A stretch of 64,000 bases of DNA from Amycolatopsis pithecellobii (GTDB lineage Bacteria > Actinomycetota > Actinomycetes > Mycobacteriales > Pseudonocardiaceae). The position numbers and the translations under genes are program-made. Positions 1 to 64,000 of this stretch are shown piece by piece. The stretch spans positions 1-64,000 of the forward strand of contig NZ_WMBA01000033.1 in NCBI RefSeq assembly GCF_009707865.1, given 5' to 3'. The stretch's first letter is position 1. Each line of letters opens with the position of its first letter. The notes under the pieces are model-generated. The model saw nothing but the letters and a program-made list of their open reading frames with translations. It had not been told where the DNA came from and searched no databases.

Positions 1-165
1 GGCTTCGGTTCCGAGCCTGCGATTCCGGCTTCGGTTCCGAGCCTGCGATTCCGGCTTCGGTTCCGAGCCTGCGATTCCGGCTTCGGTTCCGAGCCTGCGA
101 TTCCGGCTTCGGTTCCGAGCCTGCGATTCCGGCTTCGGTTCCGGCTTCGGTTCCGAGCCTGCGGT
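1..165. repeat. 26-bp tandem repeat array at the window edge
   Basis: Five complete identical 26-bp units occupy 1-130. Each starts GGCTTCGGTTCC and carries GAGCCTGCGATTCC. A truncated 12-bp unit (131-142) and one more partial unit, which diverges after GAGCCTGCGG near 163, follow. The array runs off the left edge, so its true length is unknown. The unit length is not a multiple of three and no good reading frame crosses it, so I treat it as non-coding minisatellite DNA. Confidence 0.95.
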
Positions 166-292
166 CCGGGCTTGGGGTCCGTAGGTGGCCGCCGTGGAGT
201 GTGGGGTGGCGCGGGTTGGTCGCGTGGGTCTTTCGCGCCAGTTGGGCGCGGGTCGGTCACGGTCGGCCGCGCAGCCGGCACATCGACCACGA

Positions 293-858
293 GCGATGAT
301 CCCGATTCAGCGCGGCGCTCCCGAAGAAGAGCGACGATCCCGGCCGAGAGCGGTGCTCTCGACACAGAGCGACGACCCCCGCACAGAGCGATGCCCCTAA
401 TCGAGACCGGCAATCCCACCCAGTGCGGCGAGCTCAACCGAGAGCGACGACCCCGACGCAGCGCTGCGATCCAACGCAAAGCGCCGAGCCCACGCAGTGG
501 GGCGGTCCCCACGTAAGCGTCGGCCTCCGCGTAGAGCGGCGATCCCCACCGAGAGCGATGACTTCGATCCAGCGCAGCGCTCCTCACCGAGAGCAGTGAT
601 CTCGCCCGCGAGCGGCGATATCGATGTAGAGCCCCGATTCCCAGTGTGAGCACCGGTCCGTACCAGCGGCGGTGATTACGACCGAGAGCGCCGATTCCCA
701 CAGAGAGCAACGGTCCCTACCGGCAGCGGTGATTACGACCGAGAGCGGTGACTCTCATCGAGAGCAATGATCTCAACTCGGAGCGCGGATGCGTTCCGGG
801 AGCGATGATTCCGACTGAGGGCAGTGATCTCAACTCAAAGCGGCTCTATCGACAGAGA
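293..858. repeat. Degenerate 19-bp tandem repeat array (about 30 units)
   Basis: The stretch can be cut into about 30 units with approximate consensus GCGGTGATCCCNACCGAGA. From 517 to 858 there are 18 successive units in exact 19-bp register, for example 669-687, 726-744, 745-763 and 764-782. From 293 to 516 the units are 17-20 bp and more divergent. Individual copies differ at many positions while GCG/GCA at the start and GAGA at the end are kept. A 19-bp period cannot preserve a reading frame, and the open frames that cross it change repeat phase, so I see no gene here. Confidence 0.9.
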
Positions 859-947
859 GCACCGAGTGGTGCGGCTGAACATCCGTTGGGGCAACCTCGG
901 CCACGGTGGGTTCCCCACCATTGCAGCATTGGCCCCGGGGCGTATTC

Positions 948-1215
948 GGCCGGACTGCGCAAGTTGGCCGGCCCGCGCAAGTTGGCCGGACTGCGCAAGT
1001 TGGCCGGCCCGCGCATGTTGGCCGGTCCAGTCAAGCTCTGCCCCGCGCACCTAGTCGACCCGCGCACGTGCCGCGCCGCCCAGCCAGGATCGCTCAACCT
1101 GGCCCGACGGCTCAACCTGGCCGGTCCAGTCAAGTTGCCGGGCCGGGCCTCTAGCCGGACCGCTCAACCAGGACGGAGCCATCAATCAGGACTGAGCACT
1201 CAACCTGGACCAGCC
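948..1215. repeat. 18-bp tandem repeat, degenerating to the right
   Basis: Four clear 18-bp units (948-965, 966-983, 984-1001, 1002-1019) read GGCCGG, then ACT or CCC, then GCGCAAGTT with one change. A fifth at 1020-1037 is diverged, and scattered relatives (CTCAACCTGGCC, CAAGTTGCCGG) continue to about 1215. The array lies just beyond the 3' end of the left-pointing membrane-protein gene that stops at 1249. The 18-bp period allows open frames, but these have low-complexity translations and no recognisable start, so they are probably not genes. Confidence 0.8.
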
Positions 1216-1248
1216 GCATCCCCGGGCTGGTCGACGTGGCGGATCTCC

Positions 1249-2211
1249 TCAACCCGGGCTGGGCGCCGTTCCTGCGAGGGGCTCGCCTGGGCGGGAGCGC
1301 CATCGTGCGCCGGTTGCGGCTAGGGCCGTGAGCAGGTCTGCGACGGTGAACATCACGCGCGAGGCGAGGGCGAACGCCAGGGCCTTGCCGGCGGAAATGC
1401 CGTTCGCCGTCAGCATCGCGACCAGTACGGCCTCTCGCACACCGGCGCCGCTGGGCAACAGGAACGCGACCGAACCGGCGGTCATCGCCAGTGCCATCGC
1501 CCCGATGCAGGGCAGTAGGCCGGCGCTACCCGTCAGCAGCCACAGGTGCACACCTTGCAGCGACCACGCGACGAGTGCGGCGCCGAACGCCGTGCCGACG
1601 CGAAGCCCGCTGAACGCCCGTTCCAACGGCGGGCGGCGTAGCAGTTTCAGTGCTCGCGCGGTGATCCATGTCAGCACCCGGGGATGCAACACACCCACAG
1701 CCGGGATCGTGGCGAGCAACCACCATTGTGGGCCGGCGAGCATTGCCAGCTGCGCCGCGGCGATCAGCCCGATGCCGAACTGCACGAACGATCCCGTGAA
1801 CACCCGCGCTCGTGACAGCCCCGCCTTGCGGCCCAGCTCAGCTTGCAGCAGGTACGCCCACAACGAACCCGGCACGTACTTGCCGAGGGCGCCGACGAGG
1901 TTGATCCGCGCGCCTCGCCGGAAACCGACCGGCGGGCCGAGTCCGTCGATCAGGACATGCCAGCCGTAGGTGGACACACCAATGCTCGCCACCAGCGCAA
2001 GCAGGCTCAGCCCCGAGGACGACCACGGAATGTCCGCCAGCGTGCGCCAGAACTCCGACCAGTTGGCGACGAGCGCACGCACCGCGAAACCGACGACGAG
2101 CATGACAGCGACCCAGCGGATCACGCTGTAGCGATCGAAACCGGCGCGGGTCGGCTTCCCGTTGATCACGGTCGGCCCGCCTTCCGTCGGATCGGGAGCT
2201 CTGGGTTTCAT
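1249..2211 (-). CDS. LPG_synthase_TM (UPF0104) family polytopic membrane protein
   Basis: Integral membrane protein of about 320 residues with seven or eight hydrophobic segments, resembling the transmembrane domain of lysylphosphatidylglycerol synthase and the AglD-type proteins of surface glycan loci. The C-terminal aminoacyl-transferase domain of MprF is absent, so it cannot itself make lysyl-lipid; a transport or flippase-like role is an inference. I chose the ATG at 2211 because it follows the stop of the LuxC-like gene by 5 bp. A longer frame would run into that gene. It is the last gene of the six-gene operon that begins with the LpxA-like acyltransferase, so it probably handles a lipid or lipid-linked sugar made there. 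Confidence 0.8.
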   Translation of the reverse strand: MKPRAPDPTEGGPTVINGKPTRAGFDRYSVIRWVAVMLVVGFAVRALVANWSEFWRTLADIPWSSSGLSLLALVASIGVSTYGWHVLIDGLGPPVGFRRGARINLVGALGKYVPGSLWAYLLQAELGRKAGLSRARVFTGSFVQFGIGLIAAAQLAMLAGPQWWLLATIPAVGVLHPRVLTWITARALKLLRRPPLERAFSGLRVGTAFGAALVAWSLQGVHLWLLTGSAGLLPCIGAMALAMTAGSVAFLLPSGAGVREAVLVAMLTANGISAGKALAFALASRVMFTVADLLTALAATGARWRSRPGEPLAGTAPSPG

Positions 2212-2216
2212 CGGCC

Positions 2217-3308
2217 TCAGACTGTGACGGTGATCAGTTTTGTGAACTCGGCAAGGAGATCGTAACCGTCCCACACTGGGGAGAACCTGAGCGCGGATCC
2301 AAAGGGGACGATCCGGTCCACTCCTGCGCTCGCCGCGAACTCGGCCAGTTCCTCGTACCCGAAACCGAAATGAGTCACGGTCTGGTCCTTGCGCCGCACC
2401 TTCGGCACGAGTTCGGCGAGCGAGCTCACCCGGGAATGTGTGAAAACTCCCACACCAAGCCAGTCTCGCACGATGTCCGGGGATTCGAGGCTCGTCACGG
2501 CAGCACTGTCGAAAACGATCTTCTCGACGCGACCGTCCGCGGCTGCGCCATACGTCGAAACGCGTTTCTGTACCGCCATCGCGGAATCAGTGACGTGGCC
2601 TTTTTCTCGCGCGACGGACACGAGTAGCGCCCGGAACTCCGCCGAGGGGTCGCCGTCGCCGACCCAGAAAACCCCGCGTGGCGAGGAACAGGCCGCCTGA
2701 TCGAACCAGTACGCGTCGGTGAAGAAAGCTTCCACCGCCGCCCGCCGCTCCCGTGCGGAAGCCCGCTGCCAGCCCGCGACGGACACGATCGCGAACGAAG
2801 AACGATCGGGAAACGTCAGGTCACGGGCGTGCGGCGCAAGGGGAAACTTCCGCAACGCGGTGACGGAATCGTCGCCGCCCCACAGCACACGCAGATCGGC
2901 GGCGGCCGACAGTTCCGCGGTCAGCTCGTCGTCACGGTCGTAGGTGATCATCTGCTGGGTCCGCGCGATGACCGGTTCTTCCAGCTCATGCCACACATCC
3001 AGAATCGCCCGCGCGGCGGCGCCCGCACGCGGCGAGATCCGTACGACGTTGGTGTTCCCGGCGAGTGCGGACAGCGCCCACGAATAGACGAACACAGTGT
3101 CCACATTGGCCGGTGGCACGTGGAACACCACACCGCGCGGGCGGCGCATACCGTCCAAACGGGACAGTTGTCGCTCGGTTTCCGCGCGCCGCAGGAAAAA
3201 GCCGAGTGACGCCAGCTCCGGATACCGTCTTCCGAGCGCCAGCAACCGCCGCCCGAAGCGGTCCAGGAAAGCGACCACGCGTTCGTCGCCCACCGTCAAC
3301 TCAGTCAT
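2217..3308 (-). CDS. LuxC-like acyl-CoA/acyl-protein reductase
   Basis: 363 residues, aldehyde-dehydrogenase fold, LuxC type: the family reduces a fatty acyl thioester to a fatty aldehyde with NADPH through a cysteine thioester. The expected nucleophile is Cys207 in FDQAACSSP, and the N-terminal nucleotide-binding region has the family string VFHVPPANVDTVFVYS at 61-76. Its start overlaps the LuxE-like stop as ATGA (3305-3308), so the two are translationally coupled, as their luminescence homologues are functionally. No luciferase gene is present, so the aldehyde would serve another end. The exact substrate is unknown. Confidence 0.85.
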   Translation of the reverse strand: MTELTVGDERVVAFLDRFGRRLLALGRRYPELASLGFFLRRAETERQLSRLDGMRRPRGVVFHVPPANVDTVFVYSWALSALAGNTNVVRISPRAGAAARAILDVWHELEEPVIARTQQMITYDRDDELTAELSAAADLRVLWGGDDSVTALRKFPLAPHARDLTFPDRSSFAIVSVAGWQRASARERRAAVEAFFTDAYWFDQAACSSPRGVFWVGDGDPSAEFRALLVSVAREKGHVTDSAMAVQKRVSTYGAAADGRVEKIVFDSAAVTSLESPDIVRDWLGVGVFTHSRVSSLAELVPKVRRKDQTVTHFGFGYEELAEFAASAGVDRIVPFGSALRFSPVWDGYDLLAEFTKLITVTV

Positions 3309-4294
3309 GCCGCGACACTGTCCGAGCAGCCGCGAACTTCCGCTTTCGGCAGACGGCCCAATACCGAAAACCGCTTACCCGGCCAGTCACCGTCGTCGAT
3401 TCCGTGGCACACCCCGAGATCCTCGGTCAGCAGCACATGCCCGGGATACGACCGCGGCAACGTGCTGACCACCTCGATCACCCCGGGAACACCCACCGGC
3501 TGCTCGGCCCAGGTGCGCGGATCGCGGATCACCACGTCCGCGAATTCCGGGCAGTACAAGCCATCGCCGGACGGTCCTTCGAGGAATACCGTGCCGATCT
3601 GCTCGACCATGCCGTAGTAGTTGTGGATTCGCCGGAGCCCGGTGTCCTCAGCGAAGCGCCGCCGGAACTCCGTATTGTCCACGGCTTTCTCGGCGAGTTT
3701 CTTCCAGCCGCCGGAGTGGATCAGAATGCCGTTCGACAAATCGAGCCTATGCTCGCGCGCGACCTCGTACAGATGCTGCCACACCAGGAAGGTGAACCCG
3801 AAGACCAGGAACGGCTCGCCGCCGTGTTCGGCCAGGAACCGTTGCAGCGCAGAGACATCCGGCTTTTCTGATTCGTCGAGCAGGTACACGTGCCTGCGCC
3901 CGAAGTTCGCCATCCCGAGCACTCCGGCACCGCGCGCGGACGACGAGCGCATGATGCTTTTCCGGTCCACCACCAACATCGGCAGCCGCGACGGGCCAAG
4001 TACCCGTTGCAGCGTCGAAGCGAGATGCCGGGGCTGCGCCGCGGCGGCCGCCTTGTCGAGAAAGATCCGCGAAGGCGCGCCGGTCGTGCCCGAGGACGTC
4101 AGCACCCGGAACACCTCGTGCTCCGGAATGCTTTTCAGCGCATGGGTTTTGAACAACCGCACCGGCAACCAGGGCAGGTCCGCCACCGAGGTGAACGACT
4201 CGCCGGTCCCGAGTGCGGACAGGATCCGGTTGTACTCCGGGCAGCGCGCGCGATGATGCGCGGTCAGCTCGGCGAGTTCCGCGACCAGGCTCAT
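3305..4294 (-). CDS. LuxE-like acyl-protein synthetase
   Basis: 329 residues with the LuxE/PaaK-like adenylation pattern: the phosphate-binding loop SSGTTGAPS is near residue 68 and YYGMVEQIG near 225. LuxE enzymes activate a fatty acid as acyl-AMP and pass it to a cysteine before reduction by LuxC. The gene overlaps its upstream AMP-ligase neighbour (4291-4294) and the downstream LuxC-like gene by 4 bp each. Having LuxE next to a second AMP ligase and a dedicated acyl carrier protein is unusual and suggests two acyl-activation steps, one feeding the carrier protein and one the reductase. That division of labour is my inference. Confidence 0.85.
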   Translation of the reverse strand: MSLVAELAELTAHHRARCPEYNRILSALGTGESFTSVADLPWLPVRLFKTHALKSIPEHEVFRVLTSSGTTGAPSRIFLDKAAAAAQPRHLASTLQRVLGPSRLPMLVVDRKSIMRSSSARGAGVLGMANFGRRHVYLLDESEKPDVSALQRFLAEHGGEPFLVFGFTFLVWQHLYEVAREHRLDLSNGILIHSGGWKKLAEKAVDNTEFRRRFAEDTGLRRIHNYYGMVEQIGTVFLEGPSGDGLYCPEFADVVIRDPRTWAEQPVGVPGVIEVVSTLPRSYPGHVLLTEDLGVCHGIDDGDWPGKRFSVLGRLPKAEVRGCSDSVAA

Positions 4295-5688
4295 ATCAGC
4301 TCCGTCAGCGCCTGGTAGTCGATCTTTCCGCTCGCCAGCAACGGCACCACGTCGATCGGCCGCACGTCGAAACCCGACGCGTGCAGGTGCAGCAACTCGC
4401 CGAGCGCGCGCGAAGCCTGTTTGCTCACGTCCTTGGCGATGCCCTCAGCGAACAACACGACCTTGTCCCCGGCCGGAATCGCGGCGACGATGTCGATGCC
4501 CAGGCCGATCGTGCGGGCCGCCTGCTCGAGATCGTCGAGGTTGATCCGGTTGCCGAACACCTTGCCGATGCGCTTGAGCCTGCCGGTGACGAACAGGTAC
4601 CCGTCCTCGTCGAGATAACCGAGGTCACCGGTCGGCAGCACCCCGCCGAGCTCGTCGCCGCGCGCGAGCCCCGCCGCGTCCTCCGCGTACCCCATCATCA
4701 CGTTGGGACCGCGGTAGATGACCTCGCCGGTGATCTTCGGATGCGTGGTTTCCGAGCCGTCGTTCTGCCGGATGCCGAACTGGCCGCCGGGCATCGCCGG
4801 CCCGACCGAAGCCGGTTTGTACGCCAGCTGTTCCGCGGGCATCGTCGCCATCCTCGGGGCGGCCTCGGTTTGCCCGTACATCACGTACAGCCCACCGCCC
4901 GCCGACCGCATCCGGGTGTCGAACTCCGTGACCAGGTCGGGACGCAGCCGCCCGCCCGCCTGGGTGAGCGCGCGCAGCCGCGGGTAACGCGCCGGATCGA
5001 AATCCAGGCGCCGCAACATCTCGTAGTGGTACGGAACTGCGGCGATCGAGGTACAGCCGCTCCCGGTCACGGCATCCCAGAAGGGGCGGCCGAGGATCCC
5101 GGACGGCTCGATCACCACCGTCGCGCCGTGCGCGAGGTGCGAGTTCAGCACCGACATCCCGTAGCTGTAGTGCGGCGGCAGGCTCGTCGGCGCCACGTCG
5201 TCCGGCCCGATGCCCAGCACCTCGGCGATCGCGTGCGCGTTGGTCAGCACCGCGCGGCGGGACAGCCGGGCGAACTGCGGGGCGCCGGTGGAACCACTGG
5301 TGGCCAGCAGGACCGCCAGGTCCGGATGCGGGCGCACCCCCTCGGTGGCCGTCCGTACCCAATCCTCGCCCTCGGCGCGATACCCCGCCGGCGGCGCCGC
5401 ATCCGGCGCGCCGAGCACGGCACCCGGCTGGAATCGGACGATCAGTTTGCCCAGCGACTCGGCCCCCAGCGCGGGATCGATGAGCGCGACCGCGCGTTGC
5501 GCTTCGAACGCACCGAGATACCGCAGCAGACCGGTCAGCCCGATCGGCACCCGGGCGAACAACACGCCTTCGGGCAGCGCGGAAAGCGCTTCCACGATCC
5601 GGTTCACCTCGCGGACCAGCTCGTCGTGCTCCAGCGTGCGACCGGAAGTCACATCGACGAGCCTGGCGCCGTCACCGATGAGCGTCAC
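4291..5688 (-). CDS. AMP-dependent acyl ligase (ANL superfamily)
   Basis: 465 residues, adenylate-forming enzyme. Visible family motifs are TSGSTGAPQ near 130 (P-loop-like), YGQTEAAPRM near 273, TGDLGYLDEDGYLFVTGR near 355 (hinge region) and a C-terminal GKIDYQ containing the lysine used in adenylation. It should activate a carboxylic acid as acyl-AMP and load it onto CoA or a carrier protein. An acyl carrier protein gene lies directly upstream (13 bp), so loading of that protein is the likeliest role. It is slightly short for the family, with a compact N-terminal domain. Confidence 0.85.
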   Translation of the reverse strand: MTLIGDGARLVDVTSGRTLEHDELVREVNRIVEALSALPEGVLFARVPIGLTGLLRYLGAFEAQRAVALIDPALGAESLGKLIVRFQPGAVLGAPDAAPPAGYRAEGEDWVRTATEGVRPHPDLAVLLATSGSTGAPQFARLSRRAVLTNAHAIAEVLGIGPDDVAPTSLPPHYSYGMSVLNSHLAHGATVVIEPSGILGRPFWDAVTGSGCTSIAAVPYHYEMLRRLDFDPARYPRLRALTQAGGRLRPDLVTEFDTRMRSAGGGLYVMYGQTEAAPRMATMPAEQLAYKPASVGPAMPGGQFGIRQNDGSETTHPKITGEVIYRGPNVMMGYAEDAAGLARGDELGGVLPTGDLGYLDEDGYLFVTGRLKRIGKVFGNRINLDDLEQAARTIGLGIDIVAAIPAGDKVVLFAEGIAKDVSKQASRALGELLHLHASGFDVRPIDVVPLLASGKIDYQALTELI

Positions 5689-5701
5689 TCCGACAGCCTC
5701 C

Positions 5702-5935
5702 TCAGCCGCGTAACTGTGTCACCAGGTCCAACGCGACCTTGAAACTGCTGAGATCGAGCACCTGGTCGGTGTCCAGCTGGATGTCGAACTCGTCCTCGAT
5801 GGCGGCGACGAGCGTCATATGCCCGACCGAATCCCACTCCTCGGTACCGCGGTACTCGAGCCGCTGGACGTCCACGTCCTGGTCGAGGTCCAGCGCCGCC
5901 ACGAAAACGCCTCGCAGGCGCTGTTCGATCTCCAC
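5702..5935 (-). CDS. Acyl carrier protein
   Basis: 77 residues, acidic, with the phosphopantetheine attachment site at Ser36 in EEWDSVGHM. The pattern WDSxxH/M is more typical of stand-alone carrier proteins of specialised pathways than of the fatty-acid synthase AcpP (DSLD). It lies 3 bp after the LpxA-like gene and 13 bp before the AMP ligase, so it is probably the acyl donor for the former and the acceptor for the latter. Ends at TAA/TGA region near 5702. Confidence 0.9.
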   Translation of the reverse strand: MEIEQRLRGVFVAALDLDQDVDVQRLEYRGTEEWDSVGHMTLVAAIEDEFDIQLDTDQVLDLSSFKVALDLVTQLRG

Positions 5936-5938
5936 GTC

Positions 5939-6637
5939 TCAGTCCTTCCGCTCTTCCCACGCTCGCACCAAAGTAGAGAGCCCGGCGGGCAACGCGTACA
6001 TCAGCCCATCGGGTGGAAGTCGCGTTTTGCCCTTGAGCCACGGTTCGAGCTGATCAATCGTGTCCTGGTCGAGGCCTAGCCGAGTCAGCCCGACCACGTT
6101 GAGGCCGGTGACCCGGGCAGGGTTGCCGACTGCGATCGTGAAAGCCCTGACCTCGCGGCGGACGGCCGCGCCCATGCCCACCATGGCGCCCGGTCCGATC
6201 CGCACCTGCTGATGGACGATCGAGCCCATCCCGAGGTTGGCTCGCGACCAGACGTGCACATGCCCGCCCAGCACGACATTGGAGGCCAACGTCACCCCGT
6301 CCCCGATGAGGCAGTCGTGCGCGACATGACTTCCTCGCAGGTAGTAGCCGTCGTCGCCGAGCACAGTGGGACGCCGCGTGCCCTGATGCACGCTGACGTA
6401 CTCCCGGATCCGGTTGCGGTGCCCGATGCGCACGCCCGCGCCCGTGGGATCGTCGTCCCACGCCGGATGCGGGCCGTCCCGGTCCTCGGCCGGCGTGCCG
6501 ATGGTGACATGCGGGCCGATCCAGTTGCCGTCGCCGATGACCGTCGGCCCGGCGACGACCGTGTACGGCCCGATGACGTTGGCGGTCCCGAGCTCGACAC
6601 CCGGCCCCAGCACCGCGGTCGGGTGGATGCGATTCAC
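5939..6637 (-). CDS. LpxA-like acyl-ACP: nucleotide-sugar acyltransferase
   Basis: 232 residues of hexapeptide repeats forming a left-handed beta helix. It matches LpxA over its whole length: IHPTA at the N-terminus, IGHRNRIREYVSVHQGT at 71-87, and SHVAHDCLIGDG at 103-114 with the LpxA catalytic base equivalent at His107. GMGSIVHQ and AVGNPARVTGLNVVGL follow, and a short C-terminal helical part ends it. LpxA transfers an acyl chain from ACP to UDP-GlcNAc, or to the 3-amino group of UDP-GlcNAc3N in bacteria with GnnA/GnnB. A lipid-A enzyme is unexpected in a Gram-positive actinomycete; here it heads an operon with its own carrier protein. Confidence 0.85.
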   Translation of the reverse strand: MNRIHPTAVLGPGVELGTANVIGPYTVVAGPTVIGDGNWIGPHVTIGTPAEDRDGPHPAWDDDPTGAGVRIGHRNRIREYVSVHQGTRRPTVLGDDGYYLRGSHVAHDCLIGDGVTLASNVVLGGHVHVWSRANLGMGSIVHQQVRIGPGAMVGMGAAVRREVRAFTIAVGNPARVTGLNVVGLTRLGLDQDTIDQLEPWLKGKTRLPPDGLMYALPAGLSTLVRAWEERKD

Positions 6638-6656
6638 GGGCAGCCACCCTACCTAC

Positions 6657-6762
6657 TGTGCCGTTCGTTACTAATCCGACCACAGTCACGGCTATCCGGC
6701 TTGCGCGGCAACGGTTACGTATTGCTCAGGGTCCGCCTACTTTTGGTCGGATTAGTAAACGA
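6657..6762. repeat. Dispersed palindromic element, copy A
   Basis: Two 13-bp arms pair perfectly: TACTAATCCGACC (6669-6681) and GGTCGGATTAGTA (6745-6757). Flanking and internal sequence (TGTG before the left arm, TCCGCCTACTTTTGG before the right arm) is shared with a second copy at 62785-62886. It fills the divergent region between the LpxA-like gene and the DegT aminotransferase, so it probably contains or modifies their promoters. It could be a small non-autonomous mobile element, a structured RNA or a regulatory palindrome; the sequence alone does not decide. Confidence 0.7.
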
Positions 6763-6780
6763 CACCGGAGGACTCGCCAG

Positions 6781-7887
6781 ATGATTCCCCTCACCGTCGT
6801 CGACGTCCGCGACGCCGAGCCGCTCGTGATCGAGGTGCTGCGCTCGGGGAGTCTCGCCCAGGGGCCGATGGTCGCCCGGTTCGAGGAGGCGTTCGCGCGC
6901 GTCGCGGGCACGGCACACGCGGTCGCGGTGAACAACGGGACGACGGCGCTGGTGGCGTCGTTGCAGGCGCTGGGGCTGCGGCCGGGCGACGAAGTGGTCA
7001 CGTCGCCGTTCACGTTCGTGGCCACGCTCAACGCGATACTGGAGGCAGGTGCGACGGTTCGGTTCGCCGACGTGTCGCGGACGGACTTCGCACTCGACCC
7101 GGAGGCGGTCGCGGAGGTGATCGGCCCGCGGACGAAGGTGCTGTTGCCCGTGCACCTGTACGGGCAGCCGGCGGACATGGGCAAGCTCGCGCCGCTGGCC
7201 GCCGAGCACGGGCTGCGCATCGTCGAGGATGCCGCCCAGTCGGTCGGCGCGTCCTTAGAGGGCAAACCGGCCGGATCGTACGGTTTGGGTTGCTTTTCCT
7301 TGTACGCCACCAAGAACGTCACCACCGGCGAAGGCGGCATGATCACCTGCGATGACGACGAGGTGGCGGACCGGCTGCGGTTGCTGCGTAACCAAGGCAT
7401 GCGCGCGCGGTACGCGTACGAAACGGCCGGGCACAACTACCGGATGTCGGAACTGCACGCGGCGGTCGGCATCCCGCAGCTGGCGAAGCTCGACGGGCTG
7501 ATCGCCATCAGGCAACGCAACGCGCGCCAGTTGTCCACCGGGCTCGCCGGCGCGCCGGGCCTAGCCGTCCCGGCCGTGTTGCCGGGCCGTTCGCATGTCT
7601 GGCATCAGTACACGGTGCTGATCGGGCCGCACGCGATGCTTTCGCGCGAGGAACTCATCTCGGAGCTGACCGAACGCGGAATCGGGACCGGGGTGTACTA
7701 CCCGAAGCTGGTGTTCGATCACGAATGCTTCCGCGATCATCCGCAGATCCCGGCGGTCCGCCCGCAGGAATTCCCGGTGGCGCACCGGCTGAGCCAGGAA
7801 GCGCTTTCCCTTCCGGTACATCCGGCGCTGACGGAGTCCGATGTGGACACTGTCGTGCGTGAGGTCAGAGAGGCGCTCGGCGCATGA
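6781..7887 (+). CDS. DegT/DnrJ/EryC1/StrS sugar aminotransferase (GnnB-like)
   Basis: 368 residues, PLP-dependent sugar aminotransferase. The Schiff-base lysine is Lys178 in SLYATKNVTTGEGG, and EDAAQSVGA at 149-157 is the cofactor-contacting aspartate region. These enzymes aminate a keto sugar nucleotide. The ATG at 6781 was chosen because GGAGG lies just upstream, and an in-frame extension to 6658 would be translated from the palindromic element. The stop overlaps the next gene (ATGA, 7884-7887). The partner is a Gfo/Idh dehydrogenase, and an LpxA-like gene is divergent. This trio matches the gnnA-gnnB-lpxA set for 3-amino-3-deoxy-GlcNAc; the substrate remains inferred. Confidence 0.88.
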   Translation: MIPLTVVDVRDAEPLVIEVLRSGSLAQGPMVARFEEAFARVAGTAHAVAVNNGTTALVASLQALGLRPGDEVVTSPFTFVATLNAILEAGATVRFADVSRTDFALDPEAVAEVIGPRTKVLLPVHLYGQPADMGKLAPLAAEHGLRIVEDAAQSVGASLEGKPAGSYGLGCFSLYATKNVTTGEGGMITCDDDEVADRLRLLRNQGMRARYAYETAGHNYRMSELHAAVGIPQLAKLDGLIAIRQRNARQLSTGLAGAPGLAVPAVLPGRSHVWHQYTVLIGPHAMLSREELISELTERGIGTGVYYPKLVFDHECFRDHPQIPAVRPQEFPVAHRLSQEALSLPVHPALTESDVDTVVREVREALGA

Positions 7888-8774
7888 GGCTGGCACTGGT
7901 CGGTACCGGCACGATGGGCCGGTTGCACGCGCGGACGATCGCCGCGACGGAACGTGCTTCGCTGGCAAGGGTGATCGAGCCGCGGGCGACGGCCGGCCTC
8001 GCGTGCGCCGCCGAGTTCGGCGCGAAGTGGGCACCCTCGCTGGACTCACTGTCCGATGTGGACGCCGTGGTACTCGCTTCCGCGACGGAGTCGCACCACG
8101 AGCTCGCATTGGAAATCCTCAAGCAGGGCAAGCCGTTGCTGCTCGAAAAGCCGGCCGCCAGCGACCTCGCCGCGGCCGGGGAAATCGTTCAGCTGTCGGA
8201 AAACCTCGATGTGCCCATGATGTGCGGGTTCGTCGAGCGGTTCAACCCGGCAGTGCTGGCCGCGACGCGTCTCGTGCAAAACCCGGTGCACCTGATCGCG
8301 CGCAGGCACGGGCCCTACGCGCCACGGATCCGCACCGGTGTCGCGTGGGATCTGCTGGTGCACGACGTCGATCTGGCGATCCGGTTTTTCGGCGGTGAGC
8401 CGGCCAGGATCACTTCGACGGCCGGGTACTTCCACCCGCTGTCGGCGGCCGGCGCGGAGGACACTGTGGACGCCACGATGTCCTTCCCCACCGGGATGGC
8501 CACAGTATCGGCTTCCCGTGTGGCGCAACGGAAAACGCGGAGGATGACGATCTCGGAGCTGGACCGCGTGATCGAGGTCGACCTCGTCCGGCAGGAGGTC
8601 CTGGTCACGCGGCAGTCGGCGGTCGAGGCCTGTCCGGTCACCGGGTGCGAGCCGTTGGTGGCTCAGCTGGAGCACTTCCTGGATCTGGTGGCGGGCAAGG
8701 CGGACGCGGCTGCCGAACGCGCGTCGGTGCTTCCCGCGCACCGGGTCATCGCCCGGGTGCTGGACGTCAGGTGA
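7884..8774 (+). CDS. Gfo/Idh/MocA NAD(P)-dependent sugar dehydrogenase (GnnA-like)
   Basis: 296 residues. The N-terminal Rossmann motif GTGTMGRLHA is at 8-17, the family EKP motif in LLLEKPAAS follows near residue 89, and VHDVDLAIRFFG near 160 carries the usual active-site His-Asp. It would oxidise a sugar nucleotide to the ketone used by the coupled aminotransferase upstream. The start overlaps that gene by 4 bp. Its tail overlaps the 3' end of the convergent hexapeptide acyltransferase (8767) by 8 bp. A role like GnnA or WlbA is inferred from the pairing. Confidence 0.85.
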   Translation: MRLALVGTGTMGRLHARTIAATERASLARVIEPRATAGLACAAEFGAKWAPSLDSLSDVDAVVLASATESHHELALEILKQGKPLLLEKPAASDLAAAGEIVQLSENLDVPMMCGFVERFNPAVLAATRLVQNPVHLIARRHGPYAPRIRTGVAWDLLVHDVDLAIRFFGGEPARITSTAGYFHPLSAAGAEDTVDATMSFPTGMATVSASRVAQRKTRRMTISELDRVIEVDLVRQEVLVTRQSAVEACPVTGCEPLVAQLEHFLDLVAGKADAAAERASVLPAHRVIARVLDVR

Positions 8775-9372
8775 AGTCTCCAGCGGGGGAACCCCATGGC
8801 GTGATGGTGATTTCGCGGCGCCTGGCGTTCTCCGCGCGCACGCGTTCGGCCTCGGCCTTGATGTAATCCTCGTCGTAGCGCTGGAAAACACGCGCCGGAT
8901 TGCCGGCGACGAGGCAACGCTCGGGAACATCCTTGGCCACCACGGAATTCGGCTGCACGGTGACGAAATCGCCAAGGGTGACACCGGGCATGATGACCGC
9001 GTGCCCGCCGATGAAGCAGCCCTTGCCGATGGTGACCGGGGTGCGCTCGATCAGGTCGCTGCCGGGGTGGTTCTCCAGCATCATGTTCGCCAGCCAGCTG
9101 GAATGCGTGAACACGAGCGCCCCGACGCCGATGCTGGTGTGCTCGCCGATGTTCAGCCCGCCGCTCGCGTCGAGCACGGCGTCCTCACCGATCCAGCAGT
9201 GCTCGCCGAGCCGCAGATGCTCCGGGCTGATGATCTTCGCTCGCGCGCGAATCCTTGTGGTGGCTGGCAAACCGAGAAAACGGGCGCGCTCGGCGTCGTT
9301 GAGGTACTGGCCGACCAGCTCGGTCAGGATTTCCGGGCGCAGCCGGTTGCTGCGCTCGTCGTCGAAGAACAC
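8767..9372 (-). CDS. Hexapeptide-repeat O-/N-acetyltransferase
   Basis: 201 residues, left-handed beta-helix acetyltransferase of the maltose/galactoside type. IGEHTSIG and HAVIMPGVTLGDFVTV hexapeptides lead to the characteristic end VAGNPARVF near 175. I chose the GTG at 9372 because GGAGG sits 4 bp upstream and the frame before it translates as low-complexity arginine-rich sequence. This start lies inside the last 49 bp of the glycosyltransferase gene. It is the last gene of the operon starting at 12737 and probably acetylates a sugar or lipid-linked sugar made there. Confidence 0.85.
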   Translation of the reverse strand: MFFDDERSNRLRPEILTELVGQYLNDAERARFLGLPATTRIRARAKIISPEHLRLGEHCWIGEDAVLDASGGLNIGEHTSIGVGALVFTHSSWLANMMLENHPGSDLIERTPVTIGKGCFIGGHAVIMPGVTLGDFVTVQPNSVVAKDVPERCLVAGNPARVFQRYDEDYIKAEAERVRAENARRREITITPWGSPAGDFT

Positions 9373-10526
9373 AGTGCCTCCAGTAGTCGCAGGTGTCGCT
9401 TGGCCACGACGTCGAGCGCGAAGTGCTCGCGCACCAGTGCACTCTGCCGCCGCGCGAGCTCCGCGCGCCACGCCGGATCGTCGAGCAGCCCGATGACGGC
9501 CGCCGCGACCGCGGCTGCGTCGTCCGGCGGGACGAGCAGGATATTCTCGCCGTTGCGCAGCTTCACGCCGGGGTAGTTGTCCGCGGCGACCGAGGCGATG
9601 GTCGCGGTACCGGACAGCATCGCCTCCAACGACGCGGTTCCGCAACCACCGTTGAGGTCGTGCGTGACGATATCCGCCGCGGCGAAGTACGACGGAACCT
9701 CGTTACGCGGCACGGCGCCACGGACGATGATCGCGTCCCGCACGCCCAGTTCCTCCGCGCGGCGCAGGAACTCGTCGTGATAGACGCGCCCGACGACCGT
9801 CACCTTCGTGTCCGGGTGCTTCGCCAGGATCGACGGCAGCGCCTCGATGAGGGGCAACCGGTTCCGCAGCGGGATGACGTGCCCGAGTGACACGATCGAC
9901 GGGTTTTCCTTGTGCTGGGGCGAGATTTCCGCGCGGTCGAAGAACTCCGTGTCGATCGGGATCGGCAGGTGCACCGAGTTCGCCGGCCCTGTGCCGTAGC
10001 GGCGCGCGCAGTAGTCGGCGCCGAGCTTGTCGAGCAAGATGTAGTACGGGTCGATCCGGCGCAGCACCGGTTTCACCAGCACGCCATCGAGTACGCGGAA
10101 AATCGTGCGATACCAAGGGTTTTCGCTGACCAGTAGCGTGTGGACGGTCAGCAAGATCGGCACGCCGATCCGTCGTCCGTACCGGCCCGCGAGCCACGAC
10201 AGGTCGAAGAACTGGCCGTGCAGGTGCAAGGCGTCGGGACGGAAATCGTCCAGCAGCCGGCGGATCCGCCGCCGGTTGCCCGGGACGAACGCGGTGAAGC
10301 TGAGGTCGAAGTCGATCGACAGGCCCAGTTTCGGCATCTTCACCGCGGGCAGCCGGACGACGCGGTACCCGTCGCGCGCCTCCACCGCCGGCGCTGAACC
10401 GTACGCCGCGGTCAGCACGAGCACGTCATGCCCGGCCTCGGCGTACTCGCCCGCGAGCGCCGCGGCCATGTGCGCACTGCCGCCCACCCGCGGCGGGAAG
10501 AAGTTGTTGACGACGACGATGCGCAT
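9324..10526 (-). CDS. Glycosyltransferase, GT4 (GT-B) family
   Basis: 400 residues. It begins MRIVVVNNFFPPRVGGSAHM, the classic GT4 N-terminus with a glycine loop for the acceptor domain. The C-terminal donor-binding domain has NGGCGTASLEAMLSGTATIAS with the conserved Glu of the E-x7-E region near 330. The ATG at 10526 fits this domain start; the in-frame extension to 11138 would cover the neighbouring gene and is not protein-like. It lies 179 bp downstream of the epimerase, and that gap holds no gene. It would transfer the amino or acylated sugar to a lipid or glycan acceptor; the acceptor is unknown. Confidence 0.87.
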   Translation of the reverse strand: MRIVVVNNFFPPRVGGSAHMAAALAGEYAEAGHDVLVLTAAYGSAPAVEARDGYRVVRLPAVKMPKLGLSIDFDLSFTAFVPGNRRRIRRLLDDFRPDALHLHGQFFDLSWLAGRYGRRIGVPILLTVHTLLVSENPWYRTIFRVLDGVLVKPVLRRIDPYYILLDKLGADYCARRYGTGPANSVHLPIPIDTEFFDRAEISPQHKENPSIVSLGHVIPLRNRLPLIEALPSILAKHPDTKVTVVGRVYHDEFLRRAEELGVRDAIIVRGAVPRNEVPSYFAAADIVTHDLNGGCGTASLEAMLSGTATIASVAADNYPGVKLRNGENILLVPPDDAAAVAAAVIGLLDDPAWRAELARRQSALVREHFALDVVAKRHLRLLEALCSSTTSAATGCARKS

Positions 10527-10705
10527 ACCACCAGATTCTTTTTCGAAGCCGTGGGCCGCCAGCTCGCGCCGCGGCGGGTTCTCAGGTAGTTCCTCGCGAG
10601 GACAGCGCCGACGTGGTGTATTGGCATACATGAGGAGGCGATCCCGGAGCGAGGGGCTGCCTGAGGTTCCGCCACCCGCGCCGCCACGCAGGCCATTCCG
10701 CAACA

Positions 10706-11638
10706 TTATCGGCCGTAGGACTCGACGAGTTGGCGCATCCCTTGCTCCACCGGGATATTCGGCGACCAGCCGAGAATCTCCCTGGCGCGGCTGATGTCCG
10801 CGGCCCGCCGCGAGACGAGTACTTCGCGCGGGTTGAACTCGGGCTCGACGTCGGCGCCGACCGCGTCGATGAGGATCTTCGCCAGTGTCGCGATGGACGT
10901 GTCGATCCCGGTGCCGATGTTGACCGGCACGTTCGCCCGGCTCGATTCCAGTGCCAGCACAACGGCTTTCGCGAGATCGGTGACGTGCACGAAGTCCATT
11001 GACTGCTCGCCGCGCCCATCGATCACCGGCGGTTTGCCCGCGCGCAGTCGCTGGATGAAATGGTTGATCACCGACGTGTAGTACGCCTCGATCTTCTGTC
11101 CCGGCCCGTACACGTTGAAGAATCGCAGTGCCAGCCACGAAAGTCCGTGCCGGCGCTGGTAGAACCCGAGTAGGTCCTCGCCCGCGCGTTTGCTGATGCA
11201 GTACGGCGTCAGTGGATGCAGCGGATCGTCCTCGTGCATCGGCAGCCGTTCCGGCTCTCCGTACACCGAGGCCGACGACGCGAACACCAGCCGCTGCACG
11301 CCTTCCGCCGCCGCGGCGGCGAACACGTTGTGGTTGCCGGTCATGTTGATGTCGATCGACTCGTGTGGGTCCGCAATGGACTTGTTGATCGACACGGTCG
11401 CGAAGTGGATGACATGCGTGCAGCCACGGATCGCCTCCCGCACCGCACCGCCGTAGCGCACGTCCGCCTCGACAAGGTCGACCCGGCCGGTCGCCACGAA
11501 CTCGTCCACGCGTGCCCGGTCACCGCGGGTCAGGTTGTCGAAGATCCGCACCGAGTAGCCGCGCTCCAGCAACAGCGGAATCGTATGTGCGGCAATGAAA
11601 CCCGCGCCCCCGGTGAAGAAAACCTTGGGTTCAGTCAC
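10706..11638 (-). CDS. NAD-dependent sugar epimerase/dehydratase (extended SDR)
   Basis: 310 residues. The Rossmann motif is TGGAGFIAAH near residue 9 (the usual GxxGxxG), the catalytic Ser is in SSASVYG near 118, and the catalytic Tyr and Lys are in YCISK near 142-146. The architecture is that of UDP-glucose 4-epimerases and dTDP-sugar modifying enzymes. Its start overlaps the end of the DegT aminotransferase gene by 8 bp, so the two are co-expressed. It probably epimerises or dehydrates the nucleotide sugar that is aminated by that neighbour. Confidence 0.87.
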   Translation of the reverse strand: MTEPKVFFTGGAGFIAAHTIPLLLERGYSVRIFDNLTRGDRARVDEFVATGRVDLVEADVRYGGAVREAIRGCTHVIHFATVSINKSIADPHESIDINMTGNHNVFAAAAAEGVQRLVFASSASVYGEPERLPMHEDDPLHPLTPYCISKRAGEDLLGFYQRRHGLSWLALRFFNVYGPGQKIEAYYTSVINHFIQRLRAGKPPVIDGRGEQSMDFVHVTDLAKAVVLALESSRANVPVNIGTGIDTSIATLAKILIDAVGADVEPEFNPREVLVSRRAADISRAREILGWSPNIPVEQGMRQLVESYGR

Positions 11639-12737
11639 GTAATGCTCCTCGGACGGCGTCGATCACTCGGTCCACCTGTTCGTCGGTCAGTTCGGCGTGC
11701 ATCGGGATGGCCAGGTGCCTGCGGAAAACATCGGCCGACACCGGTAGTGGCCGCTGCCGGCCGTAGACCGGCTGCAGGTGCGAGGCGTAGGTACCGAACG
11801 TGCACTGGACTCCGCGCGCCCGCAGCTCACGCAGGACGCGGCCGCGGTCGACCCGCGGCGCGAGCAGCAGAAGGTAGCTCTGCCAAGGATGTTCGCGATC
11901 GGGCAACGTGGCCGGCACCTGTGCGGCGTCGAGTTCGGCGAACGCCTCGGTGTACCGCTTGGCAACAGACCGGCGCGTGGCCAGCAGGCCCGGCAGCCGA
12001 TCGAGCTGGACGTCCAGGATCGCGGCCTGCACATCGGACAGCCGGAAGTTGTAACCCAGCTCGTCGAACACCGGCACGTCCTCGGCGCGGCCGAACGCGG
12101 GTGCGATGCCGTAGGAATGCAATTTGCGGGCACGCTCGATGAGTGCCACGTGGTCCGACACGAGCGCCCCGCCTTCCCCGGCGGTGATGCCTTTGCGGCC
12201 GTGGAAGGAAAAGGCCGCGAGGTCGGCGAGGCTGCCGGCGGGGCGGGTGCGGTACGTCGCGCCCGCCGCACACGCCGCGTCCTCGACCAACCACAGTCCG
12301 TGGCGATCGGCTATCGCACGGTAGTCGTCGTAGTCGCCAGGCTGCCCGGCGAGATCGACGACGACGATCCCGACCGTGCGCGGACTGATCGCGGCCTCGA
12401 TCGCGGCCGGGTCGGCGCAGAACGAGTCCGGCGTGATGTCCGCGAACACCGGTGTCGCGCCGGTTTGCAGCACCGCGTGGCCGGTTGCGGGGAAGGTGTA
12501 GTCCGCGACGATGACCTCGTCGCCCGGCCCCGCGCCGAGCACGCGCAACCCGAGGAACAGGGCGGAACCACAATTGCTCGTGGCGAGCGCGTGCGCGGTT
12601 CCGGTGAACTTCGCGAGGCGCTCCTCGAATCGCCGGCAGGCCGGCCCCGCACCCGCCAGCCATCCCGAGGCGAACACCTCGGCGACGGCGGCGAGTTCGA
12701 GTTCGCCGACCGTCGGTCGGCCCAGCGGAATCGTCAA
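11631..12737 (-). CDS. Second DegT/DnrJ/EryC1/StrS sugar aminotransferase
   Basis: 368 residues, same family and length as the gene at 6781 but clearly diverged. The PLP lysine is Lys182 in FSFHGRKGITAGEGG, and VEDAACAAGA is at 151-160. The FHGRK context is typical of the branch making 3- or 4-amino-dideoxy sugars. It starts an operon with epimerase, glycosyltransferase and acetyltransferase. The locus thus has two sugar aminotransferases in two transcription units, so either two amino groups or two amino sugars are made. Confidence 0.88.
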   Translation of the reverse strand: MTIPLGRPTVGELELAAVAEVFASGWLAGAGPACRRFEERLAKFTGTAHALATSNCGSALFLGLRVLGAGPGDEVIVADYTFPATGHAVLQTGATPVFADITPDSFCADPAAIEAAISPRTVGIVVVDLAGQPGDYDDYRAIADRHGLWLVEDAACAAGATYRTRPAGSLADLAAFSFHGRKGITAGEGGALVSDHVALIERARKLHSYGIAPAFGRAEDVPVFDELGYNFRLSDVQAAILDVQLDRLPGLLATRRSVAKRYTEAFAELDAAQVPATLPDREHPWQSYLLLLAPRVDRGRVLRELRARGVQCTFGTYASHLQPVYGRQRPLPVSADVFRRHLAIPMHAELTDEQVDRVIDAVRGALRD

Positions 12738-12803
12738 GGCGGCTCCTTAGAATCGGGCGAAGTCTAAGCGCCGCACCCCATCACCCGATCAGGCGAACCA
12801 CCG

Positions 12804-13739
12804 TTACAGATCGAGAACGAGCCTCTCGCCGCAGGCTCGGGAGACGCAAATCATCATCGTGTCGTTCGCGGCCTGCTCCTGTTCGGACAGTACCGAGTCG
12901 CGGTGATCCGGGACGCCGTCGAGCACCGGCGTCTCACACGTCCCGCAGATCCCGCCCTGGCACGAGGACAGCACGGGCACACCGGCGCCTTCGACCGTGT
13001 CGAGGATCGACTGCTCAGCGGGGACCGTGAGCGTCATCCCGGAGCGGGCGAGCTCCACTTCGAACTCGGTGCGCTCACCGCTGTTTTCCTTGGCGGCGAA
13101 GCGTTCCACGTGCAGACTGAGCCACTCCGGTACCGCGCGTTCGGCCGCGAGCAGCAGCGGTTCCGGGCCACAGCAGTAGACCGCGGTGTCTTCGTATGCC
13201 TCGTCGAACAGCGATTCCAGGTCGAGCAGCCCCGTTTCGTCCTGCGGCAGCACCGACACCCGGTCGCCGTACTTCTGGCTCAGCTCCTCGTGGAAGGCCA
13301 TCGACGACCGGGCCCGCCCGCCGTACACGAGCTGCCAGTCGGCGCGGCTCGCGTCGGCGGCGGCGATCATCGGCACGATCGGCGTGATACCGATGCCTCC
13401 CGCGATGAACAGGTAACTCTCGGCCGGAACGAGCGGGAAATGGTTCCGTGGCCCGCCGATCCGGACCAGGTCGCCGGTTCGCAGTCCGTCGTGCACGAAG
13501 GCCGAACCACCCCGGCCGTCCCGCTCACGCAGGACGGCGACCTCCAGTACCGAGCGGTCACCGGGATCCCCGCACAGCGAATATTGCCGCACGAGATTTC
13601 CCAGCATCAGGTCCACATGCGCACCAGGCTCCCACCGCGGCAACTCGTCGCCGTCGGGGTGGTGAAACGTCAGCCGCACCACGTCGTCAGCGATCACGTC
13701 CTTGCGCGCGAGCAGCACGTCGAATTCGTTGACAGTCAT
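12804..13739 (-). CDS. Phthalate-dioxygenase-reductase-like flavoprotein with 2Fe-2S domain
   Basis: 311 residues. The FMN/FAD-binding beta barrel has QYSLCGDP near 65, the NAD-binding domain starts at GGIGITPIVPMI near 115, and a C-terminal plant-type ferredoxin domain has CQGGICGTC with a fourth cysteine in MMICVS. This is the VanB/phthalate dioxygenase reductase layout, which passes electrons from NADH to a Rieske oxygenase. No oxygenase gene is adjacent, so the partner is elsewhere. The ATG at 13739 starts the recognised domain; the upstream extension is arginine-rich and unlikely. Confidence 0.88.
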   Translation of the reverse strand: MTVNEFDVLLARKDVIADDVVRLTFHHPDGDELPRWEPGAHVDLMLGNLVRQYSLCGDPGDRSVLEVAVLRERDGRGGSAFVHDGLRTGDLVRIGGPRNHFPLVPAESYLFIAGGIGITPIVPMIAAADASRADWQLVYGGRARSSMAFHEELSQKYGDRVSVLPQDETGLLDLESLFDEAYEDTAVYCCGPEPLLLAAERAVPEWLSLHVERFAAKENSGERTEFEVELARSGMTLTVPAEQSILDTVEGAGVPVLSSCQGGICGTCETPVLDGVPDHRDSVLSEQEQAANDTMMICVSRACGERLVLDL

Positions 13740-13927
13740 AAGAAAGTAGTCAAATCGGCGACGGGAACAACCGCGTGGCCGGCATGTCAACTCCCGGTAT
13801 CGCCGACCTCACGAAGCTCGACGGAAACAGTGAACCCCTTGCGGTGACTGGGAATTCGCTCGCCCACCATAGCGTGCTCACCCCCCGGGACGCCAACCCC
13901 GCGGGCAAATACTTCCCATCGCCGGCG

Positions 13928-14803
13928 CTAGCCAAGCGTAAATCTGACCCCGATACGGCCAGGATATCGTTCCGGCCAGGTGTGAAGTATTTCGTAATGG
14001 GGCAACGGCCAGGCACACACGACGATATTGAGTCCGCGACCGAGCTGCGCCATCAGCCGCTCCACGAACTCGGCGGCCTGGCCGGTGTCGAACGGCCCGC
14101 GCCGCGCCTGGAAGAACACCATGCCACGGTTCGACATCGCGAGCATGACATTGACATCACCGAAGTAGTCGCGGAACCCCGTCATCAGGTTCTGCTTGCT
14201 CGCCACCGGACCGCGCCGGGAGTCCGGCGGCCGGTGCGGTCGCGTCCAGGCCAGCCACATGACGTCGGCGTCGGCGAGCCAGTCGTCGTCGACGCCGGGC
14301 GTGCGCTGTCGCGGAACCACCGAAGTGACCCGGCCGCGCATCATCTCCAGCAACCGCGGTTCCTCGATCAGTCCCCAGCGAATGAGGTACTGCGACACCG
14401 TTGGCGGGCTGAGCAGGATGCCGAACTCCCGGTTGACCAGCTCAGCGATCGCCTGCCGCGTCCACAGCCGGTGCGGCATACCGTGCTGATCCGGCGTACC
14501 GTCCACAATGGTCTTGACTGTGTTCGCCTGCTGTGCCGGGGAAAGCGCGAACTGCTCGCCGGGCCGCCGGCCGCGTCGCTTCGGGCGGAAGGCCTCGTCA
14601 CCGTCCTTCTGGTACGCGGCGACCCACGCCCCGACAGTTTTCCTTGATACGCCGAACAACCGCGCGACCTCGGATCGGGTGACCCCGGCCTCGACGGCCG
14701 CGACGGCGCGCCGACGGAGCTCTTCCAGCGCTTCCGCCGAAAGACTCCTGGCGTCCCGAGTGGCCATGTCCAAGCCCTGAATGGTGGTGGTTGTCCTGTT
14801 CAC
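13928..14803 (-). CDS. IS630-transposase-derived DNA-binding protein 1 (catalytic residues lost)
   Basis: 291 residues from a GTG at 14803 with GGAG upstream. Residues about 20-135 are the paired helix-turn-helix of IS630 transposases (GVTRSEVARLFGVSRKTVGA, then LWTRQAIAELVNREFGI and LIRWGL). The rest aligns with the DDE fold, but the acidic residues are gone: the first motif reads VMWLAWTRP, and the region of the second catalytic Asp reads IVVCAWPLPHY. It cannot be an active transposase, and I see no terminal inverted repeats. It ends the copper block, has a paralogue at 21572, and is probably a domesticated regulator. Confidence 0.75.
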   Translation of the reverse strand: MNRTTTTIQGLDMATRDARSLSAEALEELRRRAVAAVEAGVTRSEVARLFGVSRKTVGAWVAAYQKDGDEAFRPKRRGRRPGEQFALSPAQQANTVKTIVDGTPDQHGMPHRLWTRQAIAELVNREFGILLSPPTVSQYLIRWGLIEEPRLLEMMRGRVTSVVPRQRTPGVDDDWLADADVMWLAWTRPHRPPDSRRGPVASKQNLMTGFRDYFGDVNVMLAMSNRGMVFFQARRGPFDTGQAAEFVERLMAQLGRGLNIVVCAWPLPHYEILHTWPERYPGRIGVRFTLG

Positions 14804-14872
14804 GCCGAATATCTCCGGGTAAACGAATCGTCACCGAAAGCCTTCGGACGGAGAGAAGTTCGTAATACGTGG

Positions 14873-16291
14873 TTAACGCGGCACATCCCGCGGTGCGGGG
14901 ACCCGTCGCCGTTTCGCCTTGGTGATGAGCGCGTCGAGGGCGAGGAACACCAGTAGGCTCACCCCGAACACCGGCAACAGCCAGCCGAGCGCGGCGACCA
15001 CGAGCAACACGAGTGCCAGCACCGGATTCGGCAGCTGCCGCCACACCGGCGGTGGTATCGCGGTCCACTTGCTCTTGTACGGATTCTTCACCCACCACAT
15101 GCGATAACCGAGCAGGATCAGCACGGCGAGCCCAGCCGCGAGCACCGCGACCAGGATCTGGTTCGCCATCCCGAAAAGCGTGCCGGTGTGGAACTCGGTG
15201 GCGTAGGTGGTGACCTTCGCGGCCACCGAGTAGTCCCCCCAGCCGATCCGCTCGGTGATGTGTGCCGTGTACGGGTCGATGGCCACGGCGCCGCGGTGGA
15301 CCGGCAACCCGGTGGAGTGTTCGGCGACGGTGTACACCTGGCCGACACCGGACGGCGCGGTGACGAGCAGCTCGCCGCCGAGCCCCTCCGCACCGGCGAC
15401 GTCCAGCACCCGGTCGATGCCGATCGGCTCACCGGCGGCGGGTACCGGCGCCGCGACGAGGCTCGGTGCGTGCAACCGCAGGGGATCCGTCGCCTGGCTG
15501 GCCCGTCCCCCGGCGAACTGCGACATGGTCAGCCCGGTCACGCTGACGACGAGCAGCCCGAGTGCGAGCCACAGCCCGAGCGGCCCGTGTACCGCGCGCA
15601 GCCGTCCCCAGCCTTCCTTGGCTCCGCGCGTCGAAGGCACCAAGAGCTGTCTGGTCGAGACGCGCTTGCGCCGGCGCGGCTGGGCGAGCCACAGCACGAG
15701 CCCGCCGACGACGATGAGGGGCAGCCAGGTCGCGGACAATTCCGCATAGATCCGGCCGGGCTCACCGAGTTGGAGATCGCTGTGCAGCTGACGCAGCCAG
15801 GTGTTGGCAGGTAAGTGATCGCCGACGGTCGTCAGCTCGCCGGTGATGAAGTTGGTGTACGGATCGACGAACACCGCTCGCGACTGTGCCTCGTCGCCGG
15901 CTCCGCGCAGGCCGGGCACCGCCAGGTTGACCCTGGTCGTGCGGTCCGATGTGGACGGTGTGATGACGGACCGCAGGGCGCCTTCCGGATGCGCGGCGAG
16001 CGCCGCAGTGACCTGTTCGGACACCGGGCGCGGCGCGCCTTCGTGCGGCTGACTGACGTAGAGCTGTGACTGGTACAGGTCGTCGTGGATCTGCGGACTG
16101 AACGCGTACACGAGCCCCGTCAGGCAGGACAACAAAAGGAACGGCGCGACGATGATCCCGGCGAGGAAATGCAGGCGGCGGGCGAGCAGCCGCATCGCCA
16201 TGGCCCAGCCTGCCTTGGGTTTCGGCGCGCTCGCGTGGCGGCGTGGCGGCGGTGCCGTCCGTGGCACCGGGCTCGGTGTCTCGGGGGTCAT
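14873..16291 (-). CDS. PepSY-associated transmembrane protein
   Basis: 472 residues, PiuB-like PepSY_TM protein. The first membrane helix follows RLHFLAGIIVAPFLLLSCL near 42-60. A large outside domain with VDPYTNFITGE (PepSY signature) follows, then LRQLHSDLQLGEPGRIYAEL and a membrane helix, a second PepSY repeat (IDPYTAHITERIG), and helices up to a basic tail. Relatives are implicated in metal or siderophore reduction at the membrane. The start at 16291 overlaps the CopC-CopD-like stop as ATGA, which overrides a longer frame. It is probably the partner membrane component of the second copper-like operon. Confidence 0.85.
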   Translation of the reverse strand: MTPETPSPVPRTAPPPRRHASAPKPKAGWAMAMRLLARRLHFLAGIIVAPFLLLSCLTGLVYAFSPQIHDDLYQSQLYVSQPHEGAPRPVSEQVTAALAAHPEGALRSVITPSTSDRTTRVNLAVPGLRGAGDEAQSRAVFVDPYTNFITGELTTVGDHLPANTWLRQLHSDLQLGEPGRIYAELSATWLPLIVVGGLVLWLAQPRRRKRVSTRQLLVPSTRGAKEGWGRLRAVHGPLGLWLALGLLVVSVTGLTMSQFAGGRASQATDPLRLHAPSLVAAPVPAAGEPIGIDRVLDVAGAEGLGGELLVTAPSGVGQVYTVAEHSTGLPVHRGAVAIDPYTAHITERIGWGDYSVAAKVTTYATEFHTGTLFGMANQILVAVLAAGLAVLILLGYRMWWVKNPYKSKWTAIPPPVWRQLPNPVLALVLLVVAALGWLLPVFGVSLLVFLALDALITKAKRRRVPAPRDVPR

Positions 16292-17700
16292 CGGGCGTCC
16301 CGCACATCGACGACGCCGTAAATGTCCTGGCGCTGACCGCCGGAGTCGACGGTGAGTGCGAGCTCCCACTGGCCCGGGCGCGGGATGGTCACCGATCCCG
16401 TCTGGTACCCGGTTCCCGCGCGGTGCAACGAAACCGGTACCGGTGTGCCGTGGTCCGGCGGGTTGAGCACGGCCGTGACCGTCGAACCGTCTGTCGCGAT
16501 GTCACGCGTGTCGAGCGTCGTCAGGTGCACGGTGTTCTCCCCCGTCTTGGCGGGCGCGACAGCGACGTCCAGGAACCCGTAACCTGCCTGGCCGGCCAGG
16601 CCGAAGTCCAATCGGGCCGGTGCTGCCTGCGGCGCCGCGTCCCGTGGCAGACCGTTCAGGAGCGGAAAAGCCGTGGCAGCAAGCAGTACCGCACCGGCCG
16701 CGGCACTCATGGCGCCAGCTCCCTTACGCCGGAGGGAAAACGCGAGCCCACCGGCCAGCACCAGTACCGCGGCGAGGGGGACCGTGGCCGCGACAAGCAG
16801 GTCCGGGGCGCCGGGCACACACAACGTCCACGTGACCGCGAGCGCGGCCGCGCACCCGAGCACCGTCACGCTCCTGGCCAACCGCTCGCGGTCGTTTCGT
16901 GGTTCCTCGCTCGTCAGGAACTGCGCCAGCACGAGCCCACCGAAGCCAAGAATCGCCAGGCGTGCCAACAGGTTCGCCCCGGTCGACGACGAGAAGGTGC
17001 CCGCCGGCAAGGGTCCGCGCAGCGCGTCGGTCACCGGTAGCCTGGCGGCATACGGCCCGAACAACAGCAACGAAGCCAGCGTGAATCCCACCGTGCCGAC
17101 CCAGCCGTAGGTGACCAGCCGCCGTACCCGGGTCGACCAGGCACTGGCCGGACGGACGAACGCGACGAAGAACGCCGCGCCCACCAGCAAAACCGTCGCG
17201 GCGAGGGCGGCGACCTGGCTGAACCAGTAGCTCACCGTTTCCAGCACACCCGGGCCGGATAGCTTCGGCGCCTCCTGAACGGGGCTGCGTGACGCCAGGT
17301 CGAACGTCAACGTTCCACTTGCGACAGCGAGTGAACCGGCCGGAACGCGCCACGCGACGGTGTAGGTGCCCGCGTATTTCTGCTTCGGCAACGGAACCAT
17401 GACCGTCTCCGCGCGGTCCCCGGAATGCGCCGGCCGACCGGGATCGAACTCGCGGTGGTACGGATCCATCAACCGCACCGTCGCCAGCCTTGCGTTGACC
17501 GGCCGGTCGAAGGTCAGCACCAGGTCGTCGGGCCGGATGGTGGACCCGACCCCGGGCGAGCTGGACCGAAGCTGTGGTATGTCACCGGAAACGGGCGACG
17601 CGAGCGACAGCAGCGCAGCCCAGCAGGCCGCCGCCACCAGTGCCATCGCGAGCACCCTGCCGCCGAGGCGAGCCTTGGGCCTTTCCCGGGTGAGCGTCAT
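16288..17700 (-). CDS. CopC-CopD-like fusion lacking copper ligands
   Basis: 470 residues, start set by an ATGA overlap with the upstream gene at 17697-17700. A signal segment is followed by a CopC-like domain (SSSPGVGSTIRPDDLVLTFD near 46-65), about eight hydrophobic helices and a C-terminal extracellular domain. The mature CopC N-terminal histidine is missing (PVSGDIPQL) and so is the later D-x-H pair (VPAGSLAVASG). The CopD half is short and lacks the HxxAxxxWxGG helix that its paralogue at 22222 has. The fold is kept but copper binding is not expected. Confidence 0.8.
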   Translation of the reverse strand: MTLTRERPKARLGGRVLAMALVAAACWAALLSLASPVSGDIPQLRSSSPGVGSTIRPDDLVLTFDRPVNARLATVRLMDPYHREFDPGRPAHSGDRAETVMVPLPKQKYAGTYTVAWRVPAGSLAVASGTLTFDLASRSPVQEAPKLSGPGVLETVSYWFSQVAALAATVLLVGAAFFVAFVRPASAWSTRVRRLVTYGWVGTVGFTLASLLLFGPYAARLPVTDALRGPLPAGTFSSSTGANLLARLAILGFGGLVLAQFLTSEEPRNDRERLARSVTVLGCAAALAVTWTLCVPGAPDLLVAATVPLAAVLVLAGGLAFSLRRKGAGAMSAAAGAVLLAATAFPLLNGLPRDAAPQAAPARLDFGLAGQAGYGFLDVAVAPAKTGENTVHLTTLDTRDIATDGSTVTAVLNPPDHGTPVPVSLHRAGTGYQTGSVTIPRPGQWELALTVDSGGQRQDIYGVVDVRDAR

Positions 17701-18428
17701 TTCGAGACCACCTCCGAAACTTCGGGCTTCGTTGTGCGAGTCCGCAGCCGAGCCCGGATCCCGACGACCGCGACGGCGATGATGGCCAGGCCCAGCACGC
17801 CCCACAGCAACGCGAGTGGCGGCAGTCCACCGCCGGAATCGCTCGGTGCAGCCGGCTCCGCCGCGACGGCGTCGCCGGGTACATTGCCGTTCGCGGCAAG
17901 GGTTTTCACCGGTGCGTCCGGCGCGGCGACCCCGCCGGTGAAGGTGATGACCGCGGCGCTCGTCCCGGACCAGCTCTCCACTCGACCATCCACATAGGAC
18001 TGTTCGACGGCGAACGCGAGCTTCCCACTGCCAGGGAGCGGCCCCATCGTGACGTTGAACTGTTCGAACTGGCGTGGCCCCACGGAGCCGCCTTCGAAGA
18101 CGATGGACCCGACGACCTGACTGATGTTCTGGTCACCGATCCGGATCGGGGTGCTCAACGTGCGCGGGTTGATCCTTGCCGTCCAGCCGCGGACGGCGGC
18201 GACCTCGGCGTAAGCGATGGGCGTGTCCTGCGGGAAGGTCAGCACGAGCCGGTTGCTGCGGACATCGGTCCGCTCGTTCGCGAACCGGAAGGCGAAGGTC
18301 TCCGTGTCACCGCCCTTCACCGCACCGGGCACAATGGACACTCGGGCCACGGCGGGCGAGGCGAGTGCCAGCAACCCTGACGTGGCAAGGAGAACGGTGA
18401 TGAGCATGCGGATGGCGTGACGTGCCAT
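17697..18428 (-). CDS. YcnI/DUF1775 protein with lost N-terminal histidine
   Basis: 243 residues: signal peptide (about 1-28), DUF1775 domain, Ala/Pro linker and C-terminal membrane helix near 205-228. In copper-binding YcnI the first mature residue is a histidine that binds Cu(II) as a one-histidine brace. Here the signal cleavage region ASPAVA is followed by RVSIVPG, so Arg29 takes that place. The conserved Glu (FEGG) and Trp (VESWSG) remain. Compare the intact His in the paralogue at 23980. The gene heads the YcnI-CopCD-PepSY operon. Confidence 0.85.
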
Positions 18429-18526
18429 GGCGGGGTTCTTTCCGGGAGGCCGCGGCCCGGGAGCACGGAGCTGGCTGCTCCCGGGCCGCGGATTGGTGAT
18501 CAGTTAATGTGCCGTTCGTTACCGAA

Positions 18527-18553
18527 GTTGAGCTGTTGCGGAATCAGCTCAAC
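18527..18553. terminator. Hairpin overlapping the end of the propeller gene
   Basis: A perfect 9-bp inverted repeat, GTTGAGCTG and CAGCTCAAC with a 9-nt loop, covers 18527-18553 and includes the stop codon of the gene ending at 18549. It lies at the boundary between two left-pointing units (the cupredoxin gene and the YcnI gene starting at 18428). There is no T-run, as is common in actinomycetes, so a terminator or mRNA-stabilising role is a reasonable guess. Confidence 0.5.
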
Positions 18554-20972
18554 CGATCGGGTTCAGCTGCGCGGGGGTGAGCTTTTCCCGCCAGCCTGCC
18601 GGCACCTTCTGGGACCAGCCGTTGTACACCAGCGGAATCGGCAGCACACCCTGCCCGCCGAACCCGTTCGCACCGGTGATCGTGCCCTCCACCTTGGTGT
18701 TCGGCGTCGAGGAGACCACCAGCTGACCCACGACCGCGGCATCGGAGATGTTGCCGTCGTTGTTCGGGTCGATGTCGATCACCTGCATCGCGTTCGAGAA
18801 CTTGTTGGAGACGTAGGCGTAGTAGCCGCCGCCCTTCTTGGCCCCGAAGTTGATGCCGTGGCAACCGGCGTTACACGGCAGATCCTTGATCACCTTGTCG
18901 GTCTTGGGATCGATGACCGAAACCGTGGCGCTGTAGGTGTTCGCCGCCAGCAGTGCCTTGTCGTCCGGGCTCACCGGGAGCTGGATCGTCAGGCCACCCC
19001 ACGGAGCGGTGCTGCTCGTGCGTCCCTTGACCGGGTCGTAGTTGCCCCACAAGTCGATGCGCGCGTCATGGACCTTCTTGCCGTCCTTGACGCAGGCGTT
19101 CTCCTTGAGCGAGACACACGCGATGTCCGCGCCGAGGAAGTCGGCCATGTAGAACTTCGACTGGTCGGACATGGCGCCGGTCGCGATCGGCAGTTCACCG
19201 GTCGGTTCCTTGTGCCAGGTCCCGGTTTCGTTGTCCAGCACCGTCGCGTCGTACGGGTTGACGTTCGGGGTCAGCGTGGTTTTGCCGTCCGCGGTCAGCC
19301 AGAACGCGTGGGGGTGCTGCGGTGGGGCATCGGCCGGACCGACGGGTAGCCGCCGTTCGATCTTCGTTGCCCCTGGCGAGAGTTCGACGACGTCGGTGCC
19401 GCCGTTGATCGCCACCTGGACCTTGTCGTTATCGGTCCGGGTCATCACGTGTGATGGATCCGGTCCGACTTGGAAGGTGCGCAGGTGCTGGCCCGTCGAC
19501 CTGTCGAAGACGGACAGTTTGTCGTCGAACCACTGGGTTTGGTAGAGGTACTTGTAGTCCTGGTCGGTCCACATGTTGTGCGGGTTGTTCATGTTGATAC
19601 TGGAACCGGAGATCTTTCGATCGATGGTCCAGTCCTCTACGTTGATCTTCGTCGCCGCACCGACCTTGCTCTTGCCGGCGTACTCCTCCATCTGCGTGTC
19701 GACCCAGACCTCACCGACACCCGGCGTCTTCGGCGGCGTCAGTTTGTCCAGTGTCTTCGGGAAACCGAACTTCTTGTCGTAGTACGCATCCAGGTTCGGG
19801 ATCAGCACCGGCTTGCCCGCGGCGTCGTACTGCAGGATCGGCGCCGGCGGGAACACCGGGTTGTAGGACGACGATTCGGTGGTGCTGTACTTCTGCCAGT
19901 TGTTCTGCACGGTGGCGGTGAAGAAGATCTTCACCAGGTTCTGGATCACGTCCGCCGACGACGGCACCGTCAGGTTCCGCGAGGTCACCTGGAGGTTCTT
20001 GCCGAAGTCGAGCCCGATGGTGAGCGGATCGTCCACCACCGTGGCACCCAGCATGTACGGGTGGATCGTGCAGGTCCACGCGTAGAGGCCGGGCTCGGTC
20101 AGCTGCGTCGAGTCCTCACCGGCGAAAGCACCCATCTGCTCGAAGAAGGGCGCGCCCTCCGGCCTGATCAGCGACGTGATGTCGTGCAGCGAAGCGTTGT
20201 TCGGCTGCGCGATCTTGAAACTCGCCGTGATCGCCGGACCCTTGACCGCGAACTTCTTGAGGTCGTCCAGCGTCTTCTGCAGGTCCAGTCCCACCGGCAG
20301 GCTGTCGAGACTGATCGGCGCGTCCACCGGAAGGGTCGAAACCTGTTGTGCGAACTGGTTCAGCAGCCCTTCGGCCTTGACCGTCTCGGCCTTGGCTTCC
20401 GGTTTGCTCGCGCCGAGAGACTGGACGGCCGCGAGCGTCTTGTCCAGGCCGAGCGCCTGGCCGAGCACCCCACCCAGCGAGCCCAGGCTGGGCGCCGCCT
20501 TTGTCGGGTCCGACGCCAGACCGGTGAGCTGGTCGACCAGGTTCAGGTTGAGCATGTTGCCAGCCTGAGCCGGGTTCAGTAGACCACCGCCGAGTCCGGG
20601 CAGGCCACCGAGTCCGGGCAGACCGCCGGTGGGCAGCTTGCCGAGGCCGGGCAGCCCGAGCGTCCCCGGATCGGGCAGCGCGAGGCTCCCGTCCGGAATG
20701 CTCGGCACGATCCCCCCGTCGAGCGCGGACGTGCCCAGCCTGGGCAGTTCCGCGACGGCGAGTGACTTACCACCGAACAGTTCGATACCCGAGTCGAACC
20801 AGTTTCCGTTGCTGTCGTTGAGGTTGAACGTGATCGGCACCGGGCCGACCCCGACCGGGAACGCGGCCGCCGGCAGCGCGGCGACCGACGAGGCACCGAC
20901 CGTGATCACGGCGATGGACAGCACCGCTTTCAGCCGGAATCGCCTCGCTCCCGGAGGAGCTTGTGCGCGCAT
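18549..20972 (-). CDS. Exported cupredoxin plus YVTN beta-propeller protein
   Basis: 807 residues from the ATG at 20972, which has AAGGAA just upstream. The signal peptide ends near residue 38. Residues 95-135 are rich in Leu-Pro-Gly repeats. A cupredoxin-like domain follows with likely type-1 copper ligands His263, Cys301, His304 and Met307 (CTIHPYM). From about 440 onward is a beta propeller with N2O-reductase/YncE-like blades, carrying His465, His508, His553/555 and Cys700-x3-Cys704-His705. The order, cupredoxin then propeller, is the reverse of nitrous oxide reductase. It is probably a copper-dependent extracellular protein; its reaction is unknown. Confidence 0.8.
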   Translation of the reverse strand: MRAQAPPGARRFRLKAVLSIAVITVGASSVAALPAAAFPVGVGPVPITFNLNDSNGNWFDSGIELFGGKSLAVAELPRLGTSALDGGIVPSIPDGSLALPDPGTLGLPGLGKLPTGGLPGLGGLPGLGGGLLNPAQAGNMLNLNLVDQLTGLASDPTKAAPSLGSLGGVLGQALGLDKTLAAVQSLGASKPEAKAETVKAEGLLNQFAQQVSTLPVDAPISLDSLPVGLDLQKTLDDLKKFAVKGPAITASFKIAQPNNASLHDITSLIRPEGAPFFEQMGAFAGEDSTQLTEPGLYAWTCTIHPYMLGATVVDDPLTIGLDFGKNLQVTSRNLTVPSSADVIQNLVKIFFTATVQNNWQKYSTTESSSYNPVFPPAPILQYDAAGKPVLIPNLDAYYDKKFGFPKTLDKLTPPKTPGVGEVWVDTQMEEYAGKSKVGAATKINVEDWTIDRKISGSSINMNNPHNMWTDQDYKYLYQTQWFDDKLSVFDRSTGQHLRTFQVGPDPSHVMTRTDNDKVQVAINGGTDVVELSPGATKIERRLPVGPADAPPQHPHAFWLTADGKTTLTPNVNPYDATVLDNETGTWHKEPTGELPIATGAMSDQSKFYMADFLGADIACVSLKENACVKDGKKVHDARIDLWGNYDPVKGRTSSTAPWGGLTIQLPVSPDDKALLAANTYSATVSVIDPKTDKVIKDLPCNAGCHGINFGAKKGGGYYAYVSNKFSNAMQVIDIDPNNDGNISDAAVVGQLVVSSTPNTKVEGTITGANGFGGQGVLPIPLVYNGWSQKVPAGWREKLTPAQLNPIG

Positions 20973-21020
20973 GAATTTCCTTTCTGCATTCATTGTTTTC
21001 ACCAATCACCTCCCGCCTGG

Positions 21021-21575
21021 TCAGGCGGTAGGTGAGCCGAGAAACCACCTGCGCACCAGCACGGCGCTCACGATGGCCAGCACCAGCACCGCCGCGAGCA
21101 CCGGTGCGGAGAAGTCGTCCCGCCTTGCCGGCAATGCAGCGGCCGAACCAGGTTGCTGCGGAACGGAAACCACGGCTGCCGGCTGGGGAGCAGCCACCTC
21201 CGCGGCCTGCCCCGGCACCCCGGTCCCGGTCAACGGAAACAGGGCGCCACCACCGGGTAACGCGTCCGGAAGCCGGGAGCCGAAAACCGCGCCGCTGCCG
21301 GGAAGGCTCGATTCCCGCAGCGGCGGCGCCGCGAAAGGCGCGACCACCGGCGCGGCCGTGCTGGGGTCGGGGTTCGCCGGAGCACCAGGCGGCGCGGGCG
21401 AAGTGGGTGCGGTCGTGGGAGGCGCGGTGGTGGCAGGAGGTGGCGTGGGCGCGACGAGGTCGCACACCGGCGCGATCGTGTTGTCCACTGTGGAACTCAG
21501 TGGCTGAATCACCGGCCCCAGCAACGGGATTCCGTTCAATTCGTCCACTGTGGATAGACAGTCGGCCACGGTCAT
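21021..21575 (-). CDS. Proline-rich tail-anchored membrane protein
   Basis: 184 residues. An N-terminal segment has two cysteines (MTVADCLSTVDEL, APVCDL), a long Pro/Ala/Thr linker spans about 45-140, and a single hydrophobic helix near 155-178 ends in RRWFLGSPTA. The start overlaps the upstream stop as ATGA. I see no signal peptide, which is odd for a protein whose composition suggests an outside location. The gene at 25221 has the same plan with a signal peptide. It may be the membrane partner of the exported propeller protein next to it. No known family recognised. Confidence 0.65.
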   Translation of the reverse strand: MTVADCLSTVDELNGIPLLGPVIQPLSSTVDNTIAPVCDLVAPTPPPATTAPPTTAPTSPAPPGAPANPDPSTAAPVVAPFAAPPLRESSLPGSGAVFGSRLPDALPGGGALFPLTGTGVPGQAAEVAAPQPAAVVSVPQQPGSAAALPARRDDFSAPVLAAVLVLAIVSAVLVRRWFLGSPTA

Positions 21576-22225
21576 GCTCCCGGCTGGACGATCAGGCGGA
21601 CCTGGCGAGAAGACTGCAACCGCAACCGCGCACAGAACCCGGTGAAGCCGGTGGCGGTGAACGGCTCTCGCGCCAGCAGGAAATACAGCAGGCCCCGGTT
21701 GTTGACGGCCACCAGCGCGTGGTTCAGCCGAGCCGAAGTGATCAGGAACGCCCCGGCCGGGCACTCGCCGGCGCGGTTGCTCAGCTGCCACCGCAGCAGG
21801 TACTTGTCGATCGTCGTACCCGAAAGCGTGATCCCGAACTCGCGGCGGACGAGCTGCGCGACGGATTTCCGTGTCCACAACAGACACGGAAGCCCGAGCT
21901 CATCCGGCGCCGTCGCCAAGCTACCCAGCACTTGTTCCTGCTGCGCTTCGGAAAGCGCGAGGCATTCGCCGGTTCGCCGCCCACGTGGCCGTGGCTGGAA
22001 CGCCGCTTCGCCGCGCGAATGGTAGGCGCGCACCCAGCAACCGACGGCTTTCCGCGACACACCGAACAGTTGCGCGACCCGCGTCTGCGGCATCCCGCCT
22101 TCGACCGCCGCGACGGCTCGCCGGCGAAGCTGCGCCAGCTCGTTCGGCGGCAGGCTCCGTGCGCCGTTGTCACCAAGGTCTTGCTGGACAAGAAGATCCA
22201 CGACTGCCACCCCATCTGGTCTCAT
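21572..22225 (-). CDS. IS630-transposase-derived DNA-binding protein 2 (catalytic residues lost)
   Basis: 217 residues, paralogue of the protein at 13928: RRRAVAAVEGGMPQTRVAQL, FGVSRKAVGCWVRAY, RGRRTGECLALSEAQQ, LWTRKSVAQLVRREFGI and YLLRW are shared. The C-terminal part keeps only the strand pattern (NRGLLYFLLAREPFTATGF) of a DDE domain; no DDE acidic triad is visible and the protein ends early. The start at 22225 overlaps the CopC-CopD stop as ATGA and its own stop overlaps the next start, so it is fully embedded in the copper operon. This supports a co-opted regulator, not an insertion. Confidence 0.75.
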   Translation of the reverse strand: MRPDGVAVVDLLVQQDLGDNGARSLPPNELAQLRRRAVAAVEGGMPQTRVAQLFGVSRKAVGCWVRAYHSRGEAAFQPRPRGRRTGECLALSEAQQEQVLGSLATAPDELGLPCLLWTRKSVAQLVRREFGITLSGTTIDKYLLRWQLSNRAGECPAGAFLITSARLNHALVAVNNRGLLYFLLAREPFTATGFTGFCARLRLQSSRQVRLIVQPGA

Positions 22226-23970
22226 CGGGCGCCGACCGGAATCCGGACGACGGCTTGATCGATCTCCGAAGTGCGGACGGTCACCGCCAGCTCCCACATC
22301 CCCGGGATTGCGATCGGCGCGTTCTGCGCGATCGCGTGGTCACCGCCGATCAACTGCGCCGCCACCGGAATCGGCCCGATTCCGCGTGACGGCAGGCGAA
22401 GCTCCGCACGCAGTTCGGCCACCTTTTTCGGCCTGCGGTTCGCATCGAGCACGGCGAGATGCACCTCGTTGCGGCCCACCCGGCCGGGCGTGACCAGCAC
22501 CGCGAGCTTCCCGACGCCTTGCGGGCCACCACCGGCGTCGAAGGGCAGCACCACGTTCACCGGACCGACGCGAGCCGGGATCGCGGCCTCCTCGCGAGCC
22601 CGGGCAAGTTCGGCCGCGGCCGGTTCCGCGTCCACCAGTGCCGCCGTGGCCCCGAGAATCGCCGCGGCCACAAGGACCTCGACCGTGACCATCCGGCGGA
22701 ACCGGCCGATCTCCTGTTTCTCCGGCCCGCGACGCGCCCGCCGCTTGTCCGAGACGGTGACGATTTCGCCGCCGTACTGCCGGTGCACCCAGTTGCGGGC
22801 GAACGCACCGAGCCCGACCACCACGACGACCAGAAGCAACTTGACCGCCAGCACCGTCCCGTACCCGGTGCCGAACAGCGCGGCCGGTGAGCCGACCTCC
22901 CGCCACGCTTGGTACGTCCCGCTCGCCGCGAGCACGAGCACGCAGCCGAGCGCGATCCGGGAGAACCGCGGAATCGCGATCCGCATGCCCGGGATGTCGC
23001 CGGAGCGCAGCAGCACCGCGAGCAGCACCGGCAACCCGCCGAGCCACACCGCCATCGCAAGCAGGTGGATCGCGTCGACCGGAAGCGCCAGCAGCACCTG
23101 CGTCCCGGCCGCACTGTGGTTGGCGAAGCTCCACGTCACCACCAAAGCGAGCCCCGCACCGAGCACGATCGCGCTGCGGCGCCGCAGATTCACCTCCTCG
23201 TAGCCGCGAAACGTCTTGCGTCCCAACACAAGGACGGCCGCGAGCACCCCGAGTAGCACGAGCCTGGTTACGAGCACCAGACCGATCCGGCTGCCGAAAG
23301 TCGTGCCGAGCAAGGCGGGGTCCGCCAGGTCCCCGATCGGTTTCCCGGCAGCCGATGGCCCGTAGAGCACGAACGTCACCACGGTCGAACCGGTCAGGAT
23401 TCCCCAGCCCGCCCACAGCAACCGGCGCGCCCCGCTCGCCGCCTCCCCGCCCGGCCAGCACGCGGTCACGAAGAACCCGGTGCCGACGAGCAAGGCAAGC
23501 CCGACGTACGCGATCCATCTGAATACTCCATAAAGGACAGTGGTGAGGCCGTCCGCGCGGTCCTGGCCGGCGGCCACTCCGCCGGTCACCTCGCCGACGC
23601 TGAACGCGAACGCTCCCTCGACGGGGTGCGAGTCGACCGAGACAACGCGGTAGCTCACGGTGTAGGTGCCGTTGGCGAGGTTGCCCGGCAGCGTGGCCGC
23701 GATGGTGTCGGTACCGCCGGCCGGATGTACCGGCTTGCCGACCCCGGCGACCGGTGCACCACCGGGGCCCAGCAGCCGCACCTCAGCCAGCGACACGTCG
23801 ATGGATTCGCTGAACCGCAGGGAAACCTCGTGCGGGGCGGCCGCGAGCACCTCGAAACTGCCCGGTGTGGTGGCCACCAGTTCGGCATGCGCCGAGGCGG
23901 TTCCGCCGATGCCGAGCAGTGCGATGAGGAACGTACCGAGCAGCGCGGCCATTCGGGACAACAGCTTCAT
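22222..23970 (-). CDS. CopC-CopD copper-binding/transport fusion with FixH/YtkA-like tail
   Basis: 582 residues. The signal peptide ends at ASA, and the mature CopC domain begins with His28 (HAELVATTPG). The second ligand set is Asp113 and His115 in SVDSHPVEGAF, so the CopC copper site is intact. Eight or so CopD helices follow, including AIHLLAMAVWLGG, the conserved HxxAxxxWxGG helix. A C-terminal outside domain resembles the YtkA-like part of other actinobacterial CopCD fusions. The function would be binding and import of copper across the membrane. It follows YcnI by 9 bp. Confidence 0.88.
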   Translation of the reverse strand: MKLLSRMAALLGTFLIALLGIGGTASAHAELVATTPGSFEVLAAAPHEVSLRFSESIDVSLAEVRLLGPGGAPVAGVGKPVHPAGGTDTIAATLPGNLANGTYTVSYRVVSVDSHPVEGAFAFSVGEVTGGVAAGQDRADGLTTVLYGVFRWIAYVGLALLVGTGFFVTACWPGGEAASGARRLLWAGWGILTGSTVVTFVLYGPSAAGKPIGDLADPALLGTTFGSRIGLVLVTRLVLLGVLAAVLVLGRKTFRGYEEVNLRRRSAIVLGAGLALVVTWSFANHSAAGTQVLLALPVDAIHLLAMAVWLGGLPVLLAVLLRSGDIPGMRIAIPRFSRIALGCVLVLAASGTYQAWREVGSPAALFGTGYGTVLAVKLLLVVVVVGLGAFARNWVHRQYGGEIVTVSDKRRARRGPEKQEIGRFRRMVTVEVLVAAAILGATAALVDAEPAAAELARAREEAAIPARVGPVNVVLPFDAGGGPQGVGKLAVLVTPGRVGRNEVHLAVLDANRRPKKVAELRAELRLPSRGIGPIPVAAQLIGGDHAIAQNAPIAIPGMWELAVTVRTSEIDQAVVRIPVGAR

Positions 23971-23979
23971 GGCCGCCGC

Positions 23980-24705
23980 CTACAACCGCGCCTTCTCTCG
24001 TTCCGGGACGGCTTGGTCCACCGGTGCCGCACGGCGCCGGGTGAACGCCACACCGGCTGCCGCGACGCCCGCGGCGATCCCTACGCCACCGAGTATCCGC
24101 GCGACCGGATCACTGTCCGAAGTGGACTCCGCTGGCGCGGCCGCCTTGGCGATCGTGACGGTGGGCGCGGGATGTTCCGGCTCGGGCTGTCCCGGCTGCA
24201 TGAGGTCGATCCAGCGCACGACCTGTCCGTCGGAATAGGTTTGCAGTGCCTTGAAGGAAAGTTGGCCGGTGTCGGGCATTTTTCCGATCCGGACGGTAAA
24301 GTTCGTGAACGTGTCGGCGGGAATACTGCCGCCCTCCCACACAATCGACGACACGGTCTGGTTGTCCATCTCGTCACCGGCGCCGGCCGGCTTGTCCATC
24401 GGCTCCTTGTGCACGGTGATCTGCCAGCCCGGCATGCTCTGCGGGGTCACGGAACTCAGCGGATGATCGGCGGGAAAGGTCACCTCGAGCCGGGTCGTCG
24501 TCGCGTCGTCGCGTTCGTTGGGGACCCCGAAGGACAGCATGGAGGGCTCGCCGGGTTCGGCGGTGTCCGGGCTGACCGACACGTGGGCGAAAGCAAGCGG
24601 CTGGCAGGCCAGGGTCGCCATGACCCCGACTGCGGCGGCCACGGCGAGGCGGCGTGGCCGGGAAAGGCCGTGCCGGACCATGCGCGGCAAATGCGGTGCG
24701 CGCAT
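23980..24705 (-). CDS. ycnI: YcnI/DUF1775 copper-binding protein
   Basis: 241 residues, ATG at 24705 with AAGGA upstream. The signal peptide ends in AFA, and mature residue His41 (HVSVSPDTAEPG) matches the histidine that binds Cu(II) in characterised YcnI. The conserved Glu (VWEGG) and Trp (VRWIDL) follow. A Pro/Ala linker and C-terminal helix anchor it, with a basic cytoplasmic tail. It starts the long left-pointing copper block. In this family YcnI and CopC-CopD act together in extracytoplasmic copper handling. Confidence 0.88.
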   Translation of the reverse strand: MRAPHLPRMVRHGLSRPRRLAVAAAVGVMATLACQPLAFAHVSVSPDTAEPGEPSMLSFGVPNERDDATTTRLEVTFPADHPLSSVTPQSMPGWQITVHKEPMDKPAGAGDEMDNQTVSSIVWEGGSIPADTFTNFTVRIGKMPDTGQLSFKALQTYSDGQVVRWIDLMQPGQPEPEHPAPTVTIAKAAAPAESTSDSDPVARILGGVGIAAGVAAAGVAFTRRRAAPVDQAVPEREKARL

Positions 24706-25220
24706 ATCTGTCCTTTCTTGAGTTTTTTCGGATCAGGAGATCGCGGTGGCGGAAACCACGTCCGGCTAATACTCCCAAACCGCGTGACCTGCGGATGACG
24801 CGATTGTTTACGGCCCATTACAAGAAGATCCGCCGATAAATTTTCGCCGGTGATCCACCCATATTCATGAGGGCAAAGACAGCCCAGGACCAAGATCGTC
24901 CTTCGGCCAGATTTCCCCAGTTCAGAAGGGTTGTCGTCACACGAATGAGGGAGTGACCTATTTGACTTTCGATGCATTATCCGGACACCACCGGGCGTTC
25001 GTTCGCGATGCCCTGGAGCCGGCGACCCCATTCCACGAACACGCTGCCGAAAGGTCATGTTTCGCCAAGATGAACCGAATTCGGCAGTGATCGACGAGGC
25101 TCATTCGACATGGACTGGTCAACTCGTGATCAGCCGTGCCACCATGACCCGCGGCGACCGGAAAAGCGTCGCACACGAGCCGCCACGGCACCTGAAAAGA
25201 AACCAAGAAAGCGGGCCGTC
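24706..25220. other. Gene-poor divergent intergenic region
   Basis: About 515 bp separate the divergent copper operon and the secreted protein at 25221. The open frames crossing it are short, lack ribosome-binding sites and give mixed, non-protein-like translations. It is less GC-rich than its surroundings near 24790-24850 and 24950-24990, which suits promoters on both sides. I see no clear copper operator and no other feature. Confidence 0.6.
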
Positions 25221-26027
25221 ATGCGAATGCGTCACCGCTGTGCGGTTGCCGCCACGCTGGCCTTGCTCGTCTTCACCTCGGTTCCGGCCGAGGCAGCCGA
25301 AACGGAGGTGGTGACCAGTTGCGTCGCGACGGTGCCCGCGGGGCAGCCGGTCGCGCTGGCCCCGGAGGCGGTGGTCCAACCGGTGATCGACCTGCTTACC
25401 CCGCTGGACCCGCTCGGTCTGCTCGTCCCGGCGTTCCGCTCCGCCTGGGCGCAGGAGCCGCCGATTTCCTTGCCCGCAGGGGATTCCGGGGGTTCAGCGA
25501 TCGCCGACGCGGTGCTCGCCCGGCTGACCCGGCTGCCGCTGCTCGCCCCGGTTCTCGGCACTATGGCCGGCCCGCTGCGGAATCAGCTCAGCGAATCGTG
25601 CGGCATCACCACCGAGGCACCGGTGCGGTCGGGCCCACCGGACGTCGCCTCGGTGCCGACCGTCGTCGGGACGCGCGGGGTGATCGTCGTGCCGGGCACC
25701 GCGATCACCCCGCCCGCGATCCCCTCGCCCGAGACCACCGGCGTTCCCCCGTCGGAAACCGATGACGCACCACCACCGGAAGCTCCGCCACCCAAATCCG
25801 GTACCGCGACACCGCCACCACCCGCGCTGATCGTGACCACCGTGCGCACGGCGGCCGATGGTCCGGACCCGGCCGGTGCGGCGCAACCGTTCGGCTGGCC
25901 GGTCGTGGCCGCGTGCGTTCTGATCCTGCTGGCCGCCGCCTACCTGGGGAGGGGGCCGGCGCGCCGGCTGTGGAGTGGTGTCCAGCGGACGTTCCGCCCG
26001 TCCGCTGGACACCACCGGAAACCCTGA
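25221..26027 (+). CDS. Secreted Pro-rich protein with C-terminal membrane anchor
   Basis: 268 residues from the ATG at 25221, which begins a signal peptide (MRMRHRCAVAATLALLVFTS) cut after AEA near residue 26. The outside domain has two cysteines (SCVATVP, ESCGITT), then a Pro-rich linker at about 170-225 and a single membrane helix (WPVVAACVLILLAAAYLG) with a basic tail. Layout and composition resemble the protein at 21021. I do not recognise a family. It is divergent from the copper block and probably works with it. Confidence 0.75.
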   Translation: MRMRHRCAVAATLALLVFTSVPAEAAETEVVTSCVATVPAGQPVALAPEAVVQPVIDLLTPLDPLGLLVPAFRSAWAQEPPISLPAGDSGGSAIADAVLARLTRLPLLAPVLGTMAGPLRNQLSESCGITTEAPVRSGPPDVASVPTVVGTRGVIVVPGTAITPPAIPSPETTGVPPSETDDAPPPEAPPPKSGTATPPPPALIVTTVRTAADGPDPAGAAQPFGWPVVAACVLILLAAAYLGRGPARRLWSGVQRTFRPSAGHHRKP

Positions 26028-26048
26028 CCGCATTTCAGGGCCTTTCTC
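26022..26048 (+). terminator. Hairpin terminator after the secreted protein
   Basis: CCCTGA (26022-26027, including the stop codon) pairs with TCAGGG (26035-26040) across a 7-nt loop, and a pyrimidine-rich CCTTTCTC follows. This fits a short Rho-independent terminator for the gene ending at 26027. Confidence 0.6.
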
Positions 26049-26088
26049 ACAATAAGCTGACGGCACGCCGATTTCCTGAGGGAAAGCT

Positions 26089-27297
26089 TTGAAAAGCCGT
26101 ACGCTGGTCCGTGTGGCGCAACGAGTTGTGGTGATCGGCGGCGGGATTCTCGGCCTTGCCGTGGCCTGGGAACTGATCAGGCAAGGCGGCAACGTGACCG
26201 TGCTGGAGAAGGAAAATTCCTGGGCGGCACACCAGACCGGGCACAATTCCAATGTCGTGCACGCTGGTCTGTACTACAAGCCGGGCTCGGCGAAGGCGCG
26301 GATGTCGGTCGCCGGCAATCGGTCCATTGTGGACTTCGCGAGAGCGAACGGCGTCGGCGTGCAGGTGTGCGGCAAACTCGTCGTGGCCACCACCGAAGCC
26401 CAGCTGCCAGCGCTCGGCGTGCTCGCCGAACGAGCCGAGGCGAACGGCGTCCCGGCAAAGCTGATCTCCCGCGAAGAGGCGCGCGAATACGAGCCGGAAG
26501 TCTCGTGTGTCAAGGCGTTGCGCGTCGAGTCCACCGGCATCATCGACTTTCCCGGCGTGTGCACGGCGCTCGTAAAGCTGCTGGAGGACAAGGGCGCCGA
26601 ACTCCGGCTCGGCACGCCCGCGCTCGGCATCCGGCCCGGTCACACCGGCGGGGTGGAGGTCGCCACCGGGAACGAGGTACTCAAAGCCGACGCGCTGGTC
26701 AACTGCGCCGGTCTGCAGGCCGACCGGGTCGCTCAGCTGGCCGGGCTCACCCCGAGCGCGCGAATCGTCCCGTTCCGCGGTGAGTACTACGAACTGCGGC
26801 CCGAGCGGCGGCATCTCGTGCGTGGCCTGATCTATCCGGTGCCCGACCCGACGCTGCCCTTCCTCGGCGTGCACCTGACCCGCATGCTCGACGGCAGCGT
26901 GCACGCCGGCCCGAACGCCGTGCTCGCGTTGCGCCGCGAGGGTTACCGCTGGCGCGATATCTCCCCGGCGGACATCGCCGACGTCGCCCGCTTCCCCGGC
27001 TCGTGGCGGCTCGCCCGCAAGTACGCCTACCCCACCGGGCTCGAGGAAGTGCTGCGCTCGCTGTCCAAACGCCGCTTCGCCGCGAGCCTGGCCCAGCTCG
27101 TCCCGGCCGTCACCGCGGACGACATCGTGCGCGCGGGTTCCGGGGTGCGCGCGCAGGCGTTGCGGCCCGACGGTTCGCTCGTCGACGACTTCCTGATCGA
27201 AACCGCCCCACACCAGGTGCACGTGCTCAACGCCCCGTCACCGGCCGCGACGAGCGCGCTGGAAATCGCGAAGCACGTGGCAGCGTCAGTCGCCTGA
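26089..27297 (+). CDS. lhgO: L-2-hydroxyglutarate oxidase-like FAD oxidoreductase
   Basis: 402 residues, DAO-type flavoprotein. The FAD motif VVVIGGGILGLAVAWEL is at 13-29, and HNSNVVHAGLYY near 52-63 is the LhgO signature, along with FRGEYYEL and the C-terminal NAPSPAATSALEIAK. LhgO oxidises L-2-hydroxyglutarate to 2-oxoglutarate, passing electrons to the membrane. Start choice: TTG at 26089 has a good GAGGGA at a 5-bp spacing, while an in-frame GTG at 26113 sits closer to the FAD motif but without a ribosome-binding site. Both are possible. Confidence 0.85.
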   Translation: MKSRTLVRVAQRVVVIGGGILGLAVAWELIRQGGNVTVLEKENSWAAHQTGHNSNVVHAGLYYKPGSAKARMSVAGNRSIVDFARANGVGVQVCGKLVVATTEAQLPALGVLAERAEANGVPAKLISREEAREYEPEVSCVKALRVESTGIIDFPGVCTALVKLLEDKGAELRLGTPALGIRPGHTGGVEVATGNEVLKADALVNCAGLQADRVAQLAGLTPSARIVPFRGEYYELRPERRHLVRGLIYPVPDPTLPFLGVHLTRMLDGSVHAGPNAVLALRREGYRWRDISPADIADVARFPGSWRLARKYAYPTGLEEVLRSLSKRRFAASLAQLVPAVTADDIVRAGSGVRAQALRPDGSLVDDFLIETAPHQVHVLNAPSPAATSALEIAKHVAASVA

Positions 27298-27363
27298 AGG
27301 CTTTAACAACGCGGTTACACGAGCTGCCGCTGGTTTTCTCATCCCGGACCTACCGTCCGTGGG

Positions 27364-28116
27364 ATGAGCGTCAGTCCCTTCGAGATCACGCTGCCGGTGC
27401 AGACCGGGGTGGGCGTGGTCGCGCCGTTCGACTTCGCCCTCGACCGGGAGCTGTGGCGCTGGGTGCCCGACCAGGTGTGCCTGCACACGACCCGGCTGCC
27501 GTACCTGCCGGAGCCCGTCACGGTGCAGCTCGCCGAGGCGCTCAGCGACCCGCATGGCGTGCGCCGCGCGACCCGCGACGTGCTGGTGCCCGAACCCGTG
27601 GTGGTCGCCTACGCCTGCACCTCGGGCAGTTTCATCGGCGGCGCGGCCGGCGAAGCGGCGCTCGTCGCGGGCATGCTCGACGCGGGTGCGCCCGCCGCCG
27701 TCACCACGTCCGGTGCCCTGATCCGCGCCTGCACCCGGCTGGGGGTCCGGCGGCTCGCGGTGATCACCCCCTACGTCGACGACGTGACCGACCGGCTGCT
27801 GGCTTTCCTGGCCGAATTCGGGATCAGCACGACCGCGAGCATGGGGCTGGGCATGCTCGGCGACATCTGGAAGATGTCCTACTCGGCGGTGCTCGGCGCG
27901 GTCGAAACCCTGGACCTCACCAGCGCGGACGCACTGTTCGTCAGCTGCACCAACGTCCCCACCTATGACCTGGTCGCCCCGCTGGAGAGACGGCTCGGCA
28001 TCCCGGTGCTGACCGCCAATCAGGTCACCATGTGGGCCGCGCTGGAGCACGCCGGCGCGGCCCTCTCGCATTCGAGTGCGCTGACCGCGCCGGTCGCGGT
28101 GCCCGAGGTCGCCTGA
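27364..28116 (+). CDS. Maleate isomerase / arylmalonate decarboxylase-like protein
   Basis: 250 residues of the Asp/Glu racemase superfamily, maleate cis-trans isomerase branch. Two catalytic cysteines are expected in YACTSGSFIGG near 82-91 and VSCTNVPTYD near 198-207, which sit symmetrically in the two half-domains. The family isomerises maleate to fumarate or decarboxylates arylmalonates. It lies 66 bp after lhgO and 61 bp before serS. I cannot tell the substrate from the sequence. Confidence 0.8.
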   Translation: MSVSPFEITLPVQTGVGVVAPFDFALDRELWRWVPDQVCLHTTRLPYLPEPVTVQLAEALSDPHGVRRATRDVLVPEPVVVAYACTSGSFIGGAAGEAALVAGMLDAGAPAAVTTSGALIRACTRLGVRRLAVITPYVDDVTDRLLAFLAEFGISTTASMGLGMLGDIWKMSYSAVLGAVETLDLTSADALFVSCTNVPTYDLVAPLERRLGIPVLTANQVTMWAALEHAGAALSHSSALTAPVAVPEVA

Positions 28117-28177
28117 AACTCGCTGGTCGGACTGGATACGCTGGACGGGACAATCCCGGCTCGTACCTGGAGTACCG

Positions 28178-29467
28178 ATGCACGACCCTCGCCTGCTGCT
28201 CGATCCCGAGACGGATGCGGCTGCCAAGCTGCGCCGCCGCGGGTACGTGCTCGACACCGACCGCCTTGCCAAGCTGGTCAGCCGGCGCTCCGAGGTCATC
28301 AGCGAGGGCGACAAGGCGCGCGCGCAGTCGAAGAAGTCGGCCGCGGAGGTGCAGGCAGCAGCGCGGCGCGGTGAGGACATCACCGAGCTGCGGGAACAGG
28401 CGCGGCTGCGGAAAGTGCGCATCGGCGAACTGGAGGAGGAGCAGCGCTCGGTCGAGGCCGAGCTGAACGAGTTCCTGCTGGCCATCCCGAACCTCCCGCT
28501 CGACGAGCTGCCGGACGGCGCGACCGAGGACTTCGCGCAGGAGGTCCGGCGCTGGGGCACGGTCCCGGAGTTCGATTTCGAGCCGCTGGACCACGTGGAC
28601 CTCGGCGAGCGTGCGGGCTTCCTCGACCTACAGCGCGCGACGAAGCTGTCCGGCCCGCGGTTCGCGGTGTTCAAGGGCCCGGGCGCCCGGCTGGAGCGCG
28701 CGCTGGCCACGTTCTTCCTCGACGTGCACACGCAGGAGCAGGGGTACACGGAGTTTTCGCTGCCGGCGCTGGTGACCCGCCAGACCATGACCGGCACGGG
28801 GCAGCTGCCGAAGTTCGAAGAGGACCTGTTCCGCACGTCGGTCGCGGATCGGGAGCTGTTCCTGATCCCCACAGCCGAGGTTCCGCTGGTCAACCTGCAT
28901 GCCGGCGAGATGCTGAACCTCGACGAGCTGCCGCTGCGCTATACCGCGTACACGCCGTGCTTCCGCTCGGAGGCCGGGTCGTACGGGCGCGACACGCGTG
29001 GGCTGATCCGGCAGCACGAGTTCTCGAAGGTGGAGCTGGTCCAGCTGGTCGACGCGGAGAAGTCGCGGGAGGCGCTGGAGGAGATCCTCACCCACGCCGA
29101 GGAGACGCTGCAGAAGCTGGGGCTGGCGTACCGCGTGATCAAGCTGCCCGCCGGGGACATCGGGTTCTCCGCGCAGATCACGTACGACATCGAGGTGTGG
29201 CTGCCCAGCCAGCAGACCTACCGCGAGATCTCGAGCGCCTCGGACACCGGCGTGTTCCAGACCCGCCGCGCCGGCATCCGCGGAAAAGCCAAGGACGGCA
29301 AGCGCGGCGCGGTCGCGGCGCTGAACGCGTCGGGCCTGCCGGTCGGCCGCACCCTCGTGGCACTCGTCGAGCAGTGCCAGCAGGCCGACGGGTCGATCCG
29401 GATCCCCGAGGCGTTGGTGCCCTACACCGGTTTCGCCGTGATCAATGCCGACGGGAGCACCAGCTGA
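28178..29467 (+). CDS. serS: Seryl-tRNA synthetase of non-actinobacterial type
   Basis: 429 residues. An N-terminal coiled coil (about 30-105) for tRNA binding precedes a class II core: motif 2 in CFRSEAGSYGRDTRGLIRQH, the serine/ATP site in IPTAEVPLVNLH, and motif 3 region VGRTLVALVEQCQQ. It charges tRNA-Ser. Core wording such as GTGQLPKFEEDLF and EISSASDTGVFQTRRA is that of proteobacterial and other bacterial enzymes, while usual actinobacterial SerS has GTGFLG and ELTSTSNCT versions. That points to an acquired or second copy. No antibiotic gene is adjacent. Confidence 0.9.
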   Translation: MHDPRLLLDPETDAAAKLRRRGYVLDTDRLAKLVSRRSEVISEGDKARAQSKKSAAEVQAAARRGEDITELREQARLRKVRIGELEEEQRSVEAELNEFLLAIPNLPLDELPDGATEDFAQEVRRWGTVPEFDFEPLDHVDLGERAGFLDLQRATKLSGPRFAVFKGPGARLERALATFFLDVHTQEQGYTEFSLPALVTRQTMTGTGQLPKFEEDLFRTSVADRELFLIPTAEVPLVNLHAGEMLNLDELPLRYTAYTPCFRSEAGSYGRDTRGLIRQHEFSKVELVQLVDAEKSREALEEILTHAEETLQKLGLAYRVIKLPAGDIGFSAQITYDIEVWLPSQQTYREISSASDTGVFQTRRAGIRGKAKDGKRGAVAALNASGLPVGRTLVALVEQCQQADGSIRIPEALVPYTGFAVINADGSTS

Positions 29468-29494
29468 GCACGCGGGCATCCCACCCGGTGATCG

Positions 29495-30400
29495 TCAGCC
29501 CGTAACGAAATCCGCCACGATGCGGCCGAGTTCCTCGCCCGCGTCCTCCTGCAGGAAGTGTCCGGCACCCGCGACGGTCGGGTGGTCCAGACCTGTCGCG
29601 CCGGCCATCTCGCGCCGCAGGATCGGGGCCATCCCGCCGGTGATCGGATCACCATCGGAGAAGGCGCACAGAAATGGAATGTCCATAGTGGACAGCGTGC
29701 GCCAGGCCGCTCGGTTGGCCTCGCTCGCCGGATCGTCCGGACGGGTCGGCACCAGGCCCGGCATCGCACGCGGGCCCGCCTTGTACATCTCGTTCGGGAA
29801 CGGAGCGTCGTAGGCGGCGCGGACCTCTTCGGACAGTTCGGTTCTGCAGCCGGACTGAACGAGCCTGGCGATGTCGAGCACGGGCGCGGTCTGGACCACT
29901 TCACGAAACGCGTGCCACACCTTCGGCATGTCGACGTCGCCCGTCGGCAGCCCGGTGTTCGCGGCGACGACACGTTCGAAGCGCTCCGGGTGCTCGGCCA
30001 CCAGGCGCAGGCCGATCAGCCCACCCCAGTCCTGCCCGACCAACGTGATCCGGCGCAGATCCAGCGCGTCGAACGCGAACGAACGCATCCACTCGACATG
30101 CCGGGCATAGGTGTGGTCGCTGAGATCGGCCGGTTTGTCGGAACGGCCGAAACCCACGAGGTCCGGGGCGATGGCACGCAGACCCGCGCCGGCCAGCACC
30201 GGAAGCATCTTGCGGTAGAGGAAAGACCAGCTGGGTTCGCCGTGCAGGAGCAACACCACCGGCCCGTCCGGTGGGCCGGCCTCGGTGTAGGCGACTCTGA
30301 CGATGCCGTCTCTCGGGCTGTCGACGTCGGCATACAGCGCCGGGAAGTCGAAGTCGGGCAGGTTGCTGAACCGGTCTTCTGGTGTCCTCAGTAGGCGCAC
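29495..30400 (-). CDS. Haloalkane dehalogenase-like alpha/beta hydrolase
   Basis: 301 residues from the GTG at 30400, which gives the usual family N-terminus VRLLRTPEDRFSNLPDFDFP. The oxyanion/halide motif is HGEPSWSFLYR near 53-63, the nucleophile is Asp124 followed by the halide-binding Trp125 (GQDWGG), and the base is His281 (AGHFLQED). A further acid lies in FSDGDPITGG. Length and motifs match haloalkane dehalogenases, which hydrolyse carbon-halogen bonds; epoxide hydrolases lack the Trp after the nucleophile. It is downstream of, and may be transcribed with, the DUF350 gene. Confidence 0.82.
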   Translation of the reverse strand: MRLLRTPEDRFSNLPDFDFPALYADVDSPRDGIVRVAYTEAGPPDGPVVLLLHGEPSWSFLYRKMLPVLAGAGLRAIAPDLVGFGRSDKPADLSDHTYARHVEWMRSFAFDALDLRRITLVGQDWGGLIGLRLVAEHPERFERVVAANTGLPTGDVDMPKVWHAFREVVQTAPVLDIARLVQSGCRTELSEEVRAAYDAPFPNEMYKAGPRAMPGLVPTRPDDPASEANRAAWRTLSTMDIPFLCAFSDGDPITGGMAPILRREMAGATGLDHPTVAGAGHFLQEDAGEELGRIVADFVTG

Positions 30401-30464
30401 AGAAGGAGGGTATGCCACGCGGCAGCGTGTCGGTTGAGGGTGGTGGTGGGCGAGGGGCTGGCGA

Positions 30465-30917
30465 CTAGGAGATCGCGACCGCCACCACGAGGCCCAATGC
30501 GACATGCGCGGCCGCGACGACAACGCTCACCGGCTGGAACTTCTCCTGCTCGATCGTCTTGCCGACGTCGATGCGGGTGGCCCATTCGAGCAGCCGTACC
30601 GCGATGACCTGCACGATGATGCCCAGCAGGCCGTACACGAGCGCCGTGATCAACCCCGCGGTGAGATCGCTCGCCGAGTTGAAGATCGCGACCACGATGA
30701 TGAACGCCATCGACAGCAGCCCGGACGCGGTGACGATCACGGCGTTGGGCAGACCGCGGTGCACAAGCGAGGACAGCTTGCCGGGCGTCGTCCAGTCGAT
30801 CGCGTAGAAGCCGGCGAACATCAGCAGCAGGCCGACGATCCCGTACAGCAGGATCGCACCGACTCCGTGCACAAGGTCGGAGCCGAACGTCGCGGGCAGC
30901 GCGCGAATGGTGGTCAC
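30465..30917 (-). CDS. DUF350 membrane protein (YjfL-like)
   Basis: 150 residues with four hydrophobic segments (about 20-45, 58-80, 85-108 and 128-150), matching the two-fold DUF350 pattern. The function is unknown. In enterobacteria yjfL sits next to yjfM and the ATP-grasp gene yjfC; here it follows their counterparts by 40 bp, so the three probably form a conserved membrane/peptide-ligase system. Confidence 0.8.
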   Translation of the reverse strand: MTTIRALPATFGSDLVHGVGAILLYGIVGLLLMFAGFYAIDWTTPGKLSSLVHRGLPNAVIVTASGLLSMAFIIVVAIFNSASDLTAGLITALVYGLLGIIVQVIAVRLLEWATRIDVGKTIEQEKFQPVSVVVAAAHVALGLVVAVAIS

Positions 30918-30957
30918 AGGGTCTCCAGGTTCGGTTTGAGGTATCGCGGGGTGTGTA

Positions 30958-32124
30958 TCACGATTCCGGGATGCGATGCGGGACGAACGCGGCCCCGTCG
31001 TCGGTCACCAACCCCGCCGTCTCCCGGATGCCGAGGCCGGCCGCGTTGTCACCGACGATCCACGCGCCCAGCGCCGGGCGGAAGCCGTCGAACTCGGGCA
31101 GCGGGTCGAAGGCCTGGTAGACATAGCCTTCCTCGCCATAGACGCCGGGCGTCTGGGTCTCGTAGCCGGGCGCGACAATCGACACGTTCGCCCCTTCACG
31201 ACCCAGTTTCGGCTTGCGCACGTACTCGGTGAGCAGGCCGGGGTCGTCGACGAAGGCGGGCAGCAGGTTCGGGTGCCCGGGGTAGTTCTCCCACAGCACC
31301 GCGAGCAGTGTCTTGTTGGACAGCAACATCTTCCACAACGGCTCGACCCACAGCGTGCGCGGCAACGTCTCGACGGCGTGGTGGCCGAACTCCTCGTCCA
31401 CCACCCATTCCCACGGATAGAGCTTGACCACGGTGTTCATCGGGGACTCTTCGAGATCGACGAACCGTTTGAGCACCGGGTCCCAGCCGATCTCCTCGAT
31501 CGCGAGACCGACCGTGTCGAGCCCCGCCTCGGCCGCGGTCTCCTGCAGGTACGTGGTCGTGATGTGGTCCTCGCCCGTCGGGTCGGCGCTGGACCAGGTG
31601 AAGTACAGCTCGTTGTCCGGCAGCTGGCCACGGATCTGCTGCCAGCGCTCGACGAGCCTCTCGTGCACCGAGTTCCACTGGTCGTCGTCGGGGAAGACCT
31701 CCGTCTTCCAGTGCCACTGCAACACCGATGCCTCGAGGAGCGAGGTGGGCGTGTCGGCGTTGTACTCCAGTAGTTTCGCCGGGCCGCTGCCGTCGTACCG
31801 CAGATCGAACCGGCCGTAGACATGCGGATCGCGCCGCTTCCACGACTCGGCGATATGCGGCCACACCCATTCCGGGATGCCGAACTGCGCGTACCGCTCG
31901 GTCAGCACGACGTTGTCGACGGCCTCCAGGCACATCGAGTGCAGCAGCTCGACGTCCGCTTCGAGGGACAGCACCTCGTCCATCTCGAGCACGTAGTGCA
32001 CCGACTCGTCCCAGTACGGCCTGTCGTGGCCGGTGCCGTAGCGCGCAGGGGTGCCGAACACCAGGCCCTGCTCCTCGACGATGCGCTGCCAGTCCCGCCG
32101 CGGGGCACTGGTTCCCCTCCGCAC
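30958..32124 (-). CDS. Glutathionylspermidine synthase-like ATP-grasp ligase (YjfC-like)
   Basis: 388 residues, GSP_synth family C-terminal ATP-grasp domain without the amidase half. Typical stretches are LLEYNADTPTSLLEAS near 118-133, KLYPWEWVVDEEF near 240, NKTLLAVLWENYPGHPNLLPA near 270 and RKPKLGREGANVS near 305, the latter holding the ATP-binding lysine. The GTG at 32124 directly follows the upstream TAG, so the two are coupled. Relatives form amide bonds between a peptide and an amine; the substrate here is unknown. Confidence 0.85.
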   Translation of the reverse strand: MRRGTSAPRRDWQRIVEEQGLVFGTPARYGTGHDRPYWDESVHYVLEMDEVLSLEADVELLHSMCLEAVDNVVLTERYAQFGIPEWVWPHIAESWKRRDPHVYGRFDLRYDGSGPAKLLEYNADTPTSLLEASVLQWHWKTEVFPDDDQWNSVHERLVERWQQIRGQLPDNELYFTWSSADPTGEDHITTTYLQETAAEAGLDTVGLAIEEIGWDPVLKRFVDLEESPMNTVVKLYPWEWVVDEEFGHHAVETLPRTLWVEPLWKMLLSNKTLLAVLWENYPGHPNLLPAFVDDPGLLTEYVRKPKLGREGANVSIVAPGYETQTPGVYGEEGYVYQAFDPLPEFDGFRPALGAWIVGDNAAGLGIRETAGLVTDDGAAFVPHRIPES

Positions 32125-32739
32125 CTATGACCCCCCGGACTTCCCGCTGCCGCCGCTGCTCTTGCCGCTGATGCCGAAGCCACCGCGCTGAACCGTCTTG
32201 CCGGAACTCGTCTTGACCGTCGCATTGCCGGACGGCGCCGTGTACGTGCCGCCCGCGACGCGTTGCCCGATCGCGCCGGTGCCACCGTAGTTGTAGCGGT
32301 ACTGACCCGCGCCGATGCCGTAGGGAATGATCCACAGCCCGCTGCCGGAGTCGTAGTGGCCGCCGTGGCTGGCGATGTAGTTGTCGTCGCAGTACTCGTC
32401 GTTCTGGACGACCCCGTTCCCGTCGGTGCACACGGCGTTGACCTGTTCAGGCGTGCCCACGAGGTACCACGCGGCGACGACGCCGACGAGTCCTACGGTC
32501 ACGCCACTGCCGATCATCACCTTGCGTCGGCTTGCGGCCTTGCGCTCGGCCACCTCACGCGCCTGCGCCTCGGCTGCCTCGCGCTCTTCTTCCTCGGCGA
32601 GCGCTTTGCGCCGCGCACGCTGCTCGGCGAGCGTCGGCTCACGTGGTTTGGTGGACTCGGCGTCCTGGAACCGCATCGAGCCGGGCGTGGGTGGGGGCTC
32701 CGGAGGCGACTGGTCCCCGGGCCGATCTTCTTCGGTCAT
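32125..32739 (-). CDS. Membrane-anchored YjfM-like protein
   Basis: 204 residues from the ATG at 32739. A charged Glu/Arg/Ala coiled-coil-like region (about 30-70) precedes one membrane helix (VMIGSGVTVGLVGVVAAWYLV), then an outside domain with CTDGNGVVQNDEYCDDN, Gly/Tyr-rich sequence and a Ser/Gly/Lys tail. The conserved position before DUF350 and the ATP-grasp ligase suggests it is the substrate or partner of the ligase, like YjfM (DUF1190). The flexible Gly/Ser/Lys tail could be a modification target; that is speculation. Confidence 0.65.
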   Translation of the reverse strand: MTEEDRPGDQSPPEPPPTPGSMRFQDAESTKPREPTLAEQRARRKALAEEEEREAAEAQAREVAERKAASRRKVMIGSGVTVGLVGVVAAWYLVGTPEQVNAVCTDGNGVVQNDEYCDDNYIASHGGHYDSGSGLWIIPYGIGAGQYRYNYGGTGAIGQRVAGGTYTAPSGNATVKTSSGKTVQRGGFGISGKSSGGSGKSGGS

Positions 32740-32801
32740 CGAGGCACACACTAGCCACCCGAGGGTCGTCGTGGGACCAGGACGCGGGCATTATTGACGG
32801 G

Positions 32802-33758
32802 ATGCTCGGACACGGCTTGGCAACGAACACAATGCGCACCCGGCTCGTCATGGTGGGTGTGTTCATCGGCGCCATCGCGGCACTGGCCATGAGCGTGGCA
32901 TTCTCGTGGAGCCCGGCGGCGACCGGTGGCGGCAAGGTCGAGGAGTCACCGGAGGCCAAGGCCGCTTTCCACTCGACAGCGGGTAGTTGCCTGAACTGGG
33001 TCAAGCCCGATGTTTCGGACGTGCACGTGGTGCCGTGCGCTCAGCCACACCTGTACGAGGTGACCGGCGTGATCAGCATCGCCGACAAATTCCGGCCAGG
33101 TGCGCCCGCGCCCTCGGTCGACGAGTGGCGTGACCTGGCGATGGCGCGGTGCAGTGATGGCGCGCAACATTATCTGGGCAAGCAGCTCGACCCGTTCGGG
33201 AAGTTCACCGTGAGCGCGCTGCGGCCCGGCGCCGACGAGTGGGCCGAGGGCGATCGGGACATGCGATGCGTGCTGCAGTGGGCGGCGCCTGGTGGCGCGC
33301 TGCAACCGGTGACCGGCAATGCGGCGAACCAGTCGCAGGCGGCGGTGTGGGACCCGGGGACCTGTCTGGCACTCGCGGACAAGACGGTCGGCAACCCGAT
33401 CGACTGCGCCCAGCCCCACGCGTACGAGATCGTCGCGACGGTTGACTTGAAGAAGCATTTCCCCGGCGACTACCCGGCACAGAAAGACCAGGCAGCCTGG
33501 CTGGACACCGAATGCAACAACGACGTCCAATCATATGCCGGCGGGGTTGATCTCGATTCACAGAAACTGATCCTCACGTGGGATCTGCGTGAACAGGAAA
33601 GCTGGGACGCCGGTTCGACGCTGGTCAACTGCAAGGTCGGTGCGAAGCTACCGGACAACAGCGGGCTCGCACCCGTGACCGGCAGCATCAAACAGCAGGC
33701 ACAGGACGCGCCGGCGCCAGGGGCACCAGGCGCCCCACCACCACCGGGCGGTGGGTAA
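32802..33758 (+). CDS. Septum-formation family membrane protein
   Basis: 318 residues from the ATG at 32802 (an alternative ATG is at 32832). One N-terminal membrane helix (VMVGVFIGAIAALAMSVAFS) precedes two copies of the Septum_form domain, each with GxCL-x-C-x-PHxYE: SCLNWVKPDVSDVHVVPCAQ with PHLYEV, and TCLALADKTVGNPIDCAQ with PHAYEI. The tail is Pro/Gly-rich. The family is linked to septation in actinomycetes. It is 3 bp upstream of the zincin gene, so they are co-transcribed. Confidence 0.82.
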   Translation: MLGHGLATNTMRTRLVMVGVFIGAIAALAMSVAFSWSPAATGGGKVEESPEAKAAFHSTAGSCLNWVKPDVSDVHVVPCAQPHLYEVTGVISIADKFRPGAPAPSVDEWRDLAMARCSDGAQHYLGKQLDPFGKFTVSALRPGADEWAEGDRDMRCVLQWAAPGGALQPVTGNAANQSQAAVWDPGTCLALADKTVGNPIDCAQPHAYEIVATVDLKKHFPGDYPAQKDQAAWLDTECNNDVQSYAGGVDLDSQKLILTWDLREQESWDAGSTLVNCKVGAKLPDNSGLAPVTGSIKQQAQDAPAPGAPGAPPPPGGG

Positions 33759-33761
33759 GGA

Positions 33762-34112
33762 ATGCCGGTCGAAATGTCCGCCGCCCGCTTCGAAGAACTC
33801 GTCGCCGACGCACTGGACGAAGTGCCGGCCGAATTCGCCAAGGCAATGGACAACGTGGTAGTACTGGTCGAAGAGGAGAATGCGGAGGCGCCGGAAATCC
33901 TCGGCCTCTACCACGGAATTGCACTGACCGAACGAACCACCGACTACGGCGGCGTGCTTCCGGACCGCATCTCGATCTACCGCAGGCCAATTCTCGCCAT
34001 CTGCGAAACCGAAGACCAGGTAATCGACGAAGTACTGATCACCGTGGTACACGAAATAGCCCACCACTTCGGCATCGATGACCAAAAACTACACGAACTC
34101 GGCTGGGGATAA
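33762..34112 (+). CDS. Minimal zincin, metallopeptidase family (PF06262-like)
   Basis: 116 residues. The zinc motif HEIAHHFGIDD near 95-105 contains HExxHxxGxxD. Such proteins are widespread in actinobacteria, and their substrates are not known. The short length (about 115-135 is typical) is complete. It follows the septum-formation gene by 3 bp. Confidence 0.88.
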   Translation: MPVEMSAARFEELVADALDEVPAEFAKAMDNVVVLVEEENAEAPEILGLYHGIALTERTTDYGGVLPDRISIYRRPILAICETEDQVIDEVLITVVHEIAHHFGIDDQKLHELGWG

Positions 34113-34217
34113 AGGGGAAAAAGGAAGCCCCCAAGAGTTGGCTGGTCATCCCGGAGCCTTCATAACGGACTGGCTGCGAATTTCCTCATCCTCGCCTTGG
34201 GGGTGCTGGAATGTCGC

Positions 34218-34634
34218 ATGCGGACCGACGACAGCGATGTGACACCGGGCGAACCGGCCATCTCGCGGCGGCCGTTCGTCGCCGGTGGCGTTGTCGGGTT
34301 CCTGATCGGGTTGCTGGTGATGGGCCTGCTGTGGGCAGGCGCCGCCAGTGGCAGCGGTGCGACCGCGGATGCCAGGGCCGCATGTGGCGCGCTCGACCGC
34401 GCGGGGCCGTTGCCGGATGAGTTCATCGCGCCGGCGTCGCTTGCGCCTGGCGTGATTCAACATCTCACCGCCGCAAGGGATTTGTCCTCCGCGGCAGCCG
34501 AGCAGAATCCGGTGTACCAGGCACTCGCCGATCGTCTTGGCGGTGTGAGCCGGATGGCGATCAGCCTCAATTTTGCCGATCCCGGCGGGCGCAGGGATCT
34601 GACGTTGGCACGTCAGCTGTGCGCCCGCCTCTGA
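34218..34634 (+). CDS. Small single-pass membrane protein of unknown function
   Basis: 138 residues from the ATG at 34218; an in-frame GTG at 34203 and TTG at 34197 are weaker choices. A short acidic cytoplasmic start is followed by one helix (VVGFLIGLLVMGLLWAGAA) and an Ala-rich outside domain with two cysteines (AACGALD and ARQLCARL) that could form a disulphide. No family recognised. It converges with the DUF4232 lipoprotein. Confidence 0.6.
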   Translation: MRTDDSDVTPGEPAISRRPFVAGGVVGFLIGLLVMGLLWAGAASGSGATADARAACGALDRAGPLPDEFIAPASLAPGVIQHLTAARDLSSAAAEQNPVYQALADRLGGVSRMAISLNFADPGGRRDLTLARQLCARL

Positions 34635-34637
34635 GGG

Positions 34638-35312
34638 TCACTGCGCGTTGCTGCCCTGGACGGCGGTCTTCACCGTCAGCTGGTCACCGGGGATGTTCGG
34701 GTTCGCGCACCCCGTGCCGGGCAGCTCGATGAACATCGACGCCGTCTCCTGGGGCGGGTAGATCCGCAGGCCACGCACCGCTTGCGGCTGGCAGGTCACG
34801 GTGTCGTAATTCTGCACGTTGACGAAACCGATCGCGACCGACGCGGTGCCACCCTTGTTCAGCTTGATCGGCGCGCCCTTGTCACCGACCCGCTCCGCGG
34901 GCTTGCCCACTTGGTGACCGTCCGCGCCGCCGACGTAGGAAACGCCAGGGAATCCCTGAATGGTGCACGGGCCGTCACCGACGTTGGTGAAAACCAGGGG
35001 CCGGTACGACGTGCCGGCACCGGAATCGCCTGCGCCGAACGAGAGTTTCAGGTCGGCGGCCTTGCACAGGCCGTTCCCGGCGGGCTGCGCCGGGGCGGCG
35101 GGCGTCGCGCTGGGCTCCGTGCCGACCGCGACCGAACTACCCGGTGCCAGGCTGTCCGTCGGCGCCTGGTTTTCCGTTGGCGCGCTGGATGATGCCGGGG
35201 TGGTCGGCGCCGCGGGTCCGGCGTTGTTCGTGGTGCCGCAGCCGACGACAGTCAAGGCAACCGCGGCCGCGCCGGCCGCCAGTCCCAACTGAGAGATCCT
35301 CGTTCGCACCAT
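34638..35312 (-). CDS. DUF4232 lipoprotein
   Basis: 224 residues, ATG at 35312 with GGAGG upstream. The signal peptide ends in a lipobox (LTVVGC), giving lipidated Cys25. A Pro/Thr/Ser linker (about 30-80) leads to a DUF4232 domain with FTNVGDGPCTIQGFPGVSYV and a second cysteine pair. The family is common on actinomycete surfaces; function unknown. Confidence 0.87.
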   Translation of the reverse strand: MVRTRISQLGLAAGAAAVALTVVGCGTTNNAGPAAPTTPASSSAPTENQAPTDSLAPGSSVAVGTEPSATPAAPAQPAGNGLCKAADLKLSFGAGDSGAGTSYRPLVFTNVGDGPCTIQGFPGVSYVGGADGHQVGKPAERVGDKGAPIKLNKGGTASVAIGFVNVQNYDTVTCQPQAVRGLRIYPPQETASMFIELPGTGCANPNIPGDQLTVKTAVQGSNAQ

Positions 35313-35435
35313 TGTCGTTTCCTCCCTGTGTGCGTCTCGAGCACTACTTGGGGGACGTGCGATCCACGCGGCCGGTTGTGTGAGCCACGCCAATCGGTTA
35401 CCGAGCAACCTCGCACATTGTCAACTTGCCACAGG

Positions 35436-36044
35436 TTAGATCTGGGCGCCTGGCCAAGCCAGGCAACGCCAGCCGCCGCCGGGTTCGGACTCCAGCTCCA
35501 CGATGCCGGTGTTGGGGATGAGCCGCTGATCGGCCAGTTCGGGATCGACATCGTCCGAGAGCCATTCGGCCGCCAGCCGCATCGCACCACCATGGCTGAC
35601 CAGCGCGATCGCCGGATCCTTTTCGTGCTTGGCATGCAGGTCGGCGACGGCACCGAGGTACCGGGCACGCACGTGGTCGCCACGCTCGCCGCCCGGCATC
35701 GCCACGCCGAGGTCCCCGCGCAGCCAGGCGCTGAACGTGGCGGCGTAGGCCCGGAGCGCCTCGACGTCACCGCGGTCCTCGAGATCACCCGCCCCGACCT
35801 CGTGCACCCCGTCGATGACCTGCACTTCGAGCGTCAACGCACCCGCGAGCGCCGCGGCGGTCTGCTGCGCACGAGTCGCACGCGAGGCGTAGACAGCCAC
35901 GATCGGCTCCGCGGACAACCGTTCCGCAAGCGTTTGCGCCTGCTGTTGTCCCAGCTCGGTGAGCGACGGGCCGGGCAGCGCGGTGTTCAGGATCTTCCGC
36001 ACGTTCGCGGTGCTCTGCGCATGCCGGACGAGGTACAGCTTCAC
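35436..36044 (-). CDS. Histidine phosphatase (phosphoglycerate-mutase-like)
   Basis: 202 residues. The catalytic motif is LVRHAQSTAN near 5-14 (RHG-type with His7), the acid Glu lies around 80-85 (HEVGAGDLE), and the second His is in LVSHGGAMRL near 150. GTG at 36044 overlaps the pheA stop as GTGA, so the pair is translationally coupled; a longer frame would run through pheA. The substrate is not evident; the pheA-phosphatase arrangement is common in actinomycetes. Confidence 0.87.
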   Translation of the reverse strand: MKLYLVRHAQSTANVRKILNTALPGPSLTELGQQQAQTLAERLSAEPIVAVYASRATRAQQTAAALAGALTLEVQVIDGVHEVGAGDLEDRGDVEALRAYAATFSAWLRGDLGVAMPGGERGDHVRARYLGAVADLHAKHEKDPAIALVSHGGAMRLAAEWLSDDVDPELADQRLIPNTGIVELESEPGGGWRCLAWPGAQI

Positions 36045-36952
36045 GCCTGCTCTCCCCTGCGCACCGCCGCGACCCAGTCCGCCGCATCCACGAAATCCGC
36101 GTTGCCGGCGGACGGCTCGATCGTCGCGCGGACCCCATCCGCCCGCGGGTGTGAGCCGAGGAAACGGACATCGCGGCAGCGGCGCCGCAGCGCGGCGAGC
36201 ACGTCCCCGATGCGCGGCTCGGCGACATGCCCTTCGAAGTCGATGAAGAACCGGTACTCGCCATAGGTTCGCGCCGGGCGGGCGTCGAGCCTTGTCAGGT
36301 TGATGCCACGGCCGGCCAGTTCGGTCAGCAGTTCGGCGAGCGCGCCGGTCCGGTTCGCCGCGGCCGCGACGATGGACGTGCGGTCGGCGCCCGTGGGTTC
36401 CGGCAGCGGACCATGCGGCCGGCGGACCAGCAGGAACCGCGTGCGGGCGTCGCGAACATCGGCGACCTCGGTGGCGCGGACCTCCAGCGGGTAGTGCTGG
36501 ACCGCGACCGGGGCGGTCACCGCCGCGTCGAACTCGCCGGCTTGCACCGCCACCGCGGCCGCGGCCGTGGACGACGTCGCGACCGGCTTCGCGCCGGGCA
36601 GGTTCGCCTCGACCCACAGCCGCACCTGCGCCAGCGCGTGCGGATGGCTCGCGATGGTGCGGATCTCGGTGGTGCCGGGCCGGGTCAGCACGCTGAAATG
36701 CACCGGCAGCAACGCTTCCGCGAACGCGATCAGCGGTTCCTGCTCGGCGAGCCCGTCCAGGGTGGCCGGGACGACGCCTTCGACGGAGTTCTCGACGGGC
36801 ACGCACGCACCCTCGGTCTCGCCCTTGCGCACCGCGGCGAGCGCCAGCTGGATGGTCTCGAACGGAACGAGCTCATCCCCCGCGCCGGTGAGCGACCGGG
36901 CGGCTTGTTCCGTGAATGTTCCCTCGGGGCCGAAGTATGCGATCCTTGCCAC
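36041..36952 (-). CDS. pheA: Prephenate dehydratase
   Basis: 303 residues. The periplasmic-binding-like catalytic domain starts YFGPEGTFTEQAA, and ARTRFLLV near 165-172 carries the catalytic TRF motif. The ACT regulatory domain near 190-270 has GALAELLTELAGRGINLTRL and ESRP-like DARPARTYGEYRF. It converts prephenate to phenylpyruvate in phenylalanine synthesis and is feedback-inhibited by phenylalanine in the family. It is monofunctional, without a chorismate mutase domain. Confidence 0.93.
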   Translation of the reverse strand: MARIAYFGPEGTFTEQAARSLTGAGDELVPFETIQLALAAVRKGETEGACVPVENSVEGVVPATLDGLAEQEPLIAFAEALLPVHFSVLTRPGTTEIRTIASHPHALAQVRLWVEANLPGAKPVATSSTAAAAVAVQAGEFDAAVTAPVAVQHYPLEVRATEVADVRDARTRFLLVRRPHGPLPEPTGADRTSIVAAAANRTGALAELLTELAGRGINLTRLDARPARTYGEYRFFIDFEGHVAEPRIGDVLAALRRRCRDVRFLGSHPRADGVRATIEPSAGNADFVDAADWVAAVRRGEQA

Positions 36953-37044
36953 TGCGTCAGGTTAGCGGCGCGAAGCGCGCCCTGTTCGGGCGCCGCGAAG
37001 ATCGCATAGTTACGCCGGGTCGCTTTTTTTGGCATGGTGTACCT

Positions 37045-37662
37045 GTGACCGCCGATTCGGGCACGCACGCCACCCGCCGGGGCTCCCACGATCACGTCTC
37101 CCCTCCCACCCCGTCCTTGGTGTTGTGCGCCCTTGATGAGCCGTTGGTCCGCGCGTGGCAGTCGGTCGCGGAGCGGATCGCGGGTGCCGTGCGGGTTCAT
37201 CACGGTTCCGTGCTCGACGTCGCGGCCCAGGCCGTGGTCAGCCCGGCCAACTCCTACGGCTGGATGCGCGGCGGGATCGACGCGATCTACGCCCGCGCCT
37301 TTCCCGAGGTCGAACAGAATGTGCGCAGCGCGATCCTCGCCTACCACGGCGGTGAACTCCCGATCGGCGAGTCGGTGATCGTGCCCACCGGTGAGGCCTC
37401 GCCGGCGTGGCTGATCAGCTCCCCCACGATGCGCGAGCCGGGCGAGCGGCTGCCGGAGGACACGGTGAATCCGTACCTGGCGGCGCGCGCGGTGTTCCTG
37501 TGCTGGCGCGACGGCCGGATCGAGCACGGCGCGGGAGTGCGCACCGTCGTCGACACGATCGCGATGCCCGGCCTCGGCACCGGTGTCGGCGGCGTCCGCC
37601 CCGAAACCTGCGCCCGTCAGGTCGCGGCGGCATGGACCGAAGTTTTCGGGCGCGTGCAGTAA
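37045..37662 (+). CDS. Macro-domain protein
   Basis: 205 residues from a GTG at 37045. The ADP-ribose-binding loops are visible: [19 protein letters not shown] near 69-87 and [20 protein letters not shown] near 175-194. Macro domains bind or hydrolyse ADP-ribose and its derivatives. It is divergent from pheA and 80 bp before coaA. Upstream frame extension has no protein character, so the GTG after the T-rich stretch at 37023 is preferred. Confidence 0.83.
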
Positions 37663-37742
37663 CTCACAGATCGTTTTTTCCCGGTACGGCCTACCGTAAG
37701 AGGAGTGTCACGCGAGCCCACCGGCGGGCGAGGAGTGAGGGA

Positions 37743-38675
37743 ATGTCACGAGTTCGCGAGCTCAGCCCGTACGTCGAACTACACCGGGAGCAATGGCGCG
37801 AGCTGCGGAGGAACACTCCCGTACCGCTGACCGCCGAAGAGCTGCTGCGGTTGCGGGGGCTCGGCGAGCAGGTCGATCTGACCGAGGTCGCCGAGGTGTA
37901 CCTGCCGCTGTCCCGGCTCATCAACCTGCAGGTCGCGGCGCGACAACGGCTGTACGAGGCGACCACGACCTTCCTGGGTGAAGATTCCCGCGGCACCAAG
38001 GTGCCGTTCGTGATCGGCATCGCCGGCAGCGTCGCGGTCGGCAAGTCGACCACCGCGCGCCTGCTGCGCACCCTGCTCGCCCGCTGGCCCGATCATCCCC
38101 GCGTCGACCTCGTCACCACTGACGGTTTCCTGCACCCGGCGGCGGAGCTGACGCGGCGCGGCATCATGCACCGCAAGGGTTTCCCGGAAAGTTACGACCG
38201 GCGCGCGCTGCTGCGGTTCGTGGCGGAGGTGAAGTCCGGCGCCGACGAGGTCAGCGCGCCCGTCTACTCGCATCTGGCGTACGACATCGTGCCGGGCGAG
38301 GAGCAGGTCGTGCGGCAGCCGGACATCCTCATCATCGAGGGCCTCAACGTGCTCCAGCCGGGTCCCCGCCTGATGGTGTCGGATCTGTTCGACTTCTCCA
38401 TCTACGTCGACGCGCACACCGAGGACATCGAGCGCTGGTACGTCGAGCGGTTCCTCAAGCTGCGCCAGACGGCGTTCGCGGACCCGGCCTCGCACTTCCA
38501 CCACTACGCGGGCCTGCCCGACGGCGAGGCCCGCACCGAAGCCCGGCATCTGTGGCGCACCATCAACGAACCGAACCTGGTCGAAAACATCCGCCCCACT
38601 CGCCCGCGTGCCACGCTTGTCCTCCGTAAGGACGCAGACCACTCCATCAATCGCGTGCGCCTGCGCAAGCTGTAG
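37743..38675 (+). CDS. coaA: Type I pantothenate kinase
   Basis: 310 residues; ATG at 37743 preceded by a GAGGAGTGAGG ribosome-binding region. The P-loop is [15 protein letters not shown] near 92-106. [17 protein letters not shown] and SHLAYDI are CoaA hallmarks. It phosphorylates pantothenate in the first step of coenzyme A synthesis and is inhibited by CoA in the family. Full length and apparently monocistronic. Confidence 0.94.
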
Positions 38676-38804
38676 GCGGTCAACCGGCCGATCGGCTGAA
38701 CTCGTCACCTGCTCACTAACCGGTTGGCCGATACCGGACACATCTGGCTTACCCGCACCCTGGACTCAGCAGGAAATGCACGCTGAGCAGGGAGGAGGCC
38801 CACC

Positions 38805-38957
38805 ATGGTCACGATCGTGTTCACCTGGATCGGAGCGGTACTGGGCATCGTGGTGCTGCTGGCGATGGCGGTGGGAGCGTTCGCCGTCCAGGTCGACGAC
38901 GCACTCGCCGACCGCCGTCAGAAGGCCACCGAAAGCACGGGGACCTCCCTGTTCTGA
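38805..38957 (+). CDS. 50-residue single-pass membrane protein
   Basis: A short frame (MVTIVFTWIGAVLGIVVLLA...) with an excellent GGGAGGAGG ribosome-binding site just upstream. One membrane helix (about 4-28) is followed by an acidic-then-basic tail with QVDDALADRRQKATEST. It stops 7 bp before the convergent gene end at 38964. The strong ribosome-binding site and clean membrane topology suggest a real small protein. No family recognised. Confidence 0.6.
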   Translation: MVTIVFTWIGAVLGIVVLLAMAVGAFAVQVDDALADRRQKATESTGTSLF

Positions 38958-38963
38958 GCCGCC

Positions 38964-40493
38964 TCAGCTCAGCTCGTCGAGGGCCCGCAGGTAGTCGTCG
39001 AGGTCGAACTCGAGTTCGTCGCTCTCACCGGTTTCCAGCTGTTGTTCGAGCGCACCGGCGAGCCGGTCGAGCACCTCGCCGCGGTCGAGTCCTCGCGCGA
39101 GCAGCCGCTGGGCCGCCTGCCACACCTCAACCGGCTCGTCGTCCCACAGCTGGTCCACCACGGTCGTGTGGGCCGCGACCCACAGGAAGGACTCCTCGTC
39201 AAGGTCGTCCTCGGCGAGCGAAGCCTGGAAATCCGGGTGTTCGCCGATGACCAGCAGCCGGCGCTGTTCCGGGTCGGACGGGTCGAGCTCGACCTCCTCG
39301 CCGGCGATCTCGGTGTAGACCGAGGGGATCGCGAACTGGCGGCGTTCGAGCAGCGCGACGACCTCGACCTCATCGAGGTCGTCGAACCCCTCCAGATATA
39401 CGTCCATTGTGGACTCTGTGGTCTCCATCGCCCGCTCGTAAAGCCGGTCCTCGACCGCTTCGAGCAGCGGTTCGACGGCAGCCTCTGGCAGGCCCTCGCG
39501 CCAGGCGCCCCATCTGGCCCACGCCGGGAGCACCTTCTCCAGCGCCTCGTCCTGCTCGTCGGTCAGCTCGATCTCGCCGTCGTCGACGAAATCGACGAAG
39601 GCCGCCAGCTTGTCGGGGCCGACGCGCAGCGGATTGCGCGGGTCGTGCTCGACGCCGAACTCGATGAGCCGCAGCGCGCAGACGCGGGCGGCCTCGGTGT
39701 CCTCCAGGCTTGCTGACGCGCGGAAGAACTCGTCGATGGCCTCGGCCTCGTCCTCGGTGGACAGCAGCTTCGGCGGGTCCGCGGGCTCCGGCTCCGGCAG
39801 CGCGCGGGTGCGCGCCATCGAGAGCGCACGGAAGCGCACGTAGTCGTCGGTGACCTCGGGTTCGTTCTGCTGTTCAGTGCCGGCGAACGCGTCGGCGAGC
39901 AGCTGGTGTGCCCGGCCGGGGGTGATCTGCTGGCAGGTGACCAGGCCGTCGCTTTCGGCGGCCTGGGTGCGCATGTCCGCGACGACGTCGGCGGGTGACT
40001 CGACGATCACGGCTTCGTCCGCCCAGCCGCCGTACACCCCGTAGCCGATCGACACGAGCAGCCCGTGGGCCGCGTCGCCCTCGCCGAACACGCACAACAC
40101 GGAGCTCTCGTCGCCGTAGACATCGGCGGTCCGCCAGCACTCGCCGACGCCGACCTGGTTGAGCGCGGCGGCCCAGGCCGGCTCGCCGAGGCCCAGTTTG
40201 TCCAGCGCGAGGCCGGCGGCCTGCCGCTGCTCGTCGCTGATCGCGAGCGTCCGCAGCGCGGCCAGTGGTGCGACGAGCCGCTCGGGCTCGGGCGCGGTGG
40301 CGGCGAACTCGATCAGCTCGGCGGCGAGGTCGTCACCCGCCTCCCACCATTCGCCGAGGATCTCGGAGGTGACGAGCTCGACCCGCAGCGGCTCGGCGTC
40401 CGAGTCCAGTTCGGCGAACTCACGCAGGACCTCTTCGAGCAGCTCACTCGCGCTCTGGGCCTCGCTGGACTCCTGCTGGGGAAGGTCGGTCAT
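38964..40493 (-). CDS. Acidic protein of unknown function (module copy 1, large)
   Basis: 509 residues, very acidic, no signal peptide or membrane helix, helix-rich by composition. Two weak halves are seen: ELVTSEILGEWWEAGDD near 40-55 and VGECWRTADVYGDESSVLCVF near 115-135, then after a linker LIEFGVEHDPRNPLRVGPDKLAAFVDFV near 290. These stretches recur in the shorter paralogue at 41586. It pairs with the gene at 40531 in a duplicated two-gene module. I do not recognise a family. Confidence 0.7.
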   Translation of the reverse strand: MTDLPQQESSEAQSASELLEEVLREFAELDSDAEPLRVELVTSEILGEWWEAGDDLAAELIEFAATAPEPERLVAPLAALRTLAISDEQRQAAGLALDKLGLGEPAWAAALNQVGVGECWRTADVYGDESSVLCVFGEGDAAHGLLVSIGYGVYGGWADEAVIVESPADVVADMRTQAAESDGLVTCQQITPGRAHQLLADAFAGTEQQNEPEVTDDYVRFRALSMARTRALPEPEPADPPKLLSTEDEAEAIDEFFRASASLEDTEAARVCALRLIEFGVEHDPRNPLRVGPDKLAAFVDFVDDGEIELTDEQDEALEKVLPAWARWGAWREGLPEAAVEPLLEAVEDRLYERAMETTESTMDVYLEGFDDLDEVEVVALLERRQFAIPSVYTEIAGEEVELDPSDPEQRRLLVIGEHPDFQASLAEDDLDEESFLWVAAHTTVVDQLWDDEPVEVWQAAQRLLARGLDRGEVLDRLAGALEQQLETGESDELEFDLDDYLRALDELS

Positions 40494-40530
40494 GCATTCA
40501 TATTCGCACCGCGTGGCGCGGACATCATCT

Positions 40531-41577
40531 TCACCCCTTCGGCAGTGCGATCCGTGCCTGCCGGATTTCCGCGATGAGCCGTGCCTTGCGCTTGTGCACC
40601 GTGACCAGCTCGGCGAGATAGGGGGTGAATTCCGCCGGAATACCCGCCCTGCGGTACAGCTGGCGGATCTTGCGCAGCCGTTTCGCCGCGAGCTCGTAAT
40701 GCACGGCGTCCTTCTGCTCGATCAGGTGGTCGACATGTCGCTTGTAGACGTCCAGCACCTCGGCCGGGTGGTCCTGTTCCCGCAGCTCGGCGACCTCGAC
40801 CAGAACCTCCAGCGAGCACTGCCGGGCGGCGGCCCAGGCCTCCTCGGTCCTGCCATCGGCGAGCAGCGCGCGTACGCGTTGGTCGGACTCCTTCTCTTCC
40901 GGCGCGGCTCCGTTGCGCACGCGGGCCGCGTACGCGACGGCCTCCGCGGTGCGGCCCGCTTCCCGCAGCACCCGCACGACCTTCAACCGCACCTCGAGCC
41001 GGTCTGGCTGGCGGGCAAGGATTTCCAGCAACGCGTTGACATCGCCGGACAGTTCGGCCAGCTGCTCCGCGAGCTTCTCCGTCGCCCGGCCGGATTTTTT
41101 GTCCACAATGGACTTGAGCTTCGCGAGTCCGTTGTCCCCCAGTGGTTTCGCGAACAGTTCGAGGTCGACGTCCACGCCGTGGCCGAGCGCGGTGTCCGCG
41201 ATCCAGTCCGGAAGGTCGGCGGGCGGCCGGGCAGCGCAGGCCCTCGCGTACAGCGCCACCGAGCGGCGCAGAATGTCCGGATCTTCCTGCTGTACCTTGA
41301 CAATCCGGTCCACCGTGCGGCGTGCGAGCGGGGCCAGGTCGGCTTGGGTACCGGCATCGAGCAGGCGCCCCAGCGTGTCGAGCACGGCGACGATCTTCGT
41401 GGACTCACCCGAGGCCGCCTGCCGCTCCAGCAGGTCGGCCGGCTCCGCTCCGCTGCCCGCGCGCAGCCGCAACCGGGCATGCAGCTCGGGGTCACGCTCG
41501 GCTTGTTCGAGCAGGAGCTCGGCCAGTGTCTCGGCATCAAGCGAACGGAGATAGCCGTGGAGATCGGTCACGCGCAC
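40531..41577 (-). CDS. Helical-repeat protein of unknown function (module copy 1, small)
   Basis: 348 residues from a GTG at 41577. It begins VRVTDLHGYLRSLDAETLAELLLEQA; the remainder is helical with tetratricopeptide-like spacing and ends HKRKARLIAEIRQARIALPK. The arrangement resembles C-terminal parts of SWIM zinc-finger proteins, without a zinc finger here. Its paralogue at 42659 is collinear, including the C-terminal VHKRKxRLxxEIRxARIAxPK. It follows the gene ending at 41586 by 8 bp. Confidence 0.7.
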   Translation of the reverse strand: MRVTDLHGYLRSLDAETLAELLLEQAERDPELHARLRLRAGSGAEPADLLERQAASGESTKIVAVLDTLGRLLDAGTQADLAPLARRTVDRIVKVQQEDPDILRRSVALYARACAARPPADLPDWIADTALGHGVDVDLELFAKPLGDNGLAKLKSIVDKKSGRATEKLAEQLAELSGDVNALLEILARQPDRLEVRLKVVRVLREAGRTAEAVAYAARVRNGAAPEEKESDQRVRALLADGRTEEAWAAARQCSLEVLVEVAELREQDHPAEVLDVYKRHVDHLIEQKDAVHYELAAKRLRKIRQLYRRAGIPAEFTPYLAELVTVHKRKARLIAEIRQARIALPKG

Positions 41578-41585
41578 ATCTTGGC

Positions 41586-42662
41586 CTATCCCGGCAGGTC
41601 CGCGGGAATCTCGTCCTCGCTGAATTCGGCGAGCATCTCTTCGATGTCACGCCGCAGGTGTTCGATCGCCGGTTCCGGCAGGCCGTCGCGCCGCCCCTGC
41701 CAGCCCGCGAAGGCAAGGCTGGTCACCCGCAACGCATCCACCGACTCAGGATCGAGCTCGTATTCCCCGAAGAGGTCGTCGAAGAAGAGCTCGAACTTCG
41801 CGGGGCTGACTCGTAGCGGGTCGATCTCGTCGATGTCCGCGCCGAACTCCGCGAACGCGCGCGCGAATTCCTCGTCCGCATCCGGTTCTGCCGAAAGGAA
41901 CTCCGCCACCACGCCTTCGTCGTAAACCTTCGGCTCGGGCCACGGCGCCGCCGCCGGCATGGCATCCAGCCGGGCCAGCACATACGCCCTGGCGTCGAGA
42001 AGCAGGTCATCCTCGCCCGGAAAACGGTCGTTGAGCGCGATCGCGTCCTCGAGCAGCCGCCTGGCCTTCGGCAGTGGCACGCGTTCGGTGGTCAGGAGTT
42101 CGTCATCGTGCTCGTACAACTCGGCGAGGATCTCGTCGTGCTGCACGGTCAGGTAGATCTCACGGACGCCGCCGAACCGGTCGGTCTCCGCGACCAGCCC
42201 GTGCTCGCGCCCGTCGCGCTCGCACAGGAAAAGCAAGAACACGTCGTCGCCGAAGATGTCGGCCTGCTGCCAGCATTCGGTCACGGTGACCTCGCGCAGG
42301 GCTTGCCCCCATCGCGGTTCGCGCATCCCCAGGGTGGCCAGCCGCTCGGCGGCGGCTTCCGCGCGGTCACGCAGCTCCGCGGCGGGGCTGAGCGCCGCCA
42401 GCGCCCTGAGCAGCCCGAACGCGGCCGGAGTCTGCCGGGACGCGGCGTACCCGACGAGCGGGAATCCGACCTCGCGCACCGCGCCTTCGCCGGGCCAGAA
42501 ACTGCCGAGGATCTCCGACGTGAGCAGTTCGACATCGAGCGGATCGTCCGAGGCCACGACGTCTTCGAACGCATCGAGGGCTTCTTCGAAACCAGCACGC
42601 AATTGGGCATCCAGCGGTGCGGGCTTCTTCTTGGTTTTGCGACCGCGGCTTACGGGACTCAC
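41586..42662 (-). CDS. Acidic protein of unknown function (module copy 2, large)
   Basis: 358 residues from a GTG at 42662 that overlaps the upstream stop (GTGA). The basic start RGRKTKKKPAP is followed by an acidic helical protein with DVELLTSEILGSFWPGEG near 43-60 and VTECWQQADIFGDDVFLLFL near 128-147, matching the gene at 38964 but lacking its second half region. A longer frame to 43433 exists but would run through the neighbour and is not used. Function unknown. Confidence 0.7.
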   Translation of the reverse strand: MSPVSRGRKTKKKPAPLDAQLRAGFEEALDAFEDVVASDDPLDVELLTSEILGSFWPGEGAVREVGFPLVGYAASRQTPAAFGLLRALAALSPAAELRDRAEAAAERLATLGMREPRWGQALREVTVTECWQQADIFGDDVFLLFLCERDGREHGLVAETDRFGGVREIYLTVQHDEILAELYEHDDELLTTERVPLPKARRLLEDAIALNDRFPGEDDLLLDARAYVLARLDAMPAAAPWPEPKVYDEGVVAEFLSAEPDADEEFARAFAEFGADIDEIDPLRVSPAKFELFFDDLFGEYELDPESVDALRVTSLAFAGWQGRRDGLPEPAIEHLRRDIEEMLAEFSEDEIPADLPG

Positions 42663-43717
42663 GCGCTCATCGTGGCAGCCCTGGTCTTGGGGATCGCGAT
42701 GCGGGCATTGCGAACTTCGATCAACAGCCGGGTTTTGCGTTTGTGCGTGTCCAGCAGGTCGGTGAGATAGTGCGTGAACTCGTCCGCGCTGTCCGCGCGC
42801 CGGTGCAGGCCGCGAAGGTCCTTGAGGGCACGGGCCGCTTCCCGGTAGCACACCGGGTCTTTCTGCTCGATCAGCTCTTCGACGTACAGCCGGTACGCCG
42901 CGATCGCTTCGGCGGGTTTGCCCGCGACGATCAGGTCCAGTGCCGCGGCGCGCTCCTCCGGCCAGCGTTCTCCGGCCAGCTCCCGCAGCGCGGAATAGCT
43001 GGCGGGACAGGGATTGCGCCGGAACTCCGCGCGGCGTAAGGCGAGCGCACCGCCGCGCGGGCGTTCGCGCTGCATCATCGTTTTGGCCGCGTACGCGATC
43101 GCCTCCCCGTGGCGCCCCGCCGATCGCAGCACCCGGATGATCCGCAAGTCGACCTCGCGTGTCGGCGGTTTCGCGGTGAGGATCGCCAGCAGCGTGTCGA
43201 CGTCGCCGGTGACCTCGGCCAGCTGTTCGGCGAGCCGGCGTGCGATATCGCGCCGTGGCCCCGGCCTTCCGGCCAGCACACCGTCCACAATGGACTTCAT
43301 CCGGGCGAGTCCCGGCGCACCGAGCGCTTCCGCGAAATCGGCGACCTCGACCTCCGGCCAGTCCGGTCGATGGAAGGCGGTGCCGAGAAGCCAGTCGGCG
43401 AGCGGCTCCGGCTCGGGCGGGTGCACCGCGCACGCGCGGGCGTACAGGGCCATCGCCCGGCGCCGCTCGGCCGCGGTCGCGCCGTCAAGTCCTTCGAGCG
43501 TACGGCGGGCGAGCGGGGTGAGATCGGCTTGCGTGCCGGTTGCGAGGAGCCGCTCCAGCACGTCAAGCGCCGGGCTTGCTTTGCTCGCGGCGCCCGCGCG
43601 CTGCTCCAGCTCCTCGCGCAGCCTGCGGTCATGTTCGGCTTCGGCATAGAGCAACTCGGCCAGCGTCTCGGCATCCAGCGAGCGCAGGTACGCGCGCAGA
43701 TCGGGGACCGAGTTCAC
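42659..43717 (-). CDS. Helical-repeat protein of unknown function (module copy 2, small)
   Basis: 352 residues from a GTG at 43717. It starts VNSVPDLRAYLRSLDAETLA and aligns end to end with the protein at 40531: GTQADLTPLARRTLEGL, LYARACAVHPP, VEELIEQKDPVCYREAARAL and THKRKTRLLIEVRNARIAIP are shared blocks. It is the first gene of the four-gene left-pointing unit. Relatedness to SWIM-associated helical domains is likely; function is unknown. Confidence 0.7.
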   Translation of the reverse strand: MNSVPDLRAYLRSLDAETLAELLYAEAEHDRRLREELEQRAGAASKASPALDVLERLLATGTQADLTPLARRTLEGLDGATAAERRRAMALYARACAVHPPEPEPLADWLLGTAFHRPDWPEVEVADFAEALGAPGLARMKSIVDGVLAGRPGPRRDIARRLAEQLAEVTGDVDTLLAILTAKPPTREVDLRIIRVLRSAGRHGEAIAYAAKTMMQRERPRGGALALRRAEFRRNPCPASYSALRELAGERWPEERAAALDLIVAGKPAEAIAAYRLYVEELIEQKDPVCYREAARALKDLRGLHRRADSADEFTHYLTDLLDTHKRKTRLLIEVRNARIAIPKTRAATMSA

Positions 43718-43794
43718 GCGCCTATCCTGCCTGACCCGAAGGCGTGACACCGTCACCCACCAGCGCCTATTTCGCTGGTTACGGACACGGTAAG

Positions 43795-44127
43795 TCAGGT
43801 TTGCAGGGTGAAGAAGTACCCGTCAGCGGCACCGCGGTCGATATCGGCCAGCAGTGGTACTGGCGAGTTCTCCCGGACGCTCTGCGGATACTTGCGCCAG
43901 CGGCCGAGCTCCTCGGACCAGTAGTAGAGGGTCCACATGCCGTCCACGCCATAGCGGAGCTGGGCGAACGCGCGCTCTTCGGACGTGTCGCCGGACCAGT
44001 CCTGGCCCTTCTCGACGAGCGTCACCATGCGTCCACGCCATCGGGACACGATCCGCTTGTCTGCCGGAACACGCCGTTCACACCAACGATGGATCTGCCG
44101 TTGCTGGAGCTCGGGGATCGCCGACAT
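43795..44127 (-). CDS. DUF3024 protein
   Basis: 110 residues from the ATG at 44127. The family order IPELQQRQIHRWCERRVPA (about 4-22), MVTLVEKGQDW and ARLRY-like AFAQLRY, then WTLYYWSEELGRWRKYP and LLADIDRGAADGYFF are visible. The function is unknown. It diverges from the response regulator with 89 bp between starts. Confidence 0.85.
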   Translation of the reverse strand: MSAIPELQQRQIHRWCERRVPADKRIVSRWRGRMVTLVEKGQDWSGDTSEERAFAQLRYGVDGMWTLYYWSEELGRWRKYPQSVRENSPVPLLADIDRGAADGYFFTLQT

Positions 44128-44216
44128 ACACACAGTGATACCGCATGCGTTCCGCGCGCTCGATCGGAGGATGCGCACCTCACACGGGTCATACGGGTCC
44201 AGCTAGCCTGAAAGGC

Positions 44217-44843
44217 ATGGCCATCGAGGTGCTGCTCGTCGACGACCACGAGGTGGTCCGGCGTGGCCTGCGGGAGCTGCTCAGCGACGAGCCGGACATC
44301 GAGGTCGTCGCCGAGGCCGGCAGCGTCGACGAGGCCCTCGCCGTCGCGATGCATCTCGAACCCGATGTCGCGGTGGTGGACGTCCGTCTGGGTGACGGCG
44401 ACGGGGTGATGCTCTGCCGCGAGCTGCGGTCCAAGCCGAACCCGCCACAGTGCCTGGTGCTGACCGCGTTCGACGACGAGGAGGCCATGGTGGGCGCGAT
44501 CATGGCCGGGGCGTCGGGCTACTTGCTCAAACAGGTCCGCGGGCAGGACGTGGTCAACGCCGTCCGTGAGGTCGCCGCCGGGCGTTCGCTGCTCGACCCG
44601 CTGACCACCGCGCGCGTGCTCGACAAGCTGCGCCATCCGCGGCACGACGAGTACGAGCAGCTGACCGAACGCGAACGCAGTGTGCTGCAACTGATCGGTG
44701 ACGGACTGTCCAACCGGGAAATCGCGGAACGGTTGTTCCTGGCGGAGAAGACGGTCAAGAACTACGTGACATCGGTGCTCGCGAAGCTCGGCATGCAGCG
44801 CCGTACCCAGGCCGCCGCCTGGGTCGCGCGGCGCGAGAAGTAA
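44217..44843 (+). CDS. NarL/LuxR-family response regulator (DevR-like)
   Basis: 208 residues. The receiver domain has phospho-acceptor Asp55 (VVDVRLGDGDG), acidic pair Asp9-Asp10, and YLLKQVRGQ near 101-109. The C-terminal LuxR helix-turn-helix has LTERERSVLQLIGDGLSNREI and FLAEKTVKNYVTSVLAKL. The LLKQ loop, VDVRLGDGDGV and C-terminal RRTQAAAWVAR are close to mycobacterial DevR/DosR. No kinase is adjacent; a DevS-like kinase lies at 50143, in the cyd operon, and a DevR-type palindrome precedes cydA. Confidence 0.85.
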   Translation: MAIEVLLVDDHEVVRRGLRELLSDEPDIEVVAEAGSVDEALAVAMHLEPDVAVVDVRLGDGDGVMLCRELRSKPNPPQCLVLTAFDDEEAMVGAIMAGASGYLLKQVRGQDVVNAVREVAAGRSLLDPLTTARVLDKLRHPRHDEYEQLTERERSVLQLIGDGLSNREIAERLFLAEKTVKNYVTSVLAKLGMQRRTQAAAWVARREK

Positions 44844-44853
44844 GCGCTTACTT
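44838..44853. promoter_or_regulatory. 16-bp perfect palindrome at the response-regulator stop
   Basis: AAGTAAGCGCTTACTT is fully self-complementary and covers the stop codon of the gene ending at 44843. Without a loop it is a poor terminator, but a breathing hairpin or a protein operator are both possible. Confidence 0.4.
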
Positions 44854-44942
44854 TCGCTTCGCATCACCACAGGCCGTACGCGTTGCGACCACCCACTGCG
44901 ACGGGACTATGTTCGCCCCGGTCAGCAGCCATCGGAGATTAA

Positions 44943-44954
44943 TTCATAAATGAA
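44943..44954. promoter_or_regulatory. AT-rich inverted repeat before the MarR gene
   Basis: TTCATAAATGAA (arms TTCAT and ATGAA around AA) lies 27 bp before the ATG of the MarR-family gene, in an AT-rich patch. MarR proteins often repress their own promoter through such a palindrome, so this is a candidate autoregulatory operator. Confidence 0.45.
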
Positions 44955-44981
44955 AATATTTGCGGGCGAAGGAGCATCGCG

Positions 44982-45470
44982 ATGAGTGACCTCATCGACA
45001 GAGCGCAGCGGCAGTGGGAGGAGGTGCGCCCCGAACTCGACACCTCCGGGATGGTCGTCATCGGGCGCGTGCTGCGGCTCGCCTCCTTGATCCGCCGCGA
45101 AACCGACGACCTGCTGGCCGGCCACGAACTGACGAAAGCCGAGTTCGACGTGCTGTGTGCGTTGCGCCGCAACGCGGTGCTGAACCCGGGCCAGCTCAGC
45201 CGGGAAATGCTGTCCTCAGGGGCGGCCATCACCAAACGGCTCGACCGGTTGGCACGCATGGGCCTGGTGTCGCGCGCCACCAGTGAACGCGACCGGCGCG
45301 TGGTGCATGTGCGCCTGACCGACAAGGGGCTGACGCTGATCGACGAACTGCTGCCCCGTCAACTCGAATCCGAACGCGCCGCACTGGACAACCTGTCCGA
45401 GCCGGAACGATCGACCCTCGCCGGTCTACTCGGGACAGTCCTGCAGACCGTCGAAGGTGTCAACGCATAA
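44982..45470 (+). CDS. MarR-family transcription regulator
   Basis: 162 residues. The winged helix-turn-helix region has TKAEFDVLCALRRNAVLNPGQL near 46-67, MLSSGAAITKRLDRLARMGLVSR as recognition helix (about 71-93), and the wing ERDRRVVHVRLTDKG near 97-111. Long N- and C-terminal helices make the dimer interface. The ligand is unknown. GGAG is upstream. Its end overlaps the tail of the broken substrate-binding-protein gene by 11 bp. Confidence 0.88.
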   Translation: MSDLIDRAQRQWEEVRPELDTSGMVVIGRVLRLASLIRRETDDLLAGHELTKAEFDVLCALRRNAVLNPGQLSREMLSSGAAITKRLDRLARMGLVSRATSERDRRVVHVRLTDKGLTLIDELLPRQLESERAALDNLSEPERSTLAGLLGTVLQTVEGVNA

Positions 45471-46125
45471 CAGCATTCTGCCCGTACAGAACATTTTCAT
45501 AGGTCGGCGCCTTGCGGACGAGCCCACTGTCCAAATGGAACTTCCGCGCCGTGTCGTAGGAAGCGCGCTGCACCTCGGGTGTCGGCGACACCTCCTGCCG
45601 CAGGATCGGCACCACCGCGTCGAGCGGCTTCTTCAGCGCCCCGATCGCGGACGTCGTCGCGCTGCCGAGGTTCACCAGCGTCGAGTCGGTGGCGGCGTTG
45701 CAGCCGATGCTGCCGAACAAGTAGTCCACGAGCGCTTCGGTGCCGCTGCCGGGACCGGTGATCCCGATCTTCTTTCCCACCAGCGCCTGGATCTTTTCGA
45801 GTCACGATCCGCGTGCCGTCGTCGATCTTGGCGAGGTTGAACGCGTTCGTGATGACGCCGGCGCCGAGGTCGATACTGCCGGACTTGAGCGCCGCGGCGA
45901 CCTTCGCACCGGTCCCCAGCCGGGGCCGTTCGCGGAGGGTCAGCCCTTCCGCCTTGAATAGCCCTGTTTTTCGACGATGTACAACGGGAGGAACGCGACC
46001 GAATCGCTGATCTGGCCGATGTTGAGCACGCCGGTCGGGGTGGTGGACTGGCGGGTCGCGCACCCCGCGGCGCCCAGTAACGGCACTGCGGTAAGCGCTT
46101 TCAGGATGGTCCGGCGGTCAATCAT
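45460..46125 (-). pseudogene. ABC transporter substrate-binding protein (NMT1/SsuA-like), broken
   Basis: The start at 46125 reads a lipoprotein signal (MIDRRTILKALTAVPLLGAAGC) and the mature beginning VLNIGQISDSVAFLPLYIVEKQG. The frame is lost at about 45957-45962 (apparent 1-nt loss), continues in another frame as LFKAEGLTLRERP to VTRK, and changes again at about 45791-45803 before VGKKIGITGPGSGTEALVDYLF. With the frames joined it is only about 222 codons against 310-340 for the family, so material is also missing, probably after IGALKK. This gene cannot make a full protein. It would have bound a small organic compound. Confidence 0.85.
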
Positions 46126-46940
46126 CGAGCGGCTTCCACCGGTTGACCCGCCACCCGATCAGGCCGACGAACACGTTGAGCACGCCCGCGATGACGCTCA
46201 GCACGACCAGCGTCGCGAACACCCCCACGGTGTCGAACTGGCACGCCGAGTCGTTGATCAGGTAACCGAGCCCGCGGTTGCACGCCACGAGTTCCCCGAT
46301 CACCGCGCCGATCAGTGCGTACGGAATGGACACTTTGAGCCCGGTCAGCAACCCGGTCATCGACGCGGGCAGCACGACACGGGTGGCGAGGTCACGGCGG
46401 TTGCCGCCCATCAGCCGCACGGCGTCGATCAGCCCGCGGTCCACCTCACGCACCCCGGCCGCGGTGTTGAGGAACACCAGGAAGAACACGGTCACCGCGG
46501 CCAGCAGTACCTTCATGTGCATACCGATGCCGAACCACACGATGAACAGCGGCGCGAGCGCGACCTTCGGGATCGAGTACAGCGCCCATCACGAACGGGT
46601 CGAGCACGCGATAGAGAAGATTCAGCGACGCCGGCACGAAACCCGCGAGCGCACCGGCCGCCGCGCCGATCAGGAAGCCGTAGACGATCTCCTGCACGGT
46701 GATCCAGGTATTCGTCCACAATGTACCGTCGCCACTCCATTCCCCGAGGCGCCGCACGATATCGGTCGGTTTGGTGGTGAACGTACTGTCGATCCAGTGG
46801 TCGGCGGAGACTTGCCACAGCACGAGAATCAGCGCCGGCAGGCCGATCCGCAGCGACCACACGACCGTCGAGCCGCCGTGCCGCCGCCACCAGGTCCGGT
46901 CGAGACCGACCCGCACGGGACCGGTTGCGGTGAGGGTCAT
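46118..46940 (-). pseudogene. ABC transporter permease (SsuC/TauC-like), frameshifted
   Basis: The ATG at 46940 opens a normal permease (LPALILVLWQVSADHWIDS, then GFVPASLNLLYRVLDPFVM). At 46585-46587, a run of three Gs on the coding strand, the frame is lost. Dropping one G restores ALYSIPKVALAPLFIVWFGIG and then the remaining permease with the inner-loop motif LIDAVRLMGGNRRDLATRVVLPA. So this gene is one nucleotide away from intact. Taken alone it could be a sequence error, but both neighbours in the operon are also damaged. Confidence 0.85.
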
Positions 46941-47559
46941 CGTCCCTCCAGTGTCTTGCGGGACACCCGCACCCGATCGGGACAATGACCGGCTCCGAGT
47001 AGCAACGCCTCTTCGATGTCGTGCGTGACGAACCCGACCGTCTGCCCGCTGCCCTGCCACAACCGCAACAGTTCTTCCTGCAGTTCCCGGCGCAACTGCG
47101 CGTCGAACGGCTCGTCCATCAGCCACGTTTCCGGGTCGCCGGCGAGCATCCTGGCGGGGCTCGCCCTGCGGCGCATCCCACCGGAAAGCTCGCGCGGGTA
47201 ATGCTTTTCGAATCCGTCGAGGCCGACCCGCCGGATCAGGTCCTCGGCGACGGGCCTGCGACGTTTCGCCGGCACGCCACGGATTTCCAGTGGCATCTCG
47301 ATATTGCGCCGCACGTCGCGCCATGGCATGACCGTGTCGTGCTGGGTAAGGTAGCCGATATTCGTGTCGGGCCCGCCGAGCCGCCGGCCGCGGTAACGGA
47401 TCTCGCCGGTGGTCGGCCGGGTGAGCATGTTGAGCAGCGTGACGAACCGCCTTCCTCCACCGTCACGGAGAATTCGCGCAACGCCACGGTCGCGGTGTCC
47501 CCCTTGGCGAACTGTTTCGTGACGGCGTCGGCGGCCAGCACGGCGTTCACCGCAACCAC
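46937..47559 (-). pseudogene. ABC transporter ATPase (SsuB/TauB-like), Walker A deleted
   Basis: It begins VVAVNAVLAADAVTKQFAKGD, then a frame change in GGSSRC near 47440-47450. The other frame reads FVTLLNMLTRPTTGEIRY, joining what should be FVTLLGPSGCGKSTLLNML without the P-loop, consistent with deletion between two copies of CTGCTC. Further on, LSGGMRRRA (signature) is kept, while MDEPFDAQ has lost GAL after PF (9 nt, near 47102-47108). The end VGFVTHDIEEALLLGAGHC is also shortened. Loss of Walker A removes ATP binding. Confidence 0.87.
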
Positions 47560-48497
47560 TCCGGCGCGTCGTCCAGCGGCTTGGCGCCGGCCAGCATCCG
47601 GCTGTTGTGGACGGTCATCAGCCGGATCTCCTCGTCAGAGAAACCGTTGTCCAGCAAGCGATCCGCACACAACGCGAGACCGTCCTCGACCGGCGGGTTG
47701 AATGGCTGGCCCAGATCGCTGGAGATCACCGAGTGCCGTGGGCCGACCGCACGGATATTGCCGAGCCAGACCTCCCAGGTGACCTTGCCCGTGTACGGCG
47801 TGGTGAAGCACCGTTCCAGCAACACGCCCTTTTCAGCAAGCGCTTTCTGCCGTTCGACACCGATCCGTTGGGAGGTGAACTCGGGATGGGTGACGACCAT
47901 CCGCCGCACGCCCTCGTCGAGCGCGGCGTCGATCACCGCGGCCGACTCGTTCTGGTGCAGATGCCCGGTCGCCAGCGTCATGTCGTGTTTCGCGATCAGC
48001 CGGAGCACCTGACGGGTCCGCTCCAGCACCTTGCCATCGCCGTCGAGCACCTCGACCGCATCGGCGGCCATACCGGCCGCGGCGAGATCCGCCTGCAGCT
48101 GCGCCCACATCGGCGGTTTGGCGCCCTCGGGTGCTTCGGCCTGGTACTGCCGCTGGTTCGCACTGTCCACTGTGGGCAGCCAGACGAATTTCGCACCCGC
48201 GCGGCCGGCGATCTCGACGGCGACCGGGTTGAGGCCGCCGACGGAGGCGTTGAGGGTGATCGCGCCGAGCGCGTCAATGCCCGGATGCGCGCGCCGGACC
48301 ACCTCCGCCCGCTCGGCGGTCGGGGCGTAGTGCGATTTGAGCACGAACCCCGCCATCCCCACGGCCGCGAAGCGCCCGGCCAGGGTGAGATCGTCGATCC
48401 GCCGTTTCATCACGTCGGGCGCGACGTGAATGTGCACGTCATAGGCGCCGCGGACAAGTTCGCGAGCGTGTTCGGAAGGCTGCGGGTGGTCGGTCAT
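47547..48497 (-). CDS. DUF6282 amidohydrolase-like protein
   Basis: 316 residues, ATG at 48497 with AAAGGAG upstream. A TIM-barrel metal hydrolase pattern: DVHIHVAPD near 22-30 (HxH), KSHYAPT near 55, TGHLHQNES near 187, VVTHPEFTS near 211, and a later Asp in SVISSDLGQ. The fold and motifs fit hydrolysis of a cyclic amide, lactone or phosphotriester-type substrate; the actual one is unknown. It is intact although the ABC genes downstream, with which it overlaps by 13 bp, are broken. Confidence 0.82.
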   Translation of the reverse strand: MTDHPQPSEHARELVRGAYDVHIHVAPDVMKRRIDDLTLAGRFAAVGMAGFVLKSHYAPTAERAEVVRRAHPGIDALGAITLNASVGGLNPVAVEIAGRAGAKFVWLPTVDSANQRQYQAEAPEGAKPPMWAQLQADLAAAGMAADAVEVLDGDGKVLERTRQVLRLIAKHDMTLATGHLHQNESAAVIDAALDEGVRRMVVTHPEFTSQRIGVERQKALAEKGVLLERCFTTPYTGKVTWEVWLGNIRAVGPRHSVISSDLGQPFNPPVEDGLALCADRLLDNGFSDEEIRLMTVHNSRMLAGAKPLDDAPEWLR

Positions 48498-48552
48498 GTC
48501 GCTCCTTTGCGCCAATCCCAACTAAAGTTGTTAACGATCTTGGCGACAGACG

Positions 48553-49203
48553 TCAGGGGGTGGCGACGGCATCCGTCTCGCGGAGTGCCTTGATCACGCT
48601 CTCCAGGTGGACCCGCATCGCGTCCCGCGCGCGTTCCGCGTCGTGCGCGCAGATGCTCTCGATGATCGCGAGATGTTCGGGCAGCGAGACCGAAGGCCGC
48701 CCCGGTCGCATCGCAAGCCGGAACTGGTGGCGCACGCTTTGCCCGCGCAGCCGCTCGAGCACCTGCGCTGCGGTGCGCTGCCCGCCGATTTCCCGCACGC
48801 GCCGGTGCAACCGCTGGTTGAGCTGCGAATAGCCGACGACATCACCCTCGGTCACGGCCTTGCGCATGTCCTTGCCCAGCTGCCGCAACTCGGCGATCTC
48901 GCCCGCGGTAACTCGCTCGGCAGCCTTCGCCGCGCACAGCGCTTCCAGCATCATCCGCACTTCGGAGATTTCGACGGCCTCCTCGATCGAGACCGCCCGC
49001 ACTCGCGCGCCGCGGTTCTGCACCCGCTCGATGAGCCCCTCGTTGGCGAGTTCGATGAGCGCTGCCCGCACATTCGCCCGGCTCGCCGCGAACTGCTCGC
49101 ACAGATCGGCTTCGACCAGCCGCTGGTTGGGCACGAACTCGCCGCGCACGATCGCCTCGCGAATCGCGACCACAACCGGCTGCTCGACCTGGACTTCCGT
49201 CAC
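48553..49203 (-). CDS. GntR-family (FCD domain) transcription regulator
   Basis: 216 residues from a GTG at 49203 with GGAGG upstream. The winged helix-turn-helix is at about 10-65 (LVEADLCEQFAASRANVRAA, then ELANEGLIERVQNRGARV). The FCD ligand domain has RMMLEALCAAKAAERV near 78 and metal-binding His residues in LNQRLHRRVREI and PEHLAIIESICAHD. It probably controls the hydrolase and transporter operon; a ligand in the same pathway is likely. Confidence 0.87.
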   Translation of the reverse strand: MTEVQVEQPVVVAIREAIVRGEFVPNQRLVEADLCEQFAASRANVRAALIELANEGLIERVQNRGARVRAVSIEEAVEISEVRMMLEALCAAKAAERVTAGEIAELRQLGKDMRKAVTEGDVVGYSQLNQRLHRRVREIGGQRTAAQVLERLRGQSVRHQFRLAMRPGRPSVSLPEHLAIIESICAHDAERARDAMRVHLESVIKALRETDAVATP

Positions 49204-49234
49204 TTCCCGCCTCCCTCGACCAGGGCTTGAGTAA

Positions 49235-49327
49235 GCGCGAGTTGAGCTTTCCCGCTGCGCGAGTTGCGCGTTCCCGTCGCACGCAACGCTCAACTCGCGC
49301 ACTTCCAACGCTCAACTCGCGCCCACA
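49235..49327. repeat. Head-to-head pair of 22-bp repeats
   Basis: Two 22-bp units starting GCGCGAGTTG (49235-49256 and 49257-49278) are followed, after 5 bp, by two units in the opposite orientation starting CAACGCTCAACTCGCGC (49284-49305 and 49306-49327). The whole 93-bp stretch can fold into a long hairpin. It lies between the divergent GntR and oxidoreductase genes and contains no coding frame of note. It could be an operator array or a dispersed genomic repeat. Confidence 0.8.
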
Positions 49328-49342
49328 CCTCAGCCCAGATTA

Positions 49343-49372
49343 TTGACATTTTTGTTTCCGACGTCGTCTACT
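49343..49372 (+). promoter_or_regulatory. Candidate promoter of the DUF1932 oxidoreductase gene
   Basis: TTGACA at 49343-49348 and TCTACT at 49367-49372 are separated by 18 bp in an AT-rich patch 33 bp upstream of the ATG at 49406. This fits a sigma-70-like promoter. It is a prediction from the two boxes only. Confidence 0.5.
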
Positions 49373-49405
49373 CGATCGTAATCCCTGCGGTAGGAGGAGT
49401 CTGCA

Positions 49406-50221
49406 ATGTCCGGAACCCGACCGACGATCGCGGTGCTCGGCCTCGGCGAAGCGGGGGGCGCGATCGCCCGCGACCTGGTCGCCGCCGGTGCCATCGTCCA
49501 CGGTTATGACCCGGCGGTACCGGCGACCGGCGGGATCGTCGACACACCGTCCGAAGTGGACGCTGCCGCGGGTGCCGATCTGGTGCTGAGTGTGAACAGC
49601 GCGACCGCCGCCGTCGACGCGTTGCGCGCCGGGCTGCCGAAGACCACCGGCATCTGGGCGGACCTCAACACCGCTTCGCCCGGCCTCAAACGGGAACTGG
49701 CGTCCATCGCGGGCGAGGTGCCGTTCACCGATATCGCGATCATGGCGCCGGTGCCGGGAAAGGGCCTGCGCGTGCCGATGCTCGCCAGCGGCCCGGCGGC
49801 CGAAGCCACGGCCACCCTGCTGCGGTCGCTGGGTGCGTCGGTCGAGGTGATGCCGGGCGAAGCGGGCCTGGCCGCGGAACGGAAACTGCTGCGCAGCGTG
49901 TTTTTCAAGGGCATGTCGGCCGCAGTGGTGGAGGCACTGCTGGCGGCACGTGCCGCGGGCTGCGAGGACTGGCTTCGGGACGTGATCGTGCGCGAACTCA
50001 CCGCCGCAGACTCGTCCACAGTGGACAGATTGGTCACCGGGTCGTACCAACATGCGAAGCGCCGCACCACGGAGATGGCCGCGGCGGCGGACATGCTGGG
50101 TGAGCTCGGCGTGCCGGCGGACGTCGCCGAGGCCGCTCGTGCTCAGTTGGCGCGCTTGTCCGGGTCCAACGGCAAATCGAACGCGACGAGCGTCCCGAGG
50201 CTCGGCGAGGAGTTGAGGTAG
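49406..50221 (+). CDS. NAD(P)-binding 6PGDH-like oxidoreductase, DUF1932
   Basis: 271 residues with AGGAGGAG upstream. The Rossmann motif is GLGEAGGAIARDL near 12-24. NSATAA and TGIWADLNTASPG are 6-phosphogluconate-dehydrogenase-like, and VFFKGMSAAVVEALLAARAAG near 170-190 is the DUF1932 region. Its relatives reduce 3-hydroxy acids or related substrates. It belongs by position to the DUF6282/GntR group. Its 3' end overlaps the convergent kinase by 79 bp. Confidence 0.85.
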   Translation: MSGTRPTIAVLGLGEAGGAIARDLVAAGAIVHGYDPAVPATGGIVDTPSEVDAAAGADLVLSVNSATAAVDALRAGLPKTTGIWADLNTASPGLKRELASIAGEVPFTDIAIMAPVPGKGLRVPMLASGPAAEATATLLRSLGASVEVMPGEAGLAAERKLLRSVFFKGMSAAVVEALLAARAAGCEDWLRDVIVRELTAADSSTVDRLVTGSYQHAKRRTTEMAAAADMLGELGVPADVAEAARAQLARLSGSNGKSNATSVPRLGEELR

Positions 50222-51291
50222 AACTTCCCGCCCGCGCTCTTCGCGCGCTCGGCGAGATGACGCAGGCCACGCGTGGCGACATCCTTGGGCACCCCGGCGC
50301 CGTTGTCCCGCACCCGAAGCCGCACTTCACGCGCGTCGCGGTGCAGGGTCACCCGCGTCTCGCTGGCACCGGAGTGACGGACCACATTGGACAGTGCTTC
50401 GCGCAACGCGGCCCTGATGTGGTCGGCGCGCTCGGTGGGGATGTCGGCGAACTCGCCGGAAAGTTCGAGCGTCGGCGGGAAACCCAGCAGCTCTTCGGCG
50501 ATGCGGACCTCGCCGCGGGCGGACTCGGCGAGGTCCGTTTTCGGCTCCGCCTCCGGCGCGGGCGAGCGCAGGCTGTGCACGGTGGCGCGGATTTCCTGAA
50601 TGGTCTGGTCCAGTTGGTCGATCGCCTCACCGAGCCGCGTCGCGTCGGTGCCGGCGAACCGTTTGCGCATCCGCCGCCGCACCCGGTCGAGTTGCATTCC
50701 CGCCGCGTACAACCGCTGCACGATCACGTCGTGCAGCTCGCGGGCGATGCGTTCGCGTTCCTCGTACAGCGTGACACGGTGCCGCGCGTTCGCGCCCTCC
50801 GCCAGCGCGAGCACCACGCCGACCTGTGCGGCGAACGCGCTCAGCATCTCGACCGTGCCCGGCGAGAAGGTTTCGGCGCCGTGGCGCCGGTACACGACCA
50901 GCGCCCCCAGCACCCGGCCGCCGGCGCCGAAGGGCACGGCCGCGAACGGACCGTAGCCCCGCAGCTCGTCCGGCACATGCGGAGCGGTCCGCGGGTCGAC
51001 GGTGAAGTCGTCGGCCACCACCGTCTCGCCGCCGCGCGCGACCTGGCCGGCGGCGGATTCGGCGGGCAGCAACAGGCCGCGCACGTCCGTGGTGTCCGAG
51101 CCGGCCCCGGCTTCGACGGACACCCGGCCGTCCTCCGTGTGCACCATGACCAGGCCGAGGTCGGCCTTCGCGAACTCGATGGCCTTGCGCACAACCGAAG
51201 CCAGCACCGCGTCGGGCTCGTCGCCGGACAGCGCGGCGGTGGTGATGTCGGTGGCCGCGGACAGTGCGTGTGCGGCAAGGGTCGGTTCCAT
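50143..51291 (-). CDS. DevS-like GAF-domain sensor histidine kinase
   Basis: 382 residues from an ATG at 51291; a TTG at 51303 overlapping the CydDC stop is an alternative. A single GAF domain (about 25-160) is followed by a HisKA_3 dimerisation helix with phospho-acceptor His187 in ERIARELHDVIVQRLYAAG, and an HATPase domain with RDNGAGVPKD. Mycobacterial DevS has two GAF domains, the first binding haem; only one is present here, so the signal may differ. It is the last gene of the cyd operon. Confidence 0.85.
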   Translation of the reverse strand: MEPTLAAHALSAATDITTAALSGDEPDAVLASVVRKAIEFAKADLGLVMVHTEDGRVSVEAGAGSDTTDVRGLLLPAESAAGQVARGGETVVADDFTVDPRTAPHVPDELRGYGPFAAVPFGAGGRVLGALVVYRRHGAETFSPGTVEMLSAFAAQVGVVLALAEGANARHRVTLYEERERIARELHDVIVQRLYAAGMQLDRVRRRMRKRFAGTDATRLGEAIDQLDQTIQEIRATVHSLRSPAPEAEPKTDLAESARGEVRIAEELLGFPPTLELSGEFADIPTERADHIRAALREALSNVVRHSGASETRVTLHRDAREVRLRVRDNGAGVPKDVATRGLRHLAERAKSAGGKFYLNSSPSLGTLVAFDLPLDPDKRAN

Positions 51292-51299
51292 GAGCAATG

Positions 51300-54200
51300 T
51301 CAAGAGTAGACGCCTTCCGGAACCCGGGTGTGGACGCGACCGTCGCGGACCTCCAGCACCACGTCGGCCTCGGCCGCTTCGTCCGGTTGGTGCGTCACCC
51401 GGACGACGGTGTGTCCGGCGAGTGCGGTGCGAAGATTCGAGAGCAGCGCTCTCGACGTCTGCTCATCGATGTGAGCAGTGATCTCGTCGAGGAGCACCAG
51501 CCTCGATTTCGGCGCCGCAACCAGGGCGCGCGCGAGCGCGAGGCGTTGTGCCTGACCACCGGACAGACCGCTGCCCGCGCTGGTGAGCATGGTGTCGAGT
51601 GGCAGGTCGAGACAGACGAGGCGCAAGGCTTCGGTGAGTTGCGCGTCGGTCGCGTGCGGGTCGGCGAGCCGGAGGTTTTCCGCGACGGTCGTCGACACCA
51701 GTTGCGGGTCCTGGGGTGCCCAAGCGATCTCGGCGGGGACGATCGCGTGCTGCGGCGTGAGGAAACCCAGGAGCGCGGCCAGCAGCGTGGATTTCCCCGC
51801 GCCCGATTCGCCGACCACCGCCACCTGCGTGCCGTCGGGTATCTCCAGATCGACGTCGCGCAGGACCGGTTCCCCTTGGGGCCACGCGATATCGCCACGC
51901 AACACGACGTGTTCGCCACGTTCGGGTTGCGCGACCGGCGGCGGCTCGATGTCCAACCGCGCGCGGGCGCCACGCAGCGTGTCCCATTGCTGGACGACGG
52001 GCGGCAGCATGGCGAGGACCTCCGCGAGTGCGAGCGGAACCAGTGCGACGACGGGCACGAGCGCGGCGTCGAGGCGGCCGGCCGCGAGCCAGGTGCCGGC
52101 GACGGCGGCCAGCCCGGTGAGCAGGACGATGAAACCGTCGGCGGCACCGGCGCCGAACGCCTGCCGCCGCGCCTTGGCGACGAGTTCGGTGTCAAGTGCG
52201 GCGAGCTCGGCGCGGCGGGTGCGGTAGCGGTCGAAGGCCAGCAGCTCGGCGGCGGTTTCGAACAGGTCAAGCACCTTGGCGTGCACGGCGCGGCGGCCGT
52301 CCGCGAGCGCGGAGGTCGCGCGGCGTTCGAGCCGCAGGGCGAGCAGTGGTCCCGCCACGGCCCCGAGCAGCACAGCGACCGCGAGCACGATTCCCGCTGC
52401 CGGCAAGAGGATCGTCTGCACGATGATCGCGCAGACCAGCACGATGGCGGCGACGAGTGGCGGGGTGAACACGCGGGGCAACAGGTCGCGGACAGTGTCG
52501 ACGTCGGTGACGAGCCGTCGCTGACTTTCGCCGTGCCGGAGGCTGTGCGCGGGTCCCAGGCGTACCAAGGTGTTCCACAGATCGACACGCAACCGTCCGG
52601 CGATCCGGAACGCCGCGTCATGGGTGGTGAGGCGCTCGGCGTAACGGAGAACGGCCCGGCCGAGCCCGAAGGCCCGCACGCCCACGACGGCCACGGTGAG
52701 GGTCAAAATGGGCGGCTGCTGCGCGGCTTTGGCGATCAGCCAGCCGGAGGTCGCAGTCAACGCGAGACCGGCGACGAGTGCGAGCGCCCCGAGGAGCGCG
52801 CCGGCGAGAAAGCGCTTTCCGACGAGCCGGCGATGCACGGTTGCTGATGGAGACGCCTCCGGGACGGCAGCTCTTGGTGCCACCGGTGCCGCTGGTTGCG
52901 GCGCCGGTTCGGCAGTGTGGTCCGCACGGTGATGGGCGGCGATCACCACCGCGGCGCCCCGACGGCGGGCGTCGTCGATGGCGGCCATGACGCGGGCGGC
53001 GTTGTCGGCGTCGAGGTGGGCGGTCGGCTCGTCGAGCAGGAGCAGCCACGCATCACGGCGCGTCAGTGCCCTGGCGACCGCGACCCGCTGCCGCTGGCCG
53101 AGGGACAGCTGATCCAAGCGCGCGGACTCCAGGCCCGCGAGGTTCAGCTCGGCAAGTAACTCCGGCCGCACACTGTCGAGCTCCTCGCGCACCGTTTCGC
53201 TGGTGAACACCGGCGACTGCGGCACCCAGGCGACGCCACGCCGGAACAGCGGCATCCGGACATCCCGGAGCTCGACGTCCGAAATGGTGACGCTGCCACC
53301 GGCGGGTCGCACGAATCCCAGCAGCACCGCGAGGGTCGTCGATTTCCCGGCGCCGCTCGGCGAGCGCAGCCACGTGATCTCGCCGGGCCGCACGACAAAC
53401 GACTCCCCGTCCGGCGCGAAACCGTTGCGGCGCAGCACTTTCAGCCCGTCGACGCGGATCTCGCCTGGCTCGGGGACCACCGTGCCGCCGGGAATGGCAG
53501 GCTGCGCAAGGACATCAGTTACCCGGCGCACCGCCTCCACCCCGTCCTCGCTCGCGTGGAAAGCCGCGCCGACCGAGCGCAATGGCTGGTAGCACTCGGG
53601 AGCGAGGATCAGGACGCCGAGGCCGATCGCGAGTGGCAGGTCACCCGCGACGAGCCGGACGCCGATGAGGACCGCCACCAGCGCCACCGACAACGTCGCC
53701 GCCAGTTCCAGCACGAACGCCGACGAGAACGCGACTTTGAGGGTTCGCACGGTGGCGCGGCGATGCCGTTCGGAAACCAGCCGGACGGTTTCGGCTTGCG
53801 CCTCCGCCCGCCGGAACGCCGCGAGCACGGGCAGTGCCCGCACAAGTTCCAGCAGCTGCCCGGAAAGCCGGTGCAACGCGTCGGTCGCGGCGGCCGAGCG
53901 GGCGGCGGTGTACTTGCCGACGAGGATCGCGAACAGCGGCAGCAACGGCACGGTCAGCGCGATGATCACCGCGGACGGCCAGTCGGCGAACAGGATCGCC
54001 GCACCGGCACCCAGTGGGACGACCGCGGCGGTCACCAGCGCGGGCAGATACTCGGTGAAGTAGGCGTCGAGCGCGTCAAGTCCCCTGGTGGCCAAGGCAG
54101 TCAGCTGCGCGGGGCCTCGCTCGGCAAGCCATTCCGGACCGAGGCCGAGCGCGTGGTCGACGGTTTTCGCGCGCAGCTCCTCCTTGGCCCCGGCGGCCGC

Positions 54201-54506
54201 GCGGGCGGCGACCACGCGCATCGCCCACGTGATCAGCGCGCGGGCGAGTACCACGGCGGCGAGCGCGGCCAGTTCAGCAGCCGGCAATGGATGGGCGGCG
54301 ATGATGGTCGCGCAGGCCGACGCGAGCAGGAAGGCTTGTGCCACCAGCGCGGCGGCGTTGAGCAGGGCAAGGAATGCGGCGAGGGCAAGCGCCCGGCGCG
54401 CGGCCGCGGAAAGTGCGGGCAGCGCGCCGAGCGGTCCCTTTCCCGGACGCACCGTGTCCATTGTGGACACTTTGGCGGGAAGGGCGGTGCGGCCGGGAAA
54501 GCTCAT
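51300..54506 (-). CDS. cydDC: Fused CydD-CydC ABC transporter
   Basis: 1068 residues, start set by ATGA overlap with cydB. Two full ABC half-transporters in one chain. The N-terminal half has six helices, Walker A SPSGAGKSTTLA, signature LSLGQRQRVAVARAL and Walker B LLLLDEPTAHLD. After a linker, the second membrane domain has Walker A GESGAGKSTLLA and signature LSGGQAQRLALARAL. CydDC exports glutathione/cysteine and related reductants and is needed to assemble cytochrome bd. The single-chain form is common in actinomycetes. Confidence 0.92.
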   Translation of the reverse strand: MSFPGRTALPAKVSTMDTVRPGKGPLGALPALSAAARRALALAAFLALLNAAALVAQAFLLASACATIIAAHPLPAAELAALAAVVLARALITWAMRVVAARAAAGAKEELRAKTVDHALGLGPEWLAERGPAQLTALATRGLDALDAYFTEYLPALVTAAVVPLGAGAAILFADWPSAVIIALTVPLLPLFAILVGKYTAARSAAATDALHRLSGQLLELVRALPVLAAFRRAEAQAETVRLVSERHRRATVRTLKVAFSSAFVLELAATLSVALVAVLIGVRLVAGDLPLAIGLGVLILAPECYQPLRSVGAAFHASEDGVEAVRRVTDVLAQPAIPGGTVVPEPGEIRVDGLKVLRRNGFAPDGESFVVRPGEITWLRSPSGAGKSTTLAVLLGFVRPAGGSVTISDVELRDVRMPLFRRGVAWVPQSPVFTSETVREELDSVRPELLAELNLAGLESARLDQLSLGQRQRVAVARALTRRDAWLLLLDEPTAHLDADNAARVMAAIDDARRRGAAVVIAAHHRADHTAEPAPQPAAPVAPRAAVPEASPSATVHRRLVGKRFLAGALLGALALVAGLALTATSGWLIAKAAQQPPILTLTVAVVGVRAFGLGRAVLRYAERLTTHDAAFRIAGRLRVDLWNTLVRLGPAHSLRHGESQRRLVTDVDTVRDLLPRVFTPPLVAAIVLVCAIIVQTILLPAAGIVLAVAVLLGAVAGPLLALRLERRATSALADGRRAVHAKVLDLFETAAELLAFDRYRTRRAELAALDTELVAKARRQAFGAGAADGFIVLLTGLAAVAGTWLAAGRLDAALVPVVALVPLALAEVLAMLPPVVQQWDTLRGARARLDIEPPPVAQPERGEHVVLRGDIAWPQGEPVLRDVDLEIPDGTQVAVVGESGAGKSTLLAALLGFLTPQHAIVPAEIAWAPQDPQLVSTTVAENLRLADPHATDAQLTEALRLVCLDLPLDTMLTSAGSGLSGGQAQRLALARALVAAPKSRLVLLDEITAHIDEQTSRALLSNLRTALAGHTVVRVTHQPDEAAEADVVLEVRDGRVHTRVPEGVYS

Positions 54507-55510
54507 GGGGTGTGCACCGGTGGGATATGGGTGACGCTGATGCGTTTGCGGAACACCCAGTACGTCCAGCCCTGGTAGACGAGCACGGCGGGAGCGCCGA
54601 ACGCGCCGATCCAGGTCATGACTCCCAGGGTGTAGTGACTCGACGCGGCGTTCGTGACGGTCAACGAGTTCGCTGGGTCCACAGTGGACGGGAGCACGTC
54701 CGGGTAGAGCGCGCCGAACATGGTCACGACGGCCGCCGCGATGGTCACCCCCAGCGCGGCGAACGCCTGACCGTCGCGGTCGGCGACCAGCCTGACCCAG
54801 GCGATGGCCGCGGCGACGAGCGCGATCACGAGCGGCACGACTGTCCACAATGCACCGTCGCGGACCTGCACGATCAGCAGCAGGGCGACAAGTGGGGCGA
54901 GCGCGGCGGGGAGCAGCCGGATGGCCAGCCGACGGGCACGTTCCCGCAGTTCACCGCCGGTCTTGAGGGCGAGGAACGCCGCGCCGTGCACGAGCGAGAA
55001 TCCGGTGACGGCGAGCGCGCCGAGCACGGTGTCCCAGCGGAAGGCCTCGAACGCCGACCCGATCCGGTCGCCGCGCGCGTCGAGTGGCAGGCCGAGCACG
55101 GTGGTGGTGAGCAGCAACCCGACCCCGAACGGCGGTACCCAGGAGCCGATCATGATCACCCGGTCCCAGGTGCGGCGCCAGCGAGCCGAGTCGACCTTGC
55201 CGCGGTACTCGAACGCGACCCCGCGCCCGATCAGGGCGAGCAGCACGAGCAGCAACGGCAGGTACGCGCCGGAGAAGAGCGAGGCATACCAGCCGGGGAA
55301 CGCGGCGAAGGTCGCCCCGGCGGCGACGATGATCCACACCTCGTTGCCGTCCCACACGGGCCCGATCGTGTTGATCATGACCCGGCGCTCGGTGTCGTCG
55401 CGTCCGAGCACCGGCAGCAACATGCCGACGCCGAAGTCGAACCCTTCGAGGAACAGGTAGCCGAGCCAGAAGAACACGATGATGCAGAACCACAGGGTTT
55501 CGAGGCTCAT
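54503..55510 (-). CDS. cydB: Cytochrome bd oxidase subunit II
   Basis: 335 residues, polytopic. The N-terminus LETLWFCIIVFFWLGYLFLEGFDFGVG and GPVWDGNEVWIIVAAGATFAAFPGWY near 50-75 are CydB hallmarks. It completes the quinol oxidase with CydA and overlaps cydDC by 4 bp. Upstream is a 72-bp gap to cydA with two DnaA-box-like sequences. Confidence 0.93.
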   Translation of the reverse strand: MSLETLWFCIIVFFWLGYLFLEGFDFGVGMLLPVLGRDDTERRVMINTIGPVWDGNEVWIIVAAGATFAAFPGWYASLFSGAYLPLLLVLLALIGRGVAFEYRGKVDSARWRRTWDRVIMIGSWVPPFGVGLLLTTTVLGLPLDARGDRIGSAFEAFRWDTVLGALAVTGFSLVHGAAFLALKTGGELRERARRLAIRLLPAALAPLVALLLIVQVRDGALWTVVPLVIALVAAAIAWVRLVADRDGQAFAALGVTIAAAVVTMFGALYPDVLPSTVDPANSLTVTNAASSHYTLGVMTWIGAFGAPAVLVYQGWTYWVFRKRISVTHIPPVHTP

Positions 55511-55525
55511 CGCTCCTCCACAGGG

Positions 55526-55565
55526 TTATCCACAATCTTGTGCACAGGTGCCTGAGTTATCCACA
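55526..55565. promoter_or_regulatory. Two DnaA-box-like sequences between cydA and cydB
   Basis: TTATCCACA occurs at 55526-55534 and again, in the same orientation, at 55557-55565. This is the classic DnaA 9-mer. TTGTGCACA-like sequence lies between them. They fill much of the 72-bp cydA-cydB gap. Two exact copies in 40 bp is unlikely by chance at this GC content; whether DnaA binds is unknown, and no AT-rich unwinding element or replication gene is near. Confidence 0.5.
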
Positions 55566-55582
55566 TCGCGCAGGCCAGCCCC

Positions 55583-57082
55583 CTAATAGGCGAAGGCGAG
55601 TGAGTCGCCAGAGCCGGAGTCAGAACCCTTGTCCTGCTTGGGTTCCGGCGGAGGCGGCAGCACGCCTTCGATCCCGCCACGGACGTACTTGCGCACGAGG
55701 AACACCTCGACCACCCCGAGCGCCAGGTACAACACGCCCAGCGACACCAGCGACGTCCACACCTCGCCGACCGAAAGGTTCGACACGGCGCGCGCGGTGA
55801 ACATCCACACCCCGTCCACCCCGGACGGGTTCGGCGCCACGACGAACGGCTGTCTGCCCATCTCGGTGAAGATCCAGCCCGCGCTGTTGCCGATATACGG
55901 CGTCGCGATACCCAACAGCACCAGCCGCGGGAACCACTTGGACTCCGGGATGCGGTCGCGGCGCGTGACCCACAGGGCCAGCACACCGATCCCCGCCCCG
56001 ATGGCACCGAACCCGATCATCGCCCGGAAACCCCAGTAGGTCACCGGCAGGTTCGGCACGTAGTCGATCGGCTTCCCGGCCAGCGGACCCAGCGCCGGAT
56101 CGTCCGGGTAGTTCGTTCCGTACTTCGCCTGGTACTGCCCGATCAGATCCTCAACACCTGTCACCTGCGTCTTGAAATCGTTGTGTGCCAGGAAGGACAA
56201 CAGCGCCGGCACGGTGAAGGTCTTGACGCTCTCACAGTTTCTCGACGACACGTCACCGATCGCGATGATCGAGAAGCTCGCCGGCTGTTCGGTGTGGCAC
56301 AACGCCTCCGCCGACGCCATCTTCATCGGCTGCTGCTGGAACATCAGCTTGCCCTGCTGGTCACCGGTGATCGCGAGGACCGCGAACGCCACCACCCCGA
56401 CCCACCCGCCGAGCCGCAGCGAAGTCCGCCACGTCGCGCGGTGCTCGTCGTCGGTGTTGCGCTTGCGCCACAGGTGCCACCCGGCGACACCGACGATGAA
56501 CGCGGCGGCGACCGAGAACGCGCCGGCGACAGTGTGCGGGATCGCAGCGAGCGCGGTGTTGTTCGTCAGCACCGCCCAGATCGACCGCATCGTCGGCTTC
56601 CCGTTGACGAGATCCACCCCGACGGGATGCTGCATCCACGAGTTCGCCGCCAGGATGAAGTACGCGGACGCGACCGTCGCGAGCGAGAACGCCCACGCGC
56701 ACGCCAGGTGCACCTTCTTCGGCAGCCGGCCCCAGCCGAAGATCCACAACCCGAGGAAGGTCGACTCGACGAAAAACGCGACCAGCCCCTCCATCGCGAG
56801 CGGGGCGCCGAACACGTCGCCGACGAACCGCGAGTAGGCGTTCCAGTTCATCCCGAACTGGAATTCCTGCACGATGCCCGTCACCACGCCCATCGCGAAG
56901 TTGACCAGCAGCAGCTTGCCCCAGAACTTGGTCATCTCGTAGTAGCGCCGGTGCCCGGTAAGCACCCACGCCGTCTGCATGCCCGCGACCAGCACGGACA
57001 GCCCGATCGTCAGCGGCACCATGAGGAAGTGGTAGACGGTCGTGATCCCGAACTGCCACCTCGCCAGCTGGAGTACGTCCAC
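55583..57082 (-). CDS. cydA: Cytochrome bd oxidase subunit I
   Basis: 499 residues. MDVLQLARWQFGITTVYHFLMVPLTIG contains the haem ligand His18. Further ligands lie around IPHTVAGAFSVAA (near 186) and the later Met in the helix before the Q-loop; GRQPFVV and TARAVSNLS are conserved. The Q-loop is of the short type. It oxidises quinol and reduces oxygen to water with high affinity. It starts the cydABDC-kinase operon. Confidence 0.94.
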   Translation of the reverse strand: MDVLQLARWQFGITTVYHFLMVPLTIGLSVLVAGMQTAWVLTGHRRYYEMTKFWGKLLLVNFAMGVVTGIVQEFQFGMNWNAYSRFVGDVFGAPLAMEGLVAFFVESTFLGLWIFGWGRLPKKVHLACAWAFSLATVASAYFILAANSWMQHPVGVDLVNGKPTMRSIWAVLTNNTALAAIPHTVAGAFSVAAAFIVGVAGWHLWRKRNTDDEHRATWRTSLRLGGWVGVVAFAVLAITGDQQGKLMFQQQPMKMASAEALCHTEQPASFSIIAIGDVSSRNCESVKTFTVPALLSFLAHNDFKTQVTGVEDLIGQYQAKYGTNYPDDPALGPLAGKPIDYVPNLPVTYWGFRAMIGFGAIGAGIGVLALWVTRRDRIPESKWFPRLVLLGIATPYIGNSAGWIFTEMGRQPFVVAPNPSGVDGVWMFTARAVSNLSVGEVWTSLVSLGVLYLALGVVEVFLVRKYVRGGIEGVLPPPPEPKQDKGSDSGSGDSLAFAY

Positions 57083-57138
57083 GACTCCAGCCTGCTCACG
57101 CGCGCGGGCGCGCGTCAGGTCCCTCGGTCCTGATCTCG

Positions 57139-57156
57139 CCGGGACCTAGGTCCCGG
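57139..57156. promoter_or_regulatory. DevR/DosR-type palindrome upstream of cydA
   Basis: CCGGGACCTAGGTCCCGG is an 18-bp perfect palindrome with the DosR layout GGGAC-N4-GTCCC, 56 bp before the cydA start. A weaker related sequence (AGGTCCCTCGGTCCT) lies nearer cydA at about 57117-57131, which fits the paired sites usual for DosR. It suits induction of cytochrome bd by low oxygen through the regulator at 44217 and the kinase in the operon. Confidence 0.65.
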
Positions 57157-57293
57157 CCGCGCCGGAAAAGCGGTTTCGGCGCGCCGAAAAAACAATTCCA
57201 CCGGCGGCTCAACCATCAATTCGCATTTCCCATCTGCTCGCATTTTCCGGGAATCACCTTTACCGTTGCAGTGAAAGGGGGAAAAGACCCGCG

Positions 57294-57896
57294 ATGAGCA
57301 CCGCACTGCTGGCACTGGTCAGCGCGTTCGCCCTGGTACTGGTGGTGGAACTACCAGACAAGACCCTGGTCGCGACACTCGTGCTGACCACGCGATTCCG
57401 CGCATGGCCGGTATTCACCGGCGTCGCCGTCGCATTCGCCGTGCAATGTGCCGTCGCCGTTCTGTTCGGGCATGCGCTCACTTTGCTGCCGGACAACGTG
57501 GTGGCCGGTGTGGTCGCCGCGTTGTTCGGGCTCGGCGCCTTCATGCTGCTGCGGGAGGGCTTCGCGGCCGGTGGTGGCGAGGAGGACGCGTCCCGGTCCG
57601 GACCGCGCCCGGCCACCTTCCTGCGGTCCGCGGTGACCTCGTTCGGTGTCCTGTTCGCCGCCGAATGGGGCGACGCCTCGCAACTCGCGACGGCCGGGCT
57701 CACCGCACGTTACGGGCAGCCGGTCGCCGTGGCGGTCGGCGCGTTCGCCGCGCTGATCGCGGTCGCCGGGATCGCGGTGTTCGTGGGCCAGAAGATCCGC
57801 AGCCGGATCCGGCCGAAGCTGATCCAGCGCGCCGCCGGGTTCGTCTTCACCGGCCTCGCGCTCGTCGCGCTGTGGCAGGCGGTAAGCGCTAGCTGA
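57294..57896 (+). CDS. TMEM165/GDT1 (UPF0016) family cation exporter
   Basis: 200 residues with six hydrophobic segments in two inverted halves. The family motif E-x-G-D-(K/R)-(T/S) appears as VVELPDKTLVATL near 18-30 (Gly replaced by Pro) and AAEWGDASQLATAGL near 120-134. Relatives export Mn2+ or Ca2+ in exchange for protons. A strong AAAGGGGG precedes the ATG. The 3' end overlaps the IclR gene by 8 bp, convergent. Confidence 0.87.
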   Translation: MSTALLALVSAFALVLVVELPDKTLVATLVLTTRFRAWPVFTGVAVAFAVQCAVAVLFGHALTLLPDNVVAGVVAALFGLGAFMLLREGFAAGGGEEDASRSGPRPATFLRSAVTSFGVLFAAEWGDASQLATAGLTARYGQPVAVAVGAFAALIAVAGIAVFVGQKIRSRIRPKLIQRAAGFVFTGLALVALWQAVSAS

Positions 57897-58518
57897 GTGC
57901 GGCCGCCAGTTCCGCGGCGGCCTCGACCACTTGCGGCCCCACGGTTTCCGCCCTGATGGTGCCCAGCGCCACCACACCGACACTCGCCCGCAGCCCCGGC
58001 ACGCCCCGCACGGGGGCAGCCAGCCCGGCGACCCCGTGCTGCACCTCCCCCTTCGACGTGGCCCAGGCCCGGCTGCCCTGGCGCAGCGTCAGCGCTTTGC
58101 CCGCCGCGCCGACGCCAATCGGCTGCCGGACCCCGACCCGGTAGGCCACGTGCAGGTTCGTCCACGACGGTTCGACGACCACCACCGACTCGACCTCGTC
58201 GCCCTCGGCGATCGACAGGTGCGCGGTCGCACCCGAGGATTCCGCCAGCGCCCGCAACGCCGGGCGCGCCACCTCACGCAACTGTGGGACGACCTGCCCG
58301 GCCAGTCGCAGCACGCCGACGCCGAGGCGGACCTTGCTGCCGTCGCGGCGGACAAGGCCCCGCTCGGACAGCGGCACCAGCAGCCGGTACACCGCCGCAC
58401 GACTCGCGCCGATGCTCGCCGCGAGCTCGGAGATGGTGGTCGCCTCGGCACCCGCGTCGGCCACCGCCTGCAGCAGCGCCAGCCCGCGGTCGAGGGTGAG
58501 CGACCCCTCTGCGGTCAC
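57889..58518 (-). CDS. IclR-family transcription regulator
   Basis: 209 residues from a GTG at 58518 that overlaps the upstream stop (GTGA). The helix-turn-helix is at about 25-60 (ISELAASIGASRAAVYRLLVPL). The effector domain follows with SVVVVEP, VGAAGKALTL near 135 and VRGVPGLRASVGVV near 165. It is short for IclR (about 250 is usual). It is translationally coupled to the conserved unknown gene and probably controls it or a related catabolic gene. Confidence 0.85.
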   Translation of the reverse strand: MTAEGSLTLDRGLALLQAVADAGAEATTISELAASIGASRAAVYRLLVPLSERGLVRRDGSKVRLGVGVLRLAGQVVPQLREVARPALRALAESSGATAHLSIAEGDEVESVVVVEPSWTNLHVAYRVGVRQPIGVGAAGKALTLRQGSRAWATSKGEVQHGVAGLAAPVRGVPGLRASVGVVALGTIRAETVGPQVVEAAAELAAALS

Positions 58519-59381
58519 AGCAGCCCGAGCGCCTCGAGATCGGCGACCGGCTCGGTGAAACTCGCGGACGCGTAGGAAGCGAACGACGCGCGTACCGCCT
58601 TCGCCGCCTGTTCCGACAGCCCGCGCGCCTCGTCCGCGAGCTGCTGCTCGTCGGTCGAGGAAAGCGCTTGCCGCACGTCGCCGCCCGATAACGAACGCGC
58701 GACCGCGACCAGCAGGTTCAGGAAGCCGTGATGCTCGATGCCCGTCTCCGGGTCCAGGTGACGGACCGCGCGGTGCAGGCTGTTGGTCGCCTTGAACGAC
58801 GCGCCGGTGGCGCCGCCCAGCACGGCAAGGAAATCGGCGACCTCGTCGATGCTCGGAAAGTTTTCGCTCGACACTCCACCGCAGCGGATCTTCGGCCAGC
58901 TGCCGTGCTCGATCACCTTGCGCACCCCGTCGAGCCACCCCACTCCCCGGCGCGGCTCGACGACGCGGATCACGTCCTCCGGCACGAATTCCGACACCCG
59001 CTCCAGCCACACTTCGTCCACATCGGACGGTGCGGGCATCTCCACCATGCGCAGCGAAAGCAGTTCGCTGCGGGACTCGACGATCGAAATCGCCTTCGGC
59101 ACCCCGCCGAGCCCGGTGTCGATGATGAGCGAAAGGGGCAGGGGCTGCTTCGGCTTCACCTTGATCAGTTCGGTGATGAGCTCCGGCAGGCGCGAGGCCT
59201 GGCAAAGGAAGACGCCGAGGAGCCCGGCGTGGTCCCCGGCCCGCGCGGCGAAATGTGCCCGGAGCGCATCAGGCATCGTCGCGGTACCTGGCGGGAACAG
59301 CGCCGAGTCGTCGACAAGCCGCGCGAAGAGGGGAGGAATTCCACGGGGGCCGGGGGGCGTGAGTTCCACAGCGCTTGACAC
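58515..59381 (-). CDS. Conserved actinobacterial protein of unknown function
   Basis: About 288 residues from a GTG at 59381; GTG 59390 and a longer frame to 59465 are alternatives, and no start has a good ribosome-binding site, so the mRNA may be leaderless. It has no signal peptide or membrane helix. Recognisable stretches are LIIDTGLGGVPKAI near 85, a likely TIM-barrel-like strand KIRCGGVSSENFPSIDEVADFL near 172-193 and GASFKATNSLHRAVRH near 202. The barrel-like pattern suggests an enzyme; I do not recognise the family. Confidence 0.65.
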   Translation of the reverse strand: MSSAVELTPPGPRGIPPLFARLVDDSALFPPGTATMPDALRAHFAARAGDHAGLLGVFLCQASRLPELITELIKVKPKQPLPLSLIIDTGLGGVPKAISIVESRSELLSLRMVEMPAPSDVDEVWLERVSEFVPEDVIRVVEPRRGVGWLDGVRKVIEHGSWPKIRCGGVSSENFPSIDEVADFLAVLGGATGASFKATNSLHRAVRHLDPETGIEHHGFLNLLVAVARSLSGGDVRQALSSTDEQQLADEARGLSEQAAKAVRASFASYASASFTEPVADLEALGLL

Positions 59382-59466
59382 AAGGGACACGCTAGTAGCG
59401 TACGACAACCGGACACACGGGTCCGCAGGCCGGACACACACAGGCTCACTTCCCCTTTCCCGCAAT

Positions 59467-59485
59467 GTAGGTTAGGCTCACCTAA
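59467..59485 (+). promoter_or_regulatory. IdeR/DmdR iron box upstream of the DUF2470 gene
   Basis: GTAGGTTAGGCTCACCTAA differs from the iron-box consensus TTAGGTTAGGCTAACCTAA at two positions. It lies 14 bp before the GTG at 59500 and overlaps the expected promoter or leader. With iron the repressor should switch the gene off. Confidence 0.8.
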
Positions 59486-59499
59486 CTAGGAGGTGGCTC

Positions 59500-60273
59500 G
59501 TGACTCAGGCTTCAACCCGTCGACCGCCCGCACCGGCACCGGCTGAGCGCGCCAAGACGATCGCCGTCCGCGACTGTGGCAGCTCGCTCGTCCCGACCGG
59601 CCCCAGCGACGGTGCGCGTGTCGTGCCCGAGCTGCACCACGTGCACACCAGCGGGAGCGTGAGCATCCTGCTGCCCGACGGGCACCCACTGCTGACGAGG
59701 GCCGCCGACGCCGAGGTCGCCGTGATGCTGGAACTCACCGATCACGCCCCGGTCGAGCTGCGCGAACCGGTGCGCGGGCTGCTGTGGATCACCGGCTGGC
59801 TCCGGCCGCTCGGCCACGCCGCCGCGCGTGCCCGTGCCGTCGCGATCGCCGAGACCAGGCCGGATCACCGGCTGCTCGATCTCGGTCACGGGATGAGCCT
59901 GCTGCGTCTCACCCCGGCCTCCCTCGTGCTCGCCGACGCCGAGGGCACGCATTCCCTGCGGCCACACATGTTCAGCGCGGCGAGCCCGGACCCGTTCGCC
60001 GAGTACGAGACCACCTGGTTACGGCATCTCGACCAGGAGCACGCCGACGTCGTCGCGGACCTGGCCAGGCATGTGCCGGAGGAACTGCGCGGCGGGCACA
60101 TCCGCCCGCTCGGGCTCGACCGGTTCGGCCTGCGGCTGCGGGTCGAGACCGGCACCGAGGACCACGACGTCCGGCTGGCGTTCTCGCGGCCGGTGTCGGA
60201 TCCGGCGGAGCTCGGCAGCGAGATGCGCCGCCTCGTAGGCTGTCCTTTCCTTGCGCGGCAACACAAAGGCTAG
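59500..60273 (+). CDS. DUF2470 domain protein (HugZ-like), iron-regulated
   Basis: 257 residues from a GTG with AGGAGG upstream. A split-barrel FMN-binding-like N-terminal half (LPDGHPLLTR, GLLWITGWLRPL) is followed by the DUF2470 region near 170-245: HLDQEHADVVADLARHVPE and IRPLGLDRFGLRLRVET. Relatives take part in haem utilisation. The iron box makes a role in iron or haem acquisition likely. The end overlaps the PPOX gene by 4 bp, convergent. Confidence 0.83.
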   Translation: MTQASTRRPPAPAPAERAKTIAVRDCGSSLVPTGPSDGARVVPELHHVHTSGSVSILLPDGHPLLTRAADAEVAVMLELTDHAPVELREPVRGLLWITGWLRPLGHAAARARAVAIAETRPDHRLLDLGHGMSLLRLTPASLVLADAEGTHSLRPHMFSAASPDPFAEYETTWLRHLDQEHADVVADLARHVPEELRGGHIRPLGLDRFGLRLRVETGTEDHDVRLAFSRPVSDPAELGSEMRRLVGCPFLARQHKG

Positions 60274-60731
60274 GCAAGCTCCGGTGGGAAACCGCCCTTC
60301 GCGATCGGGCCCCAGCGATCGATCGTGACCCGGATCAGGCTCTTGTTCTGCTTGCGCATAGCGGCGCGGTACTCGTCCCAGTCGGGATGCTCACCGGAGA
60401 TGCACCGGAAGTATTCGACGAGCGGCTCCACTGCGTCGGGCATGTCGAGCACCTCGGCCCGCCCGTCGATCTGGACGTAGCGACCGTTCCACTCGTCGGA
60501 GACGACGCACGCGGACACCGCCGGGTTGCGGCGCGCGTTGACCGCCTTGGCGCGTTTCGGATAGGTCGAGACGACGAACCGGCCCTCGGTGTCGATACCG
60601 GCGGTGACCGGCGAGAGCTGCGGCGTGCCGTCCGCGCGGGTGGTCATCAGGATGGCGCGGTGCCGGGGACGCAGGAACTCCAGCAGTTCTTCACGTCCGA
60701 CCCGGTCCGCCGTCGCTATGTTCGGTGCCAT
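60270..60731 (-). CDS. PPOX-class F420-dependent flavin-type oxidoreductase
   Basis: 153 residues from the ATG at 60731. Split beta barrel: HRAILMTTRADGTPQLSPVTAGID near 25-48, STYPKRAKAVNARRNPAVSACVV near 58-80 and YVQIDGRAEVLDMPD near 88. The family uses F420 (or FMN) to reduce small molecules. It is divergent from the CPBP gene. A much longer frame upstream is an artefact of the gene on the other strand. Confidence 0.87.
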   Translation of the reverse strand: MAPNIATADRVGREELLEFLRPRHRAILMTTRADGTPQLSPVTAGIDTEGRFVVSTYPKRAKAVNARRNPAVSACVVSDEWNGRYVQIDGRAEVLDMPDAVEPLVEYFRCISGEHPDWDEYRAAMRKQNKSLIRVTIDRWGPIAKGGFPPELA

Positions 60732-60755
60732 GAGGATCGAAGGTAGCGTGCGCGG

Positions 60756-61562
60756 GTGACGTCGCTCGCCCGAGACTGGTTCCGTCCGGAACGTCCTGAC
60801 CTGCCCGAACTCGTGACGGACGAGGCCGAGCGACGGCGTATCAAGCTGGAGCTGGTGATCGTCTTCGGCATCACGCTCGGGTTGTCGGGGGCGCGCAGCC
60901 TGGTGTCGCTGCTGGACTCGTTGCTCCAGCCGACACCACTGAGCCGCCAGCACGTCGCGCTCAACGCACCACAGGCCGCGCAGAGCCTGCTCGATCTGCT
61001 CGCACAGTTGCTGAGCGTCGTGCAGCTGGTCTGCTGGGGCGCGCTCGGTGCGTATCTGCTGGTCCGCGCCGGGTTCCGGCTGCGGTCGGTGGGGCTGGGC
61101 TGGCGCCGTCGCGACCTGCTGTGGGGCGGCGGGCTCGCCGCGCTGATCGGGATTCCGGGCCTCGCGTTGTATTTCGTCGGCTGGAAGCTCGGCCTCAACC
61201 TGGCCGTCTCGCCTTCCACGCTGGGCGACACCTGGTGGCGGCCGATCGTGCTCACGCTGTCGGCGTTCGGCAACGCCTTCGCGGAGGAGATGCTCGTCAT
61301 CGGCTACCTGCTGACCCGCCTGCGGCAGCTGGCGTTCCGTGAGAACACGTCGCTGCTCGCGGCGGCCGTGCTGCGCGGGTCGTACCACCTCTACCAGGGC
61401 TTCGGCGGGTTCGTCGGGAACCTGATCATGGGTCTGGTGTTCGGCCGGGTGTGGCAGCGGACCAACCGGTTGTGGCCGCTCGTCGTCGCGCACACGATCC
61501 TCGACGTGGTCTCGTTCGTCGGGTACTCGCTGGCGAAGGGACACGTGGCGTTCCTGCCGTAA
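60756..61562 (+). CDS. CPBP-family intramembrane metalloprotease
   Basis: 268 residues, eight or so helices. The abortive-infection/CAAX motifs are visible: [16 protein letters not shown] near 178-193 (EExxxxR-like), a His in [12 protein letters not shown] near 209 and a His in [12 protein letters not shown] near 243. Such proteases cut peptides or process prenylated proteins and sometimes act in bacteriocin self-immunity. It starts at a GTG (60756) and is 10 bp before arcA. Confidence 0.83.
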
Positions 61563-61572
61563 TCTGCGGGGC

Positions 61573-62778
61573 ATGGCGAGCGAACCGAGGGTGGACAGCG
61601 AGGTCGGGCCGCTGCGTGCCGTGCTGTTGCACCGGCCGGGTAACGAGCTCAAAAGGCTCACCCCGCGCAACAACGACCAGCTGCTGTTCGACTCGATCCC
61701 CTGGGTGGACCGGGCGCAACAGGAGCACGACGCGTTCGCCGACGTGCTGCGCGGCCGTGGTGTCGAGGTCCTGCTGCTGGCCGACGTGCTGCGCGCCGCG
61801 CTCGAGGACGACCGGGCGCATACGGCCGGGGTGCACGCAGCGGTCGACGAGCGGCACCTGGGGCAGACGCTGGCCGACTCGTTGCGCTCCTACCTGTCCG
61901 GAGTCGACGCGGGCACGCTGGCCGAGGTGCTGACCGGCGGGCTCACCTTCGAAGAGCTGCCCGCCGCGGAGGGCGCTTCGCTGGTGCGGAAAATGCACCG
62001 GCCGCACGACTTCGCCATCGACCCGCTGCCGAATCTGCTGTTCACCCGCGATTCGTCGGTGTGGATCGCGGACAGGGTGGCGATCTCGTCGCTCGCGATG
62101 CCCGCCCGCCGTCGCGAGACGGCCCTGTTCGACCTGATCTACGCCTATCACCCGCGGTTCCGGCGGGCCGCCCGCGCTTATGGCGCGCACTCGGCGCCGG
62201 TCGAGGGTGGGGATGTCATGCTGCTCGCGCCGGGTGTGCTGGCCGTCGGGGTCGGCGAGCGGACCACCGCGGCAGGCGCGGAATCGCTGGCGCGGTCGGT
62301 CTTCGCCGACGATCTGGCGCATACGGTGCTTGCCGTGCCGATCGCGCAGGAGCGCGCCACGATGCACCTGGACACGGTGTGCACGATGGTCGATCGCGAC
62401 GCCGTGGTGATGTATCCGCTGGCGCGCGACTCCCTCGTCGCGTTCACGATGCGCCCCGCCGGCGACGGTTCGCTGAACGTCAGCGGCCCGGAGCCGTTCC
62501 TGCACGCGGCGGCCGAGGCGATGGGGATCGAGAAGCTGCGTGTCATCGACACCGGGCTCGACCCGGTCACCGCCGAGCGCGAGCAGTGGGACGACGGCAA
62601 CAACACCCTCGCGCTAGCGCCAGGTGTGGTCGTGGGCTACGAGCGCAACGCGGAAACCAATGCCCGGCTCGAGGAAGCAGGTCTTGAGGTGCTGCCGATC
62701 GCGGGCTCGGAGCTGGGCTCCGGACGAGGCGGCCCGCGCTGTATGTCGTGCCCGATCGCACGCGACCCGATCGATTGA
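61573..62778 (+). CDS. arcA: Arginine deiminase
   Basis: 401 residues. FTRDSSVWI near 158, [10 protein letters not shown] near 210 and [10 protein letters not shown] near 262 are the guanidine-binding and catalytic sites, and the catalytic Cys390 lies in [12 protein letters not shown]. It hydrolyses arginine to citrulline and ammonia. No ornithine carbamoyltransferase or carbamate kinase is adjacent, so it may act alone. It is probably co-transcribed with the CPBP gene. Confidence 0.92.
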
Positions 62779-62784
62779 ATGGAC

Positions 62785-62886
62785 TGTGTCATGCGTTGCT
62801 GATCCGACGGCAGCCACGGCGGAAACAGGTTCCTGCGAGCAGGTCGACTCCGGACCGTATCCGCCTACTTTCGGTCGGATCAGCAA
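62785..62886. repeat. Dispersed palindromic element, copy B
   Basis: The arms TTGCTGATCCGAC (62796-62808) and GTCGGATCAGCAA (62874-62886) pair perfectly over 13 bp. TGTG before the left arm and TCCGCCTACTTTCGG before the right arm match copy A at 6657. Relative to copy A, two changes in the left arm are matched by complementary changes in the right arm. It lies between arcA and ferritin, and its right edge touches the first iron box. Confidence 0.7.
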
Positions 62887-62940
62887 TTAGGAAAGCCTTA
62901 CCGAATTAGGTTTCCCTATTATTGGGTAAGCCTAACCGTA
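62887..62940 (+). promoter_or_regulatory. Tandem IdeR iron boxes upstream of ferritin
   Basis: TTAGGAAAGCCTTACCGAA (62887-62905) and TTGGGTAAGCCTAACCGTA (62922-62940) each match the iron-box consensus at about 13-14 of 19 positions, with a further half-box AATTAGG between. Mycobacterial bfrB has tandem iron boxes through which IdeR activates, since ferritin is needed when iron is plentiful. The same arrangement is inferred here. Confidence 0.7.
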
Positions 62941-63001
62941 TAAGGCGGAAATTACCAGGTCCAGGTGGCCGGACGAATTTCTCATCGCCTATTCTGAGCA
63001 C

Positions 63002-63550
63002 ATGGCCATCAAGCGGAAAGAACCCCGATCCAAGTTCTATGAGCTGCTGCAACAGCAGGTGTACAACGAGTTCAACGCCTCGCAGCAATACGTCGCGATC
63101 GCGGTCTGGTTCGACAACTCGGACCTGCCGCAGCTGGCGAAGTTCTTTTACCGCCAGGCACTGGAAGAGCGCAATCACGCACTCGCCGTCACGCGGTATC
63201 TGATGGACACGGACCATCACGTGGAAATCCCGGGCACCGGCGAGGTACGCAACGATTTCACCGAGCCCGTCGAACTGGTCGAGCTGGCGCTCGAGCAGGA
63301 GAAGGCCGTCACCGCGGACTTCCGGACGCTGCTCAAGACCGCCCGCGAAGAGGACGACTACCAGGGCGAGCAGTTCCTGCAGTGGTTCCTCAAGGAGCAG
63401 GTCGAAGAGGTCAGCACGATGACCACGCTGCTCAACGTCGTCAAGCGCGGCAACGGCAACCTGTTCGACGTGGAGACCTGGCTGTCCCGCGAGCAGCCGG
63501 GGGCAAGTGGCGACTCGGCCATGCCGGCTGTGGCAGGCGGGGCGCTTTAG
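63002..63550 (+). CDS. bfrB: Ferritin
   Basis: 182 residues, four-helix bundle. FYELLQQQVYNEFNASQQYVAIAVWFD near 12-38 and LEERNHALAVTRYLMD near 56-71 carry the ferroxidase Glu and His residues, with a further E in KEQVEEVSTM near 132. No haem-binding Met of bacterioferritin is evident, so it is an ordinary ferritin as in mycobacterial BfrB. It stores iron; the C-terminal tail is disordered Ala/Gly. Confidence 0.92.
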   Translation: MAIKRKEPRSKFYELLQQQVYNEFNASQQYVAIAVWFDNSDLPQLAKFFYRQALEERNHALAVTRYLMDTDHHVEIPGTGEVRNDFTEPVELVELALEQEKAVTADFRTLLKTAREEDDYQGEQFLQWFLKEQVEEVSTMTTLLNVVKRGNGNLFDVETWLSREQPGASGDSAMPAVAGGAL

Positions 63551-64000
63551 TCAGCAGGAGTTGGCGGCGACCAGCGAGACCGCGGTGACGCGGTTCTGGT
63601 TGCTGTCCACGGAGAAGACGTAGCTCGCACCGGAGCCGGCGGCGGCGGTGTACCCGTTGCCGCTCTTGCTCAGGTTCGGGTAGGCGGCCTCCAGATCGTC
63701 CTTGGGGGAACCGACGCGGATCCGTTCGGGCGTGTGCGCGCCGGTCGCAGCGAACCCGACGACGCCGCCGGTGTCCGAAATCGTCACGGAGCTGACGCCT
63801 GACGATCCCTCGGCGAGCTTGTAGTTCGTGCAGCCGTTCGGCGGGGTGTCGGCGTTCGCCAGCAGCCCGCTGTTCTTGGCGTCCGTGAACGACATGCCGA
63901 GCGTGAGCTTGCCGTAGCCGCTGGGGCCGAGGACGGGCCCGGACACCGCCGGCGGCGGGGTCTGGCTGCGTGACGACGTCGGAGTCGTCGGTTTGGTCTG
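63551..64000 (-). CDS. Secreted protein, N-terminus beyond the window
   Basis: The frame is open from 64000 to the stop at 63551 (about 149 residues visible). A Thr/Pro/Ser-rich linker (TKPTTPTSSRSQTPPPAV) precedes a small domain with two cysteines (GCTNYKL and the final NSC) and strand-like repeats such as TLGMSFTDAKNSGLL, a layout common in actinomycete lipoproteins. The start and signal peptide are outside the window. Function unknown. Confidence 0.7.
   Translation of the reverse strand, partial: QTKPTTPTSSRSQTPPPAVSGPVLGPSGYGKLTLGMSFTDAKNSGLLANADTPPNGCTNYKLAEGSSGVSSVTISDTGGVVGFAATGAHTPERIRVGSPKDDLEAAYPNLSKSGNGYTAAAGSGASYVFSVDSNQNRVTAVSLVAANSC

Follow-up and report, generated by a model that had tools for sequence, protein, structure and literature searches.

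Gene Content of the Locus

The window, namely the whole 64,000-nt stretch of the Amycolatopsis pithecellobii contig NZ_WMBA01000033.1 that was analyzed, carries an LpxA-like gene among genes for acyl activation and sugar nucleotide metabolism. The eight genes of the original prediction, spanning positions 1249–8774, were all found at those positions. The linkage extends to ∼12.7 kb, with a second hexapeptide transferase, a GT4 glycosyltransferase, an epimerase and a second DegT aminotransferase. The genes are as follows:

1249..2274, minus strand: membrane protein, LPG_synthase_TM family (PF03706, 56 bits; 35/35 close loci)
2217..3308, minus strand: LuxC-like acyl reductase (PF05893, 99.7 bits; Cys207 kept)
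3305..4294, minus strand: LuxE-like acyl-protein synthetase (PF04443, 154.7 bits; C-terminal Cys323 kept)
4291..5688, minus strand: AMP-forming acid ligase (PF00501, 124 bits)
5702..5935, minus strand: acyl carrier protein, ACP (PF00550, 20.9 bits with the cut-off at 20.8; phosphopantetheine Ser36 in WDSVG)
5939..6637, minus strand: LpxA-like protein of 232 aa with His107 (NCBIfam LpxA model, 177.8 bits)
∼6757..7887, plus strand: DegT/DnrJ aminotransferase, DegT1 (PF01041, 388.7 bits; start approximate, ORF open from 6658)
7884..8774, plus strand: Gfo/Idh dehydrogenase (PF01408)
8767..9390, minus strand: second hexapeptide transferase, maltose/WcaF O-acetyltransferase type (Hexapep, NCBIfam; start approximate; 32/35 close loci)
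9324..10526, minus strand: GT4-type glycosyltransferase of 400 aa within a longer ORF (orthologue L112:14997-16208 matches PF00534; GT4 in 35/35 close loci)
10706..11638, minus strand: NAD-dependent epimerase/dehydratase (PF01370, 185.5 bits; 33/35 close loci)
11631..12737, minus strand: second DegT aminotransferase (PF01041, 353.7 bits)

The ACP gene starts three bases past the stop codon of the LpxA-like gene. The membrane protein may act as a lipid-sugar flippase or as a membrane glycosyltransferase. The second hexapeptide transferase is linked to the locus without being constant in it. Copies of the second DegT with more than 60 percent identity were found in 29/34 close relatives (other stretches may end before the gene), and this enzyme probably serves a second sugar branch. 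The scans of the locus DNA for promoters (1 promoter-like site; shuffled mean 1.2) and terminators (10 terminator-like sites compared with 7.1, sd 2.8) gave results at the level of chance, and PADLOC returned zero matches for four proteins.

Conservation and Linkage among Relatives

The close loci comprised the window and L002–L035, which belong to Amycolatopsis plus one Tamaricihabitans. The genes for the LpxA-like protein, ACP, AMP ligase, LuxE, LuxC, membrane protein, DegT1 and Gfo/Idh were each present in 35/35 of these loci, and therefore the array is not due to chance. Among 249 genomes of the family, LuxE and a group-1 LpxA were found together in 43, LuxE only in 9, LpxA only in 15 and neither in 182 (Fisher p = 1.5e-26, with the relatedness of the genomes ignored). 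Both genes lay on one contig, 2.3–5.7 kb apart, in all 43 genomes that had both, and a LuxE match was absent in 15 of the 58 group-1 genomes. Group 1 denotes genomes scoring at least 284 bits to the LpxA-like protein, a cut chosen after the scores had been seen, below which 14 further genomes scored 176–231 bits; the LuxE total of 52 leaves out a match in genome G222 at 1.5e-21, with which it becomes 53.

When 33 diverse LpxA-like loci (40 loci minus L139–L143, L147 and L148) were compared, 26 had both DegT1 and Gfo/Idh in the 20 kb retrieved around the locus, 16 of them divergently and within 1.8 kb; in the other 7 loci they were not both above the threshold. The complete cassette was present in just 14/33. 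In L133, L167 and L168, the cassette adjoins DegT1 without an intervening LpxA gene, and these loci have an LpxA-like gene from a different subgroup ∼8–17 kb away. A PylC-like ATP-grasp ligase was detected in 4/249 family genomes, and in 4/4 it stands in the LpxA position beside DegT1 and Gfo/Idh, so that the two enzymes exchange at this place; two of these four loci keep the cassette. Clustering of the neighbors of 46 loci (our choice of sample) revealed UDP-galactopyranose mutase in 8, a PAP2 protein in 5 and a GlfT2-like protein in 4. The contig of the window ends before the arabinogalactan genes, whose nearness is known from the relatives only.

The LpxA-Like Protein

An LpxA homologue with a catalytic AHDC motif and His107 had been predicted. 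The motif was found at residues 106–109, and the numbering of His107 is therefore right; H107 and D108 are invariant across 23 aligned group-1 rows. According to the alignment, the protein retains the counterparts of E. coli LpxA H122, H125, D126, H144, H160, Q161, N198 and R204. The AF2 model (pLDDT 90.9) predicts a left-handed beta-helix that bears the catalytic His and Asp of LpxA, and Foldseek with this model gave P. aeruginosa LpxA as the best match, the top matches being LpxA. In the PDB sequence search, the protein matched the LpxA chains 4eqy (127 bits), 1lxa (105) and 3hsq (101), and the weakest LpxA chains at 76–78 bits, compared with only 28.7 bits for 3mqg (which we take to be WlbB) and 33.4 bits for QdtC. 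Its scores lie below the cut-offs of the NCBIfam LpxA equivalog models (177.8 bits vs. 226, and 164 vs. 231.05), and its 232 aa compare with 262 in E. coli LpxA. The position of E. coli G173 is occupied by Met, presumably as in the C10-selective P. aeruginosa LpxA; E200 is replaced by Val, and K76 has no clear counterpart.

A tree of 76 rows, all of LpxA type, included 4/34 of the close loci L002–L035, 32/46 Gram-negative loci (all but 14 Pelagibacterales rows) and 38/40 further LpxA-like loci (all but L115 and L148). The LpxA-like protein fell outside the lipid A LpxA clade, across a 100/99 branch. The protein is thus a true relative of LpxA with the catalytic residues kept, as predicted, in a clade apart from the LpxA of lipid A; with regard to ordinary O-acetyltransferases, the best models and PDB chains are those of LpxA, and the tree is limited to LpxA-type rows. 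In the best tree, Pcryo_0615 (8e62), titled in the PDB an N-acetyltransferase for a diacetamido-2,3-dideoxy sugar, grouped in the clade of the LpxA-like protein (100/99), and the opposite placement, with canonical LpxA, was not rejected (p-AU 0.141). The two proteins share a short LpxA-like fold, the NLGMG and GMGA signatures, 117 bits in the PDB sequence search and 34–37 percent identity (Foldseek). Five LpxA columns passed a loose rule for tracking the presence of the cassette, and none was convincing. LpxC gave 0 matches in the host genome (the control search was positive in 4/14 genomes), and therefore lipid A is not expected.

The DegT1 Aminotransferase and the Gfo/Idh Dehydrogenase

The Gfo/Idh protein was closest in the PDB to 7bvj/7bvk, presumably GnnA (91.6 bits for 7bvj), and scored 24.4 bits against 3q2k, which we assume to be of the WlbA type. 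It also matched the UDP-GlcNAc 3-dehydrogenase model NF040723 at 136.6 bits, under the cut-off of 450. In DegT1, the ATKN sequence at 184 was taken to be the PLP lysine motif. The PDB relatives of DegT1 include both C3 and C4 aminotransferases, with the C4 types scoring higher (perosamine synthase 237 bits, compared with 184 for WbpE and 161 for QdtB); its top NCBIfam model is PseC. We propose that Gfo/Idh is a GnnA-like sugar nucleotide 3-dehydrogenase and DegT1 a GnnB-like 3-aminotransferase. The predicted GnnA/GnnB pair finds some support in the best PDB match of Gfo/Idh, 7bvj, and in the linkage of both genes to the LpxA-like gene in 26/33 diverse loci.

The Acyl Cassette

When 20 cassette copies of our choice were aligned (18 for the SDR), the catalytic residues were invariant, namely C207 of LuxC, C323 of LuxE, K455 and T130–G132 of the AMP ligase and S36 of the ACP. 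The sole PDB match at E ≤ 0.01 was 7xc6 for LuxC and the LuxE of 7xc6 for LuxE. The AMP ligase, which probably loads the ACP, ranked 3wvn first in the PDB sequence search and oxalate-CoA ligases next (5 distinct chains, E ≤ 1e-20), and its Arg279, beside motif A5 and considered as a possible carboxylate-binding residue, aligns with an Arg of 3wvn. Its structure model was mediocre (pLDDT 70.7), and the best 50 of 644 Foldseek matches at E ≤ 0.001 were a mixture of dicarboxylate, aryl, amino-acid and fatty-acid ligases.

An SDR gene lies between the ACP and AMP ligase genes in 32/35 close loci, which thus have all five genes in fixed order; the window lacks it, as do L002 and L003, and no orthologue of the cassette SDR was found elsewhere in the host genome (best of 152 matches 48 percent identical). 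The five-gene order also occurs in three Gammaproteobacteria. The window LuxE is homologous to the L159–L161 copies (41–50 percent identity), with the catalytic residue present. In the gammaproteobacterial loci L160 and L161, the cassette comes straight after a GNAT gene, and pse-like genes, read by eye, are linked. No acyltransferase was recognized before the cassette of the gammaproteobacterial locus L159.

Comparison with Known Systems

The original prediction knew of no described system with this set, which was too strong, because the Aeromonas Group II flagellin islands hold an ACP, a 3-oxoacyl-ACP reductase, an AMP synthetase, luxE and luxC downstream of pseH, in the order seen in most close relatives of the window, which itself has no SDR; the Enterobacteriaceae islands hold the same protein types (PMC7874193, PMC4875605). 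The sugar branch of these islands is pseudaminic acid, whereas here it is Gfo/Idh-DegT-LpxA, near arabinogalactan genes in relatives. GriC/GriD of Streptomyces griseus, cited in PMC10179220, likewise joins an acid-activating enzyme with a reductase in an actinomycete, a likeness of description that implies no ACP or sugar genes. The functions of GnnA and GnnB are given in PMC5644692. The window resembles the GnnA/GnnB/LpxA system of lipid A with amide-linked chains in having a dehydrogenase, an aminotransferase and an LpxA-family acyltransferase, here predicted to act on a 3-amino sugar nucleotide, but there is no LpxC match, the LpxA clade is another, the protein is shorter and the ACP cassette is dedicated. 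Such amide-linked lipid A occurs in Acidithiobacillus and Leptospira. We know of no cassette with Pcryo_0615.

The open-access literature search gave no paper joining LuxE, LuxC, ACP, polysaccharide and LpxA, and none on 8E62; among the open-access matches listed, none was pertinent by title to diacetamido-sugar LpxA-type N-acyltransferases or to Amycolatopsis arabinogalactan, and for LpxA in Amycolatopsis only general reviews were found.

Discussion

The linkage of DegT1 and Gfo/Idh to the LpxA-like gene (26/33), together with the ATP-grasp ligase in the LpxA position (4/4), makes it likely that a 3-amino sugar nucleotide is the substrate of an amide-forming step. In relatives the locus lies near arabinogalactan genes, and an envelope glycan is therefore its likely destination. 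We consider it somewhat better than an even chance that this is a cell-envelope glycan locus making an N-acylated 3-amino sugar nucleotide with an acyl group supplied by the cassette. Gfo/Idh would oxidize C3 of a UDP-HexNAc, probably UDP-GlcNAc; DegT1 would then add an amino group at C3, and the LpxA-like enzyme, a putative N-acyltransferase, would acylate the C3 nitrogen. The ACP and the AMP ligase would supply an unusual acyl group for this step, LuxE and LuxC (plus the SDR in most close relatives) would tailor it, and the GT4 and membrane proteins would build or export the glycan.

Several observations speak against this reading, namely the cassette adjoining DegT1 without LpxA in L133, L167 and L168, the 15/58 group-1 genomes with no LuxE match, the complete cassette in just 14/33 diverse loci, the 7/33 loci where DegT1 and Gfo/Idh were not both above the threshold, the higher scores of DegT1 with C4 aminotransferases, the Val in place of E200 and the unclear K76 counterpart, and the cassette of L159, before which no acyltransferase was recognized. 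Pcryo_0615 is titled an acetyltransferase and presumably uses acetyl-CoA, so acetyl-CoA could be the donor for the LpxA-like enzyme too. The LpxA-like protein would then be an ordinary N-acetyltransferase yielding a 2,3-diacetamido sugar, with the cassette serving a further step of this glycan or some other metabolite. The match to 8e62 in the same clade, the short protein and the 15/58 cassette-free group-1 genomes agree with this, as does the cassette retained in two ATP-grasp loci; since an ATP-grasp enzyme works without acyl-ACP, the cassette may have a role other than supplying the amide-forming enzyme. We give this alternative an appreciable, though minor, probability, given that the ACP gene directly follows the LpxA-like gene, LuxE is close by in 43/43 genomes with both, the Gram-negative cassettes of L160 and L161 have a GNAT in the corresponding position, and the grouping of 8e62 with canonical LpxA was not rejected. 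It is also somewhat improbable that the trio, while still making an amide, acts on another nucleotide sugar, such as a 4-amino sugar or, in the manner of WbpB/WbpE/WbpD, UDP-GlcNAcA. The PseC and perosamine synthase matches of DegT1 point that way, as does the pathway of 8e62, a 2,3-diamino sugar pathway that we take to be that of a 2,3-diamino uronic acid; against it, Gfo/Idh is closer to 7bvj than to 3q2k and matches, though under cut-off, the UDP-GlcNAc 3-dehydrogenase model, and no UDP-sugar 6-dehydrogenase was seen among the neighbor families run through Pfam, a survey rather than a dedicated search.

It seems quite unlikely that LuxC and LuxE release an aldehyde destined for a natural product or a signal, with the sugar genes as mere neighbors: LuxE/LuxC of L162 and L164 do sit among methyltransferase and P450 genes (the L164 P450 read by eye), and GriC/GriD is a known actinomycete carboxylic acid reductase (PMC10179220), but the sugar genes are linked in 35/35 close loci and pse-like genes (by eye) in L160 and L161. 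We regard as very improbable indeed a lipid A type O-acylation of UDP-GlcNAc leading to a lipid X-like glycolipid in this Gram-positive organism; the LpxA-like fold and active site would suit it, but LpxC was not found in the genome, the 100/99 branch parts the protein from lipid A LpxA, and the usual partner genes suit an amino sugar.

For the acyl group of the preferred N-acylated amino sugar, we offer a proposal in which our confidence is fairly low, that the cassette takes a C4 dicarboxylate bound to the carrier protein and half-reduces it to a hydroxyacyl group, which is then put on the amino sugar. The AMP ligase would load one carboxyl of malate or succinate onto the ACP, LuxE would activate the second carboxyl, LuxC would reduce it to an aldehyde, and the SDR would turn this into the alcohol, so that dihydroxy- or hydroxybutyryl-ACP results. 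The acyl group would be moved to the amino sugar by an amide-forming enzyme that can be exchanged (a GNAT with pse genes, the LpxA-like enzyme with 3-amino sugars). If true, this would account for the two acid-activating enzymes in the cassette. The PDB sequence ranking of the AMP ligase is the one result that leans towards a dicarboxylate; its Foldseek list is mixed and so lends the idea no support. The published flagellin sugar of Aeromonas piscicola AH-3, a pseudaminic acid derivative of 376.14 Da, fits by mass alone (Pse5Ac7Ac residue 316.127 + C2H4O2 = 376.148), and the AH-3 102 Da moiety may perhaps be explained likewise (C4H6O3 = 102.032). The open-access literature search gave no paper on 4-hydroxybutyryl or dihydroxybutanoyl pseudaminic flagellin sugars.

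If the N-acylated amino sugar reading is true, an LpxA-family enzyme would serve envelope glycans in Gram-positive Actinomycetota without lipid A, and a flagellar-island cassette, whose product is not given in the excerpted island reports, would be tied to a Gram-positive envelope locus and gain a concrete, testable chemistry. The genus Amycolatopsis, the source of vancomycin and rifamycin, would then be predicted to have an acylated amino sugar in its wall or membrane.

Gene organization and conservation of the locus

The window is the beginning of contig C71 of a 7.9-Mb genome. The gene array was found as the original prediction had it: genes for a membrane protein, LuxC, LuxE, an AMP ligase, an acyl carrier protein (ACP) and the LpxA-like protein lie on the minus strand, and those for a DegT aminotransferase (DegT1) and a Gfo/Idh dehydrogenase diverge from them. 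Selected features at the locus and at the contig end are as follows.

1-143: tandem array, 26-base unit, 5.5 copies, 100% match
628-767: tandem array, 57-base unit, about 2 copies
948-1025: tandem array, 36/18-base unit
5939-6637, minus strand: LpxA-like protein of 232 amino acids
about 6757-7887, plus strand: DegT1
11631-12737, minus strand: second DegT aminotransferase (DegT2)
12804-13739: FAD/2Fe-2S ferredoxin reductase (Fer2) beside DegT2
13928-14803: IS630-like transposase ORF with an N-terminal helix-turn-helix, read by eye

The contig end (1-1210) is built of several short tandem arrays and is non-coding by appearance. The transposase ORF sits immediately behind the ferredoxin reductase gene, where the locus ends.

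The best 80 of 312 loci encoding a relative were kept for comparison, and the closest named relatives found were Amycolatopsis sp. GM8 (91% LpxA-like identity) and A. alkalitolerans (89%). In the window and 34 close loci (Amycolatopsis and one Tamaricihabitans; 65-91%), the genes for the LpxA-like protein, ACP, AMP ligase, LuxE, LuxC, membrane protein, DegT1, Gfo/Idh and a GT4 enzyme were present in 35/35, an epimerase in 33 and a second hexapeptide gene in 32. In 32 of the 35, the cassette is completed by an SDR gene between the ACP and AMP ligase genes; it is missing from the window, L002 and L003, and a search of the genome that holds the window gave no close substitute. The ferredoxin reductase was not found in the stretches of the 34 close relatives, only 8 of which extend far enough beyond a clear DegT2, and it is either a lineage-specific partner or an unrelated neighbor. 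When 396 genomes were drawn across the phylum, matches above 100 bits were obtained in the genome that holds the window and four others (G437, G532, G526 and G599), which indicates a family centered on Pseudonocardiaceae.

Relationship and active site of the LpxA-like protein

The LpxA-like protein matched LpxA models strongly, yet below the model cut-offs, and the structure nearest to its AlphaFold model (pLDDT 90.9) was P. aeruginosa LpxA. In the alignment, the counterparts of E. coli H122, H125, D126, H144, H160, Q161, N198 and R204 were kept, whereas E200 was replaced by Val, the G173 position was Met and K76 had no clear counterpart. In the P. aeruginosa enzyme, Met at the G173 position is associated with C10 chains.

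In a tree of 76 rows, a branch with support of 100/99 separated the actinobacterial short LpxA-like proteins, together with one Saprospiraceae protein, from the side that holds lipid A LpxA. A further six actinobacterial proteins (L139-L143 and L147) fell on this lipid A side; in the 20-kb stretches of five of these, the Pseudonocardiaceae loci L139-L143, no DegT1, Gfo/Idh or LuxE match was found. Pcryo_0615 (PDB 8e62), which acts as N-acetyltransferase in a diacetamido sugar pathway, was placed on the window side with support of 100/99, although it sits on a long branch and the opposite placement was not rejected (p-AU 0.141). LpxC gave no match in the genome, with a control that was positive in 4 of 14 genomes, and lipid A synthesis is therefore not expected.

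Sugar partners and co-occurrence

The nearest PDB entries to the Gfo/Idh protein were 7bvj/7bvk, which we take to be GnnA of Acidithiobacillus ferrooxidans; the DegT1 comparison is not diagnostic. Of 33 LpxA-like loci taken from diverse genera, 26 had both DegT1 and Gfo/Idh above our thresholds; in 16 of these, DegT1 was divergent and no more than 1.8 kb from LpxA. The complete cassette was present in 14 of the 33. Across 249 family genomes, group-1 LpxA (at least 284 bits) was detected in 58 and LuxE (E <1e-100) in 52; they occurred together in 43, with LuxE alone in 9 and LpxA alone in 15, and in all 43 shared genomes they lay 2.3-5.7 kb apart on one contig.

Exchange of enzymes at the LpxA position

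In two genomes (G009 and G214), the gene between the ACP cassette and DegT1, where LpxA is otherwise encoded, specifies a protein whose N-terminal domain is a PylC-like ATP-grasp. The PylC-like ligase was found in 4/249 family genomes, none of which has group-1 LpxA, and adjoined DegT1 and Gfo/Idh in all four, twice with the cassette and twice without. Because ATP-grasp enzymes of the PylC kind couple a carboxylate to an amine, the position is most simply read as that of an amide-forming step. A GNAT immediately precedes the ACP in two of three Gammaproteobacterial cassette loci, the two with pse-like genes; no acyltransferase was recognized before the ACP of the remaining locus (L159). Against such a simple reading, the position is empty in L133, L167 and L168, with an LpxA-like gene of another subgroup about 8-17 kb off. 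Retention of the cassette in two ATP-grasp loci argues against its serving only to supply acyl-ACP to the amide step.

The cassette in other bacteria and its proposed chemistry

In 369 genomes drawn from Gammaproteobacteria, the class to which Methylovulum belongs, the window LuxE gave matches in 6. Three of these matches were at 43-51%, and all three genomes concerned carry ACP, SDR, AMP ligase, LuxE and LuxC in the same order. In 20 cassette copies of our choice, ACP S36, LuxE C323, LuxC C207 and AMP ligase K455 were invariant, as were SDR N110, S138, Y151 and K155 in 18 copies; all of these are catalytic residues. LuxE/LuxC/AMP-ligase genes were also seen in further actinomycete clusters, where they lie among methyltransferase and P450 genes in L162 and L164 and beside SDR, ACP and GNAT genes in L163; these are possibly natural-product loci.

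The original prediction knew of no described system, which does not hold for the cassette: the same order is described in Aeromonas Group II flagellin islands (PMC7874193) and the same protein types in Enterobacteriaceae islands (PMC4875605). Fatty aldehyde channeling and a liposugar component are suggested for Aeromonas (PMC7874193), and the product is named in neither source, in the parts available.

Two acid-activating enzymes and one reductase would make sense if a dicarboxylic acid were tethered to the ACP at one end and underwent reduction at its opposite end. The best PDB sequence matches of the AMP ligase were 3wvn/3wv4, presumably the 3-methylaspartate ligase VinN, along with oxalate-CoA ligases; a fold search did not discriminate. 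The Group II strain A. piscicola AH-3, which carries the cassette, contains a 376.14 Da derivative of pseudaminic acid and an unassigned 102 Da moiety. By calculation, Pse5Ac7Ac with one acetyl exchanged for C4H6O3 (102.032) gives 376.148; as O-methylglyceryl is an isomer of this group, the masses agree without identifying it.

Proposed product and its destination

The locus likely yields an N-acyl 3-amino sugar, with acyl-ACP a plausible donor for the LpxA-like enzyme. To our knowledge, there is no earlier account of this gene combination, of the exchange at the LpxA position or of the connection with a Gram-negative cassette whose product the sources leave unnamed, and searches of open literature found nothing in print on them.

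In five cassette-free relatives (L128, L129, L135, L136 and L150), GT2 enzymes are encoded nearby, and close to the LpxA-like gene lies one of the UDP-GlcNAc 2-epimerase family, which suggests a manno-configured sugar variant. Among 46 clustered relatives' loci, the neighbors included a HAD hydrolase (at least 17), serS (at least 14), UDP-galactopyranose mutase (at least 8), PlsC (at least 6), a PAP2 protein (at least 5) and a GlfT2-like protein (at least 4), these counts being lower bounds from 20-kb stretches. Several of these are presumably arabinogalactan genes; contig C71 stops short of genes of this type, and their nearness comes from the relatives. The product is likely destined for a wall or membrane glycan.
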